Positions 1-64,000 of a stretch of 64,000 bases of DNA are shown here, piece by piece; within the stretch, counting starts at the first letter, position 1; each line of letters starts with the position of its first letter. The stretch is from Glaciibacter superstes DSM 21135. GTDB lineage: Bacteria > Actinomycetota > Actinomycetes > Actinomycetales > Microbacteriaceae. A program made the position numbers and the translations under genes. The notes under the pieces were generated by a model, which did not search any database, was not told the DNA's origin, and saw only the letters and a list, made by a program, of their open reading frames with translations. Location of the stretch: positions 62,001 to 126,000 of the forward strand of contig NZ_ATWH01000015.1 in NCBI RefSeq assembly GCF_000421145.1, read 5' to 3'.

Positions 1-1
1 G

Positions 2-274
2 TCCCTGGCCGTCGGGTGTGCGATCGCCATCCGCCTGACCGTGCCGACGATGGGCATCGGTGGCGCACTGGTGGGAATGGCCGGCCTCGGCCTCGCCGTG
101 ACCGCGTACGTCGGCATCGCTCGGAGACACCGGACAACTCATCTCGCTCTTCGGAGCCACGCCACGCTCCGCGGTGTCAGTGCATGGCCGCTGGCCGCCG
201 TCGCCGTCTCCACGGTGGTGCTCGGCATCCTCGCCGCCCTGTTCATCTTCGGTGTTCTTCAGCCGGGCCGCTAG
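2..274 (+). CDS. C-terminal part of a small integral membrane protein (possibly DUF202/YidH-like)
   Basis: The open frame enters from before the window and ends at the TAG at 272-274, so only the last 90 codons are present. They encode two hydrophobic segments, around residues 15-40 and 65-87 of the visible part. An Arg/His-rich stretch (ARRHRTTHLALRSHA) separates them and the protein ends shortly after the second helix. This layout, helix then basic loop then helix then end, resembles the C-terminal half of DUF202/YidH proteins, but no diagnostic motif is seen, so the family is a guess. The call that it is a membrane protein is firmer. A short GC hairpin follows at 285-302. Confidence 0.5.
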   Translation, partial: SLAVGCAIAIRLTVPTMGIGGALVGMAGLGLAVTAYVGIARRHRTTHLALRSHATLRGVSAWPLAAVAVSTVVLGILAALFIFGVLQPGR

Positions 275-284
275 AGCCGATCAT

Positions 285-302
285 GCCCCCACCACTGGGG
301 GC
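285..302 (+). terminator. Short GC hairpin after the first gene, weak terminator candidate
   Basis: GCCCCC (285-290) and GGGGGC (297-302) form a perfect 6-bp stem with a 6-nt loop, 10 nt after the stop codon at 274. No T-run follows, so intrinsic termination is uncertain. Confidence 0.3.
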
Positions 303-442
303 GCGACCGTGGGGGCCGGCCTCTGTTGCCACCGCCTTTCCCTCCCCACTGGTCAGTAGGCTCGCTCTTGCAGACAGCACACCCGGATCATCATCATGCT
401 GGAAGTCATGGCCGCCCTGTTCCGGAGCAGGCGGGAGAGGTG

Positions 443-1735
443 ATGATGATTCGAACCCGTTGGCCGGTTACCGCTCGGCGCCGAGTTGGCGGCTGCGCCG
501 GCTCCCTGATCGCGATTGCCCTGCTGGTCTCCGGTTGCGCCGCTGGACCGGCCGCTGACGCGTCCCGCACAGCGTCTGCAACGAAAGAGTTGCAGTCGCT
601 CACCCAGGCGCACCTCGCTTCGACGCTTGCGGCATCCGTCACGGAGAACCTGGTGCCGGGGGCGATCGCCGTGGTGACCACGCCAGACGGCACAGTATCG
701 GCCAGCTACGGCACAACCACACTCGGTGAGACCCGGGCACCCCAGGCGTCTGACGTCTTCCGGATCGGCTCGGTCACCAAGACGATGGTCGCCGCGGTGA
801 TCCTGCAGCTGGTCAGGGAGGAGAAGCTGGCCCTGTCCGACCCGATTGCTCGCTTGGTTGCTGGCGTGCCGAACGGGCAGAACATCACTATTGCAGCCCT
901 GTTGCAGATGCGAAGCGGCCTGCAGAACTACCTGGACACCGACGGGTTCGCCACGGTTTTCGACCACGACATGACGACGGTGTGGACGCCGCAGCAACTG
1001 GTGGACTTCGGCTTCGGCTACCCGGCCGTTTCTGCACCGGACACCGTGTTCGACTATTCGAACACGAACACGACGCTGCTCGGGCTGGTGGCCGAGAAGT
1101 TGGACGGCAAGCCGCTGGCAGATATCCTCCACGACCGCCTGTTCGACCCACTCGGCATGACCGACACCGAGCTTCCCAGCGCGACCACCACCGCCCTGCC
1201 GAGCCCGCTCATACAGGGCTACCAATACGGGATCTTTCCGATCAATCACCGCCCCCTTCTGCCTGACGAGGAGCAGGCAGCCGCCGCGGCCGGCACCCTG
1301 CAACCCAATGTCGTGACGGTGCAGAGTCCGTCGTGGTCCTGGGCGGCCGGCGGTGTGGTCTCGACCGTGAACGATCTGATGACGTGGGCGAAGGCGATGG
1401 GCGGACGCGAACTACTGGGGGACACCCTGCACGCGCTCTGGCTGGATGACGTCAAGCCCATGGACCCGGCGAATCCGGACAACGGCCCGCAGTATGGGCT
1501 GGGCATCGAACAGTCCCGGTTCGGGCCGAACCGGCTGTACTTCCACGAGGGCCAGCTCCCGGGATTCAATACGTTTGTCGCCACAGACCCTGCGCACGAT
1601 GTGAGGTTTGTCATCTGGACGAACCTCGGCGTCTCACCCGATGGGCAGGCCACCGCGAAGGCGGTCGCGAGCGCGGTGATCGACAAGCTCTATCGCACGA
1701 AGCTCGGCACACCAGTGATTTCCGCAACCCACTAA
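443..1735 (+). CDS. Serine hydrolase lipoprotein of the beta-lactamase / D-Ala-D-Ala carboxypeptidase (class C-like) family
   Basis: The 430-aa product has the three active-site motifs of penicillin-binding-protein-like serine hydrolases: SVTK at 110-113 (nucleophile Ser110, Lys113), YSN at 205-207 and HEG at 368-370 in place of KTG. This is the R61 carboxypeptidase / class C beta-lactamase arrangement. The N-terminus is a lipoprotein signal with basic residues, a hydrophobic helix and LVSGC, so Cys32 is probably lipidated and the enzyme faces outside. The start is the ATG at 443 (or 446) behind GGGAGAGG at 433-440; the frame stays open upstream but has no better signal. Likely acts on D-Ala peptides or small esters; the substrate cannot be read from sequence. 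The next gene is a paralogue 8 bp downstream and is probably co-transcribed. Confidence 0.85.
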   Translation: MMIRTRWPVTARRRVGGCAGSLIAIALLVSGCAAGPAADASRTASATKELQSLTQAHLASTLAASVTENLVPGAIAVVTTPDGTVSASYGTTTLGETRAPQASDVFRIGSVTKTMVAAVILQLVREEKLALSDPIARLVAGVPNGQNITIAALLQMRSGLQNYLDTDGFATVFDHDMTTVWTPQQLVDFGFGYPAVSAPDTVFDYSNTNTTLLGLVAEKLDGKPLADILHDRLFDPLGMTDTELPSATTTALPSPLIQGYQYGIFPINHRPLLPDEEQAAAAAGTLQPNVVTVQSPSWSWAAGGVVSTVNDLMTWAKAMGGRELLGDTLHALWLDDVKPMDPANPDNGPQYGLGIEQSRFGPNRLYFHEGQLPGFNTFVATDPAHDVRFVIWTNLGVSPDGQATAKAVASAVIDKLYRTKLGTPVISATH

Positions 1736-1743
1736 GGAGCGTC

Positions 1744-3078
1744 ATGGACAGGGTTCGTCGTGGGCGGCAGGTGCTGCTGGGGCTAGCAGTGGCGGCCGTG
1801 CTCACGGCGAGTGGCTGCACGACCGGCCTGCCGGAGGCATCCGCTCCACCGTCTCCGGTGTCAGCCTCGCAGCCGGTGGCCGGGTCTGCTGCAGCGTGTG
1901 TGCCGAATGCCCAGGAGGTCGTTGCTGCCAAGAACACGCAGTCGACGAAGCCGATGTCGGCCGAGCAGGCTGCTGCATACGACAAGGCCGCGGCCGCCGT
2001 GTTCGCGCAGGTGCAGGCGGATGCTCCAGCCGTCATCGTCGGCGTGCGGAGCCCGCAGGGTACGTGGACGAAAGCGTATGGTGTCGCAGATCTCGCGTCC
2101 GGCGCAGCGGCAAGCGTTGACATGTATCAGCGCATCGCCTCTGTCACCAAGACATTTGTCGCCACTGCCGTGCTGCAATTGGCCGAGCAAGGGAACCTCT
2201 CACTCGATGACCCGATCGACGACTATGTGCCGAAGGTACCAAACGGTTCTCGCATCACGTTGCGTGAACTTTTCAGCATGACGAGCGGGCTGGCCGATTA
2301 CCAGGATGAGCCGACTCTCCAAGCCGAGTGGTTGGCCGACCCGGAGGCGTCGTGGACGACCGATCAGCTCCTCGACGCGGCCTGGGAGCTTCCCACAAAG
2401 TTTCCGCCTGGCAGCGACATGTTCTATTCGAACACCAACTACATTCTGCTGGGCCTGGCGATCGAGCAGGTCACGGGGAAGACGCTCGCAGAGGTCATTG
2501 AGACCCAGCTTCTCGACCCACTGCACTTGAGTTCGACGACACTGCCGACCTCGTCTGCGTACCCGACACCGCATCTCAACGGATACTCGACCCTGCCGAA
2601 TGCCCTGACCGGCACGGCCCCCGTCAACAAATGGGCGGACACCACAGAATGGAATCCGCAGTTGTTCGGGGCGGCCGGCGCGATGACCAGTACGGTGGAT
2701 GACCTGCTCACCTGGGGTCGCGTGCTTGGGACCGGGCAAGGCGTGCTGTCGGCATCCACGCAGGTGCAGCGACTGGAGTCATTCGGTACCTCCAACATCA
2801 GTGCCGACGACTTCTACGGTGACGGCCTCACCTGCAAGGACGGCTGGCTCGGTCACGCCGGAACGTTCATGGGGTACAACACCAATCTCGTCTACCACCC
2901 CGGCATCGACACCACGATCGTCGTTGAGGCCACGGGCAATGACGGAAGCAGCACCCCGCCTCGCCTCGCCGTCACCCAGGAACTCACCTCCGCACTCGGC
3001 GCCGTCGCCGGGGAACCGCCCACGCCCATCGTCGTCTCGGCGGAATTTCAGGTGCAGGCCCCGGTGCCAGAACTCTGA
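1744..3078 (+). CDS. Second serine hydrolase lipoprotein, beta-lactamase / D-Ala-D-Ala carboxypeptidase family
   Basis: The 444-aa product has SVTK at 133-136, YSN at 228-230 and HAG at 371-373, the same catalytic triad of motifs as the preceding gene. The lipobox TASGC places the lipidated cysteine at residue 25. Its Shine-Dalgarno AAGGAG (1734-1739) overlaps the stop codon of the upstream gene, so translation is probably coupled. The two proteins share motif spacing and local phrases (YSNTN, TKT) but differ in linker and C-terminal length, which fits an old tandem duplication and not a recent one. Role: extracytoplasmic peptidase or esterase, perhaps in peptidoglycan or D-amino-acid peptide turnover. 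Confidence 0.85.
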   Translation: MDRVRRGRQVLLGLAVAAVLTASGCTTGLPEASAPPSPVSASQPVAGSAAACVPNAQEVVAAKNTQSTKPMSAEQAAAYDKAAAAVFAQVQADAPAVIVGVRSPQGTWTKAYGVADLASGAAASVDMYQRIASVTKTFVATAVLQLAEQGNLSLDDPIDDYVPKVPNGSRITLRELFSMTSGLADYQDEPTLQAEWLADPEASWTTDQLLDAAWELPTKFPPGSDMFYSNTNYILLGLAIEQVTGKTLAEVIETQLLDPLHLSSTTLPTSSAYPTPHLNGYSTLPNALTGTAPVNKWADTTEWNPQLFGAAGAMTSTVDDLLTWGRVLGTGQGVLSASTQVQRLESFGTSNISADDFYGDGLTCKDGWLGHAGTFMGYNTNLVYHPGIDTTIVVEATGNDGSSTPPRLAVTQELTSALGAVAGEPPTPIVVSAEFQVQAPVPEL

Positions 3079-3168
3079 GCGAACACCGGCGGCGGCCGCA
3101 ACATCCGTTCATGTGAATCCCGGCGAGATCATCGCACCGATGTAGTCCGGCCTCGGTACGCTGATCGA

Positions 3169-4026
3169 GTGCAGGAGAACCAACGACTTCGGGATGCGGT
3201 GTTCGCTGCCGCGACGTCCGGCCCTGTGCGCAGGTTCTTCGCGGGAATCGGATTGCTCTTCCGTGGTCTTGGTATGTGGTTCACGTCACCGAAGATCATG
3301 TTCCTCGGGGCAATCCCTGCGCTGATCGTCGGCGCCATGTATACCGCCTTGATCGTCATTCTGCTGGTCAACATCGACGCCGTCATCGCCTGGGTGACGC
3401 CGTTCGCCGACGGCTGGGACGAACCGTGGCGCACGGCGACGCGCTTTGCGGCAGGGGCGGCCCTGCTCGGCCTTACGGTGTTGATCGTCGTGTACACCTT
3501 CGCCGCCATCACCCTGACCGTCGGTGACGTATTCTACGAGAAGATCTGGCGCGAAGTCGAGACCAGGCTCGGCACCGCGCCGACGGACTCCGAGCCGCCG
3601 TTCTGGACCTCCCTCCGGCGCGGGATCGGCAACGGTCTGCGCCTCCTGCTCAACACGGCCCTCATCGGTCTGTCCCTCTTTGCGCTCGGGTTCATTCCCA
3701 TCGTCGGGCAAACCATCGTGCCGGTGCTCGGTGTGGCCTTCGGCGGTTGGTTTCTCGCCGTCGAGTTGACCGGCTACGCCTTCGACGCCAGGGGGCTCAC
3801 CTTGCGAGACCGGCGACGGATGCTGGGCGTCCGCCGGTCCACCACCCTCGGATTCGGGATGGCCGTCTATGTTCTGTTCCTGATTCCCTTCGCAGCCATT
3901 TTTGTGATGCCCGCGGCGGTCGCCGGCGCAACCCTGCTCAGCCGGAGCGCACTCGCGCCAGGAGAGCCGGATGTTCCTCTGGGCAATCAAATCCGCTCTC
4001 GAGAAGGCGACGTCGGTACGCCGTAG
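3169..4026 (+). CDS. EI24 domain-containing integral membrane protein
   Basis: The 285-aa protein matches the actinobacterial EI24 (etoposide-induced 2.4 / CysZ-like) pattern: an amphipathic N-terminus with RFFAGIGLLFRGLGMW, then hydrophobic segments near residues 42-64, 95-120, 155-185, 190-205 and 228-255. CysZ relatives are sulfate permeases, but most actinobacterial EI24 proteins have no proven role, so no substrate is assigned. The GTG at 3169 is chosen because the hexamer TACGCT (3157-3162) ends 6 nt before it and there is no Shine-Dalgarno sequence, the leaderless pattern repeated in this window. The 3' end is followed closely by the flavin oxidoreductase gene. Confidence 0.75.
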   Translation: MQENQRLRDAVFAAATSGPVRRFFAGIGLLFRGLGMWFTSPKIMFLGAIPALIVGAMYTALIVILLVNIDAVIAWVTPFADGWDEPWRTATRFAAGAALLGLTVLIVVYTFAAITLTVGDVFYEKIWREVETRLGTAPTDSEPPFWTSLRRGIGNGLRLLLNTALIGLSLFALGFIPIVGQTIVPVLGVAFGGWFLAVELTGYAFDARGLTLRDRRRMLGVRRSTTLGFGMAVYVLFLIPFAAIFVMPAAVAGATLLSRSALAPGEPDVPLGNQIRSREGDVGTP

Positions 4027-4195
4027 AGCCGCCGTTCGTGGACCACAACGGCGATGCCCGAGTGCGTACGTGGTTCGAACCCTTGCCGCACAGCAACTCC
4101 GGTTCTACGATGGATGGCGTGGGCGCAGACATTTCCCCGTACCTGGTCCGCACAAACGAAATCGCATCGCTTGCGCGCACGGGAAGCCGCGCGCC

Positions 4196-5623
4196 GTGAC
4201 CGGCCTGGCCACGAGCGGCAGTGGCCGAATCGACGCCGACGAGCACGCTGTGCGTGACCTCAAGCGGAGCCTCCGCGGCGAACTGGTTCGCCCCGACGAC
4301 GCCGCGTACGACCAGTTGCGCCGCGTCTGGAATGGGTCGATCAACCGGTACCCAGGCCTGATCGCTCGCTGCGCCGGCCGCGATGACGTGCGCACGGCCG
4401 TGCAGTTCGCGCGCAAAAACGGTGCCTTGGTCGCTGTGCGCGGTGGAGGGCACAGCTTCCCGGGGTATTCCGTCTGCGACGACGGAATAGTGATTGACCT
4501 GTCGGCGATGAACGGCATCCGTGTCGACCCGGATGCCCGCACAGCGCGCGTGCAGGCCGGCGCACTGCTCGGCGAACTCGACCGGGCGACCCAGGAATAC
4601 GGACTCGCCGTGCCGTCGGGGATCGTCACCCACACCGGCGTCGCCGGGCTCAGCCTCGGCGGCGGCATGGGTTGGCTGATGCGCAAATATGGGCTCGCCA
4701 TCGACCAGCTGCTGTCGGTGGACATGATTACCGCGGAGGGCGAGTTCGTGAGAGCGAGCGCCACCGAGAACGCCGGCCTCTTCTGGGGCGTGCGTGGCGG
4801 CGGCGGCAACTTCGGAATCGTCACCGAGTTCGAGTTCCGGCTCAACTCGGTCGGCCCGATCGTCATGGCCGGACCGATCTTCTGGCCGACGACCGAGTCG
4901 CCGAAGCTCCTGCGGTTCTATCGTGAATGGTCGGCCGACGCCCCCGACGAGCTGATGACACTTGTGGTGCACCGCAGGGCGCCTGCGGTGCCGTACATAC
5001 CGACCGAGCTGCACGGCCAACCGGTTGTCGCCATCGTCAGCTGCTACGCCGGTCTGGTCGACGAGGGCGAAAAGCTGCTGAAGCCACTGAAGGAGTTCGG
5101 CACCCCGATTCTCGATCTGTGTCAGCCCAAGCCGTTCGTCGATCATCAGGGCATGTTCGACCCGAGCTATCCTCACGGTTGGTGGTACTACGTGCGCTCG
5201 TGCGACGTCGCGGAGCTGAGCGATGAGGTCATCGACATCACCGTCGACTACGCCTCCAGGATCGTGTCCCCGCTCACGGCATTCCCGATCTGGCAGGGCG
5301 GCGGTGCGGCGGCACGGGTCTCCGAAGATGATGCCGCTTTCAGCGGGCGAACCAAGGGCCATACCTTCAACATCACCGGTGTCGCGCTGGACGAGTCCGG
5401 CTTCGACGCCGAGCGCGAGTGGGTGCGAGATTTCTGGAACGACCTGGCGCCCTTTCACACCAGTGTGTTCATGAACTTCCTGATGGACGAGGGTGAAGAG
5501 CGGGTGCGCCAGGCGTATGGCGAGGCGAAGTACAACCGGCTTCGAGAGCTGAAGCGCACCTGGGACCCGCACAATTTCTTTCGGCTGAACCAGAACATCC
5601 TGCCACTCCCCGCCCAGGAGTGA
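4196..5623 (+). CDS. FAD-dependent oxidoreductase of the berberine-bridge-enzyme (PCMH-type) family
   Basis: The 475-aa product has an N-terminal PCMH-type FAD-binding domain (about 45-225) with RGGGHSFPG; His86 is the position that carries 8-alpha-histidyl FAD in this family. SLGGGMGWL and GVRGGGGNFGIVTEF follow, then a C-terminal BBE segment with YNRLRELKRTWDPHNFFRLNQNI-like spacing (quoted in part: KRTWDPHNFFRLNQN). Relatives oxidise sugars, alcohols or alkaloid-like compounds; substrate unknown. The start is uncertain. The GTG at 4196 gives the usual family length, but the frame is open to before 3971 and no clear ribosome site is seen. The gene reads in the same direction as its neighbours, with an 80-bp gap to dapA. 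Confidence 0.85.
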   Translation: MTGLATSGSGRIDADEHAVRDLKRSLRGELVRPDDAAYDQLRRVWNGSINRYPGLIARCAGRDDVRTAVQFARKNGALVAVRGGGHSFPGYSVCDDGIVIDLSAMNGIRVDPDARTARVQAGALLGELDRATQEYGLAVPSGIVTHTGVAGLSLGGGMGWLMRKYGLAIDQLLSVDMITAEGEFVRASATENAGLFWGVRGGGGNFGIVTEFEFRLNSVGPIVMAGPIFWPTTESPKLLRFYREWSADAPDELMTLVVHRRAPAVPYIPTELHGQPVVAIVSCYAGLVDEGEKLLKPLKEFGTPILDLCQPKPFVDHQGMFDPSYPHGWWYYVRSCDVAELSDEVIDITVDYASRIVSPLTAFPIWQGGGAAARVSEDDAAFSGRTKGHTFNITGVALDESGFDAEREWVRDFWNDLAPFHTSVFMNFLMDEGEERVRQAYGEAKYNRLRELKRTWDPHNFFRLNQNILPLPAQE

Positions 5624-5703
5624 GCGCAGCGAGGGCGCAACCCAGCTCAGCCGGAGTGCAGTGGACGCTGCCAACCTCAACTCATACCGATAACCTGTAG
5701 AAC

Positions 5704-6681
5704 GTGTCTACGTCTACGAATCCCTTTGGTCAGGTACTCGTTGCGCTGGTGACTCCGTTCACAGCCGACGGTGAGGTGGACTGGAAAGACGTCGAGAAGC
5801 ATATCGACGACGTGATCACCGCCGGGGCAGACGGCATCGTCGTCACCGGAACGACGGGGGAGACCTCCACACTGACCGACCCGGAGAAGATTCGCCTGGT
5901 CGAAGTCGGCAAAGACGTCGCAGGCGGCCGCGCCAAGATCATCACCGGCGGCGGCTCCAACGAGACTGCCCACGCCATGCAACTCGCCAGGCAGAGCGAG
6001 AAGGCCGGCGCAGACGGCAACATGATCGTGACCCCGTATTACAACAAGCCGACCCAGGCCGGGGTGCTCACCCACTTCCGCATGATCGCCGATGCCACCG
6101 ACCTTCCGGTCATCCTCTACGACATCCCGGGTCGCACGGGCATCCCCATCAATTACGAGACGATACTCCGCGCTGCCAAGCACCCCAACATCCTCGCCGT
6201 CAAAGACGCGAAGGGTGATCTGGCCCAGGCCAGCCGAGTGCTCAACCAGACCGACCTGATGTACTTCTCCGGCGACGATCCATACGTGCTGGCGCACCTG
6301 GCGATCGGGGCGACCGGCCTCATCGGCGTGACCGCGAACATCGCACCGACGCCGTATCGGCAGATGATCGACGCCGTCAACGCGGGCGACCTGAAGACGG
6401 CGACGGATGCGCACCAGCGGCTCGAACCGTTGGTGCGAGCCCTGATGACGCATGTCCCAGGCACCGTTGCCGTGAAGTACGTGCTGCACGGACTCGGGCG
6501 CATCACGAGCCCGCGAGTTCGCCTCCCACTGGTCGGCCCCGAGGAATGGGAAGCCGCCCAGATCGAAGACGAAATCGACTTGGTCACCGACATCCCCGGT
6601 GTCGACTTCTCCAACTTCCGGCCAGACCGCAACGCCGCCGCCGGCGGCGCCCTGCCCAAGGTCGCCGGCACCACACGCTGA
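5704..6681 (+). CDS. dapA: 4-hydroxy-tetrahydrodipicolinate synthase
   Basis: The protein condenses pyruvate with aspartate semialdehyde, the first committed step to diaminopimelate and lysine. At 325 aa it has the expected TIM-barrel features: GTTGE at 49-53, YYNKP near 112-116, Tyr139 in LYDIPGR and the Schiff-base Lys167 in AVKDAKG. The GTG at 5704 is preceded by TAACCT (5691-5696) ending 7 nt upstream, with no Shine-Dalgarno, so a leaderless mRNA is likely. rnj follows 40 bp downstream, an arrangement common in actinobacteria. dapF, later in the same pathway, lies at 22710. Confidence 0.96.
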   Translation: MSTSTNPFGQVLVALVTPFTADGEVDWKDVEKHIDDVITAGADGIVVTGTTGETSTLTDPEKIRLVEVGKDVAGGRAKIITGGGSNETAHAMQLARQSEKAGADGNMIVTPYYNKPTQAGVLTHFRMIADATDLPVILYDIPGRTGIPINYETILRAAKHPNILAVKDAKGDLAQASRVLNQTDLMYFSGDDPYVLAHLAIGATGLIGVTANIAPTPYRQMIDAVNAGDLKTATDAHQRLEPLVRALMTHVPGTVAVKYVLHGLGRITSPRVRLPLVGPEEWEAAQIEDEIDLVTDIPGVDFSNFRPDRNAAAGGALPKVAGTTR

Positions 6682-6721
6682 ACCAGCGCTGACAAGCGCA
6701 TAATCGAATAGAGGAGGGCAT

Positions 6722-8398
6722 ATGCCCATCGACGTATACAACCCGCCCGCGCTGAAACCGGGCACACTCCGCATTACTCCGATCGGCGGAATCGGCGAGA
6801 TCGGTCGCAACATGACCATCTTCGAGATCGACGGCAAGATTCTCATCGTCGACTGCGGCGTGCTGTTCCCCGAGGAGCACCAGCCGGGCGTCGACCTGAT
6901 TCTGCCCGACTTCAGCCCGATCCGTGACCGTCTCGACGACGTCCTGGGCATTGTGCTCACGCACGGCCACGAAGACCACATCGGCGCGGTTCCGTACCTG
7001 CTCAAGCTGCGGGGAGACATCCCACTGATCGGCTCTGGGCTGACGCTCGCTTTCATCGAAGCCAAGCTCAAGGAACACCGCATCAAGCCGTACACGCTCG
7101 AGGTCAAAGAGGGCCAGGAAGAGATGATCGGCCCCTTCGAGCTCGAGTTCGTCGCGGTCAACCACTCCATCCCCGACGCCCTCGCCGTTGCGATCTTCAC
7201 CGACGGCGGCTCCGTGCTGCACACCGGTGACTTCAAAATGGACCAGCTTCCACTCGACGACCGCCTCACCGACCTGCGCGACTTCGCCCGGCTCGGCGAA
7301 GAGGGCATCGACCTGTTCCTGGTCGACTCAACCAACGCCGACGTGCCCGGCTTCACGCCCACCGAACGCTCGATCGGGCCGGTTCTCGACGACGTCATCG
7401 CCCGGGCACCGCGCCGTGTCATTGTCGCCAGCTTCTCCAGCCACGTGCACCGCGTGCAGCAGGTGCTCGATGCTGCGCACGCCAACGGCCGCAGGGTGGC
7501 TCTGCTCGGGCGTTCGATGGTGCGCAACATGACCATCGCCGCCGAACTCGGGTACCTCAAGGTTCCCGAGAACGTACTGGTCGACTTCAAGAAGGCCAAG
7601 GACATTCCAGACGACAAGATCGTCTACATGTCGACCGGTTCGCAGGGTGAGCCGATGGCCGTGCTCAGTCGAATGGTGAACAAAGACCACCAGATCGAGG
7701 TCGGCGATGGCGATACCGTGATCCTGGCCTCCAGTCTGATTCCCGGCAACGAGAACGCGGTGTATCGCATCATCGACGGCCTGACGAAGCTCGGCGCCAA
7801 CGTGGTGCACAAGGGCAACGCGAAGGTGCACGTCTCGGGGCACGCCGCGGCGGGGGAGTTGCTTTACGTGTTCAACATCCTGAAGCCGAAGAACGTGCTG
7901 CCTGTGCACGGCGAGTATCGCCATCTGGTGGCTCAGCAGAAGATTGCCATGTCAGCGGGCGTTCCGGAGGAGAACATCATTCTCGCCGAAGACGGTACCG
8001 TGATCGATCTTCTCGACGGAGTCGCGACGGTGGTCGGCCAGCTCGACCTCGGATTTGTGTATGTGGACGGTTCGACTGTCGGCTCGATCACGGATGCCGA
8101 CCTCAAGGATCGCCGCATCCTCGCCGAAGAGGGCTTCATTTCCATCATCGTGGTGTTCGACTCATCGAGCGGCAAGATCATTGTCGGGCCGGAGATCCAC
8201 GCGAAGGGTTTCGCGGAAGACGACTCGGTGTTCGACGCGGTGAAGCCGAAGATCGCGGCGGCGCTGCTCGAAGCCTCGAAGAACGGCGTGCGCGACACGC
8301 ACGCACTGTCGCAGGTCATTCGTCGCGAGGTCGGTCGTTGGGTGAACGTGTCGTTCCGCCGTCGTCCGATGATCGTGCCGCTGGTCATCGAGGCGTAA
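6722..8398 (+). CDS. rnj: Ribonuclease J
   Basis: This 558-aa beta-CASP metallo-beta-lactamase acts as an endo- and 5'-exoribonuclease in mRNA decay and rRNA maturation. The zinc motif HGHEDH is at 81-86; further ligands are in HTGDFKMD, and the beta-CASP part carries STGSQGEPM and HVSGHAAAGEL. NVLPVHGEYRHL is a family hallmark close to the end of the catalytic core, and a C-terminal domain of about 100 residues follows, as in full-length RNase J. The ATG at 6722 has a good Shine-Dalgarno (GAGGAGG at 6711-6717), unlike many genes here. It lies 40 bp after dapA and may be co-transcribed with it. Confidence 0.96.
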   Translation: MPIDVYNPPALKPGTLRITPIGGIGEIGRNMTIFEIDGKILIVDCGVLFPEEHQPGVDLILPDFSPIRDRLDDVLGIVLTHGHEDHIGAVPYLLKLRGDIPLIGSGLTLAFIEAKLKEHRIKPYTLEVKEGQEEMIGPFELEFVAVNHSIPDALAVAIFTDGGSVLHTGDFKMDQLPLDDRLTDLRDFARLGEEGIDLFLVDSTNADVPGFTPTERSIGPVLDDVIARAPRRVIVASFSSHVHRVQQVLDAAHANGRRVALLGRSMVRNMTIAAELGYLKVPENVLVDFKKAKDIPDDKIVYMSTGSQGEPMAVLSRMVNKDHQIEVGDGDTVILASSLIPGNENAVYRIIDGLTKLGANVVHKGNAKVHVSGHAAAGELLYVFNILKPKNVLPVHGEYRHLVAQQKIAMSAGVPEENIILAEDGTVIDLLDGVATVVGQLDLGFVYVDGSTVGSITDADLKDRRILAEEGFISIIVVFDSSSGKIIVGPEIHAKGFAEDDSVFDAVKPKIAAALLEASKNGVRDTHALSQVIRREVGRWVNVSFRRRPMIVPLVIEA

Positions 8399-8483
8399 CC
8401 GCACTCGCCGGTGCGCCCCGAGCCACACTTCGCGGGCCCGGGCATCCGTTGTCGGAGCCTGAATCGGATCGCTGCCGGTGTGC

Positions 8484-9236
8484 TCAGGTGTACATGAGCG
8501 ACCCGGGTGTCGTGAGCAGTTCGCCGGTCTCCAGCCACGTCTTCAGGCCGGAGAGAATCATCGGCCAGCCGCCGTACAACTGGTCGTTCGCCCCCTCGCG
8601 CAGCTGGTCGTGGGTGACGGTCAGCCGGCACGAATCGCCGACTTGCTCAATCTCCCAGGTGATGCGCGTCTCACCTTCGGACTTCACATCGTCGCCCCAG
8701 AGCGCCGTCATGGTCTGCACCAGCCGAAGCGGCGGGTCTACTTCGACGTTCACACCGGTGCCGAGCGGCGCGTTCGACTTCGGGTTGGTCTGCGTGTAGG
8801 TCGATCCGGGCGTCCAGTCGCTCTCGATCAGGTTGCCGAAGTTGTACTTGCTGCGGATCTCACTGTCGGTGATCGCCTCCCACAGTCGCTCTGGCGTCGT
8901 GCGAATGTAGATCTCAAATACCTTTTCCACGGGGTTCTCCAGTCTCGATTTGAGTCCGCTGAGTCCAGCGGCCCACGGTTCTGCGTACTTGCTCACCCAC
9001 CGGTCGTGGACGAGACGGATGGGCACGGGGTTCAGGAAATGGAGCTTTTCCCTGCCACGCCGTCTGGTGACGACCAGGCCGGCATCCTCCAGCAGTTTCA
9101 AGTGCTTCATCACGCCGAATCTGGTGATGTCGAACCGCGCTTCGAGCGCGGTGAGAGTCTGCCCGTCTTCGCGAAACAGTTCGTCGAGCAGGCTGCGCCT
9201 CGTCGGATCGGCCAGGGCCTTGAACACCTCATCCAT
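8484..9236 (-). CDS. ArsR-family HTH regulator fused to a SRPBCC (AHSA1-like) domain
   Basis: The 250-aa protein joins an N-terminal winged helix (about 1-85; KALADPTRRSLLDEL, then RFGVMKHLKLLEDAGLV as the recognition region) to a SRPBCC/AHSA1 domain (about 105-240; VFEIYIRTTPERLWEAITDSE, quoted without its ends). The SRPBCC fold has a hydrophobic cavity that binds small molecules, so the fusion suggests a one-component sensor, though no ligand can be named. The start at 9236 is fixed by the promoter: the -10 TATTAT ends 6 nt before the ATG, giving a leaderless mRNA. A perfect palindrome between -35 and -10 implies autorepression. An in-frame ATG at 9257 lies inside that promoter and is rejected. 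Confidence 0.88.
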   Translation of the reverse strand: MDEVFKALADPTRRSLLDELFREDGQTLTALEARFDITRFGVMKHLKLLEDAGLVVTRRRGREKLHFLNPVPIRLVHDRWVSKYAEPWAAGLSGLKSRLENPVEKVFEIYIRTTPERLWEAITDSEIRSKYNFGNLIESDWTPGSTYTQTNPKSNAPLGTGVNVEVDPPLRLVQTMTALWGDDVKSEGETRITWEIEQVGDSCRLTVTHDQLREGANDQLYGGWPMILSGLKTWLETGELLTTPGSLMYT

Positions 9237-9242
9237 GGTGAG

Positions 9243-9272
9243 ATAATAGGTGACCATTTGGTCACATGTCAA
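9243..9272 (-). promoter_or_regulatory. Promoter with embedded palindromic operator for the ArsR-SRPBCC gene
   Basis: On the minus strand, -35 TTGACA (9267-9272) and -10 TATTAT (9243-9248) are separated by 18 bp. The spacer contains the perfect 16-bp palindrome GTGACCATTTGGTCAC (9250-9265; arms of 7 bp around a central TT). A repressor bound there would block RNA polymerase directly. The site is inferred to be the target of the downstream ArsR domain. Confidence 0.8.
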
Positions 9273-9365
9273 GAGCTGCCGCTCGACTGGTCAAGCGGGA
9301 ATACTTGTCGGTCTGAAGATCTTCCGGCACAGCCGAATGACGACGCAGCCCATAACCTTGAGGAT

Positions 9366-9866
9366 GTGAACAGCAGGGCAGAGATCACCATTGCACCGGC
9401 GTCTCCCGAGTCGGCAAACGGCCGCGAGGCTGTTCGCCGCTACCTTGATGACATCATCAGCCGGTTCTACGGCCGCCAGGCAACCGACGCCGAAATCGAC
9501 CTGGAGCTCAGTGAAGGGCCGGCCGAAGAACTTGCGCCCCCTCAGGGATACTTCCTGATCGCCCACGCCGGTAACGACGTCGTCGGGTGCGCGGGATTTC
9601 GCTTGATCGAGCCCGGTCTCGGCGAGGTGCGGCGTGTATTTGTGTCGCCGGATGCCCGCGGTCGCGGGGTCGGAGCACGGCTCCTTGGCGAGATCGAACG
9701 CGCGGCGCTTGACGCGGGCCTCACGCGGCTCCGTCTCGACACCCGCTCCGATCTTGTTGAGGCCAGGCGCCTCTATACGCGGGCCGGCTATAGCGAGGTC
9801 GAACGGTTCAACGATTCCCCGTACGCCCAGCACTGGTTCGCCAAGTCGCTGCACCCCTCGCCCTAA
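9366..9866 (+). CDS. GNAT-family N-acetyltransferase
   Basis: The 166-aa protein has the acetyl-CoA-binding signature of GNAT enzymes: VRRVFVSPDARGRGVGARL (R/Q-x-x-G-x-G/A region, about residues 90-105). ARRLYTRAGYSEVERF near the C-terminus is the typical alpha4-beta7 part. The substrate is unknown; relatives acetylate amino acids, polyamines or antibiotics. The GTG at 9366 follows TAACCT (9353-9358) by 7 nt, so the message is probably leaderless. The start region is divergent to the ArsR-SRPBCC gene, with 129 bp between the two starts, so the two could be functionally linked, though nothing in the sequence proves it. Confidence 0.85.
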   Translation: MNSRAEITIAPASPESANGREAVRRYLDDIISRFYGRQATDAEIDLELSEGPAEELAPPQGYFLIAHAGNDVVGCAGFRLIEPGLGEVRRVFVSPDARGRGVGARLLGEIERAALDAGLTRLRLDTRSDLVEARRLYTRAGYSEVERFNDSPYAQHWFAKSLHPSP

Positions 9867-9989
9867 GACTGTCATCGTGCCTGGCGTACGAAACCGTCAT
9901 CCCCTGGATGTAAATCCGCCGCGAGTCCGCCGAGGCCTCCCTCCGTTCCCCTAGGATCGAGAAATTGGTGTTGACGATCGGGGAGCAGA

Positions 9990-11066
9990 ATGAGCGTGGC
10001 GCGTAAATGGGTATTTCCGATCATTCGGATCGTGCTGATCGCCGTTGTCGCCGCGGCGCTCGTGAAAGTGGCGTTCTTCCCAGACAGCGCTGAAGCCAGC
10101 AACCCAGACGTGCCGACCGGCCAGATCGTCGAACCGCAGATTCCGGTCGCAGTCGGCACGATCACCAACGATGTGACCCTGCCGGGTACGGTCCAGGCCG
10201 ACCCGGCCGTTCCCGTTCGTGCCGTCGCCCAGGGCACCGTCGACGAAGTCTTCGCCTTGGCCGGTCAGCCCGTCACCGGCGGAGATGTGCTCTATGACAT
10301 CAAGGTCGAAACGCCACAAGAGCCGGTAGAGACGACGGATGCCGCGGGCATGGTCTCGATCACCCAGCCCAGACCGGTCGTGACCTACGGAAAGGTCCTC
10401 GCACCCATCACGGGAACCCTGAGCGCCCTCACCGTTCTCCCCGGCCAGAGCGTCGCGGTGGGCGACACAGGGGGACAGGTGGCGCCGCCGACATTCTCCG
10501 TGAGCGGAGCGCTCAGCCCAGATCAGCAGTATCGACTGCTGACCAGGCCGACAGAGGCATCCATTGCCATCACCAACGGCCCGGCTCCGTTCACCTGTAC
10601 CGGCCTGACCATCACGACGCCGCTGGCCGGCGCGGGAGAGGGCGGAAACGGCGGTTCACCCACACCGGGCGCTGGTGCGACCACCGGAACCGGATCTTCG
10701 GGTGGAAGCGCCACCACAGTGCACTGCGCGATTCCGCCGGAGATCATCGTGTTCCCCGGCCTCGCCGCCCAGATCACCATCGCCGGAGGCAAGGTGGAGA
10801 ACGTCCTCGTGGTTCCGACCACGGCAGTGAAGGGCTCGGCCGAGACCGGCGTCGTGGGCCTGGTGCTGGACGACGGCACAATCGAACAGCGACCGGTGAC
10901 CCTCGGGATGAGCGACGGCACCATGGTGCAGATCGCCGAAGGTCTCGCAGAGGGCGACCTGATCAATCAGTTCGTGCCGGGCGCCGTCGCGCCGGACGCC
11001 AACGGGTGCACCACTCTGCCGGACGGCAGCATGATGTGCGCCGAAGGCGGGATGGCCTTCGGATGA
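9990..11066 (+). CDS. Membrane-fusion (HlyD/MacA-like) adaptor subunit of an ABC export system
   Basis: The 358-aa protein has one N-terminal transmembrane segment (about 8-26). An extracytoplasmic part follows with a lipoyl/barrel-sandwich-like hairpin: VTLPGTVQADPAVPVRAVAQGTVDEV followed by KVLAPITGTLSAL (quoted in parts shorter than the whole). The C-terminus has NVLVVPTTAVKGSAETGVVGL, a beta-barrel signature of MacA-type adaptors. A Gly/Ser/Thr-rich insertion lies near 215-235. The ATG at 9990 has GGGGAG upstream (9979-9984). The stop overlaps the next gene's start by ATGA, and the ATPase and permease that follow make a three-gene MacAB-like operon. The exported substrate is unknown. Confidence 0.82.
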   Translation: MSVARKWVFPIIRIVLIAVVAAALVKVAFFPDSAEASNPDVPTGQIVEPQIPVAVGTITNDVTLPGTVQADPAVPVRAVAQGTVDEVFALAGQPVTGGDVLYDIKVETPQEPVETTDAAGMVSITQPRPVVTYGKVLAPITGTLSALTVLPGQSVAVGDTGGQVAPPTFSVSGALSPDQQYRLLTRPTEASIAITNGPAPFTCTGLTITTPLAGAGEGGNGGSPTPGAGATTGTGSSGGSATTVHCAIPPEIIVFPGLAAQITIAGGKVENVLVVPTTAVKGSAETGVVGLVLDDGTIEQRPVTLGMSDGTMVQIAEGLAEGDLINQFVPGAVAPDANGCTTLPDGSMMCAEGGMAFG

Positions 11067-11770
11067 CCCTCCTTCAACTCGAGGGAGTCACCCGCACCGT
11101 CCAGCTCATCGACGCGCCGCCGCTGACCATCCTGAACGGGGTCGACCTCGACGTTGCCGTCGGCGACCGGGTCTCCATCGTCGGGCGCTCCGGTTCCGGC
11201 AAGTCGACCCTTCTCAACCTCCTCGGCCTCCTCGACGATCCCACGACCGGTCAGATGCACTTCGACGGCCGACCCGTGCCGTCCTTCTCGTCCGGCGAAC
11301 GCGATCGCGTGCGCGGCAGGGACGTCGGCTTCATTTTCCAGCAGTTCAACCTGCTGCAAGGGCGTACCGCTCTCGAGAATGTGATGACGCCGCTGCTCTA
11401 CGCCGAAGGACGCCAATTCTGGCAGCGCAGTCGCATCGCGGGTGAGATGCTCGACCGCGTCGGCCTCGGCCACCGGGCGACCGCCATGCCGGATAAGCTC
11501 AGCGGAGGCGAGCAGCAGCGGGTGGCGATCGCGCGCTCACTGGTGCGGGGGCCGAGGCTGATCCTGGCCGATGAACCGACGGGAGCCCTCGACCTGGAGA
11601 CCGGCGCATCCGTCATGGAACTCCTCGACGACGTGGCAACCGCCTCGGGTGCCGCGCTGGTCACCATCACCCACGATCCGGCGATCGCCGCGCTTGCCAC
11701 GACCCACTACCGGCTCGATCACGGCGTCTTGACGCCGACGGATGCCGCGGCAATGGCGGTGCAGGCGTGA
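11063..11770 (+). CDS. ABC transporter ATP-binding protein (LolD/MacB-type)
   Basis: The 235-aa ATPase has Walker [10 protein letters not shown] (41-49), a Q-loop in FIFQQFNLL, the signature LSGGEQQR and Walker [12 protein letters not shown] followed by the H-loop TITHDP. The sequence style ([22 protein letters not shown]) is that of the LolD/MacB/FtsE class that drives mechanotransmission through a periplasmic-domain permease. The ATG start at 11063 overlaps the adaptor's TGA by ATGA, and its own stop overlaps the permease start by GTGA, so the three proteins are translationally coupled. Confidence 0.93.
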
Positions 11771-13029
11771 AGCGGTTTTTGAGCAACCTCGTCGGTTCCT
11801 TCGTCGAGGCCTGGCAGGAGGTGCGAATCCATCGCACCCGCGTGATGCTCTCGTTGGTGGGCGTCGCCGTCGCCGTGTGCGCCATCACCACGGTGGTCGG
11901 GCTCGGCGCGGTTGCCGGGCAGGCCATCCAGGAACAGAACGAGACCTTCGGGGGGAGGCCGGCGAACCTCTCCCTGACCGCCTCGATGGGTGACGGCAGC
12001 CAATTGGCACCGGAGACCATGCAGGGCGCGTGGAACACCGCGCTCGAGCGCTACGACATCACTTACTCGACACGTGTCGTCTCCGGCAGCCTGCTTGTGC
12101 AGTTCGCCGACGGTGCCGCGAACGTGACGACCACTGGTGTCGACCCGTCGTACGGCACAATGCACAGGGTCAGGGTCATCGATGGCACCTGGTTCACAAC
12201 GGCGGACACCGAGCGGTTGGCTCCCGCGGCGATTGTGAACGAGGCGTTCTACGACCGAATCGGCCGGCCGGACCTCGCCACCCATCCGACCGCGATGGTG
12301 CTCGGCCAGCAGAATACGACAGCGGTCATCACCGGTGTCACTCCATCGCGATGGGAGGGGGAGGAGCCGTCGATGTTTCTTCTTGCCGACGCCATGCAGT
12401 CCCTTACACCCCCTCCGACTTCCGTGCCGGCCGGACCCGGCGGCGCGTCATACCAAATGGGCGGCCAGCCGCCGATGTACGAGGCGTGGGTGCCGCCTGA
12501 ACTCGCCACCGAACTCACGACCGCGTTGCAGCGTGACGTCGCGGCTGCGCTCGGAGACGGTGCGAACGTCTCGGTGAACCGGCAGGATTACGCGGCATTC
12601 AACGACGGGCAAGACCCGTTCCTGCCGATCAAGCTCATGGTCGGGGGAGTGGCGGTGCTCGTACTGCTGCTCGGCGCGCTCGGCCTGGTCAACATCGCAC
12701 TGGTGACCCTGAAACAGCGGATTCGCGAGATCGGCATCCGTCGCAGCTTCGGCGCGACCGCAGGCCGGGTGTTCTTCTCCGTGATGATGGAGAGCGTCGT
12801 CGCGACCGTTGTGGCCGGTGTCGTCGGCGTCATCGGCGCCATCCTGATCGTCAAGAACCCGCTCGTCGAGCAACTCATCGGGCAGGGCATGGTCTCCGAC
12901 TTCCCACCGTTCCCCGTGGAGGCCGCCGTGCTCGGAATGGTGGCTGCGACCTTCGTCGGGGCGCTCGCCGGGCTGTTGCCCGCACTCGTTGCCGTGCGCG
13001 TGAAGGTGATCGACGCCATCCGTTACTGA
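11767..13029 (+). CDS. MacB/FtsX-like ABC transporter permease
   Basis: The 420-aa protein has the MacB-type topology: one transmembrane helix near 28-48, a large extracytoplasmic MacB_PCD-like domain (about 50-285; VVSGSLLVQFADG, VDPSYGTMHRVRVIDGTWF), then three helices near 290-320, 340-370 and 385-412 forming the FtsX domain. EIGIRRSFGATAGRVF is the conserved cytoplasmic coupling loop. Start GTG at 11767. With the adaptor and ATPase it should form an exporter that pumps a substrate out of the envelope side. In a Gram-positive setting such systems often handle peptides or antibiotics, but the target here is not indicated. Confidence 0.9.
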   Translation: MKRFLSNLVGSFVEAWQEVRIHRTRVMLSLVGVAVAVCAITTVVGLGAVAGQAIQEQNETFGGRPANLSLTASMGDGSQLAPETMQGAWNTALERYDITYSTRVVSGSLLVQFADGAANVTTTGVDPSYGTMHRVRVIDGTWFTTADTERLAPAAIVNEAFYDRIGRPDLATHPTAMVLGQQNTTAVITGVTPSRWEGEEPSMFLLADAMQSLTPPPTSVPAGPGGASYQMGGQPPMYEAWVPPELATELTTALQRDVAAALGDGANVSVNRQDYAAFNDGQDPFLPIKLMVGGVAVLVLLLGALGLVNIALVTLKQRIREIGIRRSFGATAGRVFFSVMMESVVATVVAGVVGVIGAILIVKNPLVEQLIGQGMVSDFPPFPVEAAVLGMVAATFVGALAGLLPALVAVRVKVIDAIRY

Positions 13030-13119
13030 TTGTCGGTGAGGTCGACCCTTCGGCCGGTGCTCAGGAAATTGGGCGTGGGGTCACCGGCAACGACAGTGGG
13101 CGGCGGTACCGTGGAAGTT

Positions 13120-16008
13120 ATGGCTACGAGCACCAAATCGAGCGGACGCGCCCGCAACGCGCCTGCGCGCGGCAGCAGCACTGCGCGGAAGCCTGCCGGA
13201 AAGACCGCTACCCAGAAGACCGTCAAGTATCCGGCGGCCGAGCCGAAGGCGAACCCGCTCGCTCGCCTGTGGATGGGCCTTGCCCACGTGACCGGCAGTG
13301 CGGCGCGTGCGCTCGGGCCAGAGCAACTCTCCAAGGAGGAGCGCCGAGACGGGCTCCCCTTCTTCCTCGTACTACTCGCGATCGCCGGCGCAGTCGTTGA
13401 GTGGTTCCTGATCAACAACCAGATCGCCCGCACCCTTGACGCCTGGACCTTCGGCGGCCTGTTCGGCCGGGTCGCTTTCGCACTCCCCGTCATCATGTTG
13501 CTGTTCGCAATCTGGCTGTTCCGCAAACCCAGCTCGATCCACGACAACGGTCGCATCGGCATCGGACTCGCGCTCCTTCTGGTGTCGGTGTCCGGCCTCT
13601 GCCACATCTTCGGCGGGCAACCGGAACCGCGACAGGGCATGGAGGTGCTCGCCCTCTCCGGCGGGGTCATCGGCTGGATGGTCGCCGCGCCGCTGATCGC
13701 GCTGACGACGGCCATCGGCGCATCCGTCGTCGTCATCCTGCTCCTGCTGCTCAGCCTGTTCATCATCACCAAGACCCCTCCGAACAAGATCGGCGAGCGG
13801 TCCCGCGAGCTCTACGCTTGGCTGTTCGGCGCCCAGTTGCCGGATGCCGAGGAGCGACAGGCCGCAAAGGAAGCGAAACTCGAGAAGACCAAACAGGTCG
13901 AGCTCGATGGCGTCGACGATGGGGCGGCTGACGACGAGGCTGAGACCGGCGCCCTGCCATGGTGGCGTCGCAACAACAGCAAGCGTGAAGAGGACCCTGA
14001 CTTCGGCAGCGCCGTTGATGTCGCCGGTGGTGATCCGATGACGGAGCTCCTCGGTGCCGGTTCAGTCGGTGCCGGATCAGCCAGCACCGGTTCAGCAGAA
14101 ACGGATGCCGCGCGCGGCGCATTCGACACGCCCCTTGGCTCTGCTGGAGCACCGGCCAACCAGGACCACTACGGCACAGAGGTGCTCGGTGACCTCGAGC
14201 GCGCAGAAGACGCGCTCAAGCGCTTCACCGGCGAGGTGGAGCTGGGCGGTAATTCCGCCACCGGCCTGCACGCTGATGACCCGTCGGGGCTGACCGAAGT
14301 GCTTCCGGGCTTCGAGAGCCTGGTCGCACCCGATGCCGGAGACGCGCTGCCGCCGTCAGGAGCCGAGGAACCGCAGGCGAGCGCCCCGTATGTGCTGCCA
14401 TCGGCGTCGACCCTGGTCGCCGGCCCGCCGGCAAAGGCCCGCTCTGCCGCGAACGACGACGTGGTCAAGTCGATCACCGAAGTGTTGCGCCAGTTCAGTG
14501 TCGACGCGAAGGTGACCGGATTCTCCCGCGGCCCGACCGTGACCCAATACGAGATCGAGCTCGGCCCAGGTGTCAAGGTCGAACGGGTCACGGCGCTGAG
14601 CAAGAATCTCTCCTACGCGGTCGCCTCGAATGAGGTTCGCATTCTGTCTCCGATCCCGGGCAAGAGCGCGATCGGCATCGAGATTCCGAACACCGACCGC
14701 GAGATCGTCACCCTCGGTGATGTGCTTCGCTCCACCGCGGCCACCAACAGCACCCATCCGATGACGATCGGCGTCGGCAAAGACGTGGGCGGTGGCTACG
14801 TCGTGGCCAACCTGGCCAAGATGCCCCACCTTCTGGTGGCCGGCTCCACCGGCTCCGGTAAGTCGAGCTTCGTCAACTCGATGATCACCAGCCTGCTCAT
14901 GCGTGCCAAGCCGAGCGATGTTCGAATGGTGCTGATCGACCCGAAGCGGGTCGAGCTCGCGCCGTACGCCGGCGTTCCGCACCTGATCACGCCCATCATC
15001 ACGAACCCGAAGAAGGCCGCGGAGGCGCTGCAGTGGGTCGTCAAAGAGATGGACATGCGCTACGACGACCTGGCCAGCTTCGGCTTCCGCCACATCGACG
15101 ACTTCAACAAGGCGGTCACGAACGACGAGATCGTGCTGCCGCCCGGGAGTGAGCGCAAGCTCAAGCCGTATCCGTATCTCCTCGTCGTCGTTGACGAGCT
15201 CGCCGACCTCATGATGGTCGCCCCGCGCGACGTCGAGGACTCGATCGTGCGCATCACGCAGCTGGCCCGGGCATCCGGAATCCACCTCGTGCTCGCCACC
15301 CAGCGTCCGAGCGTCGATGTCGTGACCGGCCTGATCAAGGCCAACGTGCCCTCGCGCCTGGCATTCGCCGTGACCAGCGTCACCGACTCCCGCGTCATCC
15401 TCGACCAGCCAGGAGCCGACAAGCTGATCGGCCAGGGCGACGCCCTGTTCCTGCCGATGGGGGCGTCGAAGTCGCTCCGGGTGCAGGGGGCCTGGGTGAA
15501 CGAGGCGGAGATCGAGAAGGTCGTCAAGCACGTCACCCAGCAGGCGCGCCCCGATTATCGGCCGGATGTCGCGGCCGTGGTCGAACGCAAGGAGATTGAT
15601 TCCGACATCGGCGACGACCTCGACCTCCTCCTGGCTGCGGCCGAGCTGGTCGTCTCCACTCAGTTCGGTTCCACCTCGATGCTGCAGCGCAAGCTCAGGG
15701 TCGGCTTTGCCAAGGCCGGCCGCCTGATGGATCTGCTCGAGTCGCGCGAGATCGTCGGCCCGTCGGAGGGATCGAAGGCCAGGGACGTGCTCGTCACCGC
15801 CGAGCAGCTGCCTGGCGTGCTGGCGAAGCTGCGCGGCTCGGACGCTCAGCATGCTGCCCAGCAGGCGGCGGCATCCGGTCACGCTCCCGCAACCAGCCAG
15901 CCAGACCCCCGTTACGACGGGGACCCGGTCGCGAAGATGAGCGAGGGCTACCCTGAGGTGGAAGGCGATTCCGACGAGGACGCCTGGAATCTCACCGACA
16001 GGGACTGA
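13120..16008 (+). CDS. ftsK: DNA translocase FtsK/SpoIIIE
   Basis: The 962-aa protein pumps chromosomal DNA through the division septum. It has four N-terminal membrane helices (about 85-235), an acidic low-complexity linker (about 260-430) and a RecA-like motor with Walker A GSTGSGKS near 574-581 and Walker [12 protein letters not shown] near 690-700. The C-terminal winged-helix gamma domain is near 836-905 ([20 protein letters not shown] and EGSKARDVL), which in the family reads KOPS-type motifs. The ATG at 13120 is preferred to in-frame codons from 13030 because TACCGT (13107-13112) ends 7 nt before it; upstream residues look non-conserved. pgsA follows 4 bp downstream. Confidence 0.95.
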
Positions 16009-16012
16009 ATCG

Positions 16013-16612
16013 ATGGCGACACCGGATACGCCTGGCACGCCCGTGCCCGCCGCGCCGAGCAACTGGAACGTGCCCAACCTGATCACCGTGGTGCGCATCC
16101 TGCTTGCACCCCTGTTCATCTGGATGCTGCTGGCGGATGCCGGCCACGACGGCGCCCTGCGATGGTGGGCGGCCGCGCTCTTTGTCGTCGCGATCGCCAC
16201 GGACGGGGTCGACGGTGCTATCGCGCGTCGGCGCGGGCTGGTCACCGACCTCGGCAAGCTTCTCGACCCGATCGCCGACAAAGTGCTCACCGGTGGGGCC
16301 CTGGTCGGACTGTCGATCCTCGGCGAGCTGCCGTGGTGGGTGACGATCGTCATCCTCGTGCGCGAGGTCGGGATCACCGTCTTCCGATTCGCGATGCTCA
16401 GTGACCGGGTCATTCCGGCTTCCCGCGGCGGCAAGCTGAAGACCATCCTGCAGTCCGTCGCCATCACCCTGGCCCTCACGCCTTTCTGGTTGCTGCTGGG
16501 CGACTGGGTGCACTGGGTCAACGGAATAACAATGACCCTCGCCGTGATCCTCACCGTCTACACCGGCCTGGACTACCTGGTGTCGGCCTGGCGGGAAAAC
16601 CGGAAGAAGTAG
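16013..16612 (+). CDS. pgsA: CDP-diacylglycerol-glycerol-3-phosphate 3-phosphatidyltransferase
   Basis: The 199-aa membrane enzyme makes phosphatidylglycerol phosphate from CDP-diacylglycerol and glycerol-3-phosphate. It carries the CDP-alcohol phosphotransferase motif D-G-x2-A-R-x8-G-x3-D-x3-D as DGAIARRRGLVTDLGKLLD followed by PIADK. About six hydrophobic segments are visible. The ATG at 16013 lies 4 nt after the ftsK stop. cinA follows closely, so ftsK-pgsA-cinA may be one transcript. Phosphatidylinositol synthase-type relatives share the motif, but the NVPNLITVVRILLAPLF N-terminus is typical of PgsA. Confidence 0.93.
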   Translation: MATPDTPGTPVPAAPSNWNVPNLITVVRILLAPLFIWMLLADAGHDGALRWWAAALFVVAIATDGVDGAIARRRGLVTDLGKLLDPIADKVLTGGALVGLSILGELPWWVTIVILVREVGITVFRFAMLSDRVIPASRGGKLKTILQSVAITLALTPFWLLLGDWVHWVNGITMTLAVILTVYTGLDYLVSAWRENRKK

Positions 16613-16618
16613 AAGAGA

Positions 16619-17128
16619 GTGCCTGACCATACACAGGACCAGACCGCGCTGCTCATCGGTGAACTCACCGACCAGCGACTGACGATCGCCGTCGCCGAAT
16701 CCCTCACCGGGGGCGCACTGACGGCCGAACTCGTACGCATCCCCGGCGCATCCGTTGTTCTCAACGGGGGAATCGTGGCGTACAACACCGAACTCAAGCA
16801 CACGCTGCTCGGCGTCGACAGCAGCGTGCTCAACGTGCACGGCGCCGTGCACCCGGATGTCGCCAAGCTGATGGCCATCGGCGCACGCACCCAGCTGGCG
16901 GTCGGGGGAGTTCGTGCCGACGTCGGGGTGTCGACAACGGGCGCCGCCGGACCCGACCCGCAGGACGGCCAGGAGCCTGGCACCGTCTTCATCGGACTCT
17001 CGATGGGGAACGGATCCTGGGCGGTGCCTCTTCGCCTCGAGGGCGATCGCGACGCCGTCAGAGCGCAAACGGTCGCGAGGGCCGTCGAAGCTGTGCGTGA
17101 CCTGTTAGCCAGGATCGCGGCGGAATAG
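16619..17128 (+). CDS. CinA-family nicotinamide-nucleotide amidohydrolase domain protein
   Basis: The 169-aa protein is a stand-alone CinA C-terminal domain. ESLTGGALTAELVRIPGASVV, quoted in pieces, and GGIVAYNTELKHTLLGV are family signatures, and STTGAAGPDPQDGQEPGTVF carries the conserved glycine-rich loop. The domain hydrolyses NMN to NaMN plus ammonia (PncC activity) in NAD salvage. The GTG at 16619 follows the pgsA stop by 6 nt with a weak purine run. The neighbourhood pgsA-cinA-clgR is conserved in actinobacteria. The N-terminal COG1058 domain of full-length CinA is absent, which is normal for this subfamily. Confidence 0.9.
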   Translation: MPDHTQDQTALLIGELTDQRLTIAVAESLTGGALTAELVRIPGASVVLNGGIVAYNTELKHTLLGVDSSVLNVHGAVHPDVAKLMAIGARTQLAVGGVRADVGVSTTGAAGPDPQDGQEPGTVFIGLSMGNGSWAVPLRLEGDRDAVRAQTVARAVEAVRDLLARIAAE

Positions 17129-17289
17129 TTCCTGTAACAGGTGGGTTACACCGTGAAGATTCACAAGCAAAGTCCAGTGATCGTGGCTAGTCTGGGCATG
17201 TGGATGGTTGTAGTAAAGTAGGCCATCCGCAACAGGTTAACCAGCGACGACAGGGCTCTGTTGTTGAATGACACGAGAAGGAGGTTCCA

Positions 17290-17598
17290 ATGATTCTGGT
17301 TCGTCAGGAAATCGGCGATGTGCTCAGGGACTTCCGCCTGCAGAAGGGGCGCACGCTGCGCCAGGTAGCCAGCAAGGCCAGTGTGGCCCTCGGGTACCTG
17401 AGCGAGGTGGAGCGTGGCCAGAAGGAAGCTTCTTCCGAAATTCTGGCCTCCGTCGCAGATGCGTTGGAGACCCCGATCTCCGTCATCATGCGCGAGGTTG
17501 GAGACCGCCTCGCCGTGATTGAGGGAATCGATCCGTTCCCCGACACTGTGCCAGACGAGTTCGTCGCCGACTTCGACGCCGACCTCATGGTGCGATAG
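17290..17598 (+). CDS. clgR: XRE/HTH_3 transcriptional regulator, ClgR-like
   Basis: The 102-aa protein is a single helix-turn-helix domain (about 8-70; GRTLRQVASKASVALGYLSE, then VERGQKEASSEIL) with a short acidic tail ending DADLMVR. Length, motif and position after cinA match ClgR, the actinobacterial activator of clp protease and stress genes, which is itself removed by Clp proteolysis. The gene has a strong Shine-Dalgarno, AAGGAGG at 17279-17285, and a 160-bp upstream region that probably holds its own promoter. I could not identify a ClgR operator in it. Confidence 0.85.
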   Translation: MILVRQEIGDVLRDFRLQKGRTLRQVASKASVALGYLSEVERGQKEASSEILASVADALETPISVIMREVGDRLAVIEGIDPFPDTVPDEFVADFDADLMVR

Positions 17599-17658
17599 AA
17601 GTTCAGCCACACATTCGGTGAACGCAGTTTCGGTAGCGGCATTCAGTGAACGACGCGC

Positions 17659-17883
17659 ATGCGCCTGAGCGAGCTTCGCCAGGCCATCGCGGATGAGTTT
17701 GGCGATGCATATGGCCGTGTGCTGATGCGTGATCTGGTGCTGTCGGCACTCGGCGGCGTGACAGCAGAGCAGGCTCTCGCCGCCGGCAGACCGGCTCGCG
17801 ACGTTTGGCTGGCGCTGTGTGCAGAGACGGATGTCCCGAAGAGTCGCTGGTACGGTGCAGGATTGCCCTCCCAACGGAAATGA
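17659..17883 (+). CDS. DUF3046 domain-containing protein
   Basis: The 74-aa protein begins MRLSELRQAIADEFG and has ALGGVTAEQALAAGRPARDV followed by WLALC, the pattern of DUF3046, an uncharacterised actinobacterial family nearly always found just upstream of recA. The function is not known. It is placed 60 bp after clgR and is followed by a strong intrinsic terminator at 17907-17938, so it ends the upstream transcription unit. No Shine-Dalgarno stands out before the ATG. Confidence 0.85.
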   Translation: MRLSELRQAIADEFGDAYGRVLMRDLVLSALGGVTAEQALAAGRPARDVWLALCAETDVPKSRWYGAGLPSQRK

Positions 17884-17906
17884 CCGCGTGGTGAGAAGAG
17901 TGTGAG

Positions 17907-17938
17907 AACCCCGGCGTGTTCGACACGCCGGGGTTTTT
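17907..17938 (+). terminator. Strong intrinsic terminator between DUF3046 and recA
   Basis: A perfect 13-bp stem (17907-17919 with 17923-17935) closes a TCG triloop, and a run of five T lies at 17934-17938. It separates the ftsK-to-DUF3046 unit from the SOS-controlled recA promoter 15 bp further on. Confidence 0.92.
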
Positions 17939-17952
17939 CATGCCGCAAATGA

Positions 17953-17981
17953 TCGAAGACGTGTTCGGACCTTGCTAGGCT
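17953..17981 (+). promoter_or_regulatory. LexA (SOS) box and promoter of recA
   Basis: TCGAAGACGTGTTCGG (17953-17968) matches the actinobacterial SOS box TCGAAC-N4-GTTCGA at 10 of 12 fixed positions. A TAGGCT hexamer (17976-17981) lies 7 bp after it and can serve as -10. The predicted leader to the recA ATG is about 190 nt and contains a small CCACCG/CGGTGG hairpin (18027-18047). Confidence 0.75.
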
Positions 17982-18175
17982 CCTCAACAGCAGACGTCAA
18001 CAACGGGTTCTCCACAGTTCGCCGCTCCACCGGCCTCGTGTCGGTGGCCACGCGTACAGTCGGATTTGTTGAAGACAGACAGCCATACGCCTTGTCGAAA
18101 GCGGGCATCCGGGTCAGCCGGAGGCAGGCAACGACAGCCTATAGGCGACAACCGTACGACCAGAAGGAGCCCATC

Positions 18176-19279
18176 ATGCCCTCAGCAGCAGACCGCGAGA
18201 AGTCGCTCGAAACCGCTCTTGCCCAGATCGATCGACAGTTCGGCAAGGGCTCCGTCATGCGGCTCGGAAGTGATGACCGCGCACCCGTCGAGACCATCTC
18301 CACCGGGTCCATTGCGCTCGACGTCGCGCTCGGCGTCGGCGGGCTTCCACGTGGCAGGATCGTCGAGATCTACGGCCCGGAGTCATCGGGTAAAACCACC
18401 CTTACGCTGCACGCCATCGCGAACGCGCAGAAGAATGGCGGCATCGCCGCGTTCATTGACGCGGAGCACGCGCTCGATCCCGAATACGCCAAGAAGCTCG
18501 GCGTCGACATCGATGCCCTCCTGGTCTCGCAGCCCGACACCGGTGAACAGGCTCTCGAGATCGCCGACATGCTCGTGCGAAGTGGTTCCATCGACCTCAT
18601 CGTCATCGACTCCGTTGCGGCTCTCGTGCCGCGCGCCGAGATCGAGGGAGAGATGGGCGACTCGCACGTTGGCCTCCAGGCCAGGCTGATGTCACAGGCG
18701 CTGCGGAAGCTCACCGGTGGCCTCAGCCAGACCAACACCACGATGATCTTCATCAACCAGCTGCGCGAGAAGATTGGTGTGTTCTTCGGCAGCCCCGAGA
18801 CCACCGCCGGGGGCAAGGCGCTCAAGTTCTACGCATCCGTCCGCCTCGACATCCGTCGTATCGAGACGTTGAAAGACGGCACGGAAGCCGTGGGTAACCG
18901 CACCAGAGTCAAGGTCGTCAAGAACAAGATGGCACCGCCGTTCAAACAGGCGGAATTCGACATCATCTATGGCATCGGCATCTCCCGCGAGGGCAGCCTG
19001 ATCGACTTCGGAGTCGACCACGGCATCGTCAAGAAGTCTGGCGCCTGGTACACCTACGACGGCGACCAGCTTGGGCAGGGCAAGGAGAACTCGCGAAACT
19101 TCCTGCTTAAGAATGCCGACATCGCCAACGAGATCGAGACGAAGATCCTGAACAAGCTCGGCATCGGACCGGAAGGCGCAGCGGCGAAAGCACTCACCGA
19201 CGCGGCGGCGCTCGAAGCGGCGGCCGCAGGCAACGCGCTGCCGATCCAGGCGAAGCTGGCTGCTCGCAAGGGCGCATAG
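18176..19279 (+). CDS. recA: Recombinase RecA
   Basis: The 367-aa recombinase forms filaments on single-stranded DNA, drives strand exchange and triggers LexA self-cleavage. Walker [10 protein letters not shown] is near 66-74, and [19 protein letters not shown] contains loop L1/L2 sequences. There is no intein, unlike some mycobacterial recA. The ATG at 18176 has the Shine-Dalgarno AAGGAG (18164-18169); the frame is open further upstream, but that stretch is the leader carrying the promoter. The alanine-rich C-terminus is slightly basic (KLAARKGA) and not acidic. recX follows after a short repeat-containing gap. Confidence 0.98.
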
Positions 19280-19299
19280 CCCAGAGCAATTTTCAGTAG

Positions 19300-19336
19300 C
19301 CCAGCGTTCAGAAACCCAGCGTTCAGAAACCCAGCG
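19300..19336 (+). repeat. Small tandem repeat between recA and recX
   Basis: The 15-bp unit CCCAGCGTTCAGAAA occurs twice in tandem (19300-19314, 19315-19329), followed by a partial third copy CCCAGCG (19330-19336). It lies in the 74-bp gap before recX. Confidence 0.85.
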
Positions 19337-19353
19337 AAAGGCAGGTCACGGGC

Positions 19354-20049
19354 ATGGTGCAATTCGAACCCTCCGACGGAGCGAAGCACGATCTTGCGCC
19401 CGTGACCTACCTGCCCGGCGCGTCGCCCGGCATGAAACGGCGTTCGCCGCTGGAAGGCCGGGGCGATGCCACTCAGATAGTGGTCGCTGCCCAGCCGACG
19501 GACAGTGAGGCTACGGCGGGAGAGCCGATGGCAGGGGCCGACGAATTCGATTCGGCGGAAGAGCGCGAGCGAGCCGAGAAGCTGCTGCTATCCAGGCTGC
19601 GAAGCCGATCGTTGTCTGAGGCGGAGGCGTTCTCCATTCTGGAGGCGACGGATATCGATCCCCAGGAGGCGAGCGATATCGTCGCTCACTTCAGCGAACT
19701 GAAATACATCGACGATCACAAGCTGGCCGACCAGATCATCCACAGTCATCACCAGCGCAAGGGCCTCGGCCGCACCGGGGTTGAAGCCGAGATGCGACGC
19801 AGGCGAATTCATCAGTTTGTCATCATCGAAAAGCTGGAAGAATTGCCAGACGATGAGGCGGAGCGTGCCATCGATCTGGCGGTCAAACGCGTCGCCCAGT
19901 TGAGCCGGTTCGACGATGAAACCGCCGATCGTCGACTGACCGGGTTCCTGATGCGCAAGGGTTATACGTCGAGTGCCGTACGCGCCGCGGTGAAGACCGC
20001 ACTGGCCACCCGCACAGGTTCGTCCGGCTCCGGCGTTCGCTTCCGCTAG
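19354..20049 (+). CDS. recX: RecA modulator RecX
   Basis: The 231-aa protein is the regulator that caps RecA filaments. After a poorly conserved N-terminal 70 residues it has the three-helix repeats of RecX: ERERAEKLLLSRLRSRSLS, then LKYIDDHKLADQIIHSHH and KGLGRTGVEAEMRRRRI, quoted in separate parts, ending FLMRKGYTSSAVRAAVK. Position directly after recA supports the call. The ATG at 19354 is 75 bp after recA; read-through from the SOS promoter is likely. Confidence 0.93.
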   Translation: MVQFEPSDGAKHDLAPVTYLPGASPGMKRRSPLEGRGDATQIVVAAQPTDSEATAGEPMAGADEFDSAEERERAEKLLLSRLRSRSLSEAEAFSILEATDIDPQEASDIVAHFSELKYIDDHKLADQIIHSHHQRKGLGRTGVEAEMRRRRIHQFVIIEKLEELPDDEAERAIDLAVKRVAQLSRFDDETADRRLTGFLMRKGYTSSAVRAAVKTALATRTGSSGSGVRFR

Positions 20050-20071
20050 AGGTACGTAAACTAGACGGATT

Positions 20072-21718
20072 ATGAGCGGACAGACTTTACGGGGATCGGT
20101 GAGAACCGGCGACCTCCTTTCGCGACCAACCCCGATCGCACACTCCGACGCGGCGATCGACGCCGACGGTCACGTTCGCACCTATGAGGTGCGCACCTTC
20201 GGTTGCCAGATGAACGTCCACGACTCCGAGCGGCTGAGCGGGTCGCTTGAGGCTTCCGGCTATGTGGCGGCGAACGGCGCCTTGGCCGACGTCGTCGTCA
20301 TCAACACCTGCGCTGTGCGGGAGAACGCCGACAACAAGCTTTACGGCAACCTCGGATACCTGGCTTCGGTGAAGAGGAAGCACGAGGGCATGCAGATCGC
20401 CGTCGGCGGTTGCCTGGCCCAGAAAGACAAGAACACCATCCTCGACAAGGCCCCGTGGGTCGACGTTGTCTTCGGAACCCACAACATGGGCTCCCTTCCG
20501 AGCCTGCTCGAGCGTGCCCGCCACAACGGCGAGGCCCAGCTTGAGATTCTGGAGTCGCTGGAGACCTTCCCGTCCACGCTGCCCACCCGGCGTGACTCCA
20601 GCTACAGCGGCTGGGTATCGATCTCTGTCGGGTGCAACAACACCTGCACGTTCTGCATCGTGCCAGCCCTTCGCGGCAAGGAGAAAGATCGCCGCCCGGG
20701 TGACATCCTCTCCGAGATCCGCACGCTCGTCGATGACGGCGTGATCGAGGTCACCCTGCTCGGCCAGAACGTCAACTCCTACGGCGTCGAATTCGGCGAC
20801 CGGCTCGCGTTCGGCAAACTGCTGCGAGCCGCCGGAGAGATCGAAGGCCTCGAGCGCATCAGGTTCACCAGCCCGCATCCGGCCGCCTTCACCGACGACG
20901 TCATCGACGCGATGGCGGAGACTCCGACGGTGATGCCGCAGCTTCACATGCCACTGCAGTCGGGCTCTGACCGCATCCTCAAGGCGATGCGGCGCTCCTA
21001 CCGGTCAACGAAGTTCCTTGGAATCCTCGACCGCGTGCGCGAGCGCATGCCTCACGCCGCAATCAGCACCGACATCATCGTTGGCTTCCCCGGTGAGACC
21101 GAAGAAGACTTCCAGGAGACCCTGCGAGTGGTCGAGGCGGCGCGTTTTGCGACCGCGTTCACTTTCCAGTACTCGATCCGTCCTGGAACGCCGGCCGCGA
21201 CGCTTCCCGACCAGGTGCCGAAGGCCGTTGTGCAGGACCGGTACGAACGTCTCCAGGTGCTCCAGGACCGTATCTCCTGGGAAGAGAACCAGAAGGTCGT
21301 TGGCCGCGAGGTCGAACTGCTCGTTGCCAGTGGTGAAGGTCGGAAGGATTCCGACACTCACCGGATGAGCGGTCGTGCTGCCGACAGCCGATTGGTGCAC
21401 TTCGCCGTACCAGAAGGATCGGAAACCCCGCGCCCCGGCGACATGGTCACGGTAACGGTCACGCAGGCTGCACCGTTCCACCTGATCGCGGACTCCGTCG
21501 ATGACGCGCCCCTGCGCATCCGTCGCACGACTGCAGGCGATGCCTGGGACCGCGCGGAAGCCGACTCCTGTGCGGTTGCAGTCCCGGCAGGCAGTGTGTC
21601 TTCCAGCGGCACAGGACCGGTGTCGCTGGGCCTGCCAACTGTGGGCTTGCCGTCACTTCAACTCCACAGCGGTGCGACAACAGTCCCGATCTACGACCCC
21701 ACGGACTCAGAGCGCTAG
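20072..21718 (+). CDS. miaB: tRNA-2-methylthio-N6-dimethylallyladenosine synthase
   Basis: This radical-SAM methylthiotransferase converts i6A37 to ms2i6A37 in tRNAs reading U-initial codons. The 548-aa protein has the UPF0004 domain with Cys45, Cys80 and Cys114, the radical-SAM cluster CNNTCTFC (188-195; Cys188, 192, 195), and a C-terminal TRAM region near 410-470. The chain is longer than the usual 470-510 aa because of a 35-residue N-terminal extension and a Ser/Thr/Gly-rich tail of about 55 residues. Start ATG at 20072, with TAAACT (20057-20062) 9 nt upstream. Its partner miaA begins 5 nt after the stop. Confidence 0.96.
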
Positions 21719-21723
21719 CGACC

Positions 21724-22659
21724 GTGCTCGTCGTCATCGTCGGACCGACTGGGACCGGCAAGTCCGAGCTGTCGCTCGATGTCGCCGAGCGGCTGGCAGA
21801 ACGTGGCCGGGCCGTCGAGGTCATCAACGCCGATGCAATGCAGCTCTACCGGGGTATGGACGTAGGAACGGCCAAGCTGCCCATCGAGGCGCGCCGCGGC
21901 ATCCCACACCACCTGCTCGACGTGCTCGACGTGACCGACGAAGCGACCGTGGCGCGCTATCAGGAGGATGCCAGGGCAGCGATAGCCGAAGTTCTGGCTC
22001 GCGGCGCCGTTCCCATCCTGGTGGGCGGCTCCGGGCTCTACGTCTCCTCCGTGATCTATGACTTCCGGTTCCCCGGTACCGATCCAGAGCTCCGTGCGCG
22101 GCTCGAGGCCGACCTGGTCGAACACGGCCCAGGCGCGCTGCATGCCAGGCTCACAGCCATCGATCCGCAGGCGGCGGAGCGAATCGGCGCCAGCAACGGG
22201 CGACGACTGGTGCGCGCGCTGGAGGTTGTGGAGATCACCGGGAAGCCGCACGCTGCGTCGCTGCCCGAACAACCGGTGCCCTGGATGCCAGAGGTCGCCA
22301 TTGGCCTGACAGCGCCCCGTGAGGAGCTCACGGCGCGCCTCGATGCCAGAGTCGAAGCGATGTGGGCGGATGGTCTCGTCGACGAGGTGGAATCACTGGT
22401 GCCGATGGGAATCGAACACGGCATCACGGCCAGTCGGGCCATCGGTTACGCGCAGGCGCTCGGGCAGTTGCAGGGGACGCTCAGCGAGCCAGAGGCGATC
22501 GAGATCACCCAGCAGCTGACCCGTCGCTACGCGCGGCGGCAGGTGAGCTGGTTCAAGCGCTACCCCGGCACCCGCTGGTTCGAGACCGGGGCGGGGGTTC
22601 CTGCCGGTGAGCGCGTTGACGGTGTCTCCGCTCTCATCCACGGTGCGCTGTCAGCTTGA
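21724..22659 (+). CDS. miaA: tRNA dimethylallyltransferase
   Basis: The 311-aa enzyme transfers dimethylallyl from DMAPP to A37 of tRNA, making the substrate for MiaB. The P-loop [11 protein letters not shown] is at 7-17, and [28 protein letters not shown] and [11 protein letters not shown] are family signatures, with [15 protein letters not shown] near the C-terminus. The GTG at 21724 lies 5 nt after the miaB stop, so the two are coupled. dapF begins 50 bp downstream from its own promoter. Confidence 0.96.
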
Positions 22660-22709
22660 CTGTGCTCGCCTCAAACCGTCCGCCCAGCGCTGCCACATAA
22701 ACTGGTTGG

Positions 22710-23591
22710 ATGGGCATCGATCTGAACTTCACCAAGGGCCAGGGCACCGGAAACGACTTTGTGCTGTTCGCCGACCCAGAGGGTCAGGTCGAGTTGACGC
22801 CCGCTCAGATCCGCGCCGTATGCGACCGCAGATTCGGCGTCGGTGGCGATGGCATCATCCGCGCTGTGAAGTCCCGCAATCTCGATGCCGGCGCTGCCGC
22901 ACTGGCAGAAGACGACGCCGCGGAATGGTTTATGGACTACTGGAATGCAGACGGCACGCCATCTGAGATGTGTGGCAACGGCATCCGGGTGTATGCACGG
23001 TTCCTCATCGACAATGGTCTGGTCGCGCTTGCAGACGGCGACACGCTCGCAATCGGAACTCGCGGGGGTGTGCGCGACGTGCAGCGGAACCTGACCGGGT
23101 TCCAGGTCGACCTCGGCCGGTGGAAGCTAGAGGGAGGCGAACCGCTGGTGCGGGCCAAGAACCTGCAGGTCGCCAGGCCGGGCCTCGGCATTAATGTCGG
23201 CAACCCGCACGCTGTCGTGGCTCTCGCAGACGACGATGAGCTGGATTCCGCCGACCTGACGTTCATCCCGCAGCTCGATCCAGAGCCGGACGACGGCATC
23301 AACGTCGAATTCGTGGTGCCGCACGACCCTTTGGTGGTTGACGGGGTCGGGCGCATCCGGATGCGCGTTCACGAGCGTGGTAGCGGCGAGACGTTGTCGT
23401 GCGGAACCGGTGCGGCTGCTGCGGCCCTGGCGACCAGGCACTGGGCCGGTGCTGGCGCACCCAACCAGTGGCGGGTCGAAGTGCCGGGCGGTGTCCTCGG
23501 CGTGCGGATGTTCCCTACGGAAGACGGCGAGCACGTGTCGCTCTCTGGGCCCGCTGATCTGGTTTTCGACGGCGTGCTCGGCGTCGCCTGA
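22710..23591 (+). CDS. dapF: Diaminopimelate epimerase
   Basis: The enzyme interconverts LL- and meso-diaminopimelate for lysine and peptidoglycan synthesis. The 293-aa protein has the two catalytic cysteines in MCGNGIR (Cys88) and LSCGTGA (Cys231), and NVGNPHAVV and NVEFVV between them. The ATG at 22710 follows TAAACT (22698-22703) by 6 nt with no Shine-Dalgarno, which indicates a leaderless transcript separate from miaBA. The next gene is convergent, with 38 bp between the stops and no clear terminator. Confidence 0.96.
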
Positions 23592-23629
23592 GCCGCGTCG
23601 CCTCGGCCGCATCGCCTGGGCGGCCGAGG

Positions 23630-24250
23630 CTAGACGGACTGCTCGCGGTGCTTGACGTGCAGCACCCGGAAGCCCTTGCTCGTTGCCGCTCGCGTGATGG
23701 CATATTCGTGCGGAAGCTCCCCCTGCAGCCAGCGCTGCAGTGAATCGGAGCCGAGGTTGCGCTGAACGACGAGCCAGGCGTCAGAACCGAACTCCAGCCT
23801 CGGCAGCCAGGCCAGCAGCAGGTTGTGCAACTCGTTCTTCCCGACCCGGATGGGCGGGTTCGACCAGATCGTGCGGAACCGGAGGTCGCCGGGAACATCT
23901 GCGGGCACAACGGCGTTGATATTCGAGAGTCCGAGTTTTGCGGCGTTCATCCGCACCAGGTGGAGGGCTCGCTCATTGACGTCAACGGCCCAGATCGTCG
24001 CATGCGGTGATGCGATGGCGAGGTGAAGGCTGATCGGCCCCCAGCCGCAGCCGAGATCAAGAAAGTCTCCACCGGGCGGTGGCGCTGGAGTGTTGGCAAG
24101 CAGAACCTGAGTACCGGTATCGATGTGTTCCGGGCTGAAGACGGCATTCGCCGTCGTCAATTCATACGACGCTCCGGCCAACTGCACCACAATTTGTCGC
24201 AGTTTGAGTTCGCTGTCGGGCGCCGAAGAGAAATAGTGCTCAGGGGCCAT
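23630..24250 (-). CDS. Class I SAM methyltransferase, RsmC/RlmG-like
   Basis: The 206-aa protein is a small-domain methyltransferase of the MTS family. Motif I is LDLGCGWGP (65-73), the acidic residue that binds SAM is in AVDVNERAL, and the catalytic motif is NPPIRVGK (131-138), which corresponds to NPPFH-G of the RsmC/RlmG rRNA N2-guanine methyltransferases. Single-domain relatives are common in actinobacteria; the exact rRNA target is not deducible. The start at 24250 is supported by TACGTT on the minus strand (24258-24263), ending 7 nt before the ATG. It is divergent from hflX, with only 42 bp between the start codons. Confidence 0.85.
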   Translation of the reverse strand: MAPEHYFSSAPDSELKLRQIVVQLAGASYELTTANAVFSPEHIDTGTQVLLANTPAPPPGGDFLDLGCGWGPISLHLAIASPHATIWAVDVNERALHLVRMNAAKLGLSNINAVVPADVPGDLRFRTIWSNPPIRVGKNELHNLLLAWLPRLEFGSDAWLVVQRNLGSDSLQRWLQGELPHEYAITRAATSKGFRVLHVKHREQSV

Positions 24251-24292
24251 AGAGGAAAACGTACCGGAGTTAGAGGAACTAGGGTTAAAGCA
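24251..24292. promoter_or_regulatory. Compact divergent promoter region, methyltransferase / hflX
   Basis: The whole 42-bp gap between the two start codons holds a leftward -10 TACGTT (24258-24263, minus strand) and a rightward -10 TAGGGT (24280-24285), each ending 7 nt before its ATG. The -35 region of each promoter must lie in or over the other gene's first codons. Confidence 0.6.
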
Positions 24293-25855
24293 ATGATTGA
24301 ACCGACCAGGCAAGAAAACAACGACGACGTTGTGGCGCGCGTGCTGGCGAACGCCGATTCGCACGCGGCGGGATACTCGCTGTTCACCGCGGGTACTGCG
24401 CAGGCGTTGCAGGCCGATACCGCGCGCGATCGGGCCTTCGGTGACGACCACGCCGACGACCATGACGGCGACCAGTTCGACCGCGAAGACCGCAACGCGC
24501 TCCGTCGTGTCGGTGGTCTCTCGACCGAGCTTGAAGACGTCACAGAGGTCGAATACCGGCAGCTTCGGCTCGAGAACGTCGTCTTGATCGGCATCTATTC
24601 CCAAGGCACTGTGACGGATGCCGAGAATTCGCTGCGTGAACTGGCGGCACTAGCCGAGACCGCAGGGGCCACCGTTCTCGACGGTCTGCTTCAGCGCAGG
24701 CCCCACCCAGATCCCAGCACCTATCTCGGCAAGGGGAAAGCGGCCGAACTGGCCGGCGTTGTGCAATCGCTCGGCGCTGACACCGTTATCGCCGATACCG
24801 AACTCGCGCCCAGCCAGCGACGCGCGCTGGAAGACGTGGTCAAGGTCAAAGTCATTGACCGCACCGCCGTCATCCTCGACATCTTCAGCCAGCACGCCAA
24901 GAGCAGGGAGGGCAAGGCTCAGGTCGAGCTCGCCCAGCTCGAGTACCTGCTCCCGCGCCTGCGCGGCTGGGGTGAGTCGATGTCCCGCCAGGCCGGTGGC
25001 CAGGTCGGTGGCGCCGGTGCCGGGATGGGCTCGCGCGGACCAGGTGAGACCAAGATCGAACTCGATCGTCGTCGCATCCACACCCGCATGGCGAAGCTGC
25101 GCAAGCAGATCATCGCGATGAAGCCGGCCAGGGAGGCCAAGCGGGCGAACCGCAAGCGCAACTCCGTGCCATCCGTTGCCATCGCCGGCTACACGAACGC
25201 CGGCAAATCGAGCCTGCTCAACCGCATCACCCGTGCCGGCGTCCTGGTGGAGAATTCGCTGTTCGCCACGCTGGACGCCACCGTGCGCAAGTCAACGACG
25301 GACGACGGCCAGCTCTACACGCTCGCCGACACCGTCGGATTTGTGCGCAATCTGCCGCACCAGCTGGTCGAAGCCTTCCGCTCTACCCTCGAAGAAGTCG
25401 CAGATTCCGATGTCATCGTGCACGTCGTCGACGGGTCGCACCCCGACCCTGCCAGCCAGCTGGCCACCGTGCGCGACGTGATCGGCGAGGTCGGGGCCCG
25501 CGACATCCCGGAGATCGTGGTCTTCAACAAGAGTGACCTGGTCAGCGAAGACGACCGTCTGGTGCTGCGCGGCCTCGAACCGCGTGCCATCTTCGTGTCT
25601 GCACGAACCGGAGAAGGTATTGAAGAGGTGCTGACGGCGATCGCCGATCTGGTGCCGCGCCCGCAGATCGAACTCGACCTTCTCATCCCGTATGAGCGCG
25701 GAGACCTGATCACGGTGCTGCACGAGCACGGTCGTGTTCTCTCGACGTCGTATGCGGAGACCGGAACTCGCGTGCGGGCCATGGTGACACCGGAGATCGA
25801 GCCGCAGTTCACGCCGTTCGTGACGACCGAACCGGCAGAGACCGTCACCGCCTAG
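24293..25855 (+). CDS. hflX: GTPase HflX
   Basis: The 520-aa GTPase splits stalled or heat-damaged ribosomes. The N-terminal HflX domain includes DPSTYLGKGKAAEL and ADTELAPSQRRALED, a glycine linker QAGGQVGGAGAGMGSRGPGE precedes the G domain, and G1 is GYTNAGKSSLLNRI with G3 DTVGF, G4 NKSD and G5 SARTG. An Asp/His-rich patch near 40-60 is specific to this protein. The ATG at 24293 follows TAGGGT by 7 nt. The frame is open far upstream, but that region is antisense to the methyltransferase gene and lies before the promoter. Confidence 0.95.
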   Translation: MIEPTRQENNDDVVARVLANADSHAAGYSLFTAGTAQALQADTARDRAFGDDHADDHDGDQFDREDRNALRRVGGLSTELEDVTEVEYRQLRLENVVLIGIYSQGTVTDAENSLRELAALAETAGATVLDGLLQRRPHPDPSTYLGKGKAAELAGVVQSLGADTVIADTELAPSQRRALEDVVKVKVIDRTAVILDIFSQHAKSREGKAQVELAQLEYLLPRLRGWGESMSRQAGGQVGGAGAGMGSRGPGETKIELDRRRIHTRMAKLRKQIIAMKPAREAKRANRKRNSVPSVAIAGYTNAGKSSLLNRITRAGVLVENSLFATLDATVRKSTTDDGQLYTLADTVGFVRNLPHQLVEAFRSTLEEVADSDVIVHVVDGSHPDPASQLATVRDVIGEVGARDIPEIVVFNKSDLVSEDDRLVLRGLEPRAIFVSARTGEGIEEVLTAIADLVPRPQIELDLLIPYERGDLITVLHEHGRVLSTSYAETGTRVRAMVTPEIEPQFTPFVTTEPAETVTA

Positions 25856-25916
25856 TTCCCTCTTCGGCGAGGCGCAACATTCAGTCACACTCTGGCAATC
25901 AAGGCCGCCGCGGGGT

Positions 25917-26062
25917 TAGAGTCTTCCCAATCGTTGCCGTCGGGCCAATCGTTGACTGTGGGTTTGTCCGACCGCATGGAGCGACAGCCGAGCCCGGCAC
26001 CCGCCCGCGAACACCACCAGCTCACGCCGGCGGTTCGCGGCCGTCCGGCCGCATCTGACTGA
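25917..26062 (+). promoter_or_regulatory. Leader region of metF with a hairpin and a possible 28-codon upstream ORF
   Basis: The 232-bp gap before metF has a TAGAGT hexamer (25917-25922) that could be a -10. A perfect 8-bp inverted repeat CCGCGAAC/GTTCGCGG (26005-26012, 26033-26040) encloses a 20-nt loop. A short ORF, ATG at 25976 to TGA at 26060-26062, overlaps the hairpin; it has one methionine and is not an obvious attenuator peptide. I found no recognisable SAM or cobalamin riboswitch core. Confidence 0.35.
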
Positions 26063-26087
26063 ACAGCTCTCGTGCAAATGAGGAATC

Positions 26088-27095
26088 ATGACCCAGGCAA
26101 CGGACCCGGCGTGTACCACGCGCGTCCCGTTTTCCTTCGAACTGTATCCGCCGAGATCGGATGCGGCCGCCTCCGCCCTGCACGCCACTATCGACCGGTT
26201 GGCAGCGGCGGGTCCTGAGTTCATTTCCGTCACGTATGGTGCCAACGGCTCCTCGCGCGGTTCTTCACTCGAGGTGTTGAAGTACATCCTCGCGGCGACA
26301 GCTGTCGAGCCGATGGCCCACCTGACCTGCGTCGGTTCATCGCACACCGAAGCGAACCGGCTGATCCGCGAATTCCTCGATGCCGGCATCCGGAACTTTC
26401 TCGCCATTCGTGGCGACCCGCCTGCCGGCGTCCTGGAGACAGAACCATTCCTCGGCGACCTGAAGAGCGCGGGGGAGCTGGTGCAGCTGATTCACCGGGT
26501 GCAGGCCGAGCGGGTTCCGTACCAGGAGAGTGTCATCCCCGGCCTGCCGCAGGCACGCTCGGTCAAGACCGAGCGTGAGAAGGTGCGCATCGCGGTTGCC
26601 GCGTTCCCCAACGGGCACCCGAGTTCGCGGTCGACCTCACAGGACATCGACACACTCCTGGCCAAGCAGGCCGCCGGCGCCAACCTCGCGGTGACGCAGT
26701 TGTTCTTCCACGCCGACCACTACCTCAGCTTTATCCAGCGCGCGCGGGAAGCCGGGGTCGAGTTCCCGATCCTCCCTGGGATCATGCCGGTGACCAGCCC
26801 GACTCGGCTGCGGCGCATCCTCGAGCTCTCCGGTGAAGAGTTGCCGTCAGAGCTGTCGATCCAGCTCGAGGTCGAACCGACCGATGAGGGGCAACGTGAG
26901 ATCGGCACCCTGCACGCGGTGAGGCTGGGCAATGAACTTCTCGCCGGCGGCGCTCCAGGCCTGCACCTCTACGCGTTCAACCAGCACGAAACCGTGCTCT
27001 CCGTGCTCGAAGGCTGCGGCGTGCTTGGCGCCCAGAACCGCACACCCACCCTGTCCCATCCCGCATTCGCCAACACAGTCAAGGAATCCGTATGA
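26088..27095 (+). CDS. metF: Methylenetetrahydrofolate reductase
   Basis: The flavoenzyme reduces 5,10-methylene-THF to 5-methyl-THF, the methyl donor for MetE. The 335-aa protein has the TIM-barrel motifs FSFELYPPRS, FISVTYGANGS, HLTCVGSS, FLAIRGDPPAG and ANLAVTQLFF followed by LPGIMPVTS. The ATG at 26088 has GAGGAAUC-like spacing (GAGGA at 26080-26084). Its stop overlaps the metE start by ATGA, so folate methyl-group supply and use are produced together. Confidence 0.96.
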   Translation: MTQATDPACTTRVPFSFELYPPRSDAAASALHATIDRLAAAGPEFISVTYGANGSSRGSSLEVLKYILAATAVEPMAHLTCVGSSHTEANRLIREFLDAGIRNFLAIRGDPPAGVLETEPFLGDLKSAGELVQLIHRVQAERVPYQESVIPGLPQARSVKTEREKVRIAVAAFPNGHPSSRSTSQDIDTLLAKQAAGANLAVTQLFFHADHYLSFIQRAREAGVEFPILPGIMPVTSPTRLRRILELSGEELPSELSIQLEVEPTDEGQREIGTLHAVRLGNELLAGGAPGLHLYAFNQHETVLSVLEGCGVLGAQNRTPTLSHPAFANTVKESV

Positions 27096-29419
27096 CAACC
27101 CAATTCCCCGCCGGCACGATCCTCGGGTACCCGCGCATTGGCCGCCGTCGTGAGCTCAAGAAGGCCGTTGAAGCCTTCTGGGCGGGCACCATCGGTGCCG
27201 ACGAGCTCGAGGCCACCGCGGCGACGCTTCGCCAGGTGACACGCGACAGGCTCGCGGGCCTCGGCCTCGGGCGTGCGGACTCATCCATCCCCGAGTCGTT
27301 TTCTTACTACGACCAGGTACTGGACGCCGCGGTCACGGTCGGCGCCGTGCCCACCCGATTCGCGTCGCTGGTCGCCGCAGACGGCACCATCGACCTGGCC
27401 GGCTACTTCACCATCGCACGAGGCGAGGGCGACAATGCCCCGCTCGAGATGACCAAATGGTTCGACTCCAACTACCATTACCTGGTGCCAGAGATCGGTC
27501 CGGAGACCGTGTTCTCGCTGGCGAGCGACCGTATCGTGCGCGAATTCGAAGAGGCGAAGGCCGCCGGATTCATCACCCGCCCCGTGATCGTCGGCCCGGT
27601 GACGTTCCTGCTCCTTGGCAAGCCGAGTGACGCGGCCCCAGAGGGCTTTGAGCCGCTCAGTAGACTCGATGACCTCCTGCCGGTTTACGCGACACTGCTC
27701 GACCGGCTGGCGGCGGCCGGCGCCGACTGGGTGCAGCTCGACGAACCGGCACTGGTAAGCGAGAGCATCGAGACGCCTCGTTCTGAGTCGCTCGGAGCCT
27801 TGGAGTTCGCGTACGCCACCCTGGGCAGGCTTGCCAGGCGTCCGGCGATCTTCGTCGCGGCGCCGTACGGCAGTCTCGATGACGCCCTTCCGGTGTTGGC
27901 CGCCTCCCCGGTCGAGGCGATCGGGCTTGATCTCGTTCGCGGCCAGGTGCCGACGGATTTCGCCGGCCTGGCCGAGAAGACGCTGGTCGCCGGTGTCGTC
28001 GACGGCCACAATATCTGGCGGGGCGACCTCGCGGCCGCGTTCGACACTGCTTCCCGGCTGAGCACCCTGTCACCGCATATTGCCGTGTCGACGTCGACGT
28101 CGCTGCTGCACGTGCCCCATGACGTTGCCGATGAGTCGAAGCTCAGCGCAGAACTGACCAGCTGGCTGGCGTTCGCCGATCAGAAGGTCGGCCAGGTCGT
28201 CACGCTCGCTCGCGGGCTGTCTGATGGACTTGCCGCCGTGCAGGCGGAGCTCGACTACGCGACGCGAGCCCTGGCCGCCCGCCACGCTGCGCCCGGTGTG
28301 CGCGACGGTGCGGTGCGAGACCGTGCGGCCGCGCTCTCGGAGTCCGACTTCACCCGTGGCGATTATGCGGCGCGTCTCGCCGCACAGGACGTCGCCCTCG
28401 GTCTGCCGTTCCTGCCGACAACGACCATCGGTTCGTTTCCGCAGACCGGCGAGATCCGTCGTGCCCGGGCACAGTTGGTGAAGGGCGCACTCAGCGAGGG
28501 TGACTATGTCGACCTCATGCGGGCCGAGATCGGCAGGGTCGTCGAGCTGCAGGAGGAGATCGGGCTCGACGTCCTGGTACACGGAGAGCCGGAGCGCAAC
28601 GACATGGTGCAATACTTCGCCGAGAACCTCGATGGGTTTGCGGTGACCGAGAACGGTTGGGTGCAGTCGTACGGTAGCCGGTGCACGCGACCCTCCATTC
28701 TCTGGGGAGACGTCTCGCGGCCTAAGCCGATCACTGTCGAGTGGTCCGCCTACACGCAGAGCCTGACCGCGAAGCCGGTCAAGGGGATGCTGACCGGTCC
28801 GGTCACCATCCTCGCCTGGTCGTTCGTGCGCGATGACCAGCCGCTCGGCGAGACCGCCCGCCAGGTCGCGCTCGCGCTGCGCGACGAGATCGCCGACCTC
28901 GAAGCGGCCGGCATCGGAGTGGTGCAGGTCGACGAACCCGCCCTGCGCGAGCTGCTGCCGCTCAAGAAGAAGGACCACGCCGACTACCTCGACTGGTCGG
29001 TCGGCTCGTTCCGGCTGGCCACCGCGGGTGTGACGGATTCGACGCAGGTGCACACGCACCTCTGCTATTCGGAGTTCGGGGTTGTCATCGACGCCATCCG
29101 CCGGCTGGACGCCGACGTGACCAGCATCGAGGCGGCACGCTCACGCATGGAAGTCGTCAGCGACATCCGTTCGAGTGGTTTCGATCACGGGATCGGGCCG
29201 GGCGTCTACGACATCCACTCGCCGCGGGTGCCCAGCGTCGCGGAAGTGACCGAGCTCATCGAGCGCGCCATCGAGGCGATCCCAGAGCGGCAGGTCTGGA
29301 TCAACCCGGACTGCGGTTTGAAGACCCGCGGCTACGCGGAGACGGTCGAGTCGCTGAAGAACATCCTCGAGGCGACCCGCGCCGTGCGCGCCAAGGCCGG
29401 GGCAGTCGTTCCCGCCTGA
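27092..29419 (+). CDS. metE: Cobalamin-independent methionine synthase
   Basis: The 775-aa enzyme transfers methyl from 5-methyl-THF-triglutamate to homocysteine. The N-terminal half starts LGYPRIGRRRELKKAVE; the C-terminal catalytic barrel has TTIGSFPQTGEIRRAR, HGEPERNDMVQYF, the zinc ligands in HTHLCYSEF (His and Cys) and NPDCGLKTRGY near the end. Length matches the family. It is coupled to metF by an ATGA overlap. Downstream is the convergent lexA gene, with a repeat-rich 121-bp gap between. Confidence 0.97.
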   Translation: MTTQFPAGTILGYPRIGRRRELKKAVEAFWAGTIGADELEATAATLRQVTRDRLAGLGLGRADSSIPESFSYYDQVLDAAVTVGAVPTRFASLVAADGTIDLAGYFTIARGEGDNAPLEMTKWFDSNYHYLVPEIGPETVFSLASDRIVREFEEAKAAGFITRPVIVGPVTFLLLGKPSDAAPEGFEPLSRLDDLLPVYATLLDRLAAAGADWVQLDEPALVSESIETPRSESLGALEFAYATLGRLARRPAIFVAAPYGSLDDALPVLAASPVEAIGLDLVRGQVPTDFAGLAEKTLVAGVVDGHNIWRGDLAAAFDTASRLSTLSPHIAVSTSTSLLHVPHDVADESKLSAELTSWLAFADQKVGQVVTLARGLSDGLAAVQAELDYATRALAARHAAPGVRDGAVRDRAAALSESDFTRGDYAARLAAQDVALGLPFLPTTTIGSFPQTGEIRRARAQLVKGALSEGDYVDLMRAEIGRVVELQEEIGLDVLVHGEPERNDMVQYFAENLDGFAVTENGWVQSYGSRCTRPSILWGDVSRPKPITVEWSAYTQSLTAKPVKGMLTGPVTILAWSFVRDDQPLGETARQVALALRDEIADLEAAGIGVVQVDEPALRELLPLKKKDHADYLDWSVGSFRLATAGVTDSTQVHTHLCYSEFGVVIDAIRRLDADVTSIEAARSRMEVVSDIRSSGFDHGIGPGVYDIHSPRVPSVAEVTELIERAIEAIPERQVWINPDCGLKTRGYAETVESLKNILEATRAVRAKAGAVVPA

Positions 29420-29458
29420 TCGCCCGCCGCCCATGGCGCGGCGAGGTTGCCACGGTGT

Positions 29459-29526
29459 CGAGAATCGCCCGTGACGCCGAGAATCGCTATTGCACCGGCG
29501 ATTCCCGGCGCGGAGGGCGATTCTCG
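29459..29526. repeat. Nested inverted repeats between metE and lexA (possible two-way terminator)
   Basis: An outer pair CGAGAATCGCC (29459-29469) / GGCGATTCTCG (29516-29526) is perfect over 11 bp. An inner pair (29475-29487 / 29498-29510) matches at 12 of 13 and reuses the same GAGAATCGC core. So four copies of the core occur in the order + + - -, able to fold as one long interrupted stem between the two convergent genes. No T-run flanks it. Confidence 0.8.
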
Positions 29527-29541
29527 GCGCGCGTGCAAGCG

Positions 29542-30252
29542 CTAGACGGCTCGGAGAACCGCGACCACCTTGCCGAGAATCTCGGCGAAGTCGCCGACGA
29601 TGGGCTCAAAGTTGCTGTTGCGAGGGAGCAGCCAGGTGTGGCCGTCGCGCTGGCGGAAGACCTTGACGGTGGCCTCGTTGTCGAGCATGGCGGCCACGAT
29701 CTCGCCGTTCTCTGCCGTCTTCTGTTGCCTGACGACCACCCAGTCGCCGTCGCAGATGGCGGCGTCGATCATAGATTCGCCGATCACCTTGAGCATGAAC
29801 AGTTCGCCCTTGCCGACGAGCTGGCGCGGTAGCGGGAAGATCTCGTCGATCATCTGGTCTGCCATGATCGGAACGCCTGCTGCGATGCGCCCGACGAGCG
29901 GAACCATTGCGGCGTCGGCGACGGTGGCGGTGTTCTGGAAGCGTTCTGAGTCGCCCTCGATCGGCTCTTCCGGCCGCTTCGGAAGCTCGATGAGCACCTC
30001 GAGTGCGCGGGGGCGGTTCGGGTCGCGACGCAGGTAGCCGCTCAGCTCCAGCTGGTTGAGCTGGTGTGTGACGCTGGAGAGCGACGAGAGCCCGACCGCA
30101 TCGCCGATCTCTCGCATGCTCGGCGGGTAGCCGCGCTGGCTGACCGAGCGCTGGATGACATCGAGGATGGCGAGCTGCTTCTCACTCAGGCTCTTGCGTC
30201 GCCTGGTGTTGCTCTTCTCGCGGGGAACCCGCTTTTCCTGCGTCACGTTCAT
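29542..30252 (-). CDS. lexA: SOS repressor LexA
   Basis: The 236-aa repressor has an N-terminal winged helix ([14 protein letters not shown] and [17 protein letters not shown], about 21-75) and a C-terminal S24 self-cleavage domain. The scissile bond is in RIAAGVPI (Ala125-Gly126), the nucleophile is Ser160 in IGESM, and the general base is Lys178 in RQQKTA. Under DNA damage RecA filaments trigger cleavage and release of SOS genes such as recA here at 18176 and the divergent LysM gene at 30516. Start ATG at 30252 with AGGAGCGAUG-like spacing (GGAGC just upstream on the minus strand). Confidence 0.97.
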
Positions 30253-30419
30253 CGCTCCTTTTGCCGGTTCCGCGGGGCCATGAGCCGTCCCGGCTGGAAT
30301 GTCGGTGGTGTCTGGTTGGGTTCAACCGAACAATCGAAACTGTATCTCTCGCAGGGTGATTGGGCAAACATCTATTCGAGTGTGTCGGGAAATTCTTTCG
30401 AGAAATACCGCAAACAGGG

Positions 30420-30451
30420 TTGACTGTTCGAATAATCGTAGGTATGTTCGG
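30420..30451 (+). promoter_or_regulatory. SOS-type promoter of the LysM gene with LexA box over the -10
   Basis: -35 TTGACT (30420-30425) and -10 TATGTT (30443-30448) are 17 bp apart. TCGTAGGTATGTTCGG (30436-30451) fits TCGAAC-N4-GTTCGA at 9 of 12 fixed positions and covers the -10. An extra half-site GTTCGAA lies at 30426-30432, and GTTC-N4-GAAC (30320-30331) lies nearer lexA. Confidence 0.7.
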
Positions 30452-30515
30452 AACATAGATTCGTATCCGGCCCTCCCGGCCGAGGGTCGGATGCGTAACT
30501 CAGAGGAGGTTCGTC

Positions 30516-30905
30516 ATGAGCGCAGCAGTAGAAGTGAACACGGCACGGGCAGGCAATGCAGCACGGGCAGGCAATGCAGTCCGCACGACCCGCCTGCACC
30601 TCACCCGTCGTGGGCGGGTCGTCTTCACGACTCTCGCGGCTCTGCCCCTCGTTGCTGGTGCGCTCGTTGTTGCGCTCAACGGCGGCATGGCGGCGGCGAA
30701 CAACGGCGCTTCCGGCGCCGCTCCCTTTGAGGCTGCACCCTTTGAATACGTGACCATCGAAGCCGGGCAGTCCCTGTGGCAGCTTGCGGAATGGGTGGAT
30801 CCGACGGCCGACCCCCGCGACCTCATCGCCGAGATCGTCAACCTCAACCAGCTCCGGTCAGAAGACGTGCAGCCCGGCCAGCGGCTGGCCCTGCCCCTCG
30901 ACTGA
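30516..30905 (+). CDS. LysM-domain membrane-anchored protein, probable SOS cell-division inhibitor (YneA/ChiZ/DivS type)
   Basis: The 129-aa protein has a basic cytoplasmic N-terminus, one transmembrane segment (about 36-58) and an extracytoplasmic LysM domain (about 76-128; EYVTIEAGQSLWQLAEWVDP, then NLNQLRSEDVQPGQRLALP). Divergent position next to lexA and a LexA box over its promoter match B. subtilis YneA and M. tuberculosis ChiZ (Rv2719c), which stop septation during the SOS response. That role is inferred from architecture and context. A direct repeat ARAGNA-ARAGNA sits at 11-21. Start ATG at 30516 with GAGGAGG at 30501-30507. Confidence 0.82.
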   Translation: MSAAVEVNTARAGNAARAGNAVRTTRLHLTRRGRVVFTTLAALPLVAGALVVALNGGMAAANNGASGAAPFEAAPFEYVTIEAGQSLWQLAEWVDPTADPRDLIAEIVNLNQLRSEDVQPGQRLALPLD

Positions 30906-30981
30906 CACGCCGCGCCGCTGGGAAGCGCACCGCGCACATCCGCACGAGTTCGGGCCATCTCGCCACCGGTAGAGTCGCAGC

Positions 30982-31494
30982 GTGCATAGAACTCAGCGAC
31001 TGCAGTATCGGTGGGCTGCCGGCTTGCTCCTGGCTCAGGGCGTTCTCATGGAGGGCTTGGTGGTTGTCGGGCTCATCGTTCTTGTCGCTCTTGATGTTCC
31101 TCAATCGCTCATCCTTGAACGTGCCGACGTATTCGCCCTGAATTACCTGCAGGAGAACCTCTATCTCATGATGGCGATGAGTGGACTTTTCGCCGCGCTG
31201 CGCGTCGTGGGGGCCATTGGGCTGTTGCGCAACCGATTATGGGGCCTCGGGCTCTCCATCATCAACTGCGTCGTGACGCTGGTGCTGATGGTCTTCATGC
31301 TGCCCGCCGGTCTTGCCGACGGGGTGTTGTCCGGAACCGCACTCGTCCTCCTTCTCTTCGCCTGGCTCGGCCGCAGCCCAGACGGACAGCTGAGGCTGCT
31401 CGTGCAACCGAGTAGCGGGCACCTGTCAGTGCGTCCTGGAAGCAATGGATCCATGGGAAGCGTCACGCCAGGCTCACCAAATGAGAGTGGCTGA
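30982..31494 (+). CDS. Putative four-helix membrane protein of unknown function
   Basis: I do not recognise this 170-aa protein. Four hydrophobic segments are predicted by eye near 10-38, 58-82, 87-108 and 111-129, and a polar Ser/Gly-rich tail of about 40 residues follows, suggesting a cytoplasmic C-terminus. The start is supported by TAGAGT (30970-30975), which ends 6 nt before the GTG, the leaderless pattern. It lies between the SOS LysM gene and the his operon. The C-terminal tail and the gap after it run into a dehydrogenase remnant, so the region seems to have been rearranged. Confidence 0.6.
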   Translation: MHRTQRLQYRWAAGLLLAQGVLMEGLVVVGLIVLVALDVPQSLILERADVFALNYLQENLYLMMAMSGLFAALRVVGAIGLLRNRLWGLGLSIINCVVTLVLMVFMLPAGLADGVLSGTALVLLLFAWLGRSPDGQLRLLVQPSSGHLSVRPGSNGSMGSVTPGSPNESG

Positions 31495-31573
31495 CCGGGG
31501 GCCCGGCTGAGCTCGTTCTGCCCACCCCTGCGAGGGAGAAAACCAGGCTGCGATTTTGGGGCTGCCGAATTAA

Positions 31574-31714
31574 CTGGCCGCGCAGCATCCGCTCGGTCGT
31601 CCGGGCACTTCCACCGATATCGCAGGTGTCGTCTCATTCCTCGTGTCGAAGGAGGGTTGTTGGGTCTCTGGTCAACTCCTCAAAGCCGACGGAGCGTTCT
31701 CAGCGCGGTACTGA
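31574..31714 (+). pseudogene. C-terminal remnant of a short-chain dehydrogenase/reductase gene
   Basis: Between an in-frame TAA (31571-31573) and TGA (31712-31714) the 46 codons read as the end of an SDR enzyme: HPLGRPGTSTDIAGVVSFLV, then SKEGCWVSGQLLKADGAFS. In intact SDRs this is the R-x-G-x-x-x-D-IA segment and the terminal GQ-x-D-GG strand. No start or nucleotide-binding domain is present upstream, so it is a decayed fragment. The last part overlaps nothing coding; hisC starts at 31759. Confidence 0.75.
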
Positions 31715-31758
31715 TCACACCGACGCCGGCGGAGAACGGTGCCGGTATTATCGAACGG

Positions 31759-32874
31759 GTGACCAGCCTCGACGACCTGCCTCTGCGTAATGACCTCCGC
31801 GGCCAACGCCCGTACGGCGCCCCGCAACTGCGCGTTCCGGTTGCCCTCAACGTCAACGAGAACACCCACCCCATCCCTGAGGCGGTCGCCCACGACATCG
31901 TGGCCGCCGTCGCGAGGGCCATCCTCACGGTCAACCGCTACCCGGACCGAGAATTCACGACCCTCCGCGAGAGCCTCGCCGGCTACCTCGGCCACGGCCT
32001 CACCGCCGACAATATCTGGGCTGCCAACGGCTCGAACGAAGTGCTTCAGCAGATCCTGCAGGCATTCGGCGGCCCAGGGCGCACGCTCCTCGGGTTCGTT
32101 CCGACCTATTCGATGTACCCGATCCTGGCCGCCGGCACCGTCACCGGCTGGATTGCGGCAGAGCGCGACGCCGACTACGAGATCTCCCCTGCAACCGCAG
32201 CCGAACAGGTTCGAAGCAACGCACCAGACGTCGTTTTCCTCTGCTCCCCGAACAACCCCACCGGCACACCCCTCTCGCTCGAGACGATCGAATCCGTGTA
32301 CGACGCAACCGACGCCATGGTCGTCGTCGACGAGGCGTACGCCGAGTTCGCCCCAGACGGAACACCCAGTGCACTCACCCTCCTACCCGGCCGGGAGCGA
32401 CTGATCGTCTCCCGCACGATGAGCAAGGCGTTCGCGTTCGCCGGCGTTCGCCTGGGTTACCTGGCCGCAGACCCCGCGGTGACGGATGCCCTCCGCCTCG
32501 TCCGGCTTCCGTACCACCTGTCTGCGCTGACCCAGGGCGCCGCAACGGCCGCCCTGGCCCACGCCGACGAGATGCTGGCCATGGTAGACGACATCCGTCA
32601 GCAGCGTGACCGGCTCGTGATCGAACTGAAGCGACTCGGCTACGTTCCCCACCGCACCGCGAGCAATTTCGTGCTGTTCGGCGGGGTTGACGACCCGAAA
32701 GCGGTGTTCGAAGCACTGCTTGCCGAGGGCATCCTGGTGCGCGACCCCGGAATCGAGAACCACCTCAGGGTCAGTGTCGGCACCAAACCGGAGACGACTG
32801 CTTTCCTCGATGCCCTCGAGCGACTGGGCACGCCGCAGACCGGGCGGCCGGGTCCGAATAGGCTAGAGCCATGA
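31759..32874 (+). CDS. hisC: Histidinol-phosphate aminotransferase
   Basis: The PLP enzyme makes histidinol phosphate from imidazole acetol phosphate. The 371-aa protein has NENTHPIP near the start, the [11 protein letters not shown] loop, the DEAYAEF aspartate (Asp191) and the PLP lysine Lys223 in [16 protein letters not shown]. The GTG at 31759 follows TATTAT (31746-31751) by 7 nt, so this heads a leaderless his transcript; codons further upstream belong to the SDR remnant region. hisB overlaps the stop by ATGA. hisD, usually first in actinobacterial his operons, is not here. Confidence 0.95.
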
Positions 32875-33503
32875 GTTCTCCCGGCACGGAGCCTGTCTCC
32901 ACAGAAGACCGCACCGCCCACCTCCAACGCGAGACGAGCGAGTCGAGCATCGACCTCTCGCTCAACCTTGACGGCACCGGAGCCAGCAACATCAACACCT
33001 CCGTGCCGTTCTACGACCACCTGCTGACCGCGTTCGCCAAGCACTCGCTGACCGACCTCACGGTGACCGCACGGGGCGATGTGGAGATCGACGTGCACCA
33101 CACCGTCGAAGACATCGGCATCGTGCTCGGCCAGGCCATCAAGCAGGCACTCGGCGACAAGGCCGGCATCTCGCGCTACGGCGACGCACTCGTTCCGCTC
33201 GACGAAGCACTCGTGCAGGCCGTCGTCGATATCTCGGGGCGGCCATACCTGGTGCACACCGGTGAACCGGCCGGCTTCGAATTCCACCTCATTGGCGGCC
33301 ACTTCACCGGCTCAATGGTGCGCCACGTGTTCGAGGCCATCGCCTTCAACGCGGGTCTGACCGTTCACGTCACCGTCGTCGGAGGCCGTGACCCGCACCA
33401 CATCGCCGAAGCCGAGTTCAAGGCATTCGCCCGTGCGTTCCGACAGGCGAAGGCGTTCGACCCGCTGGTGTCCGGCATCCCGTCGACCAAGGGCGCGTTG
33501 TGA
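32871..33503 (+). CDS. hisB: Imidazoleglycerol-phosphate dehydratase
   Basis: The 210-aa manganese enzyme carries out the dehydration step of histidine synthesis. The metal-binding repeats are [12 protein letters not shown] and [11 protein letters not shown] in the first half, and [17 protein letters not shown] and [14 protein letters not shown] in the second. It lacks the phosphatase domain of the E. coli bifunctional protein, as expected. The ATG overlaps the hisC stop, and a TAGGCT hexamer (32859-32864) ends 6 nt before it, so a second leaderless start inside hisC is possible. Confidence 0.96.
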
Positions 33504-34132
33504 CATCCGTTGTCGTCTTCGACTACGGAACCGGCAACATCCACTCGGCCGTCAAGGCTTTGGAGCACGCCGGCGCGAACGTGACGCTGACCGGCGATCG
33601 CAAGAAGGCACTCGAGGCCGACGGTCTGCTGGTTCCTGGCGTCGGCGCTTTCAGTGCTGTCATGGCAGCGCTGACGGATGTCGGTGGGGACGAGATCATC
33701 GACAAGCGTCTCGCGGGCGGCAGGCCCGTTCTCGGCATCTGTGTCGGAATGCAGGTCATGTTCGAGCGTGGCGTGGAACGTGGAGTCGACACCGAAGGGC
33801 TCGGTGAATGGCCGGGAACCGTCACCGAACTCGACGCACCGGTACTGCCGCACATCGGCTGGAACACCGTGAAGCCAGACCCGGACTCGGTGCTGTTCGC
33901 CGGGTTAGAGGACGAGCGCTTCTATTTCGTCCACTCCTACGCCGCCCAGGAATGGACCCTCGACGTGCAGCCGCCGTTCCCGGCACCTCGGCTGACCTGG
34001 GCAGAGCACGGCGTGCCCTTCCTCGCCGCCGTGGAGAACGGACCGCTCTCTGCCACCCAGTTCCACCCCGAAAAATCGGGCGAGGCCGGCATCCGGGTGT
34101 TGGCGAACTGGCTCGGCTCGCTTCGCGGGTAG
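33500..34132 (+). CDS. hisH: Imidazole glycerol phosphate synthase glutaminase subunit
   Basis: The 210-aa class I glutamine amidotransferase feeds ammonia to HisF. The nucleophile Cys81 is in LGICVGMQ, the oxyanion loop GVGAF is near 47-51, and the His-Glu pair is in [10 protein letters not shown] near the C-terminus. The GTG start overlaps hisB by GTGA. The partner hisF is outside the window. Confidence 0.95.
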
Positions 34133-34198
34133 TATCGAGTGTTTACTCGGTCACGGCCTTCCGTGGTCGCCCGTTACCCAAGGACACGAACAACGATC

Positions 34199-34945
34199 AT
34201 GAGTGAGTTCAACAGAGCGCCGCGCCTGGTGCTGCTTCCCGCCGTCGATGTCGCAGGGGGCAAGGCCGTTCGCCTCACCCAGGGCGCCGCAGGCACCGAG
34301 ACCAGTTACGGCGATCCGGTCGATGCCGCAGCCGACTGGGCCAGCCAGGGAGCGGAGTGGATCCACCTCGTCGATCTCGACGCAGCCTTCGGACGCGGGA
34401 ACAACACCGGCGTGCTCAAGAAGGTCATTAAACAGGTGCGCGGGGTCAACGTGGAACTCTCCGGCGGCATCCGTGACGACGCGTCGCTCGAGGCCGCGCT
34501 CAGCACCGGCGTGAAGCGAATCAACCTCGGCACGGCCGCGCTGGAGAACCCGGAGTGGGCGGCGAGCGTGATCGCGCAGTACGGCGAAGCCGTTGCCGTC
34601 GGCCTCGACGTGCGTGGCACGACACTCGCTGCGCGAGGGTGGACCAAAGAGGGCGGCGACCTCTGGCACGTCATGGACCGCCTCGAAGAAGCCGGGTGCG
34701 CACGCTACGTCGTCACGGATGTGACCAAGGACGGCACCCTTCAGGGACCCAACATCGACCTGCTCCGCCAGGTGATGGAACGCACACACCGCCCCGTCAT
34801 TGCCTCGGGCGGCATCTCAAGCCTCGACGACATCCAGGCACTCCGCGACCTGGTTCCGCTCGGGCTCGAGGGCGCCATCGTGGGCAAGGCGCTGTATGCG
34901 GGTGCGTTCACGCTGGCCGAGGCACTGGATGTCTCCGGCTCATAA
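34199..34945 (+). CDS. priA: Phosphoribosyl isomerase (HisA/PriA)
   Basis: The 248-aa half-barrel protein isomerises ProFAR in histidine synthesis. In actinobacteria that lack trpF the orthologue PriA also isomerises phosphoribosyl anthranilate; whether this strain lacks trpF cannot be seen here. Catalytic aspartates are Asp17 (PAVDVAGG) and Asp174/Asp178 in [10 protein letters not shown], with phosphate-binding loops ELSGGIRDD and ASGGISS. The ATG at 34199 is preferred to an earlier in-frame codon at 34139. The 3' end overlaps the next gene by 17 bp. Confidence 0.92.
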
Positions 34946-35723
34946 CCTCGGATCGACCGGCCGGCCAGACGGGGCGTCAGACTCCGCCGGCCAGCCGTGG
35001 GCAGGCCGCGAGTTCGAGGCGAGCACGCACTCGGACGACGACGGTTCTGCCCCCGCCGCGCTGATGGAGGCACTTCGCCGGTACCGCTTGCGCGAGGTCG
35101 GCGAGGAGAGCGTCATCGACGCGCTCCGCGAGTCGCGCCTGCTGATTCCCCTGGTTGCGCGGCTCGGCGAGGCCGGTGAGAACGAGCAGGGGGTGACGAT
35201 CGACAAAAGCCAGGAGCTGTCGATCATCACTGTCGCAGGGCCAGACGGTCGAAATGTCATGCCGGTGTTCTCTTCGGCCGCCGCGATGTCGGCGTGGAAT
35301 GCCGACGCACGCCCAGTGCCGGCAGACGCGGTGCGGGTGGCGCTCGCCGCCGCGCAGGAGAACACCGACCTTGTGGTGCTCGACCCGACCGCGGAGACGG
35401 AGTACGTCATCCGTCGCCCTGCACTGTGGGCGATCGCGCAGTCCCAGCCCTGGACGCCGAGTTACGCGAGCCGGCAGGTGGCGGATGCGTTCGCGGAGTC
35501 GATCGCGACCGAACTTTCAGTTCTCTCGGTCGCCCTGGTAGCGGGGGACCCAGAAGGTCGCCTGGCCGGACCTGAACTGGTGGTGCGACTGGAGCTGGTC
35601 GACGGCCTCACCAAGACTGAACTCGACGCCACCCTCGCGCGCCTGGCGACCAGGTGGTCGACCAGCGACCCGATCGCGACAGGGGTCGACTCCCTGAAGG
35701 TGCAGCTCGTCGCCTCGGTGTAG
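34929..35723 (+). CDS. SseB-family protein
   Basis: The 264-aa soluble protein has the SseB N-terminal domain (about 40-170): [29 protein letters not shown], then [20 protein letters not shown] in the strand-turn region of the family. The C-terminal part (about 180-264) is a second alpha/beta segment. SseB proteins in actinobacteria sit after priA but have no settled function. The ATG at 34929 lies inside the end of priA, 17 bp before its stop, so expression is coupled to the his operon. Confidence 0.8.
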
Positions 35724-35786
35724 CGTACTGCCGGCTATCGAGACGGAAAACACACGGGTGCATTCGCTGTCGCGTGATTGCTCTTT

Positions 35787-36926
35787 CTATCGCAGCGGTC
35801 GGAGAAATTCCCTCAGGTCGATAGCGAGCAGGTCTGGCTCTTCGTGTGGTGCGAAGTGCCCGCCACGCGGCATCGTCGAATACCTCTCCACGTTGTATGT
35901 CCTCTCAGCCCAGCTGCGAGGCGGCTGCGTGAGATCGCGCGGGAACACCGCGACGGCAGTCGGCACGTCGACTCTCCGTACCCGCGTCGTCAGACCGGCC
36001 GCGAACTCCCAGTAGGGCCGGAACGACGTCGAAGTCGAGTTCGTGAACCAGTACAGAGACGCCTGAGCGAGCAGGAAGTCGTCGCTGAATCGCGCCGACA
36101 GGTCTCCGTCGGAGTCGCTCCACGCCCGGTACTTCTCGATGATCCACGCGAGGAGGCCAACCGGAGAGTCGGAAAGTGCCGGTGCGAGACTGAGTGGACG
36201 GGTCTGTTGCTCGTGCTGGTACCCACCCTCCGCGCTCACCCAGGACTGCACCTCATCCAGGTATGCCTGCTCTCCGCTCGTGAGCGACGCTGAATCGACG
36301 TCGGCTGGGGCGGCCACTGCGAGAAGGTGGATTCCGACCACCGACTCCGGGTGGGCCTCGGCAAGTCGCGACGTTATGCCGGCGCCCAGGTCGCCCCCGT
36401 GGGCGGCGTAGCGCTCGAAGCCGAGCTCGTCGAACATCAGCCGGTGCCAGATCTCGTGGGTCTGCTCGGCATGAGTCGGGCGCTGCGGGGAGAACGGGAA
36501 CCCGGGCAGGGCCGGCACGATGACAGTGAATGAGTCTGCCGCGTCTTCGCCATACGCGGACGGGGTGGCAAGGCGCCTCGCGAGTTCGACGAGTTCGAGA
36601 ACTGTGCTCGGCCATCCGTTGGTCAGGACGATCGGAAGCGCCCCGGGGCTCTCAGCCTCGAATCTCAGATAACTCAAGGAAGTGCCAGAGATCGTGGCGC
36701 TCTGCCAGGGCAGCTCGTTGATCTGGTGCTGCTGAGCCTCCCAATCGAAACCGTCTTCCCAGTAGGAGACCAGGCGGCGCAGCTCGGACTGGTCGGTGCC
36801 CGCCGTCCAGCCAGTGACCGGCCACTCTGGCGCCCATCGAGTGTGCCGGAGCCGGTCGCGGAGCTCATCGACGTCTTTTCGAGGTATGTCGAGCAAGAAT
36901 CCAGAGTTCATTCTGTAATTCTCCAT
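35787..36926 (-). CDS. Epoxide hydrolase family alpha/beta-hydrolase
   Basis: The 379-aa protein has an N-terminal EHN lid (about 1-105; FLLDIPRKDVDELRDRLRHT, RWAPEW) followed by an alpha/beta-hydrolase domain. VLTNGWPSTVLEL is the oxyanion region, HGGDLGAG carries the nucleophilic aspartate, and the base histidine is in GGHFAPHEEP near the C-terminus. Relatives hydrolyse epoxides to diols. Two ATGs, at 36926 and 36911, are possible; the first has no better ribosome site. The gene opposes its neighbours and belongs to an accessory block. Confidence 0.87.
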   Translation of the reverse strand: MENYRMNSGFLLDIPRKDVDELRDRLRHTRWAPEWPVTGWTAGTDQSELRRLVSYWEDGFDWEAQQHQINELPWQSATISGTSLSYLRFEAESPGALPIVLTNGWPSTVLELVELARRLATPSAYGEDAADSFTVIVPALPGFPFSPQRPTHAEQTHEIWHRLMFDELGFERYAAHGGDLGAGITSRLAEAHPESVVGIHLLAVAAPADVDSASLTSGEQAYLDEVQSWVSAEGGYQHEQQTRPLSLAPALSDSPVGLLAWIIEKYRAWSDSDGDLSARFSDDFLLAQASLYWFTNSTSTSFRPYWEFAAGLTTRVRRVDVPTAVAVFPRDLTQPPRSWAERTYNVERYSTMPRGGHFAPHEEPDLLAIDLREFLRPLR

Positions 36927-36997
36927 GGTTCTTAATCGTGCCGAGCAGCCCCAAATCAGCAATTCGCAATATGATCCCTGCATACGAAGGAGTTGCG

Positions 36998-37396
36998 ATG
37001 GCAATCACCGAAGTAATCCCTTACCTGTATTACGCGGATGCCGACGCCGCACTTGACTGGCTTGAACGCGTGCTGGGATTCGGCCCCTCCACTCGATGGA
37101 AAATGGGTGGTCAGACCACGAAGGAAGCCGATATCGTCGCCGGCGACTGCCGGATCTCTATTTCGGGCCGCGCGCCCGGAGCCAACGAGGGTGGCGGCGC
37201 GCTTCTGGTGGTGCACGTCGACAACATTGACGCTCAGTTCTCCAGAGTCGCCCTGGCGGCCCCTGGACTCAACCTGGCTCCGCCCGAGAAGCAACCATAT
37301 GGGCCGTGGACCTTTACGGTCGCGGATCCGTGGGGCTACAAATGGAACTTCTGGCAGGGAGAGGCAGACCCGCCCGTCGACTCGCTTCCCGAATAG
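36998..37396 (+). CDS. VOC (glyoxalase/bleomycin-resistance/dioxygenase) family protein
   Basis: The 132-aa protein has the paired beta-alpha-beta-beta-beta modules of the VOC fold: VIPYLYYADADAALDWLERV, LGFGP, then ALLVVHVDNIDAQFS and DPWGYKWNFWQ, which carries the last-strand motif of glyoxalase-like proteins. The metal ligands are not all obvious and the substrate is unknown. The ATG at 36998 has AAGGAG (36985-36990). It is divergent from the epoxide hydrolase, with 71 bp between starts. Confidence 0.85.
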   Translation: MAITEVIPYLYYADADAALDWLERVLGFGPSTRWKMGGQTTKEADIVAGDCRISISGRAPGANEGGGALLVVHVDNIDAQFSRVALAAPGLNLAPPEKQPYGPWTFTVADPWGYKWNFWQGEADPPVDSLPE

Positions 37397-37556
37397 ACAA
37401 CGCCGGGCGGAAGGTCCGAGCTACGACCTCACATCCTCCTCCGCGCCGACTCCTCCAACGTCAGCACCTTCTGGTGAAGGAGGATTCCGCATAGAACACA
37501 AGTAGTCGCCCTGCTGCACGGTTGGGAGTGTCAGTGGAGTGGGCGAAGATGGGGAG

Positions 37557-40500
37557 ATGGCTGAGGTACTGGGGCGCTTCTCGCCGGCCACTCGCGCGTG
37601 GTTCGGCGAGGCGTTCGCCGCGCCAACGGCCGTGCAGCTCGGAGCCTGGGATGCGATCTCTCGCGGCTCACACGCACTGGTGGTCGCCCCGACCGGCTCC
37701 GGCAAGACCCTCGCGGCATTCCTGTGGGCGATCGACCGTCTCGCCGCGAGTCATGTGACGGATGCCGCGGCGACGGCGACGGCGACGCCGATCACCAAGG
37801 TGCTGTACATCTCCCCGCTGAAAGCCCTCGGTGTCGACGTCGAACGTAACCTGCAGGCTCCACTGGTGGGAATCACCCAGGCCGCTCACCGGCTGGGCTC
37901 CGAGCCGCCACACGTCAGCGTCGGCGTGCGCTCCGGTGACACCCCCTCCGCTGACCGGCGCTCGCTCGTGAAGACTCCTCCCGACATCCTGATCACCACG
38001 CCGGAATCGTTGTTCCTGATGCTCACCTCGGCCGCGCGCGAGTCGTTGCGAGGTGTCGAGACGGTCATCATCGACGAGATCCACGCGGTCGCCGCCACCA
38101 AACGCGGCGCGCACTTGGCTGTCTCCCTGGAGCGACTGGACGCACTGCTGGCCACGCCCGCTCAGCGAATCGGTCTCTCGGCGACCGTGCGGCCGCATTC
38201 GGAAGTCGCGCGATTCCTCGGCGGGTCGGCTCCGGTCGAGATCGTCGCGCCAGATGCCCAGAAGCGGTTCGACCTGCGCGTGGTCGTGCCGGTCGAAGAC
38301 ATGAGCCAGCTCGGTGCCGCGCCGCCCCAAGAGGGTTCGGCGGCGGCAAGCACGCCGCGCACCGGCTCGATCTGGCCGCACGTGGAGGAGGCGATCGTCG
38401 ACCAGGTGCTCGCGCACTCGTCGTCGATCGTGTTCGCGAATTCGAGGCGGCTGGCCGAACGGCTCACAGCCCGGTTCAACGAGATCTATGCCGAGCGGAT
38501 GGAGGCGGAAGCGGAGGGTGAGCCGGTTGCATCCGTCGCTGTGTCAAGCGACGTCTCAGCCGGCGCCGTTCTCGAGGCCGGAGGCAGTTCGCCTCGCCGC
38601 TCGCCCGCGGAGATAATGGGAGGCAGCGGCCAGAGCGAGGGCGCTCCGCCGCTGCTGGCCCGTGCGCACCACGGTTCGGTGAGCAAGGAACAGCGGGCGA
38701 TGATCGAAGACGACCTGAAGTCGGGCTGGCTCCGTTGTGTCGTGGCGACGTCGAGCCTCGAACTCGGCATCGATATGGGGGCCGTCGACCTTGTCGTGCA
38801 GGTGGAGTCGCCGCCGTCCGTCGCCAGCGGTCTCCAGCGCGTCGGCAGGGCAGGGCATCAGGTGGGTGAAGTGTCACGCGGTGTGATCTTTCCCAAGCAC
38901 CGGGCCGATCTGATCCACTCAGCTGTCGCGGCCGAGCGGATGAAGGCCGGTCTGATCGAGTCGCTGGCCGTACCGACGAACCCCCTCGACATCCTCGCGC
39001 AGCAGACCATTGCCACCGTCGCCTTGGAGCCGATCGACGCAGACGAGTGGTTTGAGAGCGTGCGCCGGAGCGCCCCTTTCGCCACCCTGCCGCGATCCGC
39101 GTATGAGGCCACACTCGATCTGCTCGCCGGGCGATACCCCTCCGACCAGTTCGCCGAGTTGCGCCCGCGCATCCTTTGGGACCGGGAGAACGGCACACTG
39201 ACCGGCCGACCGGGAGCACAGCGTCTCGCCGTCACCAGCGGCGGCACCATCCCCGATCGCGGCCTGTTCGGTGTCTTCATGGTCGGCGGGGATACCGCAA
39301 CCGGCAAGCGGGTCGGCGAGCTCGACGAAGAGATGGTCTACGAATCCCGGGTCGGCGACGTCTTCGCCCTGGGAGCGACGAGTTGGCGCATCCAGGAGAT
39401 CACTCACGACCGCGTTCTGGTGGTGCCGGCATTCGGGCAACCGGGTCGGCTTCCGTTCTGGAAGGGCGACGGGCTTGGCCGGCCGGCCGAACTGGGCCGC
39501 GCCGTCGGCGCATTCCTCAGGGAAATCGGGACGGCAAAACCGACCGAAGCTCGCGCCCGGTGTGCAGCAGGCGGCCTCGACGAACGGGCGACGAACAACC
39601 TGCTCGCCTTCCTCGACGAGCAACGGGCAGCGACAAGGCACCTTCCCACCGACAGCACGCTGGTCGTCGAACGGTTCCGTGATGAACTCGGCGACTGGCG
39701 GGTGGTGCTGCATTCACCGTTCGGCATGCAGGTCCACGCGCCCTGGGCGCTCGCCGTCGGTGCCAGGGTGCGGGAGCGGTTCGGCATCGACGGTGCCTGC
39801 GTGGCCAGCGACGACGGCATCGTCGTGCGCATTCCAGACACAGAGTCCGAACCGCCGGGCGGAGAGCTCTTCGTGTTCGACCCAGACGAGCTCGAGCAGC
39901 TGGTGACGGAGGAGGTCGGCGGCTCCGCCCTCTTTGCGTCCCGTTTCCGTGAGTGCGCCGCTCGTGCACTGCTTCTGCCGCGGTACAACCCCGGCAAGCG
40001 CTCGCCGCTCTGGCAGCAGCGGCAGAAGGCGTCCCAGCTGCTCGAGGTTGCGCGCGTCTACCCGACGTTCCCGATCATCCTGGAGACCGTTCGCGAGTGC
40101 CTGCAAGACGTCTACGACCTGCCGGCGTTGACCGACCTCGCCCGACAGATCGCCAGCCGCACCGTGCGCCTCGTTGATGTGACGACGGATGCCGCCAGCC
40201 CGTTCGCGTCGACGCTCCTGTTCGGTTACGTGGCCGCCTTCATGTACGAGGGCGACTCCCCGCTCGCAGAACGCCGCGCCACCGCGCTCTCGCTCGATGC
40301 CGGCCTGCTGGCCGACCTGCTCGGTCGCGTTGAACTCCGTGAGCTGCTCGACCCGGGCGTGCTCGAGCTGACCGAGCGGGAGTTGCAGCGTCTGGCCGAC
40401 GACCGGAAGGCACGCGGGCTGGAGGGCGTCGCCGACCTGTTGCGCACACTCGGACCACAGACCGTCGCGGAGGTCAGCGAACGGCTGGCGCCCGTTGAGG

Positions 40501-42296
40501 GAGCCACCACCGACGCACAGGCGCCGGAACACCAGGCGCTGGAACACCAGGCGCTGGAACACCAGGCGCTGGAACACCAGGCGCTGGAACACCAGGCGCT
40601 GGAACACCTCACCGCCCTGGTAGCAGCGCGGAGAGCCATCAGGGTGAGCTTCGCCGGGCACGACTGGTGGGCGGCGATTGAAGACGCCAGCCGGCTGCGC
40701 GATGCCCTTGGCGTGCCGGTTCCGCTCGGTATTTCTTCGGTCTTCACCGAGTCGGTCGCCGAGCCTCTTGGCGACCTGGTGAGCCGCTACGCCCGCACTC
40801 ACGGCCCGTTCACCGCTACGGATGTCGCCGAACGCTTCGGCCTGGGCACATCCGTCGCCCTCGGCGCACTTCGTCGCCTCGCCGATTCCCGCCGCGTGAT
40901 CGAGGGGGAGTTCCGGCCGCACGGTGCTGGAGCAGAGTGGTGCGATGCTGAGGTACTGCGCCGGCTTCGCCAGCGTTCCCTTGCCGCGCTTCGGCACGAG
41001 GTGGAACCGGTCGACCACGCCACGCTCGGGCGCTTCCTGCCGGCCTGGCAGCATGTCGGCGGCCGGCTTCGAGGACTTGACGGCGTCGCATCCGTCATCG
41101 AACAGCTGGAGGGCGCTCGCGTTCCCGCGTCGGCCTGGGAGTCGCTGATTCTGCCCGCGCGGGTCTCCGATTACAGTTCGGCGATGCTCGACGAGCTGAC
41201 CGCGACGGGGGAGGTGCTCTGGGCGGGTTCCGGGTCGCTCTCCGGCTCCACCGGTTCGGCGGCCAGGGACGGCTGGATCAGCCTGCACCTGGCGGAGACG
41301 GCCCCTCTCACCCTGCCTGTCGCTCTCGGTTTCGACGCCACACTGATGCAGCAGGAGGTTCTCGCCACGCTGGGCGGCGGCGGGGGGTATTTCTTCCGGC
41401 AACTGGCGGATGCGGTCGGCAGCCAGGACGACGCCGACCTGGTGCTCGCGCTCTGGGAACTGGTGTGGGCCGGTCTCGTGAACAACGATACTTTCGCGCC
41501 GGTGCGTTCGCTGATCTCCGGCGGTCGCAGTGCGCACAAGCCCACGAGGTCGGCGCCGAGGGCGAGAATGGGCCGCGGACGCAGCCTGCCACGACCGAGC
41601 CTGCCGAGCAGGGGCGGGCCGCCAATCGTTGCAGGGCGCTGGTCGATCGTTCCACTCGCAGACGAGTCGAGCACCAGGCGCGCGCACGCCCTCGGTGAGA
41701 CCCTGCTGGAGCGCTACGGCGTGGTCACCAGAGGCGCCGTCACCAATGAGGGCGTCATTGGGGGGTTTGCGCTGGTTTACCGCACCCTGAGCGGCTTCGA
41801 GGAGACCGGCCGGGCCCGCCGTGGCTACTTCATCGAGGGCCTGGGCGCGGCGCAGTTCGCGACGGCGGGCACCATCGACAGACTGCGCAGCTACGTGTCA
41901 GACGGCTCGAATGAACGGGCCGGCGCGGCCTCGATCTTCACGTTGGCCGCGACCGATCCGGCGAACCCGTACGGCGCCGCCCTGCCGTGGCCGGCGCTGC
42001 CGGAGGGCACCACTCATCGCCCGGGGCGGAAAGCAGGGGCTCTCGTGGTGCTGGTCGACGGCGAGCTGGCGCTCTATATCGAACGCGGGGGCAAGTCGAT
42101 GCTGGCCTTCACCGACGCGGAAGACCGCCTGGTCGGTGCTGCGCGATCGCTCGCCGACATCGTCACCGGGGGAGGGGTGGACCGAATCCGAGTCGAAACC
42201 GCCAATGGGCAGTTTGTGATCGGAACACCGCTCGGAAAGGCACTCCAAGACGCCGGCTTCTCGGTCACGCCACAGGGCCTACGGTTCTCGAATTGA
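37557..42296 (+). CDS. lhr: Lhr-type ATP-dependent helicase
   Basis: The 1579-aa superfamily 2 enzyme matches the large actinobacterial Lhr: Q-motif region FAAPTAVQLGAWD, Walker A APTGSGKT (44-51), DEIH near 172-175, SATVRP as motif III, and HHGSVSKEQR and QRVGRAGHQ as motifs IV-VI. An Lhr winged helix and long C-terminal region follow. Mycobacterial Lhr is a 3'-5' helicase of similar length used in interstrand crosslink and mutagenic-damage repair, and the Nei-type gene downstream fits a repair role. Residues 988-1017 are a QALEH tandem repeat. The start is uncertain: an in-frame GTG lies at 37539, but ATG 37557 gives the usual N-terminus (LGRFSPATRAWF). Confidence 0.93.
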   Translation: MAEVLGRFSPATRAWFGEAFAAPTAVQLGAWDAISRGSHALVVAPTGSGKTLAAFLWAIDRLAASHVTDAAATATATPITKVLYISPLKALGVDVERNLQAPLVGITQAAHRLGSEPPHVSVGVRSGDTPSADRRSLVKTPPDILITTPESLFLMLTSAARESLRGVETVIIDEIHAVAATKRGAHLAVSLERLDALLATPAQRIGLSATVRPHSEVARFLGGSAPVEIVAPDAQKRFDLRVVVPVEDMSQLGAAPPQEGSAAASTPRTGSIWPHVEEAIVDQVLAHSSSIVFANSRRLAERLTARFNEIYAERMEAEAEGEPVASVAVSSDVSAGAVLEAGGSSPRRSPAEIMGGSGQSEGAPPLLARAHHGSVSKEQRAMIEDDLKSGWLRCVVATSSLELGIDMGAVDLVVQVESPPSVASGLQRVGRAGHQVGEVSRGVIFPKHRADLIHSAVAAERMKAGLIESLAVPTNPLDILAQQTIATVALEPIDADEWFESVRRSAPFATLPRSAYEATLDLLAGRYPSDQFAELRPRILWDRENGTLTGRPGAQRLAVTSGGTIPDRGLFGVFMVGGDTATGKRVGELDEEMVYESRVGDVFALGATSWRIQEITHDRVLVVPAFGQPGRLPFWKGDGLGRPAELGRAVGAFLREIGTAKPTEARARCAAGGLDERATNNLLAFLDEQRAATRHLPTDSTLVVERFRDELGDWRVVLHSPFGMQVHAPWALAVGARVRERFGIDGACVASDDGIVVRIPDTESEPPGGELFVFDPDELEQLVTEEVGGSALFASRFRECAARALLLPRYNPGKRSPLWQQRQKASQLLEVARVYPTFPIILETVRECLQDVYDLPALTDLARQIASRTVRLVDVTTDAASPFASTLLFGYVAAFMYEGDSPLAERRATALSLDAGLLADLLGRVELRELLDPGVLELTERELQRLADDRKARGLEGVADLLRTLGPQTVAEVSERLAPVEGATTDAQAPEHQALEHQALEHQALEHQALEHQALEHLTALVAARRAIRVSFAGHDWWAAIEDASRLRDALGVPVPLGISSVFTESVAEPLGDLVSRYARTHGPFTATDVAERFGLGTSVALGALRRLADSRRVIEGEFRPHGAGAEWCDAEVLRRLRQRSLAALRHEVEPVDHATLGRFLPAWQHVGGRLRGLDGVASVIEQLEGARVPASAWESLILPARVSDYSSAMLDELTATGEVLWAGSGSLSGSTGSAARDGWISLHLAETAPLTLPVALGFDATLMQQEVLATLGGGGGYFFRQLADAVGSQDDADLVLALWELVWAGLVNNDTFAPVRSLISGGRSAHKPTRSAPRARMGRGRSLPRPSLPSRGGPPIVAGRWSIVPLADESSTRRAHALGETLLERYGVVTRGAVTNEGVIGGFALVYRTLSGFEETGRARRGYFIEGLGAAQFATAGTIDRLRSYVSDGSNERAGAASIFTLAATDPANPYGAALPWPALPEGTTHRPGRKAGALVVLVDGELALYIERGGKSMLAFTDAEDRLVGAARSLADIVTGGGVDRIRVETANGQFVIGTPLGKALQDAGFSVTPQGLRFSN
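40518..40607 (+). repeat. 15-bp in-frame tandem repeat in lhr encoding QALEH
   Basis: Six units of CAGGCGCTGGAACAC run without a gap; the first differs by one base (CCG for CTG, giving QAPEH). The unit length is a multiple of three, so copy-number changes would keep the frame. The stretch lies in the linker between the helicase core and C-terminal domains. Confidence 0.97.
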
Positions 42297-42326
42297 ACGT
42301 GCGACCGCTGCTGTCCAGGGGAACGG

Positions 42327-43103
42327 ATGCCTGAGGGCGACACCGTCTACCAGACGGCACGAACGCTGGATGCAGCGTTGCACGGCGCAGTCCTGACGCG
42401 GTGCGACATCAGGGTGCCGGAGTTCGCCACCGTCGACCTCACCGGCCAGACCGTGCACGAGGTGGCCAGCAGGGGTAAGCACCTGCTGATGCGGATCGGC
42501 GAGGTGAGTATCCACTCGCATTTGAAGATGGAGGGTTCCTGGCACCTCTACCGCCATGGCACCTCCTGGAAGCGGCCGGCTTTCCAGGCGAGGGCCGTGC
42601 TGGAGACGGCGGAATGGGTCACCGTGGGTTTCGAACTCGGGGTGCTCGAGATCGTGCCGATCGAGCGTGAGGCGGAGCTGCTCGCGTACCTCGGGCCAGA
42701 CCTGCTCGGCGCAGGCTGGGATGCGGAAGAAGCGGTTCGCCGGCTTGAGGAGCATGGCGACGTGCCGGTTGCGGTGGCGCTCGCCGACCAGCGCAATATC
42801 GCGGGGCTCGGCAATGTCTACGTCAACGAGTTGTGCTTCCTGAGGGGAGTGCTACCGACCCAGCCGGAATCGCGGGTGTCAGACGTGCCAGGGATGATCG
42901 CGCTGGCGCACCGCCTGATCACGGCGAACCGGGAACGGGTGCGCACGACGACGGGCGACACCAGGCGGGGGAGGCAGCTATGGGTCTACGGGCGGGATGG
43001 CGAACCGTGCAGGCGCTGTGGCACGCGCATCGAGCGAGGCCGGCTCGGTCGCACAGAACTGGAGCTGCGAGACACCTTCTGGTGCCCCCGTTGCCAGGTC
43101 TGA
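42327..43103 (+). CDS. nei2: Fpg/Nei-family DNA glycosylase (Nei2-like)
   Basis: The 258-aa protein starts MPEGDTVYQTA, so the catalytic N-terminal proline and Glu of endonuclease VIII are present. SRGKHLLMRI is a DNA-backbone contact region, the helix-two-turn-helix segment has DQRNIAGLGNVYVNELCFL, and a zinc finger ends the chain (CRRCGTRIE then FWCPRCQ, four cysteines). It should excise oxidised pyrimidines and nick the abasic site. The ATG at 42327 is 31 nt after lhr, and lhr-nei2 pairing is known in mycobacteria, so the two probably act together. Confidence 0.92.
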   Translation: MPEGDTVYQTARTLDAALHGAVLTRCDIRVPEFATVDLTGQTVHEVASRGKHLLMRIGEVSIHSHLKMEGSWHLYRHGTSWKRPAFQARAVLETAEWVTVGFELGVLEIVPIEREAELLAYLGPDLLGAGWDAEEAVRRLEEHGDVPVAVALADQRNIAGLGNVYVNELCFLRGVLPTQPESRVSDVPGMIALAHRLITANRERVRTTTGDTRRGRQLWVYGRDGEPCRRCGTRIERGRLGRTELELRDTFWCPRCQV

Positions 43104-43109
43104 TTGTGC

Positions 43110-43379
43110 TCAGTGCATGGGTGTTGGCGGAATCGGCCCGGTGACGTTGCCGCCCTCGTCGCTTTCGTCGCCTGGCCGGCTGGCATCGACGTCGGATTTT
43201 GTCGAGTCAGACGTATTTTCCTCCGCCTGACCGTCGCTGTTGCCTTCCAATCCGTCGACGATGCCATTCGTCTGGTCGAATGGGTGACTCACATCGCCCA
43301 GGTCGCCGAGGTTCGCTTTGTCATCCGGTGTCGTGTCGCCGGCCGCGTCTGCTTCTTCGTTGGAGGATTCGTTCGTCAT
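43110..43379 (-). CDS. Small, very acidic hypothetical protein
   Basis: I do not recognise this 89-aa product (MTNESSNEEADAAGDTTPDD at the start). It is rich in Asp, Glu, Asn, Ser and Gly, has no hydrophobic segment or cysteine, and should be disordered. It is listed as a gene because on the minus strand a TAGGCT hexamer (43387-43392) ends 7 nt before the ATG at 43379, the leaderless pattern. Its stop is 6 bp from the convergent nei2 stop. An in-frame extension upstream would run through the 60-bp palindrome and is rejected. Confidence 0.55.
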   Translation of the reverse strand: MTNESSNEEADAAGDTTPDDKANLGDLGDVSHPFDQTNGIVDGLEGNSDGQAEENTSDSTKSDVDASRPGDESDEGGNVTGPIPPTPMH

Positions 43380-43443
43380 ATTTCGGAGCCTACGCCGCCG
43401 TTTCCCAGCGTCAACCCCGTCCGCCCCAGGTCGTCCATCACGA

Positions 43444-43503
43444 CGCGCCAATTGCGCGCGCATGCGCCATGCGCGCATGGCGCATGCGCGCGCAAATGGC
43501 GCG
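43444..43503. repeat. 60-bp near-perfect palindrome, dispersed repeat copy 1
   Basis: Two 30-bp arms (43444-43473 and 43474-43503) pair at 29 of 30 positions with no loop. The core is GCCATGCG/CGCATGGC. It lies between the divergent starts of the acidic protein and the GNAT gene. Copies 2 and 3 are at 43905-43964 and 59381-59440. Confidence 0.95.
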
Positions 43504-43534
43504 CGGCGGTGAGACGAGGATTAGAGTTCCGAAT

Positions 43535-43891
43535 GTGAACGCGATCGTTCCCAGGCGCGAGCAGCACGGTGTCGCTTGGTACGCAGTTCGACGCAGCGAT
43601 GGGGCCTTGGTTGGGAGTGCCGGGTTGTTCATGGGCCGGACCGGGCCGCATCCCGAGATCGGTTTCGAGGTCCGCCACGCAGATCAAGGCCAGGGTTACG
43701 GCAGCATTGCAGCGGCAGCCGTGGTCGCTGAAGCCCATCGGGCAGGCTTCCCCGAGGTCTGGGCGACCGTCCGTGGATGGAACGTTGCCTCGTTGCACGC
43801 GCTGGCTCGAGTGGGGTTCGTTCAGGACCGGATAGAGAATGACGATCGCGGTGACCTCGTCTTCTTGCTGCACAGGAGCGCTTGCGACTGA
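43535..43891 (+). CDS. Short GNAT-type acetyltransferase
   Basis: The 118-aa product covers most of a GNAT fold: VRRSDGALVGSAGLFM (beta2-beta3), EIGFEVRHADQGQGYGSIAA with the acetyl-CoA loop QGQGYG, and RGWNVASLHALARVGFVQD near the C-terminus, typical of the RimJ/RimL-like branch. It is about 30-50 residues shorter than usual at the N-terminus. TAGAGT (43522-43527) ends 7 nt before the GTG at 43535, which supports this start. Either the enzyme is a true short form or the promoter and start arose after a deletion. Palindromic repeats lie on both sides. Confidence 0.7.
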   Translation: MNAIVPRREQHGVAWYAVRRSDGALVGSAGLFMGRTGPHPEIGFEVRHADQGQGYGSIAAAAVVAEAHRAGFPEVWATVRGWNVASLHALARVGFVQDRIENDDRGDLVFLLHRSACD

Positions 43892-43904
43892 CGGTTTATC
43901 ACGA

Positions 43905-43964
43905 CGCGCCAACTACGCGCTCATGCGCCATGCGTGCGTGGAGCATGAGCGCGCAGATGGCGCG
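43905..43964. repeat. 60-bp imperfect palindrome, dispersed repeat copy 2
   Basis: Two 30-bp arms pair at 27 of 30 positions when two G-T pairs are allowed. The left flank shares ATCACGACGCGCCAA with copy 1. It sits between the GNAT stop (43891) and the convergent DUF1844 stop (43973), where it could also act as a two-way hairpin terminator without T-run. Confidence 0.92.
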
Positions 43965-43972
43965 CAATGCGC

Positions 43973-44359
43973 CTAGTTGACCGGGCCGGTGTACTTCTCG
44001 CCAGGGCCCTGGCCGATCGGGTCTGGAATGGCAGATGCCTCGCGGAACGCGAGTTGCAGGGAACGCAACCCGTCGCGCAGGCTCCTGGCGTGCATGTCGG
44101 AGATGTCGGGGGCGGATGCCGTCACCAGGCCGGCGAGGGCGGTGATCAGTTTTCTGGCCTCGTCGAGGTCTGTCTGTGACTCCGGGTCGTCAGCCAGGCC
44201 GCACTTGACGGCTGCCGCGCTCATCAGGTGTACGGCCGTGGTGGTGATGACCTCCACGGCGGCGACATCGGCGATGTCCCTGGTCGCCTGGGCGGCGTCA
44301 TCCTCATCCGGAAACCGGAGATCGGGGGTATTCGGTGCCGTAGTGTCGCTCACTGCCAT
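43973..44359 (-). CDS. DUF1844 domain-containing protein
   Basis: The 128-aa protein has AAVEVITTTAVHLMSAAAVKCG followed by DLDEARKLITALAGLVTAS, the conserved core of DUF1844, a small family found next to infC in actinobacteria; quoted motifs are partial. It has no catalytic motif and its function is unknown. It is divergent from infC, and the two share the 272-bp upstream region. Start ATG at 44359 with an AGAGG just before it. Confidence 0.85.
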   Translation of the reverse strand: MAVSDTTAPNTPDLRFPDEDDAAQATRDIADVAAVEVITTTAVHLMSAAAVKCGLADDPESQTDLDEARKLITALAGLVTASAPDISDMHARSLRDGLRSLQLAFREASAIPDPIGQGPGEKYTGPVN

Positions 44360-44366
44360 CCTCTGC

Positions 44367-44631
44367 TAGACTCATCCGGGCTCCGAGATGTAAATCTCGG
44401 TACGAAAGTGGAGAATCTCCCACCCGCGCATACCGCTTCATCAAGGTTACCGGGTCGATTACACTCCGCCGTCGCGGCGCTGGTCTCCAGCATTGCGAAG
44501 GTAGACAGGGTGTCGTGTTTAGGTTGCGAGAACAATTCGCGAGTGCCTGCGCACGTGATTCTCCTCGCTTCGTCGCCAGCGGCATCCGTCGTCTGGTTGT
44601 AGTCACGAAGTATTGAGTAGAGGAGTGACGC
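44367..44631 (+). promoter_or_regulatory. Structured 5' leader of the infC-rpmI-rplT operon
   Basis: A TAGACT hexamer (44367-44372) can act as -10, giving a leader of about 250 nt. It begins with a perfect 7-bp hairpin CCGAGAT-GTAA-ATCTCGG (44383-44400) followed by a second stem in GTGGAGAATCTCCCAC (44407-44422). infC operons in other bacteria have long leaders that bind L20 for feedback; this one may do the same, but I could not fold it fully. The leader ends with the ribosome site AGGAG at 44621-44625. Confidence 0.55.
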
Positions 44632-45208
<577 letters not shown>

Positions 45209-45216
<8 letters not shown>

Positions 45217-45403
45217 GCAGAAGACCCACTCCGGGTCCAAGAAGCGTTTCAAGGTCACCGGTACCGGCAAGATCATGAAGCAGCAGGCCGGCATGCGTCA
45301 CAACCTGGAGGTCAAGGCCTCCAAGCGCAAGGCACGCCTGAACCAGGACCAGGTGCTGGCCAAGGCCGACAGCAAAGTCATCAAGAAGCTTCTCGGTCGC
45401 TAG
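45209..45403 (+). CDS. rpmI: 50S ribosomal protein L35
   Basis: This 64-aa basic protein has the L35 signature: [20 protein letters not shown] and [17 protein letters not shown]. The ATG at 45209 overlaps the last codons of infC by 8 bp and has AGGAGG at 45198-45203, so the two are coupled. It is the second gene of infC-rpmI-rplT. Confidence 0.97.
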
Positions 45404-45431
45404 ACCTTCGTAACGTAAGGAATTCAGGAAA

Positions 45432-45821
45432 ATGGCAAGAGTAAAGAGGGCAGTCAACGCCCACAAGAAGCGTCGCGTCATCCTCGAGCGCGCCGAGGGC
45501 TACCGCGGACAGCGTTCGCGTCTGTACCGCAAGGCCAAGGAGCAGGTCACCCACTCCTTCGTCTACAGCTACCGCGACCGTCGTGCCCGCAAGGGTGACT
45601 TCCGTCGCCTGTGGATTCAGCGCATCAACGCCGCGTCGCGCGCGAACGGCCTCACCTACAACCGCCTGATCCAGGGCCTCGGCCTGGCCGGCGTTGAGGT
45701 AGACCGCCGTATCCTCGCCGAACTGGCCGTCAATGAGCCCGCCACGTTCGCGGGGCTCGTGGAGACCGCCAAGGCTGCTCTTCCCGCCGACACGTCGGCT
45801 CCGAAGGCTGACGCCGCGTAG
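45432..45821 (+). CDS. rplT: 50S ribosomal protein L20
   Basis: The 129-aa basic protein binds 23S rRNA early in assembly. [40 protein letters not shown] and [20 protein letters not shown] are its conserved parts. Start ATG at 45432, with AAGGAATTCAGGA upstream. In several phyla L20 represses this operon by binding its leader. A hairpin terminator follows at 45839-45874. Confidence 0.97.
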
Positions 45822-45838
45822 CAATACCTGCAGTTTTC

Positions 45839-45874
45839 ACGGGAGCCGCTGGCCATCTGGTCGGCGGCTCCCGT
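45839..45874 (+). terminator. Hairpin terminator after rplT
   Basis: ACGGGAGCCGC (45839-45849) pairs perfectly with GCGGCTCCCGT (45864-45874), an 11-bp stem with a 14-nt loop. A short T-rich stretch (TCTGTGTCT) follows. It ends the infC operon before the methyltransferase gene. Confidence 0.8.
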
Positions 45875-45937
45875 TCTGTGTCTGGGCCCCTCGGCGGGTT
45901 GCCCCTTGAACGAGTGAGCGCCAAGTAGGCTTAGAAC

Positions 45938-46738
45938 ATGCTTGATAATCCCCGTTCGCCGCGTGTGCGCGCCGTGGCCAAACTGGCCAAGCGCAGCGCC
46001 AGAGCCGAGACCGGGCTGTTCCTCCTCGAGGGGCCGCAGTCCGTCGCAGAGGCGCTGACCTTCCGCCCGGAGCTGGTGGTCGACCTTTTCGCGACTCCGA
46101 CAGCACTCGAGCGTTATCCCGACATCGCAGAAGCGGCAACCCAAGCCGGCATCGAGGTGGAGTTTGTCACCGAGCAGGTACTCGAGGCGATGGCCGATAC
46201 GGTGACTCCGCAAGGCTTCGTTGCCGTCTGTCGTCAGTTCCCGACCTCGGTAAAAGACATCTTCGCCGGGGAGCCACAGCTCATCGCCATCCTCGAAGAG
46301 GTGCGCGACCCCGGCAACGCCGGCACCATCATCAGGGCGGCAGATTCCTCCGGTGCCGATGCTGTGATCCTCACCGGTCGCAGTGTCGACCTGTACAACC
46401 CCAAGGTCGTCCGTTCCTCAACCGGTTCGATCTTCCATGTTCCCGTTGCCGTCGGCGCCACCCTCGACGATGTGGCGGGCCGGGCACGGGCCGCTGGGCT
46501 CCAGGTGCTCGCCGCCGACGTCAAGGGCGATGACCTGCTCACCGCCCGCTCGGCCGGTGTGCTCGCTGCTCCGACCGCGTGGCTGTTCGGAAACGAAGCC
46601 CGCGGCCTGACGGACGAGAGCATCGAACTAGCGGATCGTGCCATCACCGTGCCGATCTACGGCAACGCAGAATCGATGAATCTCGCGACCGCGGCCTCCG
46701 TCTGCCTGTATGAGAGCGCGTTCGCCCACCGCTCTTAG
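45938..46738 (+). CDS. TrmH/SpoU-family RNA 2'-O-methyltransferase
   Basis: The 266-aa protein has an N-terminal substrate-binding domain (LFLLEGPQSVAEAL) and the SPOUT knot motifs: motif 1 EEVRDPGNAGTIIRAAD, motif 2 WLFGNEARGL and motif 3 IPIYGNAESMNLATAASV (VPIYGN in the sequence). It should methylate a ribose 2'-OH in rRNA or tRNA. Position after rplT is conserved in actinobacteria, and an rRNA target is likely; RlmB-like and TsnR-like members cannot be told apart by eye. TAGGCT (45926-45931) ends 6 nt before the ATG at 45938. Confidence 0.92.
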   Translation: MLDNPRSPRVRAVAKLAKRSARAETGLFLLEGPQSVAEALTFRPELVVDLFATPTALERYPDIAEAATQAGIEVEFVTEQVLEAMADTVTPQGFVAVCRQFPTSVKDIFAGEPQLIAILEEVRDPGNAGTIIRAADSSGADAVILTGRSVDLYNPKVVRSSTGSIFHVPVAVGATLDDVAGRARAAGLQVLAADVKGDDLLTARSAGVLAAPTAWLFGNEARGLTDESIELADRAITVPIYGNAESMNLATAASVCLYESAFAHRS

Positions 46739-46754
46739 ATACAACCGCCTGACC

Positions 46755-46828
46755 ATTCGACGGAGATTTTCGTCGAATAGCGTGAATCAGGGCGATTTGT
46801 GCTCTTCTAGAACAGAATCTCCGTCGAA
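46755..46828. repeat. Intergenic inverted repeats upstream of gluA
   Basis: TTCGACGGAGATT (46756-46768) and AATCTCCGTCGAA (46816-46828) are perfect 13-bp arms 47 nt apart. The left arm can also pair locally: ATTCGACG (46755-46762) with CGTCGAAT (46771-46778). So two mutually exclusive hairpins are possible. It may terminate transcription from the methyltransferase gene or regulate the glutamate transporter. Confidence 0.75.
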
Positions 46829-46915
46829 CGGCTGCGGGCGAAGCTCGATTACAAATAAGTAACCGTCCGGAGAATGTGGGGGCATCCGGTTCGCTGGTCC
46901 CCTATGTTTGGGGAT

Positions 46916-47704
46916 ATGGAGCCTACAGCGCCGTCACCGGCTACCTCGAACATCAGTGTGCGTCGAGGCGAACCACTCGTTGTTGTCAAAGACGTCAACA
47001 AGCACTTCGGGGAACTGCACGTTCTGAAGAACATCAACTCGGTGGTGAACCGCGGCGAGGTCGTTGTGGTGATCGGTCCGAGTGGATCGGGCAAGTCGAC
47101 CCTGTGCCGGGCGATCAACCGCCTCGAAACCATCGACGACGGCATCATCACGATCGATGGCCATGAGTTGCCGAAGGAAGGCAAGGCGCTGGCGCACCTC
47201 AGGGCCGACGTCGGTATGGTCTTCCAATCGTTCAACCTCTTCGCACACAAGACCGTGCTTGAGAACGTCACCCTCGGGCCGATCAAGGTGCGTGGGATGT
47301 CGCGGAAAGATGCTGACAAGCGCGCGATGGAGCTGCTCGAGCGCGTTGGCGTGGCCAATCAGGCCAAGAAGATGCCCGCCCAGCTCTCTGGTGGCCAGCA
47401 GCAGCGCGTGGCCATCGCGCGTGCGCTGGCGATGGACCCGAAGGTCATCCTGCTCGACGAGCCGACCAGCGCGCTTGACCCCGAGATGATCAACGAGGTG
47501 CTCGAGGTCATGATCAGACTCGCCGAAGACGGCATGACCATGATCGTCGTGACGCACGAGATGGGCTTCGCTCGTAAGGCAGCGGATCGCGTCATCTTCA
47601 TGGCGGAGGGCGAGATCGTTGAGGAAGCCACCCCTGAGCAGTTCTTCACCAACCCCCAGAGCGCGAGAGCGAAGGACTTCCTCTCGAAGATACTTGCCCA
47701 CTAA
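46916..47704 (+). CDS. gluA: Glutamate ABC transporter ATP-binding protein
   Basis: The 262-aa ATPase powers the polar amino-acid importer encoded by the next three genes. Walker A is GPSGSGKST (about 54-62), the Q-loop is in [17 protein letters not shown], the signature is LSGGQQQR and Walker B is [14 protein letters not shown], with VTHEMGFAR as H-loop; these are GluA/GlnQ-class features. TATGTT (46903-46908) ends 7 nt before the ATG at 46916, so the operon mRNA is probably leaderless. Confidence 0.95.
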
Positions 47705-47741
47705 TCGGTGAGCAGGACAACACAGCAAACAGGAGGAAACC

Positions 47742-48614
47742 ATGAGGCTGAAAAAAGGTCTGATGATCTCAGCCATTGCCCTCGCAAGCGTTCTGACGTT
47801 CAGTGCGTGTGCCGATTCCGGCGCCGCGCCATCGTCTGAAGCGCCCGTCGAGGAAGTACCGGAGTTCGAGGCCGGCACCACGATGGCCGACTTGAGTGAC
47901 GCGGGCAAGATCACCATTGGCACCAAGTTCGACCAACCGCTATTCGGTCTCAAGGGCCCGGACGGCACCCCGGTCGGCTTCGACGTCGAGATCGGCAAGC
48001 TGGTCGCTTCTAAGCTCGGCATCAAGCCGGAGAACATCGAGTGGGTCGAGACCGTGTCGGCCAACCGCGAGCCGTTCATCCAGAACGGCCAGGTCGACCT
48101 CGTCGTGGCAACGTACACGATCAACGACAAGCGCAAGGAAGTCATCTCCTTCGCCGGCCCGTACTACAGCGCCGGCCAGGACCTGCTTGTACTTGCCGGA
48201 AACCCGGAAGACATCAAGGGCCCTGAGGATCTCGCTGACAAGGCGGTCTGCACGGTGACCGGTTCGACGTCGGAGAAGAACATCGCGGAGTACACCGCCA
48301 ACGTGATCGCAACCGACACCTACTCGAACTGTCTCGGCCCGCTGCGCAGCGGTGAGGTCGCCGCGGTGACGACGGACAACGTGATCCTGGCCGGCCTTGC
48401 CGACCAGAACGCGGGCGAGTTCGAAGTTCTCGACAAACCGTTCACGGAGGAGCCCTATGGAATCGGGCTCGCGCTCGACGACACCGAGTTCCGCAACTTC
48501 GTCAACGACGTCCTTGAAGAATCCTTCGAAGACGGCGCATGGGCTGCTGCCTGGGAGTCGACGGCCGGCAAGGTGCTGTCCACGCCGAAGCCGCCGACGA
48601 TCGACCGCTACTAA
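47742..48614 (+). CDS. gluB: Glutamate ABC transporter substrate-binding lipoprotein
   Basis: The 290-aa protein begins with a lipoprotein signal ending TFSAC (lipidated Cys23). A type II periplasmic-binding fold of SBP family 3 follows: GTKFDQPLFGLKGPDGTPVG, FDVEIGKLVA, NGQVDLVVATYTINDKRKE and EPYGIGLALDD. It captures glutamate or a related amino acid outside the membrane and delivers it to GluC/GluD. Ligand identity is by operon likeness to Corynebacterium gluABCD. The ATG at 47742 has AGGAGGA at 47731-47737. A strong hairpin follows before gluC. Confidence 0.93.
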   Translation: MRLKKGLMISAIALASVLTFSACADSGAAPSSEAPVEEVPEFEAGTTMADLSDAGKITIGTKFDQPLFGLKGPDGTPVGFDVEIGKLVASKLGIKPENIEWVETVSANREPFIQNGQVDLVVATYTINDKRKEVISFAGPYYSAGQDLLVLAGNPEDIKGPEDLADKAVCTVTGSTSEKNIAEYTANVIATDTYSNCLGPLRSGEVAAVTTDNVILAGLADQNAGEFEVLDKPFTEEPYGIGLALDDTEFRNFVNDVLEESFEDGAWAAAWESTAGKVLSTPKPPTIDRY

Positions 48615-48627
48615 TCCAGAAGAGCCA

Positions 48628-48658
48628 GGTGGCCCGCCCGCACTCCGGGCGGGCCACC
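48628..48658 (+). other. Strong mRNA hairpin between gluB and gluC
   Basis: GGTGGCCCGCCCG (48628-48640) pairs perfectly with CGGGCGGGCCACC (48646-48658) around a 5-nt loop. No T-run follows, so it probably protects the gluB 3' end or thins transcription. That would give more binding protein than permease, as at other binding-protein genes. Confidence 0.8.
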
Positions 48659-48692
48659 CGGTTCGCAACACGTTTGAAAGAGGAGGTGAGTT

Positions 48693-49340
48693 GTGGACGC
48701 AGTCATTGAAAACCTGCCCAAGTTCCTTGAGGGCTTCGGGAACACCCTTGCCCTGCTCGGGTTAGCCGGCGTCGGCGCCCTGGTCATCGGCATAGTCGTC
48801 GCTGCAATGCGAATTTCCCCTGTGCCGTCTTTCCGCGCATTCGCGACCGTTTACACGGAACTCGTCCGCAACACACCACTCACCCTGGTGTTGTTCTTCT
48901 GTGCGACTCTCCTGCCGTACCTGCAGTTTCAGCCTGGCTACTTCACACTTGCCGCGATCGGCCTTACCGTTTACACGTCGCCGTTCATTGCCGAGGCGCT
49001 CCGTTCCGGAGTCAACGGCGTTCCGGTCGGTCAGGCAGAGGCCGCTCGCAGTGTCGGCCTCACCTTCGGGCAAAGCCTGTCGTTCGTCATCATGCCCCAG
49101 GCGATTCGAATGGTGATTCCGCCACTGATCAATGTCTTTATCGCACTCACCAAGAACACCTCGGTCGCCGGCGCTTTCTTTGTCTTCGAGCTGTTCGGCG
49201 CAGCCAGGCAGGTCACCAATGACCGAGGAGACGAAGTGATTGCGATTCTGCTCGCTGTCGCGTTCTTCTATCTTGTGATCACCATTCCTCTCGGACTGAT
49301 CGCCGGGAAGGTCGAGCAGAGGGTGGCGGTTCTCCGATGA
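48693..49340 (+). CDS. gluC: Glutamate ABC transporter permease subunit 1
   Basis: The 215-aa His/Glu/Gln/Arg/opine-type permease has about five membrane helices. The EAA loop EAARSVGLTFGQSLSFVIMP, which docks the ATPase, includes the conserved Gly, and VRNTPLTLVLFF is the family signature before it. The GTG at 48693 is preceded by GAGGAGG (48678-48684). The stop overlaps gluD by ATGA. Confidence 0.94.
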   Translation: MDAVIENLPKFLEGFGNTLALLGLAGVGALVIGIVVAAMRISPVPSFRAFATVYTELVRNTPLTLVLFFCATLLPYLQFQPGYFTLAAIGLTVYTSPFIAEALRSGVNGVPVGQAEAARSVGLTFGQSLSFVIMPQAIRMVIPPLINVFIALTKNTSVAGAFFVFELFGAARQVTNDRGDEVIAILLAVAFFYLVITIPLGLIAGKVEQRVAVLR

Positions 49341-50269
49341 GTACCTCGGTTCTTTACGATGCGCCTGGGCCGAAGGCGATGACACGCTCCCGTGTCATCT
49401 CCGTTGTCGGTATCCTGCTGATTGTCGGCGGACTGGTGTGGCTGGCTTTTGCGCTCGGCGCACCCAAGACCAGTGCGAATGGCGCTGTGCAGCCGGGACT
49501 CTGGGATCCGACCCGCTGGGACGTCTTCAATGACCTGGTTGTCTGGCGCGCCCTGGGCAAGGGCGCCCTCGCGACACTGTCGATGGCCGGGGTGGCCGCT
49601 GTCTTCGCGATACTCCTTGGTATCGCGTTTTCGTTCGGACGCGCTTCGGAGAATGCGTGGATCCGTCGCCCGGCGACGATCATCCTCGAGTTCGTTCGCG
49701 GAATGCCCGTTCTGCTGATGATGCTGTTCATCCTGCTCGTGTTCTCGACCGGTTCGTTCTGGGCTGGCGTCGCCGCCCTGGCGGTCTACAACGGGGCAAT
49801 CATCGGTGAAGCGCTGCGCGCCGGCATCAAATCTCTGCCCCGCGGGCAACGGGAAGCCGGTCTTGCCATCGGCCTCACTCCCCTCGCCACGCGGTTCCGG
49901 ATCGAGTTTCCGCAGGCCTTCCGGCAGATGCTGCCGATTATCATCGCGCAGCTCGTGGTGCTGCTGAAGGACACTTCGCTGGCATTCGTGGTCGGGTACC
50001 CTGAGCTGCTGCGCGAAGGTATCTACAACCTCTCTGGATTCTTCGGCAACCGCTACGCGTTCTCGTTCTTCTTCGTGGTGCTGGCGATCTACCTGGCGAT
50101 GAACCTGTCACTGTCGTGGCTGGCTCGCATCATCGCTCGACGCACGGGCTCGCACTCTGGCGGGGTGACCGCGATCGCAGAGCTTGATTCGACCACGCTC
50201 GGCGGCGAGTCGGCAGCACTCGGCATTGGTGGTGCCGGAGGCGACGGCGCGCGGGGTGATTCCCGGTAA
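49337..50269 (+). CDS. gluD: Glutamate ABC transporter permease subunit 2
   Basis: The 310-aa second permease is longer than GluC because of a first helix at about 18-40 and an extra loop. It has [13 protein letters not shown], the EAA loop [20 protein letters not shown] and [19 protein letters not shown], all typical. A Ser/Gly-rich tail follows the last helix. It pairs with GluC to form the channel. ATG at 49337 overlaps the gluC stop; pheS begins 12 bp after the gluD stop. Confidence 0.94.
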
Positions 50270-50280
50270 ACTTGTGCCTT

Positions 50281-51351
50281 GTGTCAGAGCCTATGAGCGC
50301 AGTGCCTATTACCCCCGAGCCCACTGAAATAACCGAACCAGCCGTCACCGAAGCCGTCGACGCGGCCCTAGCGGCCATCGCGGCCGCCGGCGACTCGACG
50401 GCGCTGAGGGCTGCTCGTGCCGCCCACGCGGCCGAAGCCTCACCGCTTGCGAAGCTGAACGCACTGATGCGTACCGTGCCGAACAACCAGAAGGCAGCGG
50501 CCGGCAAGCTCGTTGGGCAGGCCAGGGCGCAGGTCGGGCAGGCGCTCACGGCGCGCGAGGCAGAGATTCTCGCGGCGGAGGCAGAAGCCCGGCTGAAAGC
50601 CGAAGCCGTAGACGTCACCGCCGCCGCTTCGACCTGGCAGGCCGGCGCCCGGCATCCGATCTCCCTGCTGCAAGACCGCATCGCCGACGTCTTCGTCGGT
50701 ATGGGCTGGGAGATCGCGGAGGGGCCGGAGCTCGAGAGCGAATGGTTCAACTTCGACGCGCTCAACTTCGACGAGGACCACCCCGCCCGCGCCATGCAGG
50801 ACACCTTCTTCACCGAGCCGACGAGCGCGCACCTGGTGCTGCGCACGCACACGTCGCCGGTACAGCTGCGCGCGCTGCTCAGCCGGGAACTCCCCGTTTA
50901 CGTGGTGGCGCCCGGACGCGTCTACCGCACAGACGAGCTCGACGCCACGCACACTCCGGTCTTCCACCAGACCGAGGGCATCGCCATCGACAAGGGCCTC
51001 ACCATGGCGCACCTGCGAGGCACCCTCGATCACTTCGTCAAGTCGCTGTTCGGCGACGAGGCGACCGTGCGACTGCGCCCGAACTACTTCCCATTCACCG
51101 AGCCGAGCGCAGAGCTCGACTTCTGGCACCCGACCTTCAAGGGCGGCGCGCGCTGGATCGAGTGGGGCGGATGCGGCATGGTCAACGCCAACGTGCTGCG
51201 ATCGGCCGGCATCGACCCAGAGGTGTACTCCGGTTTCGCTTTCGGCGTCGGCATCGACCGCGCCCTGATGTTCAGGAACGACGTAAAGGATATGCACGAC
51301 ATCGTTGAGGGCGACATCCGCTTCAGCCAGCAGTATGGGATGGCTGTCTGA
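50281..51351 (+). CDS. pheS: Phenylalanine-tRNA ligase alpha subunit
   Basis: The 356-aa class II synthetase subunit has an N-terminal coiled coil (about 10-100), then motif 1 [18 protein letters not shown], motif 2 [20 protein letters not shown] (FHQTEG following) and motif 3 [13 protein letters not shown]. It charges tRNA-Phe as an alpha2-beta2 complex with PheT. TAAACT (50267-50272) ends 8 nt before the GTG at 50281, a probable leaderless start; an in-frame ATG at 50293 is possible. The stop overlaps pheT by one base (TGATG). Confidence 0.96.
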
Positions 51352-53897
51352 TGCGGGTACCACTGAGCTGGCTCGGCGAGTACGTCGACCTGGAGCCGGG
51401 AACGACGCCGGAAGATGTACATGCTGCCCTCGTGAGCGTCGGCCTCGAGGAAGAAGAGATCCACCGCTTCGATCTGTCCGGACCGATCGTCGTCGGCGAG
51501 GTGCTCGAATTCACCGAAGAACCGCAGTCGAACGGCAAGACGATCCGCTGGTGCCAGGTGCGCGTGGCGCCTGAGGGTGCGGAGGCCGCCGCAGACGGCG
51601 GACCCGCCGTGCACGGCATCGTCTGTGGCGCCGCCAACTTCTTCGTAGGCGACAAGGTCGCCGTGACGCTGCCCGGCTCCGTCCTGCCCGGCCCGTTCCC
51701 GATCGCTGCCCGCAAGACCTACGGGCACGTGTCAGACGGGATGATCGCGTCCGCTCGCGAACTCGGGCTCGGCGACGAGCATGACGGCATCCTGCGCCTG
51801 GCCACGCTGGGGCTTGACCCCGAGGTGGGTACGGATGCGATCAGCCTGCTGGGCCTGGACGATGCGGCCGTCGAAGTCAACGTCACGCCCGACCGTGGTT
51901 ACGCCTTCTCGATCCGCGGGATCGCCCGCGAGTATTCGCACGCCACCGGTGTGTCGTTCCGCGACCCGGCGCTCGCTGTGGCGCCGATCGTGTCCGGTGA
52001 GATCTTCCCGGTGACGATCGACGACCAGGCGCCTATCCGGGGCCGCACGGGCGCGAGCGTCTTCGTGACGCGCGTGGTGCGAGGCGTCGACGCCACCCGG
52101 CCGTCTCCCGCCTGGCTGATCTCCCGGTTGAAGCTGGCGGGCATCCGTTCGATCTCGCTCATCGTCGACATCACGAACTACGTGATGCTCGAGCTCGGTC
52201 AGCCGGCCCACGGCTACGACCTCGACAAGCTCACTGGCGGCATCACCGTGCGCCGTGCGCGCGTCGGGGAGGAGCTGGTGACCCTCGACGATGTGACCCG
52301 AACGCTGAACGCCGAAGACCTGCTGATCACAGACGAGTCCGGGCCGATCGGCTTGGCCGGCGTGATGGGCGGAGCATCAACCGAGATCAGCGACATCACG
52401 ACCAACGTGCTCGTCGAGGCCGCGAACTTCGACCCGGTGTCGATCGCACGGGCAGCTCGTCGCCACAAGCTGCCGAGCGAGGCATCCAAGCGGTTCGAGC
52501 GCGGAGTCGACCCCGCCGTCGCCGTTGTCGCGGCCGCGCGCGTCGTGCAACTACTGGTTGAACTTGCCGGGGGAGAGGCAGACGATCTCGGGTCGCTCCA
52601 CGACGCGACGCCGGATGCGACGGCCATCGACCTGCCCACCGGCTTCATCTCGCGGTTGATCGGCCTCGAATACACGGCGGAAGAGGTGCGCACCTCACTC
52701 GCCGAAATCGGTGCGACCCTCGAAGTGACAACAGATGGCCTCGCCGTCACGCCGCCGAGCTGGCGCCCAGACCTGACCGACAAGTGGACACTCGCCGAGG
52801 AGGTCGCCCGCATCGTCGGGTACGACCGCATCCCTTCCGTGCTCCCGGTTGCGCCTCCAGGCAGAGGACTCACGCTCTCGCAGCAACTTCGACGCACGGT
52901 CGCGAACACCCTGGCTGCCACCGGTCACACCGAGGTGCTCGCCTACCCGTTCGTGTCGGAGACGGCGAACAATCGCTTCGGCGCCGCATCCGTTTCACCG
53001 GGTGCCGACGTTCCCCAGATCAAGGTCGCCAACCCGCTCGACGGCGAGGCGCCCTATCTGCGCACCTCGATCCTGCCTGGCCTGTTGCAGATCGCACACC
53101 GCAATCGCTCTCGTGGGCTCACCGACCTGGCCATCTTCGAGCTCGGGCTGGTGTTCCGTCCAGAGGTCGGTTTCGAATACGGCAGCGCGATCGTTCCGCC
53201 CGGCGCAGAACGACCGAGTGACGAATTGCTGGCCGAGTTGAACGCGGGCATACCGCCGCAGCCGTTGTCGCTGGGAGTGGTCCTGACCGGCAATACTGTG
53301 CACCATCAGCCGGGGCAGCCTGCCATCGCCGCAAGCTGGCAAGACGCACTCGCCGCGGTGCAGCAGATCGCCGTCGCCTCCGGCATGCAGATCGAGGTGC
53401 GGCAGGGTTCACACCAGGCCATGCACCCCGGGCGCACCGCCGAACTGTTCGTGACGACGGATGCCGGCAGCGAGATCGTCGGATATGCCGGCGAGCTGCT
53501 TCCTGCGTTCGCACACGAGCATGACTTGCCCGGAGTCGTCGCGGTCGCGGAGATCAACCTGACGGCTGTCTTCGACCGCGCCGGCGCGGGGATCATCGCG
53601 AAGCCGATCGGTACCATGCCGGCGGCGACGCAGGATCTCTCGCTCGTGGTGCCCGTCGACGTGCCGGCCGGCGACGTGCGTGCCGGCGTCGCTGAGGGCG
53701 GCGGAGAGCTACTCGAGCATGTCGAGCTGGTCGACGACTATCGGGGCCACGGCGTGGGTGAGGGGCAGAAGTCACTCACCTTCGCGTTGCGTTTCCGTGC
53801 GCCCGATCGCACTCTGACCGCCGCTGAGGCGAGTGACGCCAAGCTCGCTGGCGTCGCCGTCGCGGCCGAGCGCTTCGACGCCACGATCCGCGAGTAG
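51351..53897 (+). CDS. pheT: Phenylalanine-tRNA ligase beta subunit
   Basis: The 848-aa subunit has an N-terminal tRNA-binding (EMAP-like) domain about 40-160 (VVGEVLEFTEEPQSNGKTIR, GAANFFVGDKVAVTLPG), B3/B4 editing domain about 210-400 (YVMLELGQPAHGYDLDKL), B5 domain (LPSEASKRFERGVDP, then GLEYTAEEVRTSLAEIG) and a C-terminal ferredoxin-fold anticodon-binding domain about 755-848. It removes mischarged tyrosine and helps bind tRNA. The ATG overlaps the pheS stop, so subunit synthesis is coupled. Confidence 0.97.
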   Translation: MRVPLSWLGEYVDLEPGTTPEDVHAALVSVGLEEEEIHRFDLSGPIVVGEVLEFTEEPQSNGKTIRWCQVRVAPEGAEAAADGGPAVHGIVCGAANFFVGDKVAVTLPGSVLPGPFPIAARKTYGHVSDGMIASARELGLGDEHDGILRLATLGLDPEVGTDAISLLGLDDAAVEVNVTPDRGYAFSIRGIAREYSHATGVSFRDPALAVAPIVSGEIFPVTIDDQAPIRGRTGASVFVTRVVRGVDATRPSPAWLISRLKLAGIRSISLIVDITNYVMLELGQPAHGYDLDKLTGGITVRRARVGEELVTLDDVTRTLNAEDLLITDESGPIGLAGVMGGASTEISDITTNVLVEAANFDPVSIARAARRHKLPSEASKRFERGVDPAVAVVAAARVVQLLVELAGGEADDLGSLHDATPDATAIDLPTGFISRLIGLEYTAEEVRTSLAEIGATLEVTTDGLAVTPPSWRPDLTDKWTLAEEVARIVGYDRIPSVLPVAPPGRGLTLSQQLRRTVANTLAATGHTEVLAYPFVSETANNRFGAASVSPGADVPQIKVANPLDGEAPYLRTSILPGLLQIAHRNRSRGLTDLAIFELGLVFRPEVGFEYGSAIVPPGAERPSDELLAELNAGIPPQPLSLGVVLTGNTVHHQPGQPAIAASWQDALAAVQQIAVASGMQIEVRQGSHQAMHPGRTAELFVTTDAGSEIVGYAGELLPAFAHEHDLPGVVAVAEINLTAVFDRAGAGIIAKPIGTMPAATQDLSLVVPVDVPAGDVRAGVAEGGGELLEHVELVDDYRGHGVGEGQKSLTFALRFRAPDRTLTAAEASDAKLAGVAVAAERFDATIRE

Positions 53898-54018
53898 CGG
53901 CCTGAGCGGAGCCGACCCCGTGGCCTGCATTCGCGGTCGACGGACCGTCACTGTCACTCTCGCGTGGGCTGGAGAGGCCTGTGACGGGGGCGGGCGACGC
54001 GCGCGATAGATTTGGGGT

Positions 54019-55062
54019 ATGACTTTTTCGGTGGCAGTGGCGGGCGCGAGCGGTTATGCGGGCGGCGAACTCCTCCGTCTGCTCGCCGGACACCCAGACT
54101 TTGAGATCCGCACCGTCACCGCGAACAGCAACTCCGGGCAGCGTCTGGTCGACGTGCAGCCGCACCTGCGCTCCCTCGCGCACCTGACCCTGTCGGACAC
54201 GACGCCGGAGTCCCTCACCGGCCACGACGTCGTCTTCCTTGCGCTGCCACACGGCAAGTCGGGCGAACTCACCTCTCACCTGTCTGCTGAGACTCTCGTC
54301 GTCGACTGCGGCGCAGACCACCGGCTCGAGAGCGAAGACGACTGGGCGGGGTTCTACGGCGGCGACTACTACGGCGCTTGGGCATACGGTGTGCCAGAAC
54401 TCCCGGTGATCGGTGGTAAACAACGCGCAAACCTGGTCGATGCGCGCCGGATCGCGGCGCCTGGGTGCAATGCCAGTACCGTTTCTCTCTCACTTGCCCC
54501 CGGCATCCGTGCCGGTGTGATCGAACCGACCGACCTCTCCGCCGTGCTCGCCGTCGGTCCGTCTGGTGCGGGGAAGAGCCTCAAGCTGCCGTATCTCGCC
54601 GGCGAGATCCTCGGCTCGGCGAACCCGTATGCCGTCGGCGGCATGCACAGGCACATCCCCGAGATTCAGCAGGCCCTGCGCTGGGCCGGAGCGACCAGCC
54701 CCACCATTTCGTTCACGCCGGTGATCGTGCCGATGTCGCGCGGCATCCTTGCCACGACGACCGCGCGAATCACACCGGGAACCAGCCCAGCAGACGTGCG
54801 CGCCGCCTGGGAGCGCGCGTACGCTGACGAGCCGTTTGTTCACCTGCTCCCGGAGGGTCACTTCCCGCGAACGGCAGATGTGCTCGGCGCCAACACCGCG
54901 CTGATCGGCCTCGCCGTCGATGAAGCGGTGGGCAGGGTGGTTGTCGTCACCGCCGTCGACAACCTGGCAAAGGGAACGGCGGGAGCCGCCATCCAATCTG
55001 CCAATATCGCCCTCGGCCTCGCCGAGACGACGGGCCTCAGCCTGAATGGAGTTGCACCGTGA
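54019..55062 (+). CDS. argC: N-acetyl-gamma-glutamyl-phosphate reductase
   Basis: The 347-aa enzyme carries out the NADPH-dependent third step of arginine synthesis. [16 protein letters not shown] is the nucleotide loop, Cys150 in AAPGCNAST is the catalytic cysteine, and [10 protein letters not shown] is a conserved late motif. TAGATT (54007-54012) ends 6 nt before the ATG at 54019, a leaderless head of the arg operon. I could not recognise an ArgR operator in the 121-bp gap after pheT. The stop overlaps argJ (GTGA). Confidence 0.96.
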
Positions 55063-56240
55063 GTGTCACCGCCCCCGCCGGATTTGTCGCAGCCGGTGCC
55101 ACCGCCGGACTCAAGAACTCGGGTGGCCTTGACCTGGCGCTCGTGCAGAACCTCGGTCCGCTCACTGCCGCCGCATCGGTGTTCACCTCCAACCGCTGCC
55201 TCGCCAACCCGGTCATCTGGAGCCAGCAGGTCATGAAAGACGGCGTTGTCAGCGCCATCGTGCTGAATTCTGGTGGCGCAAACTGCTACACAGGTGCCAC
55301 CGGTTTCGCCACCACCCACGCGACCGCCGAATTCGTGGCAGAGAAGCTGGGCATCTCCTCCGGCGACGTCATCGTCTGCTCCACCGGGCTGATCGGCGAG
55401 CAGCTCGACCTGGGCAAACTCACGACCGGCATCACCGTGGCCGCAGGCACGCTGGCGACGGATGCCGCGGCCACGCCGTCAGGCGGGCTCGCCGCTGCGC
55501 AGGCCATCATGACCACCGATACGCGGCCGAAGCAATCTGAGCACCGCTCGCCGACCGGCTGGACCATCGGCGGTATGGCCAAGGGCGCTGGAATGCTCGC
55601 CCCCGGTCTGGCCACCATGCTGGTCGTGCTCACCACCGACGCAGTCCTCACCTCCGCGCAGCTCGACATCGCCCTGCGCACGGCGACCAGGGTGACTTTC
55701 GACCGTCTTGACTCCGACGGCTGCATGTCCACTAATGACACGGTCAGCCTGCTCGCCTCCGGTGCGAGCGGCATTGACGCCGACCTCACCGAGTTCACGG
55801 ATGCCCTCACCGCGCTCTGCGCCGACCTCGCCGGTCAACTGCAGGCCGATGCCGAGGGCGCTTCGCACGACATCGCCATCGAGGTGCGAAACGCGAGAAC
55901 GGAAGACGAGGCCGTGCTCGTGGCCCGCGCGATCTCCCGCAGCAACCTGTTCAAAGCCGCCATCTACGGCAACGATCCCAACTGGGGGCGCGTGCTCGCT
56001 GCGGCGGGAACCGTCGATGAGGCGGATGCCGCCTTCGACCCGTATGGCATCGACGTGGCGATCAACGGTGTGCAGGTCTGCCGCGCGGGGGAGCCAGATC
56101 AGCCCCGCGAGCTCGTCGATCTCTCGCCGCGAGCGGTCTCTGTGATCGTTGACCTGCACGAGGGAGCTGAATCGGCCACGATCCTCACCAACGACCTCAC
56201 GCACGACTACGTCGAAGAGAACAGCGCGTACTCCAGCTGA
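55059..56240 (+). CDS. argJ: Glutamate N-acetyltransferase / ornithine acetyltransferase
   Basis: The 393-aa protein recycles the acetyl group from acetylornithine to glutamate. It self-cleaves before Thr186 in [16 protein letters not shown], giving alpha and beta chains. [20 protein letters not shown] and [10 protein letters not shown] are beta-chain signatures. Whether it also uses acetyl-CoA (bifunctional) is not clear from sequence. GTG at 55059 overlaps argC; its stop overlaps argB by TGATG. Confidence 0.96.
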
Positions 56241-57187
56241 TGGGCGACAACGAGACCACATCAACCCACGCCGAGGCATCCGTCAAGGCGGCCACCCTGA
56301 TCGAATCGTTGCCCTGGCTGAAACGATTCCACGATCAGATCATGGTCGTGAAGTTCGGCGGCAACGCCATGGTCAGCGAAGAGCTGCAGCGCGCGTTCGC
56401 AGAAGACATGGTCTACCTCCGGTACGCCGGCATCCGCCCGGTGATCGTGCACGGCGGCGGGCCGCAGATCTCGGCCATGCTCGAAAGACTGGGGATCGAA
56501 AGTGAGTTTCGCGGTGGCTACCGCGTGACCACTCCAGAAGCCATGGACGTCGTGCGCATGGTGCTCACCGGCCAGATCAGCCGTGACCTGGTCGGACACA
56601 TCAACGAGCATGGGCCGCTCGCCGCAGGAATCTCCGGCGAAGACGCCGGGCTATTCCAGGGGCGCAGGCGCGGCGTTGTGATCGACGGCGAAGAAATCGA
56701 CCTCGGTCTGGTCGGCGACGTCATCGGCGTCGACCCGGCCGCGGTGCACGCCGAACTCGCGGCCGGCCGCATCCCGGTCGTCTCCTCCATCGCGCCAGAC
56801 GCGGATGTCCCAGGACAGTCTCTGAACATCAACGCGGATGCCGCGGCGGCGGCCCTCGCGGTAGCGCTGGGCGCAGCCAAACTGGTCATCCTCACCGACG
56901 TCGCAGGACTGTACAGCGACTGGCCGAACCGCGATTCGCTGGTCTCCGTGATCGACACGGATTCGCTCCGTGCTCTGATCCCGGCGCTTGAGTCCGGGAT
57001 GATCCCGAAGATGACGGCCTGCCTCGACGCGGTCGAAGGCGGTGTCGCAAAGGCGGCGATCATCGACGGCCGCATTCCGCATTCCATCCTGCTCGAGGTG
57101 TTCACCCAGAGCGGCATCGGAACGGAAGTCGTTGACAGTGCCCAGAACCCACCAGCGGCACCCAACTCAGAAGGAGCACCGGCGTGA
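56240..57187 (+). CDS. argB: Acetylglutamate kinase
   Basis: The 315-aa kinase phosphorylates N-acetylglutamate. The N-terminal VVKFGGNAM lysine loop, [20 protein letters not shown] and [17 protein letters not shown] are its signatures, with [20 protein letters not shown] near the end. The N-terminal helix before the kinase fold (about 15-35) is the type found in hexameric, arginine-inhibited forms. It is coupled at both ends to argJ and argD. Confidence 0.97.
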
Positions 57188-58371
57188 CGACCTGGCAGGA
57201 ACGTTTCTCGGCTTCCATGATGCGCACTCTCAGCACGCCGCTGGCAATGCTGGTGCGCGGAGAGGGGTGCTACGTCTGGGACGACACCGGCAAGCAGTAC
57301 CTCGACTTCCTTGCCGGCATCGCGGTGAATTCGCTCGGCCACGCGCACCCCGCTGTCGTCGCGGCGGTCAGCGAGCAGATCGGTACCCTCGCACACGTCT
57401 CGAACTACTTCGCCAGCCCACCCCAGATCGAGCTCGCGGAACGCCTGAAGCGGCTGACCGGTGCCAGTGACGCAGGGAGGGTCTTCTTCTGCAACTCCGG
57501 AGCTGAGGCGAACGAAGCGGCGTTCAAGCTGGCGCGACTGAACACCGGCGGCACTGTGCAGAAGCCGCGTACCCGCATCCTGGCCCTGCATGACGCGTTC
57601 CACGGCCGCACCATGGGCGCACTCGCGCTGACCGGCAAACCGCACATGCGAGAGGCGTTCGAGCCGGTAGCCGGGGGAGTCGAGCACATCGACAGCACCA
57701 CCCTGGCGCTCGAGGCTGCGATTGACAACACGGTGGCCGCGCTCTTCCTTGAACCGGTGAAGGGTGAGGCCGGCGTCATCGATCTGCCAGACGGGTATCT
57801 TCGCCGGGCGCGTGAGCTCTGCACCGAGCACGGGGTACTACTGATCCTCGACGAGATCCAGACCGGGATCGCGCGTACCGGGGCGTGGTTCGCCTACGAG
57901 CACGCCGGTATCCTGCCCGACGCGGTCACGATCGCCAAAGGGCTGGGCGGTGGCGTGCCGATCGGTGCGCTGGTGACTTTTGGCGCCGCATCCGATCTCT
58001 TCACCCGCGGGCAGCACGGCAGCACATTCGGGGGCAATCCGCTCGTCACGAGAACCGCCAACGCTGTGCTCAGCGTGATCGAAGACGAGCACCTGGTCGA
58101 AAACGCCGAGCGTCGTGGTCGCGAACTGCGCGCCATCATCGGCGGCTTGGGCTCACCGCTGATCGACGAGGTGCGTGGTCGCGGTCTCCTGATCGGTGTC
58201 GGCCTGACAGAGCCCGTCGCCCTGAAGCTGGCGGCCGCGGCCATGGATGCCGGGCTGATCGTCAACGCCGCGAACGAGTCGAGTATTCGCATCGCACCCC
58301 CGCTGATCGTCGGCGACAACGAACTCGCCGAATTCGAGAAGCGATTCGGGCTCGCATTGTCCAGCCTCTAG
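57184..58371 (+). CDS. argD: Acetylornithine aminotransferase
   Basis: The 395-aa PLP enzyme makes N-acetylornithine. [69 protein letters not shown] and the PLP lysine in [14 protein letters not shown] define the class III family and its ArgD branch. The GTG overlaps the argB stop by GTGA. argF begins 33 bp after the stop. It could share activity with DapC in the lysine pathway. Confidence 0.95.
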
Positions 58372-58404
58372 AGTTGACGAATTACCCGAAGAGAAAGCGA
58401 TACC

Positions 58405-59334
58405 GTGACCCGCCATTTCCTGCGCGACGACGACCTCACACCGGCCGAACAGGCCGAGATCCTCGACCTTGCACTGGAACTGAAGCGAGACCGATTCCAG
58501 ACGCAGCCCCTGGCCGGGCCGCAGACGGTCGCCGTGATCTTCGACAAGTCGTCGACCCGCACTCGGCTCTCCTTCGCGGTCGGCATCGCAGACCTCGGCG
58601 GCAGCCCGCTGATCATCACGACAGCGAACAGTCAGCTCGGCGGCAAGGAAACCGCGTCTGACACCGCTCGTGTCATGGAACGCCAGGTCGCCGCGATCGT
58701 CTGGCGCACCTACGCGCAGTCCGGCCTCGAAGAGATGGCGAACGGCACAACTGTCCCCGTGATCAACGCACTCTCCGATGACTTCCACCCCTGCCAGCTG
58801 CTCGCCGACCTGCTCACCATTCGCGAGCACCGCGGCGAACTCGCCGGGCTGACCCTCACCTTCCTCGGAGACGGTGCGTGCAACATGGCGCAGTCTTACT
58901 TGCTCGCGGGGGCGACGGCCGGCATGCACGTGCGTATCGCCTCGCCCGCCGAGTACTCGCCGAATGGCCAGGTTGTGGCGGATGCCGACGCGATCGCCAC
59001 GAAGACCGGTGGCTCTGTGACGCTCTACACCGATCCGCTCGAAGCAGTCGCCGGTGCGGATGTCGTGGTCACCGACACCTGGGTCTCCATGGGCAAAGAA
59101 GAGGAGAAGGCCGCGCGCCTGAGCGAGCTCGGCCAGTACCGGGTGGACGAAGACCTGATGGCGCTGGCCAAGCCAGACGCGCACTTCCTGCACTGCCTCC
59201 CGGCCGACCGCGGCTTCGAGGTCGCGGCAGAGGTCATCGACGGACCGCAGAGCATCATCTGGGACGAAGCGGAGAACCGCCTTCACGCGCAGAAGGCCCT
59301 CTTGGTCTGGCTGCTGCAGAAGAACGCCGCGTAG
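58405..59334 (+). CDS. argF: Ornithine carbamoyltransferase
   Basis: The 309-aa enzyme makes citrulline from ornithine and carbamoyl phosphate. The phosphate loop is FDKSSTRTRLSF, followed by NALSDDFHPCQLLADLLT and the ornithine-binding HCLPADRGFEV near the C-terminus. The GTG at 58405 has a weak purine stretch upstream. Unlike the usual actinobacterial order, no argR follows; the next 281 bp hold a 60-bp palindrome and then argH. Confidence 0.96.
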   Translation: MTRHFLRDDDLTPAEQAEILDLALELKRDRFQTQPLAGPQTVAVIFDKSSTRTRLSFAVGIADLGGSPLIITTANSQLGGKETASDTARVMERQVAAIVWRTYAQSGLEEMANGTTVPVINALSDDFHPCQLLADLLTIREHRGELAGLTLTFLGDGACNMAQSYLLAGATAGMHVRIASPAEYSPNGQVVADADAIATKTGGSVTLYTDPLEAVAGADVVVTDTWVSMGKEEEKAARLSELGQYRVDEDLMALAKPDAHFLHCLPADRGFEVAAEVIDGPQSIIWDEAENRLHAQKALLVWLLQKNAA

Positions 59335-59380
59335 CTCGCGCAGGCGCCAAGCGCCGTTCGACTGTCACACGCGCACGGCA

Positions 59381-59440
59381 CGCTCCATTTGCGCGCCCAT
59401 GCGCCATGCGCGCGTGGTGCATGGGCGCGTAACTGGAGCG
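59381..59440. repeat. 60-bp imperfect palindrome, dispersed repeat copy 3
   Basis: Two 30-bp arms (59381-59410 and 59411-59440) pair at 29 of 30 positions with G-T pairs allowed. It shares the GCCATGCG core with copies 1 and 2 but differs by paired changes. It is located 46 bp after argF, upstream of the argH promoter hexamer TAAACT (59507-59512). Confidence 0.92.
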
Positions 59441-59510
59441 CGGCGGGTACACCCCGAAGGCCGGGTCGTCGGCAACAGTCGCGGGGACTCCGCCGCCGTC
59501 AAGCCGGTAA

Positions 59511-61645
<2,135 letters not shown>

Positions 61646-61716
61646 CAGGCCGGAAGGGTCAGGTCGCGAAGGGACAGCTGCGAGAGGGCAGGTCACCAAC
61701 GAACCGCCCGCGCTGA

Positions 61717-62331
61717 TCAGATGACGGCGAAGTGCACGAGGGCTGCGCAGGCGCACGCCCAGATCAGGCTGGCGAGGGTGCCGATGATGAACCGTTCCCG
61801 CGCTTCGGCTGCTGCCAGTTCGGTGAAGCGACCGACACCCTTGATCGCGACGATCACGGCAATGCCTTCAGGGAAGCCGGCCAGGATTGTGCCGATGACT
61901 GCGAGCCGCTCGAGCACACCGATGGCGAGCCCACCGCGCAGCACTTCGTGCACGGCATTCCCCGCGGAAGCCAGGGCGTCCGACCGGGCGAATTCGCCGT
62001 TGTTCTCGACCATGATTCCGCCGTGGGTGCCGGCCGGAACCGTGTTTCTTGTCGCGAGCTTCAGCGAGAGCACGGCCATGGGGCCGCCGCCGACCACGGC
62101 CAGTGCGATGGCGACCAGCCCGAGCACCATGTGGACGCCGTTCAGGTCGCCGGGTGCCGGTATCACCGCGATGAACACCGCGGCAGCGAGTGCGCCGGCC
62201 GAGATGATCGCCCACGTGCGCTTCTCGAAGCGGAATGCGATCACGGCCGCGGCGAGGGAGCCGAGCGTCACCAGCAGCAGCGCGAGCCAGTAGAGGTATG
62301 TCAGCACATCGAAGTGGTGCAGGAGGGTCAT
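61717..62331 (-). CDS. Membrane protein of unknown function paired with a SatD-like gene
   Basis: I do not recognise this 204-aa protein. Hydrophobic segments lie near 8-32, 40-60, 66-90, 130-168 (two helices) and 182-204, with a polar extracytoplasmic or cytoplasmic loop at about 93-127 (NTVPAGTHGGIMVENNGEF). Its start overlaps the upstream satD-like stop by ATGA, so the two are made together and probably work together. No known transporter motif is visible. Confidence 0.7.
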   Translation of the reverse strand: MTLLHHFDVLTYLYWLALLLVTLGSLAAAVIAFRFEKRTWAIISAGALAAAVFIAVIPAPGDLNGVHMVLGLVAIALAVVGGGPMAVLSLKLATRNTVPAGTHGGIMVENNGEFARSDALASAGNAVHEVLRGGLAIGVLERLAVIGTILAGFPEGIAVIVAIKGVGRFTELAAAEARERFIIGTLASLIWACACAALVHFAVI

Positions 62332-63026
62332 TCGTCCGGTTCCGTTCCGCTCATGGCGTGATCGAGGTTCTCCAGAAGCCTAACGAGTGCCGGGCGTGCT
62401 GACTCCTCGACTTTCCACAGCGACGCCTTCACCCGCTGGCTGACGGCTGCCGCAGAAATGCCCAGGCGATCGGCGACGTCGACCTGGGCGAGGCCGTGGC
62501 GCAGCGAGTCGACAACCTCCCATCCCTCTGAGGTTCGGCGCTGGCGCAGCAGCAGCAGCATGGTGATCAGCGCCTCGACCTCGTCGGTGTTGAGGGTGTT
62601 CGTGTTGAGGGTGTTCGTGTCGAGGGTGCTCGCGTCCGCGTTACCAGATGAGCGCGCTGGGTGACGGATGCCGGTGGCCGGCTCAGTCTGCAGGGCGAAC
62701 TTCGCGTCGGCCCTCTTCGCCCTCGTGACGGCGTCCCGTGCCGCGATGAATGCACCACCTGCGGCTTGCCTCGTTGCTGCCGGCAGGGGAGTGCGCACGG
62801 AACCGATCCCGAGACCGACGCTCCAGTATCCGGTGCGGTGGATCGCGAGCACAGCGTCGAGCGCAGCCTGTGCGTATGGAATCAATATCTGGATCTCATC
62901 GCCAGAGGTCTGGTCGGGCGGAAGCGTGAAGGTACCCTCGAAGCGCGCCGCGAGTTCTTCGATGAGCTCTCCGGCGCGGTCTCGATCATTGCGACTGTCA
63001 ACCTGGTCGGCGGTGATGACGAACAT
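62328..63026 (-). CDS. SatD-family protein with C-terminal HTH
   Basis: The 232-aa protein begins MFVITADQVDSRNDRDRAG, as SatD proteins do, with an N-terminal nucleotide-cyclase-like ferredoxin fold (LPPDQTSGDEIQILIPYAQA, WSVGLGIGS). The C-terminal sigma-like HTH (VDVADRLGISAAAVSQRVKA, about 185-205) suggests DNA binding. SatD was named for acid tolerance in Streptococcus mutans; its molecular role is unknown. Residues about 131-145 are a NTLNT-type tandem repeat. The start at 63026 lies beside an unusually AT-rich regulatory region. Confidence 0.75.
   Translation of the reverse strand: MFVITADQVDSRNDRDRAGELIEELAARFEGTFTLPPDQTSGDEIQILIPYAQAALDAVLAIHRTGYWSVGLGIGSVRTPLPAATRQAAGGAFIAARDAVTRAKRADAKFALQTEPATGIRHPARSSGNADASTLDTNTLNTNTLNTDEVEALITMLLLLRQRRTSEGWEVVDSLRHGLAQVDVADRLGISAAAVSQRVKASLWKVEESARPALVRLLENLDHAMSGTEPDE
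62587..62631 (-). repeat. 15-bp in-frame tandem repeat in the satD-like gene
   Basis: GTGTTGAGGGTGTTC on the plus strand occurs at 62587-62601 and 62602-62616, with a third copy differing at two bases at 62617-62631. On the coding strand it reads NTLNT units in the linker before the HTH domain. Confidence 0.95.
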
Positions 63027-63035
63027 GATGAGCTT

Positions 63036-63112
63036 CCATCCTTAATTGTTTAAAATCAAGCCTATAACCTAAAGTAACACAAATTAAGCATTACACCTTA
63101 ATCATTTCACAC
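63036..63112. promoter_or_regulatory. AT-rich promoter/operator region between the satD-like gene and tyrS
   Basis: This stretch is strikingly AT-rich for the window. It contains the inverted repeat ATTAAG-N8-CTTAAT (63083-63088, 63097-63102) and further CTTAAT/TTTAA elements nearer the satD-like start (63041-63060). A ribosome site GGATGGAAG precedes the start on the minus strand. It is a likely binding site for a dedicated regulator, possibly the SatD-like protein itself. Confidence 0.55.
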
Positions 63113-63191
63113 GACGGCTGAATCACGGCCTCCTCGCCACCGATTCGTGGGTGAGCAGTGACAGTGTGACCGCGCTGGTAATCTGGGCTGC

Positions 63192-64000
63192 GTGTCAGAC
63201 CCCGTCATCCTTGCCAACCAGACCAACGATCCCGCCTTCAGAAACGTGTGGGACGACCTCATCTGGCGCGGCCTTGTTCACGTCTCGACTGACCAGGCGC
63301 AGTTGAAGGAACTGCTCTCGGGTGAGCCGATCACCTTCTATTGCGGCTTCGACCCCAGTGCGCCCAGTCTCCACCTCGGAAACCTGGTGCAGCTGCTGGT
63401 CATGCGACGCCTGCAATTGGCGGGGCACCGACCACTCGGTCTCGTCGGCGGATCGACCGGCCTGATCGGTGATCCCAGGCCGACCGCCGAACGTGTGCTC
63501 AACACCAAAGACGTCGTTGCGGAGTGGGTGGGATACCTCCGCGCTCAGGTGTCGCGGTTCCTGAGCTCCGAAGGTGAGAACTCGGTCACCATGGTGAACA
63601 ACCTGGACTGGACGGCGCCGATGAGCGCCATTGATTTCCTGCGCGATGTCGGCAAGTACTACCGGGTCGGCACCATGCTCAAGAAGGATGCCGTCAGCAC
63701 ACGGCTGAATTCCGACGCCGGAATCAGCTTCACCGAGTTCAGCTACCAGATATTGCAGGGCATGGACTACCTCGAGCTCTACCGCAATTACGGCTGCGTG
63801 CTGCAGACCGGCGGCAGTGACCAATGGGGAAACCTCACCAGCGGAACCGACCTCATCCATCGCGCAGAGGGGGTGAGCGTTCACGCCATTGGTACGCCGC
63901 TGATCACGAACAGCGATGGAACCAAGTTCGGCAAGAGCGAGGGCAATGCGATCTGGCTTGACCCGACTCTCACCAGCCCGTATGCCTTCTACCAGTTCTG
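63192..64000 (+). CDS. tyrS: Tyrosine-tRNA ligase, N-terminal part (runs off the window)
   Basis: The first 269 codons of a class I synthetase are present. [20 protein letters not shown] holds the HIGH-equivalent [22 protein letters not shown] binds tyrosine, [12 protein letters not shown] follows and KFGKSEG is the KMSKS-equivalent near residue 245. The C-terminal S4 domain lies beyond the window edge. TAATCT (63179-63184) ends 7 nt before the GTG at 63192, again the leaderless pattern. Position after argH-mpg is conserved in related genomes. Confidence 0.95.

Follow-up and report, generated by a model that had tools for sequence, protein, structure and literature searches.

A 5'-truncated GNAT acetyltransferase gene between two copies of a REP-like palindromic repeat in Glaciibacter superstes

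Introduction

Integron gene cassettes carry one small gene, often encoding an acetyltransferase, between imperfect palindromes (attC) in direct repeat, and the core sites of attC read RYYYAAC and GTTRRRY. Dispersed palindromes of another type are the REPs of the GTAG and CGTC superfamilies; a paper on these repeats (PMC3733652) gives them a length of 20-40 bp, a stem of 5-13 bp and a GTAG or CGTC tag that stays unpaired. According to the same text, REPs are intergenic, some families are species-specific, and most copies lie downstream of coding regions or between convergent or unidirectional genes (PMC3733652). The term "Actinobacteria" has no occurrence in the main text of that paper (PMC3733652).

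We analyzed a 64-kb stretch of DNA of Glaciibacter superstes DSM 21135 (64,000 nucleotides; hereafter, the window), in which a small GNAT gene lies between two copies, P1 and P2, of a 60-bp palindrome. The locus resembles an integron cassette in having a small acetyltransferase gene between direct-repeat palindromes, but differs from attC-bounded cassettes in the near-perfect symmetry of the palindromes and in the distribution of the copies, which are scattered over the genome and are mostly single. Inspection by eye of the ends of P1 and P2 revealed neither RYYYAAC nor GTTRRRY. Like the REPs as characterized in the main text of PMC3733652, the repeat is extragenic, occurs in multiple copies (29 places) and is mainly found at gene 3' ends or between convergent genes. 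Unlike those REPs, it is 60 bp long with arms of about 30 bp; none of 56 flanks contained GTAG, and 12 of 56 edges had CGTC. The GTAG type of REP is accompanied in the genome by a RAYT (Y1_Tnp) transposase, whereas PF01797 had no match in the host genome. A further likeness is to the mycobacterial "I-shaped" intrinsic terminators, as far as they are presented in PMC12288462, in which a GC-rich hairpin lies close behind the stop codon and a U-tract is absent; the hairpins found here differ from them in forming a dispersed family of similar copies.

Results

The features of the locus are listed in Table 1. The Nei gene adjoins the DUF1844 gene in 51 of 55 relatives' stretches, and DUF1844 is present in 56 of the 57 genomes of the genus, the host genome (G000) counted. 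The small acidic ORF has a match in a single relative, G001, whose homologue (54% over 54 aa) occupies the corresponding position. The arms of P1 are complementary at 29 of 30 positions (97%), which makes it the most perfect of the 29 family copies, and those of P2 are 86% complementary. The spacing given in the preliminary description was confirmed, as P1 lies 31 bp before the GTG codon at 43535 and P2 follows the TGA, which ends at 43891, at a distance of 13 bp. The left flank that it reported as common to both palindromes is also real, positions 43437-43451 and 43898-43912 both being ATCACGACGCGCCAA (15 nt). P1 and P2 have the same orientation and are 88% identical over 68 bp. The common flank is, however, weaker evidence than it looks, because the outward flanks have a loose consensus, YGGCG, and three other flank pairs match equally well, with 7 or 8 bases, when the flanks of the 29 copies are compared with one another (1624 comparisons). 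Furthermore, P1 and P2 rank 101 of 406 copy pairs in identity; they are not the closest copies, and a recent duplication between them is therefore unlikely. The idea that they represent a fresh duplicate was dropped on this ground. A search of the whole 64-kb window against Rfam gave nothing at gathering scores, and the palindrome-GNAT segment found no match in plasmid and phage records.

Table 1. Positions in the window of the features at and near the GNAT locus
Feature	Position	Strand	Remarks
Nei/Fpg-type DNA glycosylase, left flanking gene	42327..43103	+	Pfam Fapy_DNA_glyco, H2TH, zf-FPG
Small acidic ORF, 89 aa	43110..43379	-	no Pfam match
Palindrome P1	43444..43503	strandless	C15, centre 105474; 60 bp
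P1-to-GNAT-homology stretch	43504..43552	+	overlaps first 6 codons of GNAT ORF
RimL-type GNAT ORF, 118 aa, GTG start, 5'-truncated	43535..43891	+	Pfam PF13302, tblastn
Palindrome P2	43905..43964	strandless	C15, centre 105935; 60 bp; convergent GNAT/DUF1844 gap
DUF1844 protein, right flanking gene	43973..44359	-	Pfam PF08899
Third family copy in window	59381..59440	strandless	between argF and argH, 46 bp after argF (arg genes named by eye)

The GNAT protein had been described as short for its family, and we found that it is short because the gene is truncated at its 5' end. The ORF scored above the PF13302 cut-off (49.7 vs 25.4 bits) and contains an incomplete GNAT domain, matching PF00583 at 32-116 of 116 and PF13302 at 49-138 of 138, so that, as compared with RimJ/RimL-type GNAT acetyltransferases, the first third of the domain is missing. 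A full-length homologue (L243) matched PF13302 at 2-138 and PF00583 at 21-116. In tblastn alignments, homology begins at codon 7 (position 43553), corresponding to residue 56 or 60 of the homologues; the window gene thus lacks the first 55-59 residues, and the end of P1 (43503) is 49 bp from the break. At 43510-43518, nearer to P1, the frame reads ETR, which is similar to the homologues and hints at a longer homology, but it was left uncounted because the aligner gave no anchor for it. The missing N-terminus was searched for in positions 40000-47000 with no match below E 0.2, and the host genome held no near full-length GNAT copy elsewhere, the best other match being 39%.

When 396 genomes of the order were searched, with at most 11 candidates scored per genome, so that weaker matches may have been missed, the nearest homologues were found in G217 (69%), G175 (66%) and G087 (60%), all three from families of the order other than that of the host and all encoding full-length proteins; the homologues measure 167-178 aa, with start codons chosen by us. 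The best match among 36 other genomes of the genus was 42%. This distribution suggests that the GNAT gene was acquired from another actinobacterial family. The residual ORF of 118 aa probably encodes a non-functional or altered acetyltransferase.

A 24-base core pattern located the palindrome family at 29 places in the 4.8-Mb host genome, and the reversed control pattern had 0 matches there. Elsewhere in the genus, two of 56 genomes matched, each at a single place and with 3 mismatches, the limit allowed, and the rest gave none; at 2 mismatches, none was found in 397 other genomes of the family (9 of the same genus). The repeat family thus appears so far confined to this one genome, with no convincing member in the relatives searched. 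An alignment of 28 of the 29 copies, with the half copy at C8:85555 left out, was used for the analyses of pairing described below. As written from the copies, the family consensus is roughly CGCGCCANTTRCGCGCNNATGCGCCATGCG followed by its near reverse complement, and the 60-bp unit extends to about 70 bp when the loose flank consensus is included. The copies cluster, since five pairs of neighbours are no more than 3 kb apart and only 0.5 such pairs are expected (P 0.00025; the 3-kb limit was set after seeing the data), and in a simulation with 29 random places the probability of any pair within 500 bp was 0.08. No Y1_Tnp (PF01797) was found in the host genome (a 98.9% complete draft), whereas the same search was positive in 5 of 14 control genomes. 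Titles and abstract openings retrieved in a literature search held no description of the 60-bp repeat.

Of the 26 extracted copies, 24 were classified by genomic context, that is, all except P1 and P2; three copies added later (C11:89974, C16:359 and C7:88153) are not counted. Twelve of these copies lie between convergent genes, 10 between tandem genes and 2 between divergent genes, and a gene 3' end is no more than about 140 bp away in 22 of the 24. The convergent share (12/24) was significantly higher than that of the background gaps of at least 60 bp in the fetched host stretches (9/66; 35 tandem, 22 divergent; Fisher P 0.0012); these context classes rest on a simple home-made gene caller, which missed the GNAT ORF. 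In the window alone, the background gaps comprised 4 convergent, 21 tandem and 4 divergent ones (convergent 4/29). P1 is an exception to the 3'-end rule, as it sits between two divergent 5' ends on the present map. Since the repeat mostly marks gene ends, the bracketing of the GNAT gene is more likely to be a side effect of the placement of the repeats than the structure of a mobile cassette. The above-chance clustering is left unexplained by the simple 3'-end model.

At the third copy in the window, argG is absent between argF and argH (59332-59615), and a pre-argG-like sequence seems to be left; the relatives have argG, the genes being named by eye. The idea that this copy marks a deletion breakpoint of argG loss was discarded; the copy lies 46 bp after argF, and two relatives (G072 and G020) carry another palindrome in that gap. 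Both genes were found in 16 relatives, and the other 14 have no palindrome in the argF gap.

The RNA of P1 or P2 is predicted to fold into a single long hairpin on either strand, with energies on the + strand of -57.5 kcal/mol for P1 and -45.3 kcal/mol for P2. The z scores over both strands were -6.2 to -7.7 (P2, z -6.7), and 0 of 200 shuffles were as good. These values, and the lack of matches to the reversed control pattern, show that the palindromes did not arise by chance. Stem pairing across the 28 copies amounted to 88.9%. Covariation among these copies was not above shuffles (score, 129/500; both-side pair changes, 259/500), so that selection on RNA structure is unsupported, and covariation was dropped as a proof of RNA structure. 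At 9 tandem sites, the transcribed strand had slightly more G-U wobble pairs (19 vs 11), a weak bias with transcription. No U-tract follows the hairpins, with at most 3 T among the first 8 outward bases in 56 flanks, and a terminator scan flagged neither P1 nor P2. One trait of intrinsic terminators is present at P2, namely a GC-rich, stable predicted hairpin close behind the stop codon.

The corresponding locus was compared in the 56 other genomes of the genus, none of which is of the same species. The DUF1844 locus was obtained from 55 of them and Nei also from 51, there being no Nei in the stretches L142 (G021), L143, L147 and L174. No GNAT gene was seen in the stretches around DUF1844 (0/55; the whole Nei-DUF1844 interval is readable in 51). 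The gap between Nei and DUF1844 is at most 200 bp in 40 of the 51 readable relatives. G001 (L172) keeps the left small acidic ORF, and only about 52 bp separate the ORF start from the DUF1844 stop. In G006, the slot contains a single NUDIX gene and then a different palindrome. Palindromes scoring at least 10 were found in the slot of 27 of 51 relatives (shuffled mean 0.2, maximum 2), the remaining 24 being below the threshold. These palindromes are of unrelated kinds that differ by clade. One of them, a single-copy terminator-like hairpin, is present at the Nei-DUF1844 slot in 7 genomes. Another belongs to a second, multi-copy palindrome family found in 8 of 57 genomes; this family has 46, 20 and 16 forward matches in the genomes G065, G061 and G033, respectively, which are the three that have it in the slot. 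The extra genes and differing palindromes across relatives suggest a slot that accepts genes as well as 3'-end hairpins and whose content turns over between species.

The second palindrome family also occurs at the end of the PHP gene in G061, G033 and G005 (L327, L329 and L331), where the host has a copy of its own family. For the PHP and deoA slots, the loci of 29 of the 56 relatives were fetched and read; a palindrome follows PHP in 12 of these 29, and none does in 17. Sharing of slots between kinds of palindrome is thus common, but not general. As a separate observation, the second family forms a cluster at L304 (G065 C1:2895800-2901500), where its copies lie around single genes, of which one was recognized by eye as AbiEi/DUF559-like.

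The closest counterpart of the GNAT locus in the host genome is an AbiEi-like gene of 325 aa, which two repeat copies flank in the PHP-DEAD slot, the gap that separates a PHP-domain gene from one for a DEAD-box-like helicase (L200:2045-3248; C11:89944-91147); the Pfam match of the AbiEi-like gene is below the family cut-off (E 0.00019; 21.9 bits vs 25). In the 29 relatives read, the genes flanking this slot are at most 400 bp apart in 23, and the AbiEi-like gene is present in 0. Two copies also bracket an AdoHcyase-IclR gene pair between deoA and add (L204:2094-4304; C5:234593-236803), and their left flanks match at 10 of 12 bases. In G021, which lacks the repeat family, AdoHcyase and IclR are likewise found between deoA and add, together with two more genes, and other palindromes lie after deoA and after the last added gene. 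The view that every close copy pair is a repeat-linked cassette accordingly failed at deoA-add. This slot is variable, and AbiEi-like genes (28-30% identity) occupy it in 4 of the 29 relatives read. In G175, an unrelated palindrome flanks the GNAT homologue itself on both sides, its downstream copy being less perfect and recognized by eye. In G087, a 3' palindrome overlaps the stop codon of the GNAT homologue, and the next one is met about 1 kb upstream. The deoA-add, G175 and G087 cases suggest that bracketing can arise from 3'-end hairpins without moving cassettes.

Discussion

The preliminary description had regarded the bracketed gene as a cassette that could have moved or been duplicated. 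Part of this stands, since the GNAT segment, absent from this place in 51 of 51 readable relatives, looks like a lineage-specific insertion; a recent duplication is made unlikely by the low identity rank of P1 and P2, and an intact unit is contradicted by the 5' truncation near P1. The same description had named two arrangements to look for in relatives. The GNAT gene being at this place in all of them, which would speak against mobility, was not found, the gene being there in none; an empty site with one palindrome left, which would support it, was seen at none of the 51 loci either, because the repeat family is absent from the relatives searched. A moving cassette at the GNAT locus is thus not demonstrated, and it is kept possible by the second bracketed single gene and the significant clustering of the copies. 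Such a cassette might arise if a circle of one gene and one palindrome were inserted into a palindrome already present in the genome through recombination, either homologous or site-specific; the product would be a palindrome-gene-palindrome direct repeat, and the GNAT unit would be one such cassette. The equal orientation of P1 and P2 and their common 15-nt left edge are consistent with this process, as are the lack of GNAT in the slot of every readable relative, the clustering, and the AbiEi-like gene with its absence from the 29 relatives read. We nevertheless consider it quite unlikely, as the one-palindrome site was never met in relatives, P1 and P2 are not the closest copies, the AdoHcyase-IclR pair sits at its place in G021 without the repeat, the GNAT gene is truncated, the Y1 transposase was not found in the host genome, and the segment is unmatched in plasmid and phage records. 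A bolder version, which we hold to be similarly doubtful, is that the palindromes are gene-capture sites, at which single foreign genes (GNAT and, in C11, the AbiEi-like gene) would be taken up by a palindrome already in place, a second copy remaining behind, in the manner of integrons without a recognized integrase. Other species of the genus would use unrelated palindrome families, sited at the same gene ends, in this role.

If the two palindromes served instead as the ends of a composite REP- or MITE-like element and carried the intervening DNA as one unit, two copies in the same orientation around a passenger gene would be expected, as is the case here. This appears very improbable, because no target-site duplication was seen by eye around the whole unit, most copies of the family are single, and Y1_Tnp, detected in 5 of 14 controls, is lacking from the host genome. 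At the other extreme, P1 and P2 could be two independent intergenic repeats that came to lie near each other by coincidence, the 7 bases that they have in common beyond the palindrome arising from the loose flank consensus and chance. The three other 7- or 8-base matches among the flanks, the YGGCG consensus and the probability of 0.08 for any pair within 500 bp make such a coincidence conceivable, but the clustering at 3 kb exceeds chance and the closeness of P1 to the break in GNAT would demand another coincidence, so that we judge it unlikely.

The explanation that we favor, and think probable, is that an acquired, truncated GNAT gene lies between REP-like 60-bp hairpin repeats of gene 3' ends, the bracketing reflecting two palindromes that settled at one variable slot and not the anatomy of a self-moving cassette. 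In this scheme, the GNAT gene would have entered the variable Nei-DUF1844 gap from another actinobacterial family, and the palindrome family, as its distribution shows, has spread within this lineage. P2 takes the usual place of the repeat, just past a stop codon and between the converging GNAT and DUF1844 genes. Its hairpin, predicted to be very stable from either strand, may terminate transcription in both directions without the help of a U-tract, or may serve as a stop at mRNA 3' ends, a role suggested by its position, by the hairpin stability and by analogy to mycobacterial terminators and REPs, as far as these are presented in PMC12288462 and PMC3733652, respectively. P1 lies at the damaged 5' end of GNAT, and its insertion, or recombination at P1, may have accompanied the loss of the N-terminus.

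An attractive cassette reading is thereby replaced by a testable one based on 3'-end hairpins. The species of the genus carry differing palindrome families that can fill the same gene-end slots, and foreign genes seem to enter those slots too. If this turnover were general, it would provide a natural experiment on how bacteria can acquire new terminators, or repeats of the REP kind, when no RAYT transposase is at hand, and would also bear on why repeats and acquired genes sit together.

The DNA to the left of the locus has features of its own. Compared with L197 (G021), positions 35718-43973, about 8 kb including a large helicase-like gene and the Nei gene, are without a nucleotide match. Within a helicase-like ORF of 1585 aa, a 15-bp head-to-tail repeat, CAGGCGCTGGAACAC, extends over 40503-40622 and is translated into EHQAL repeats.
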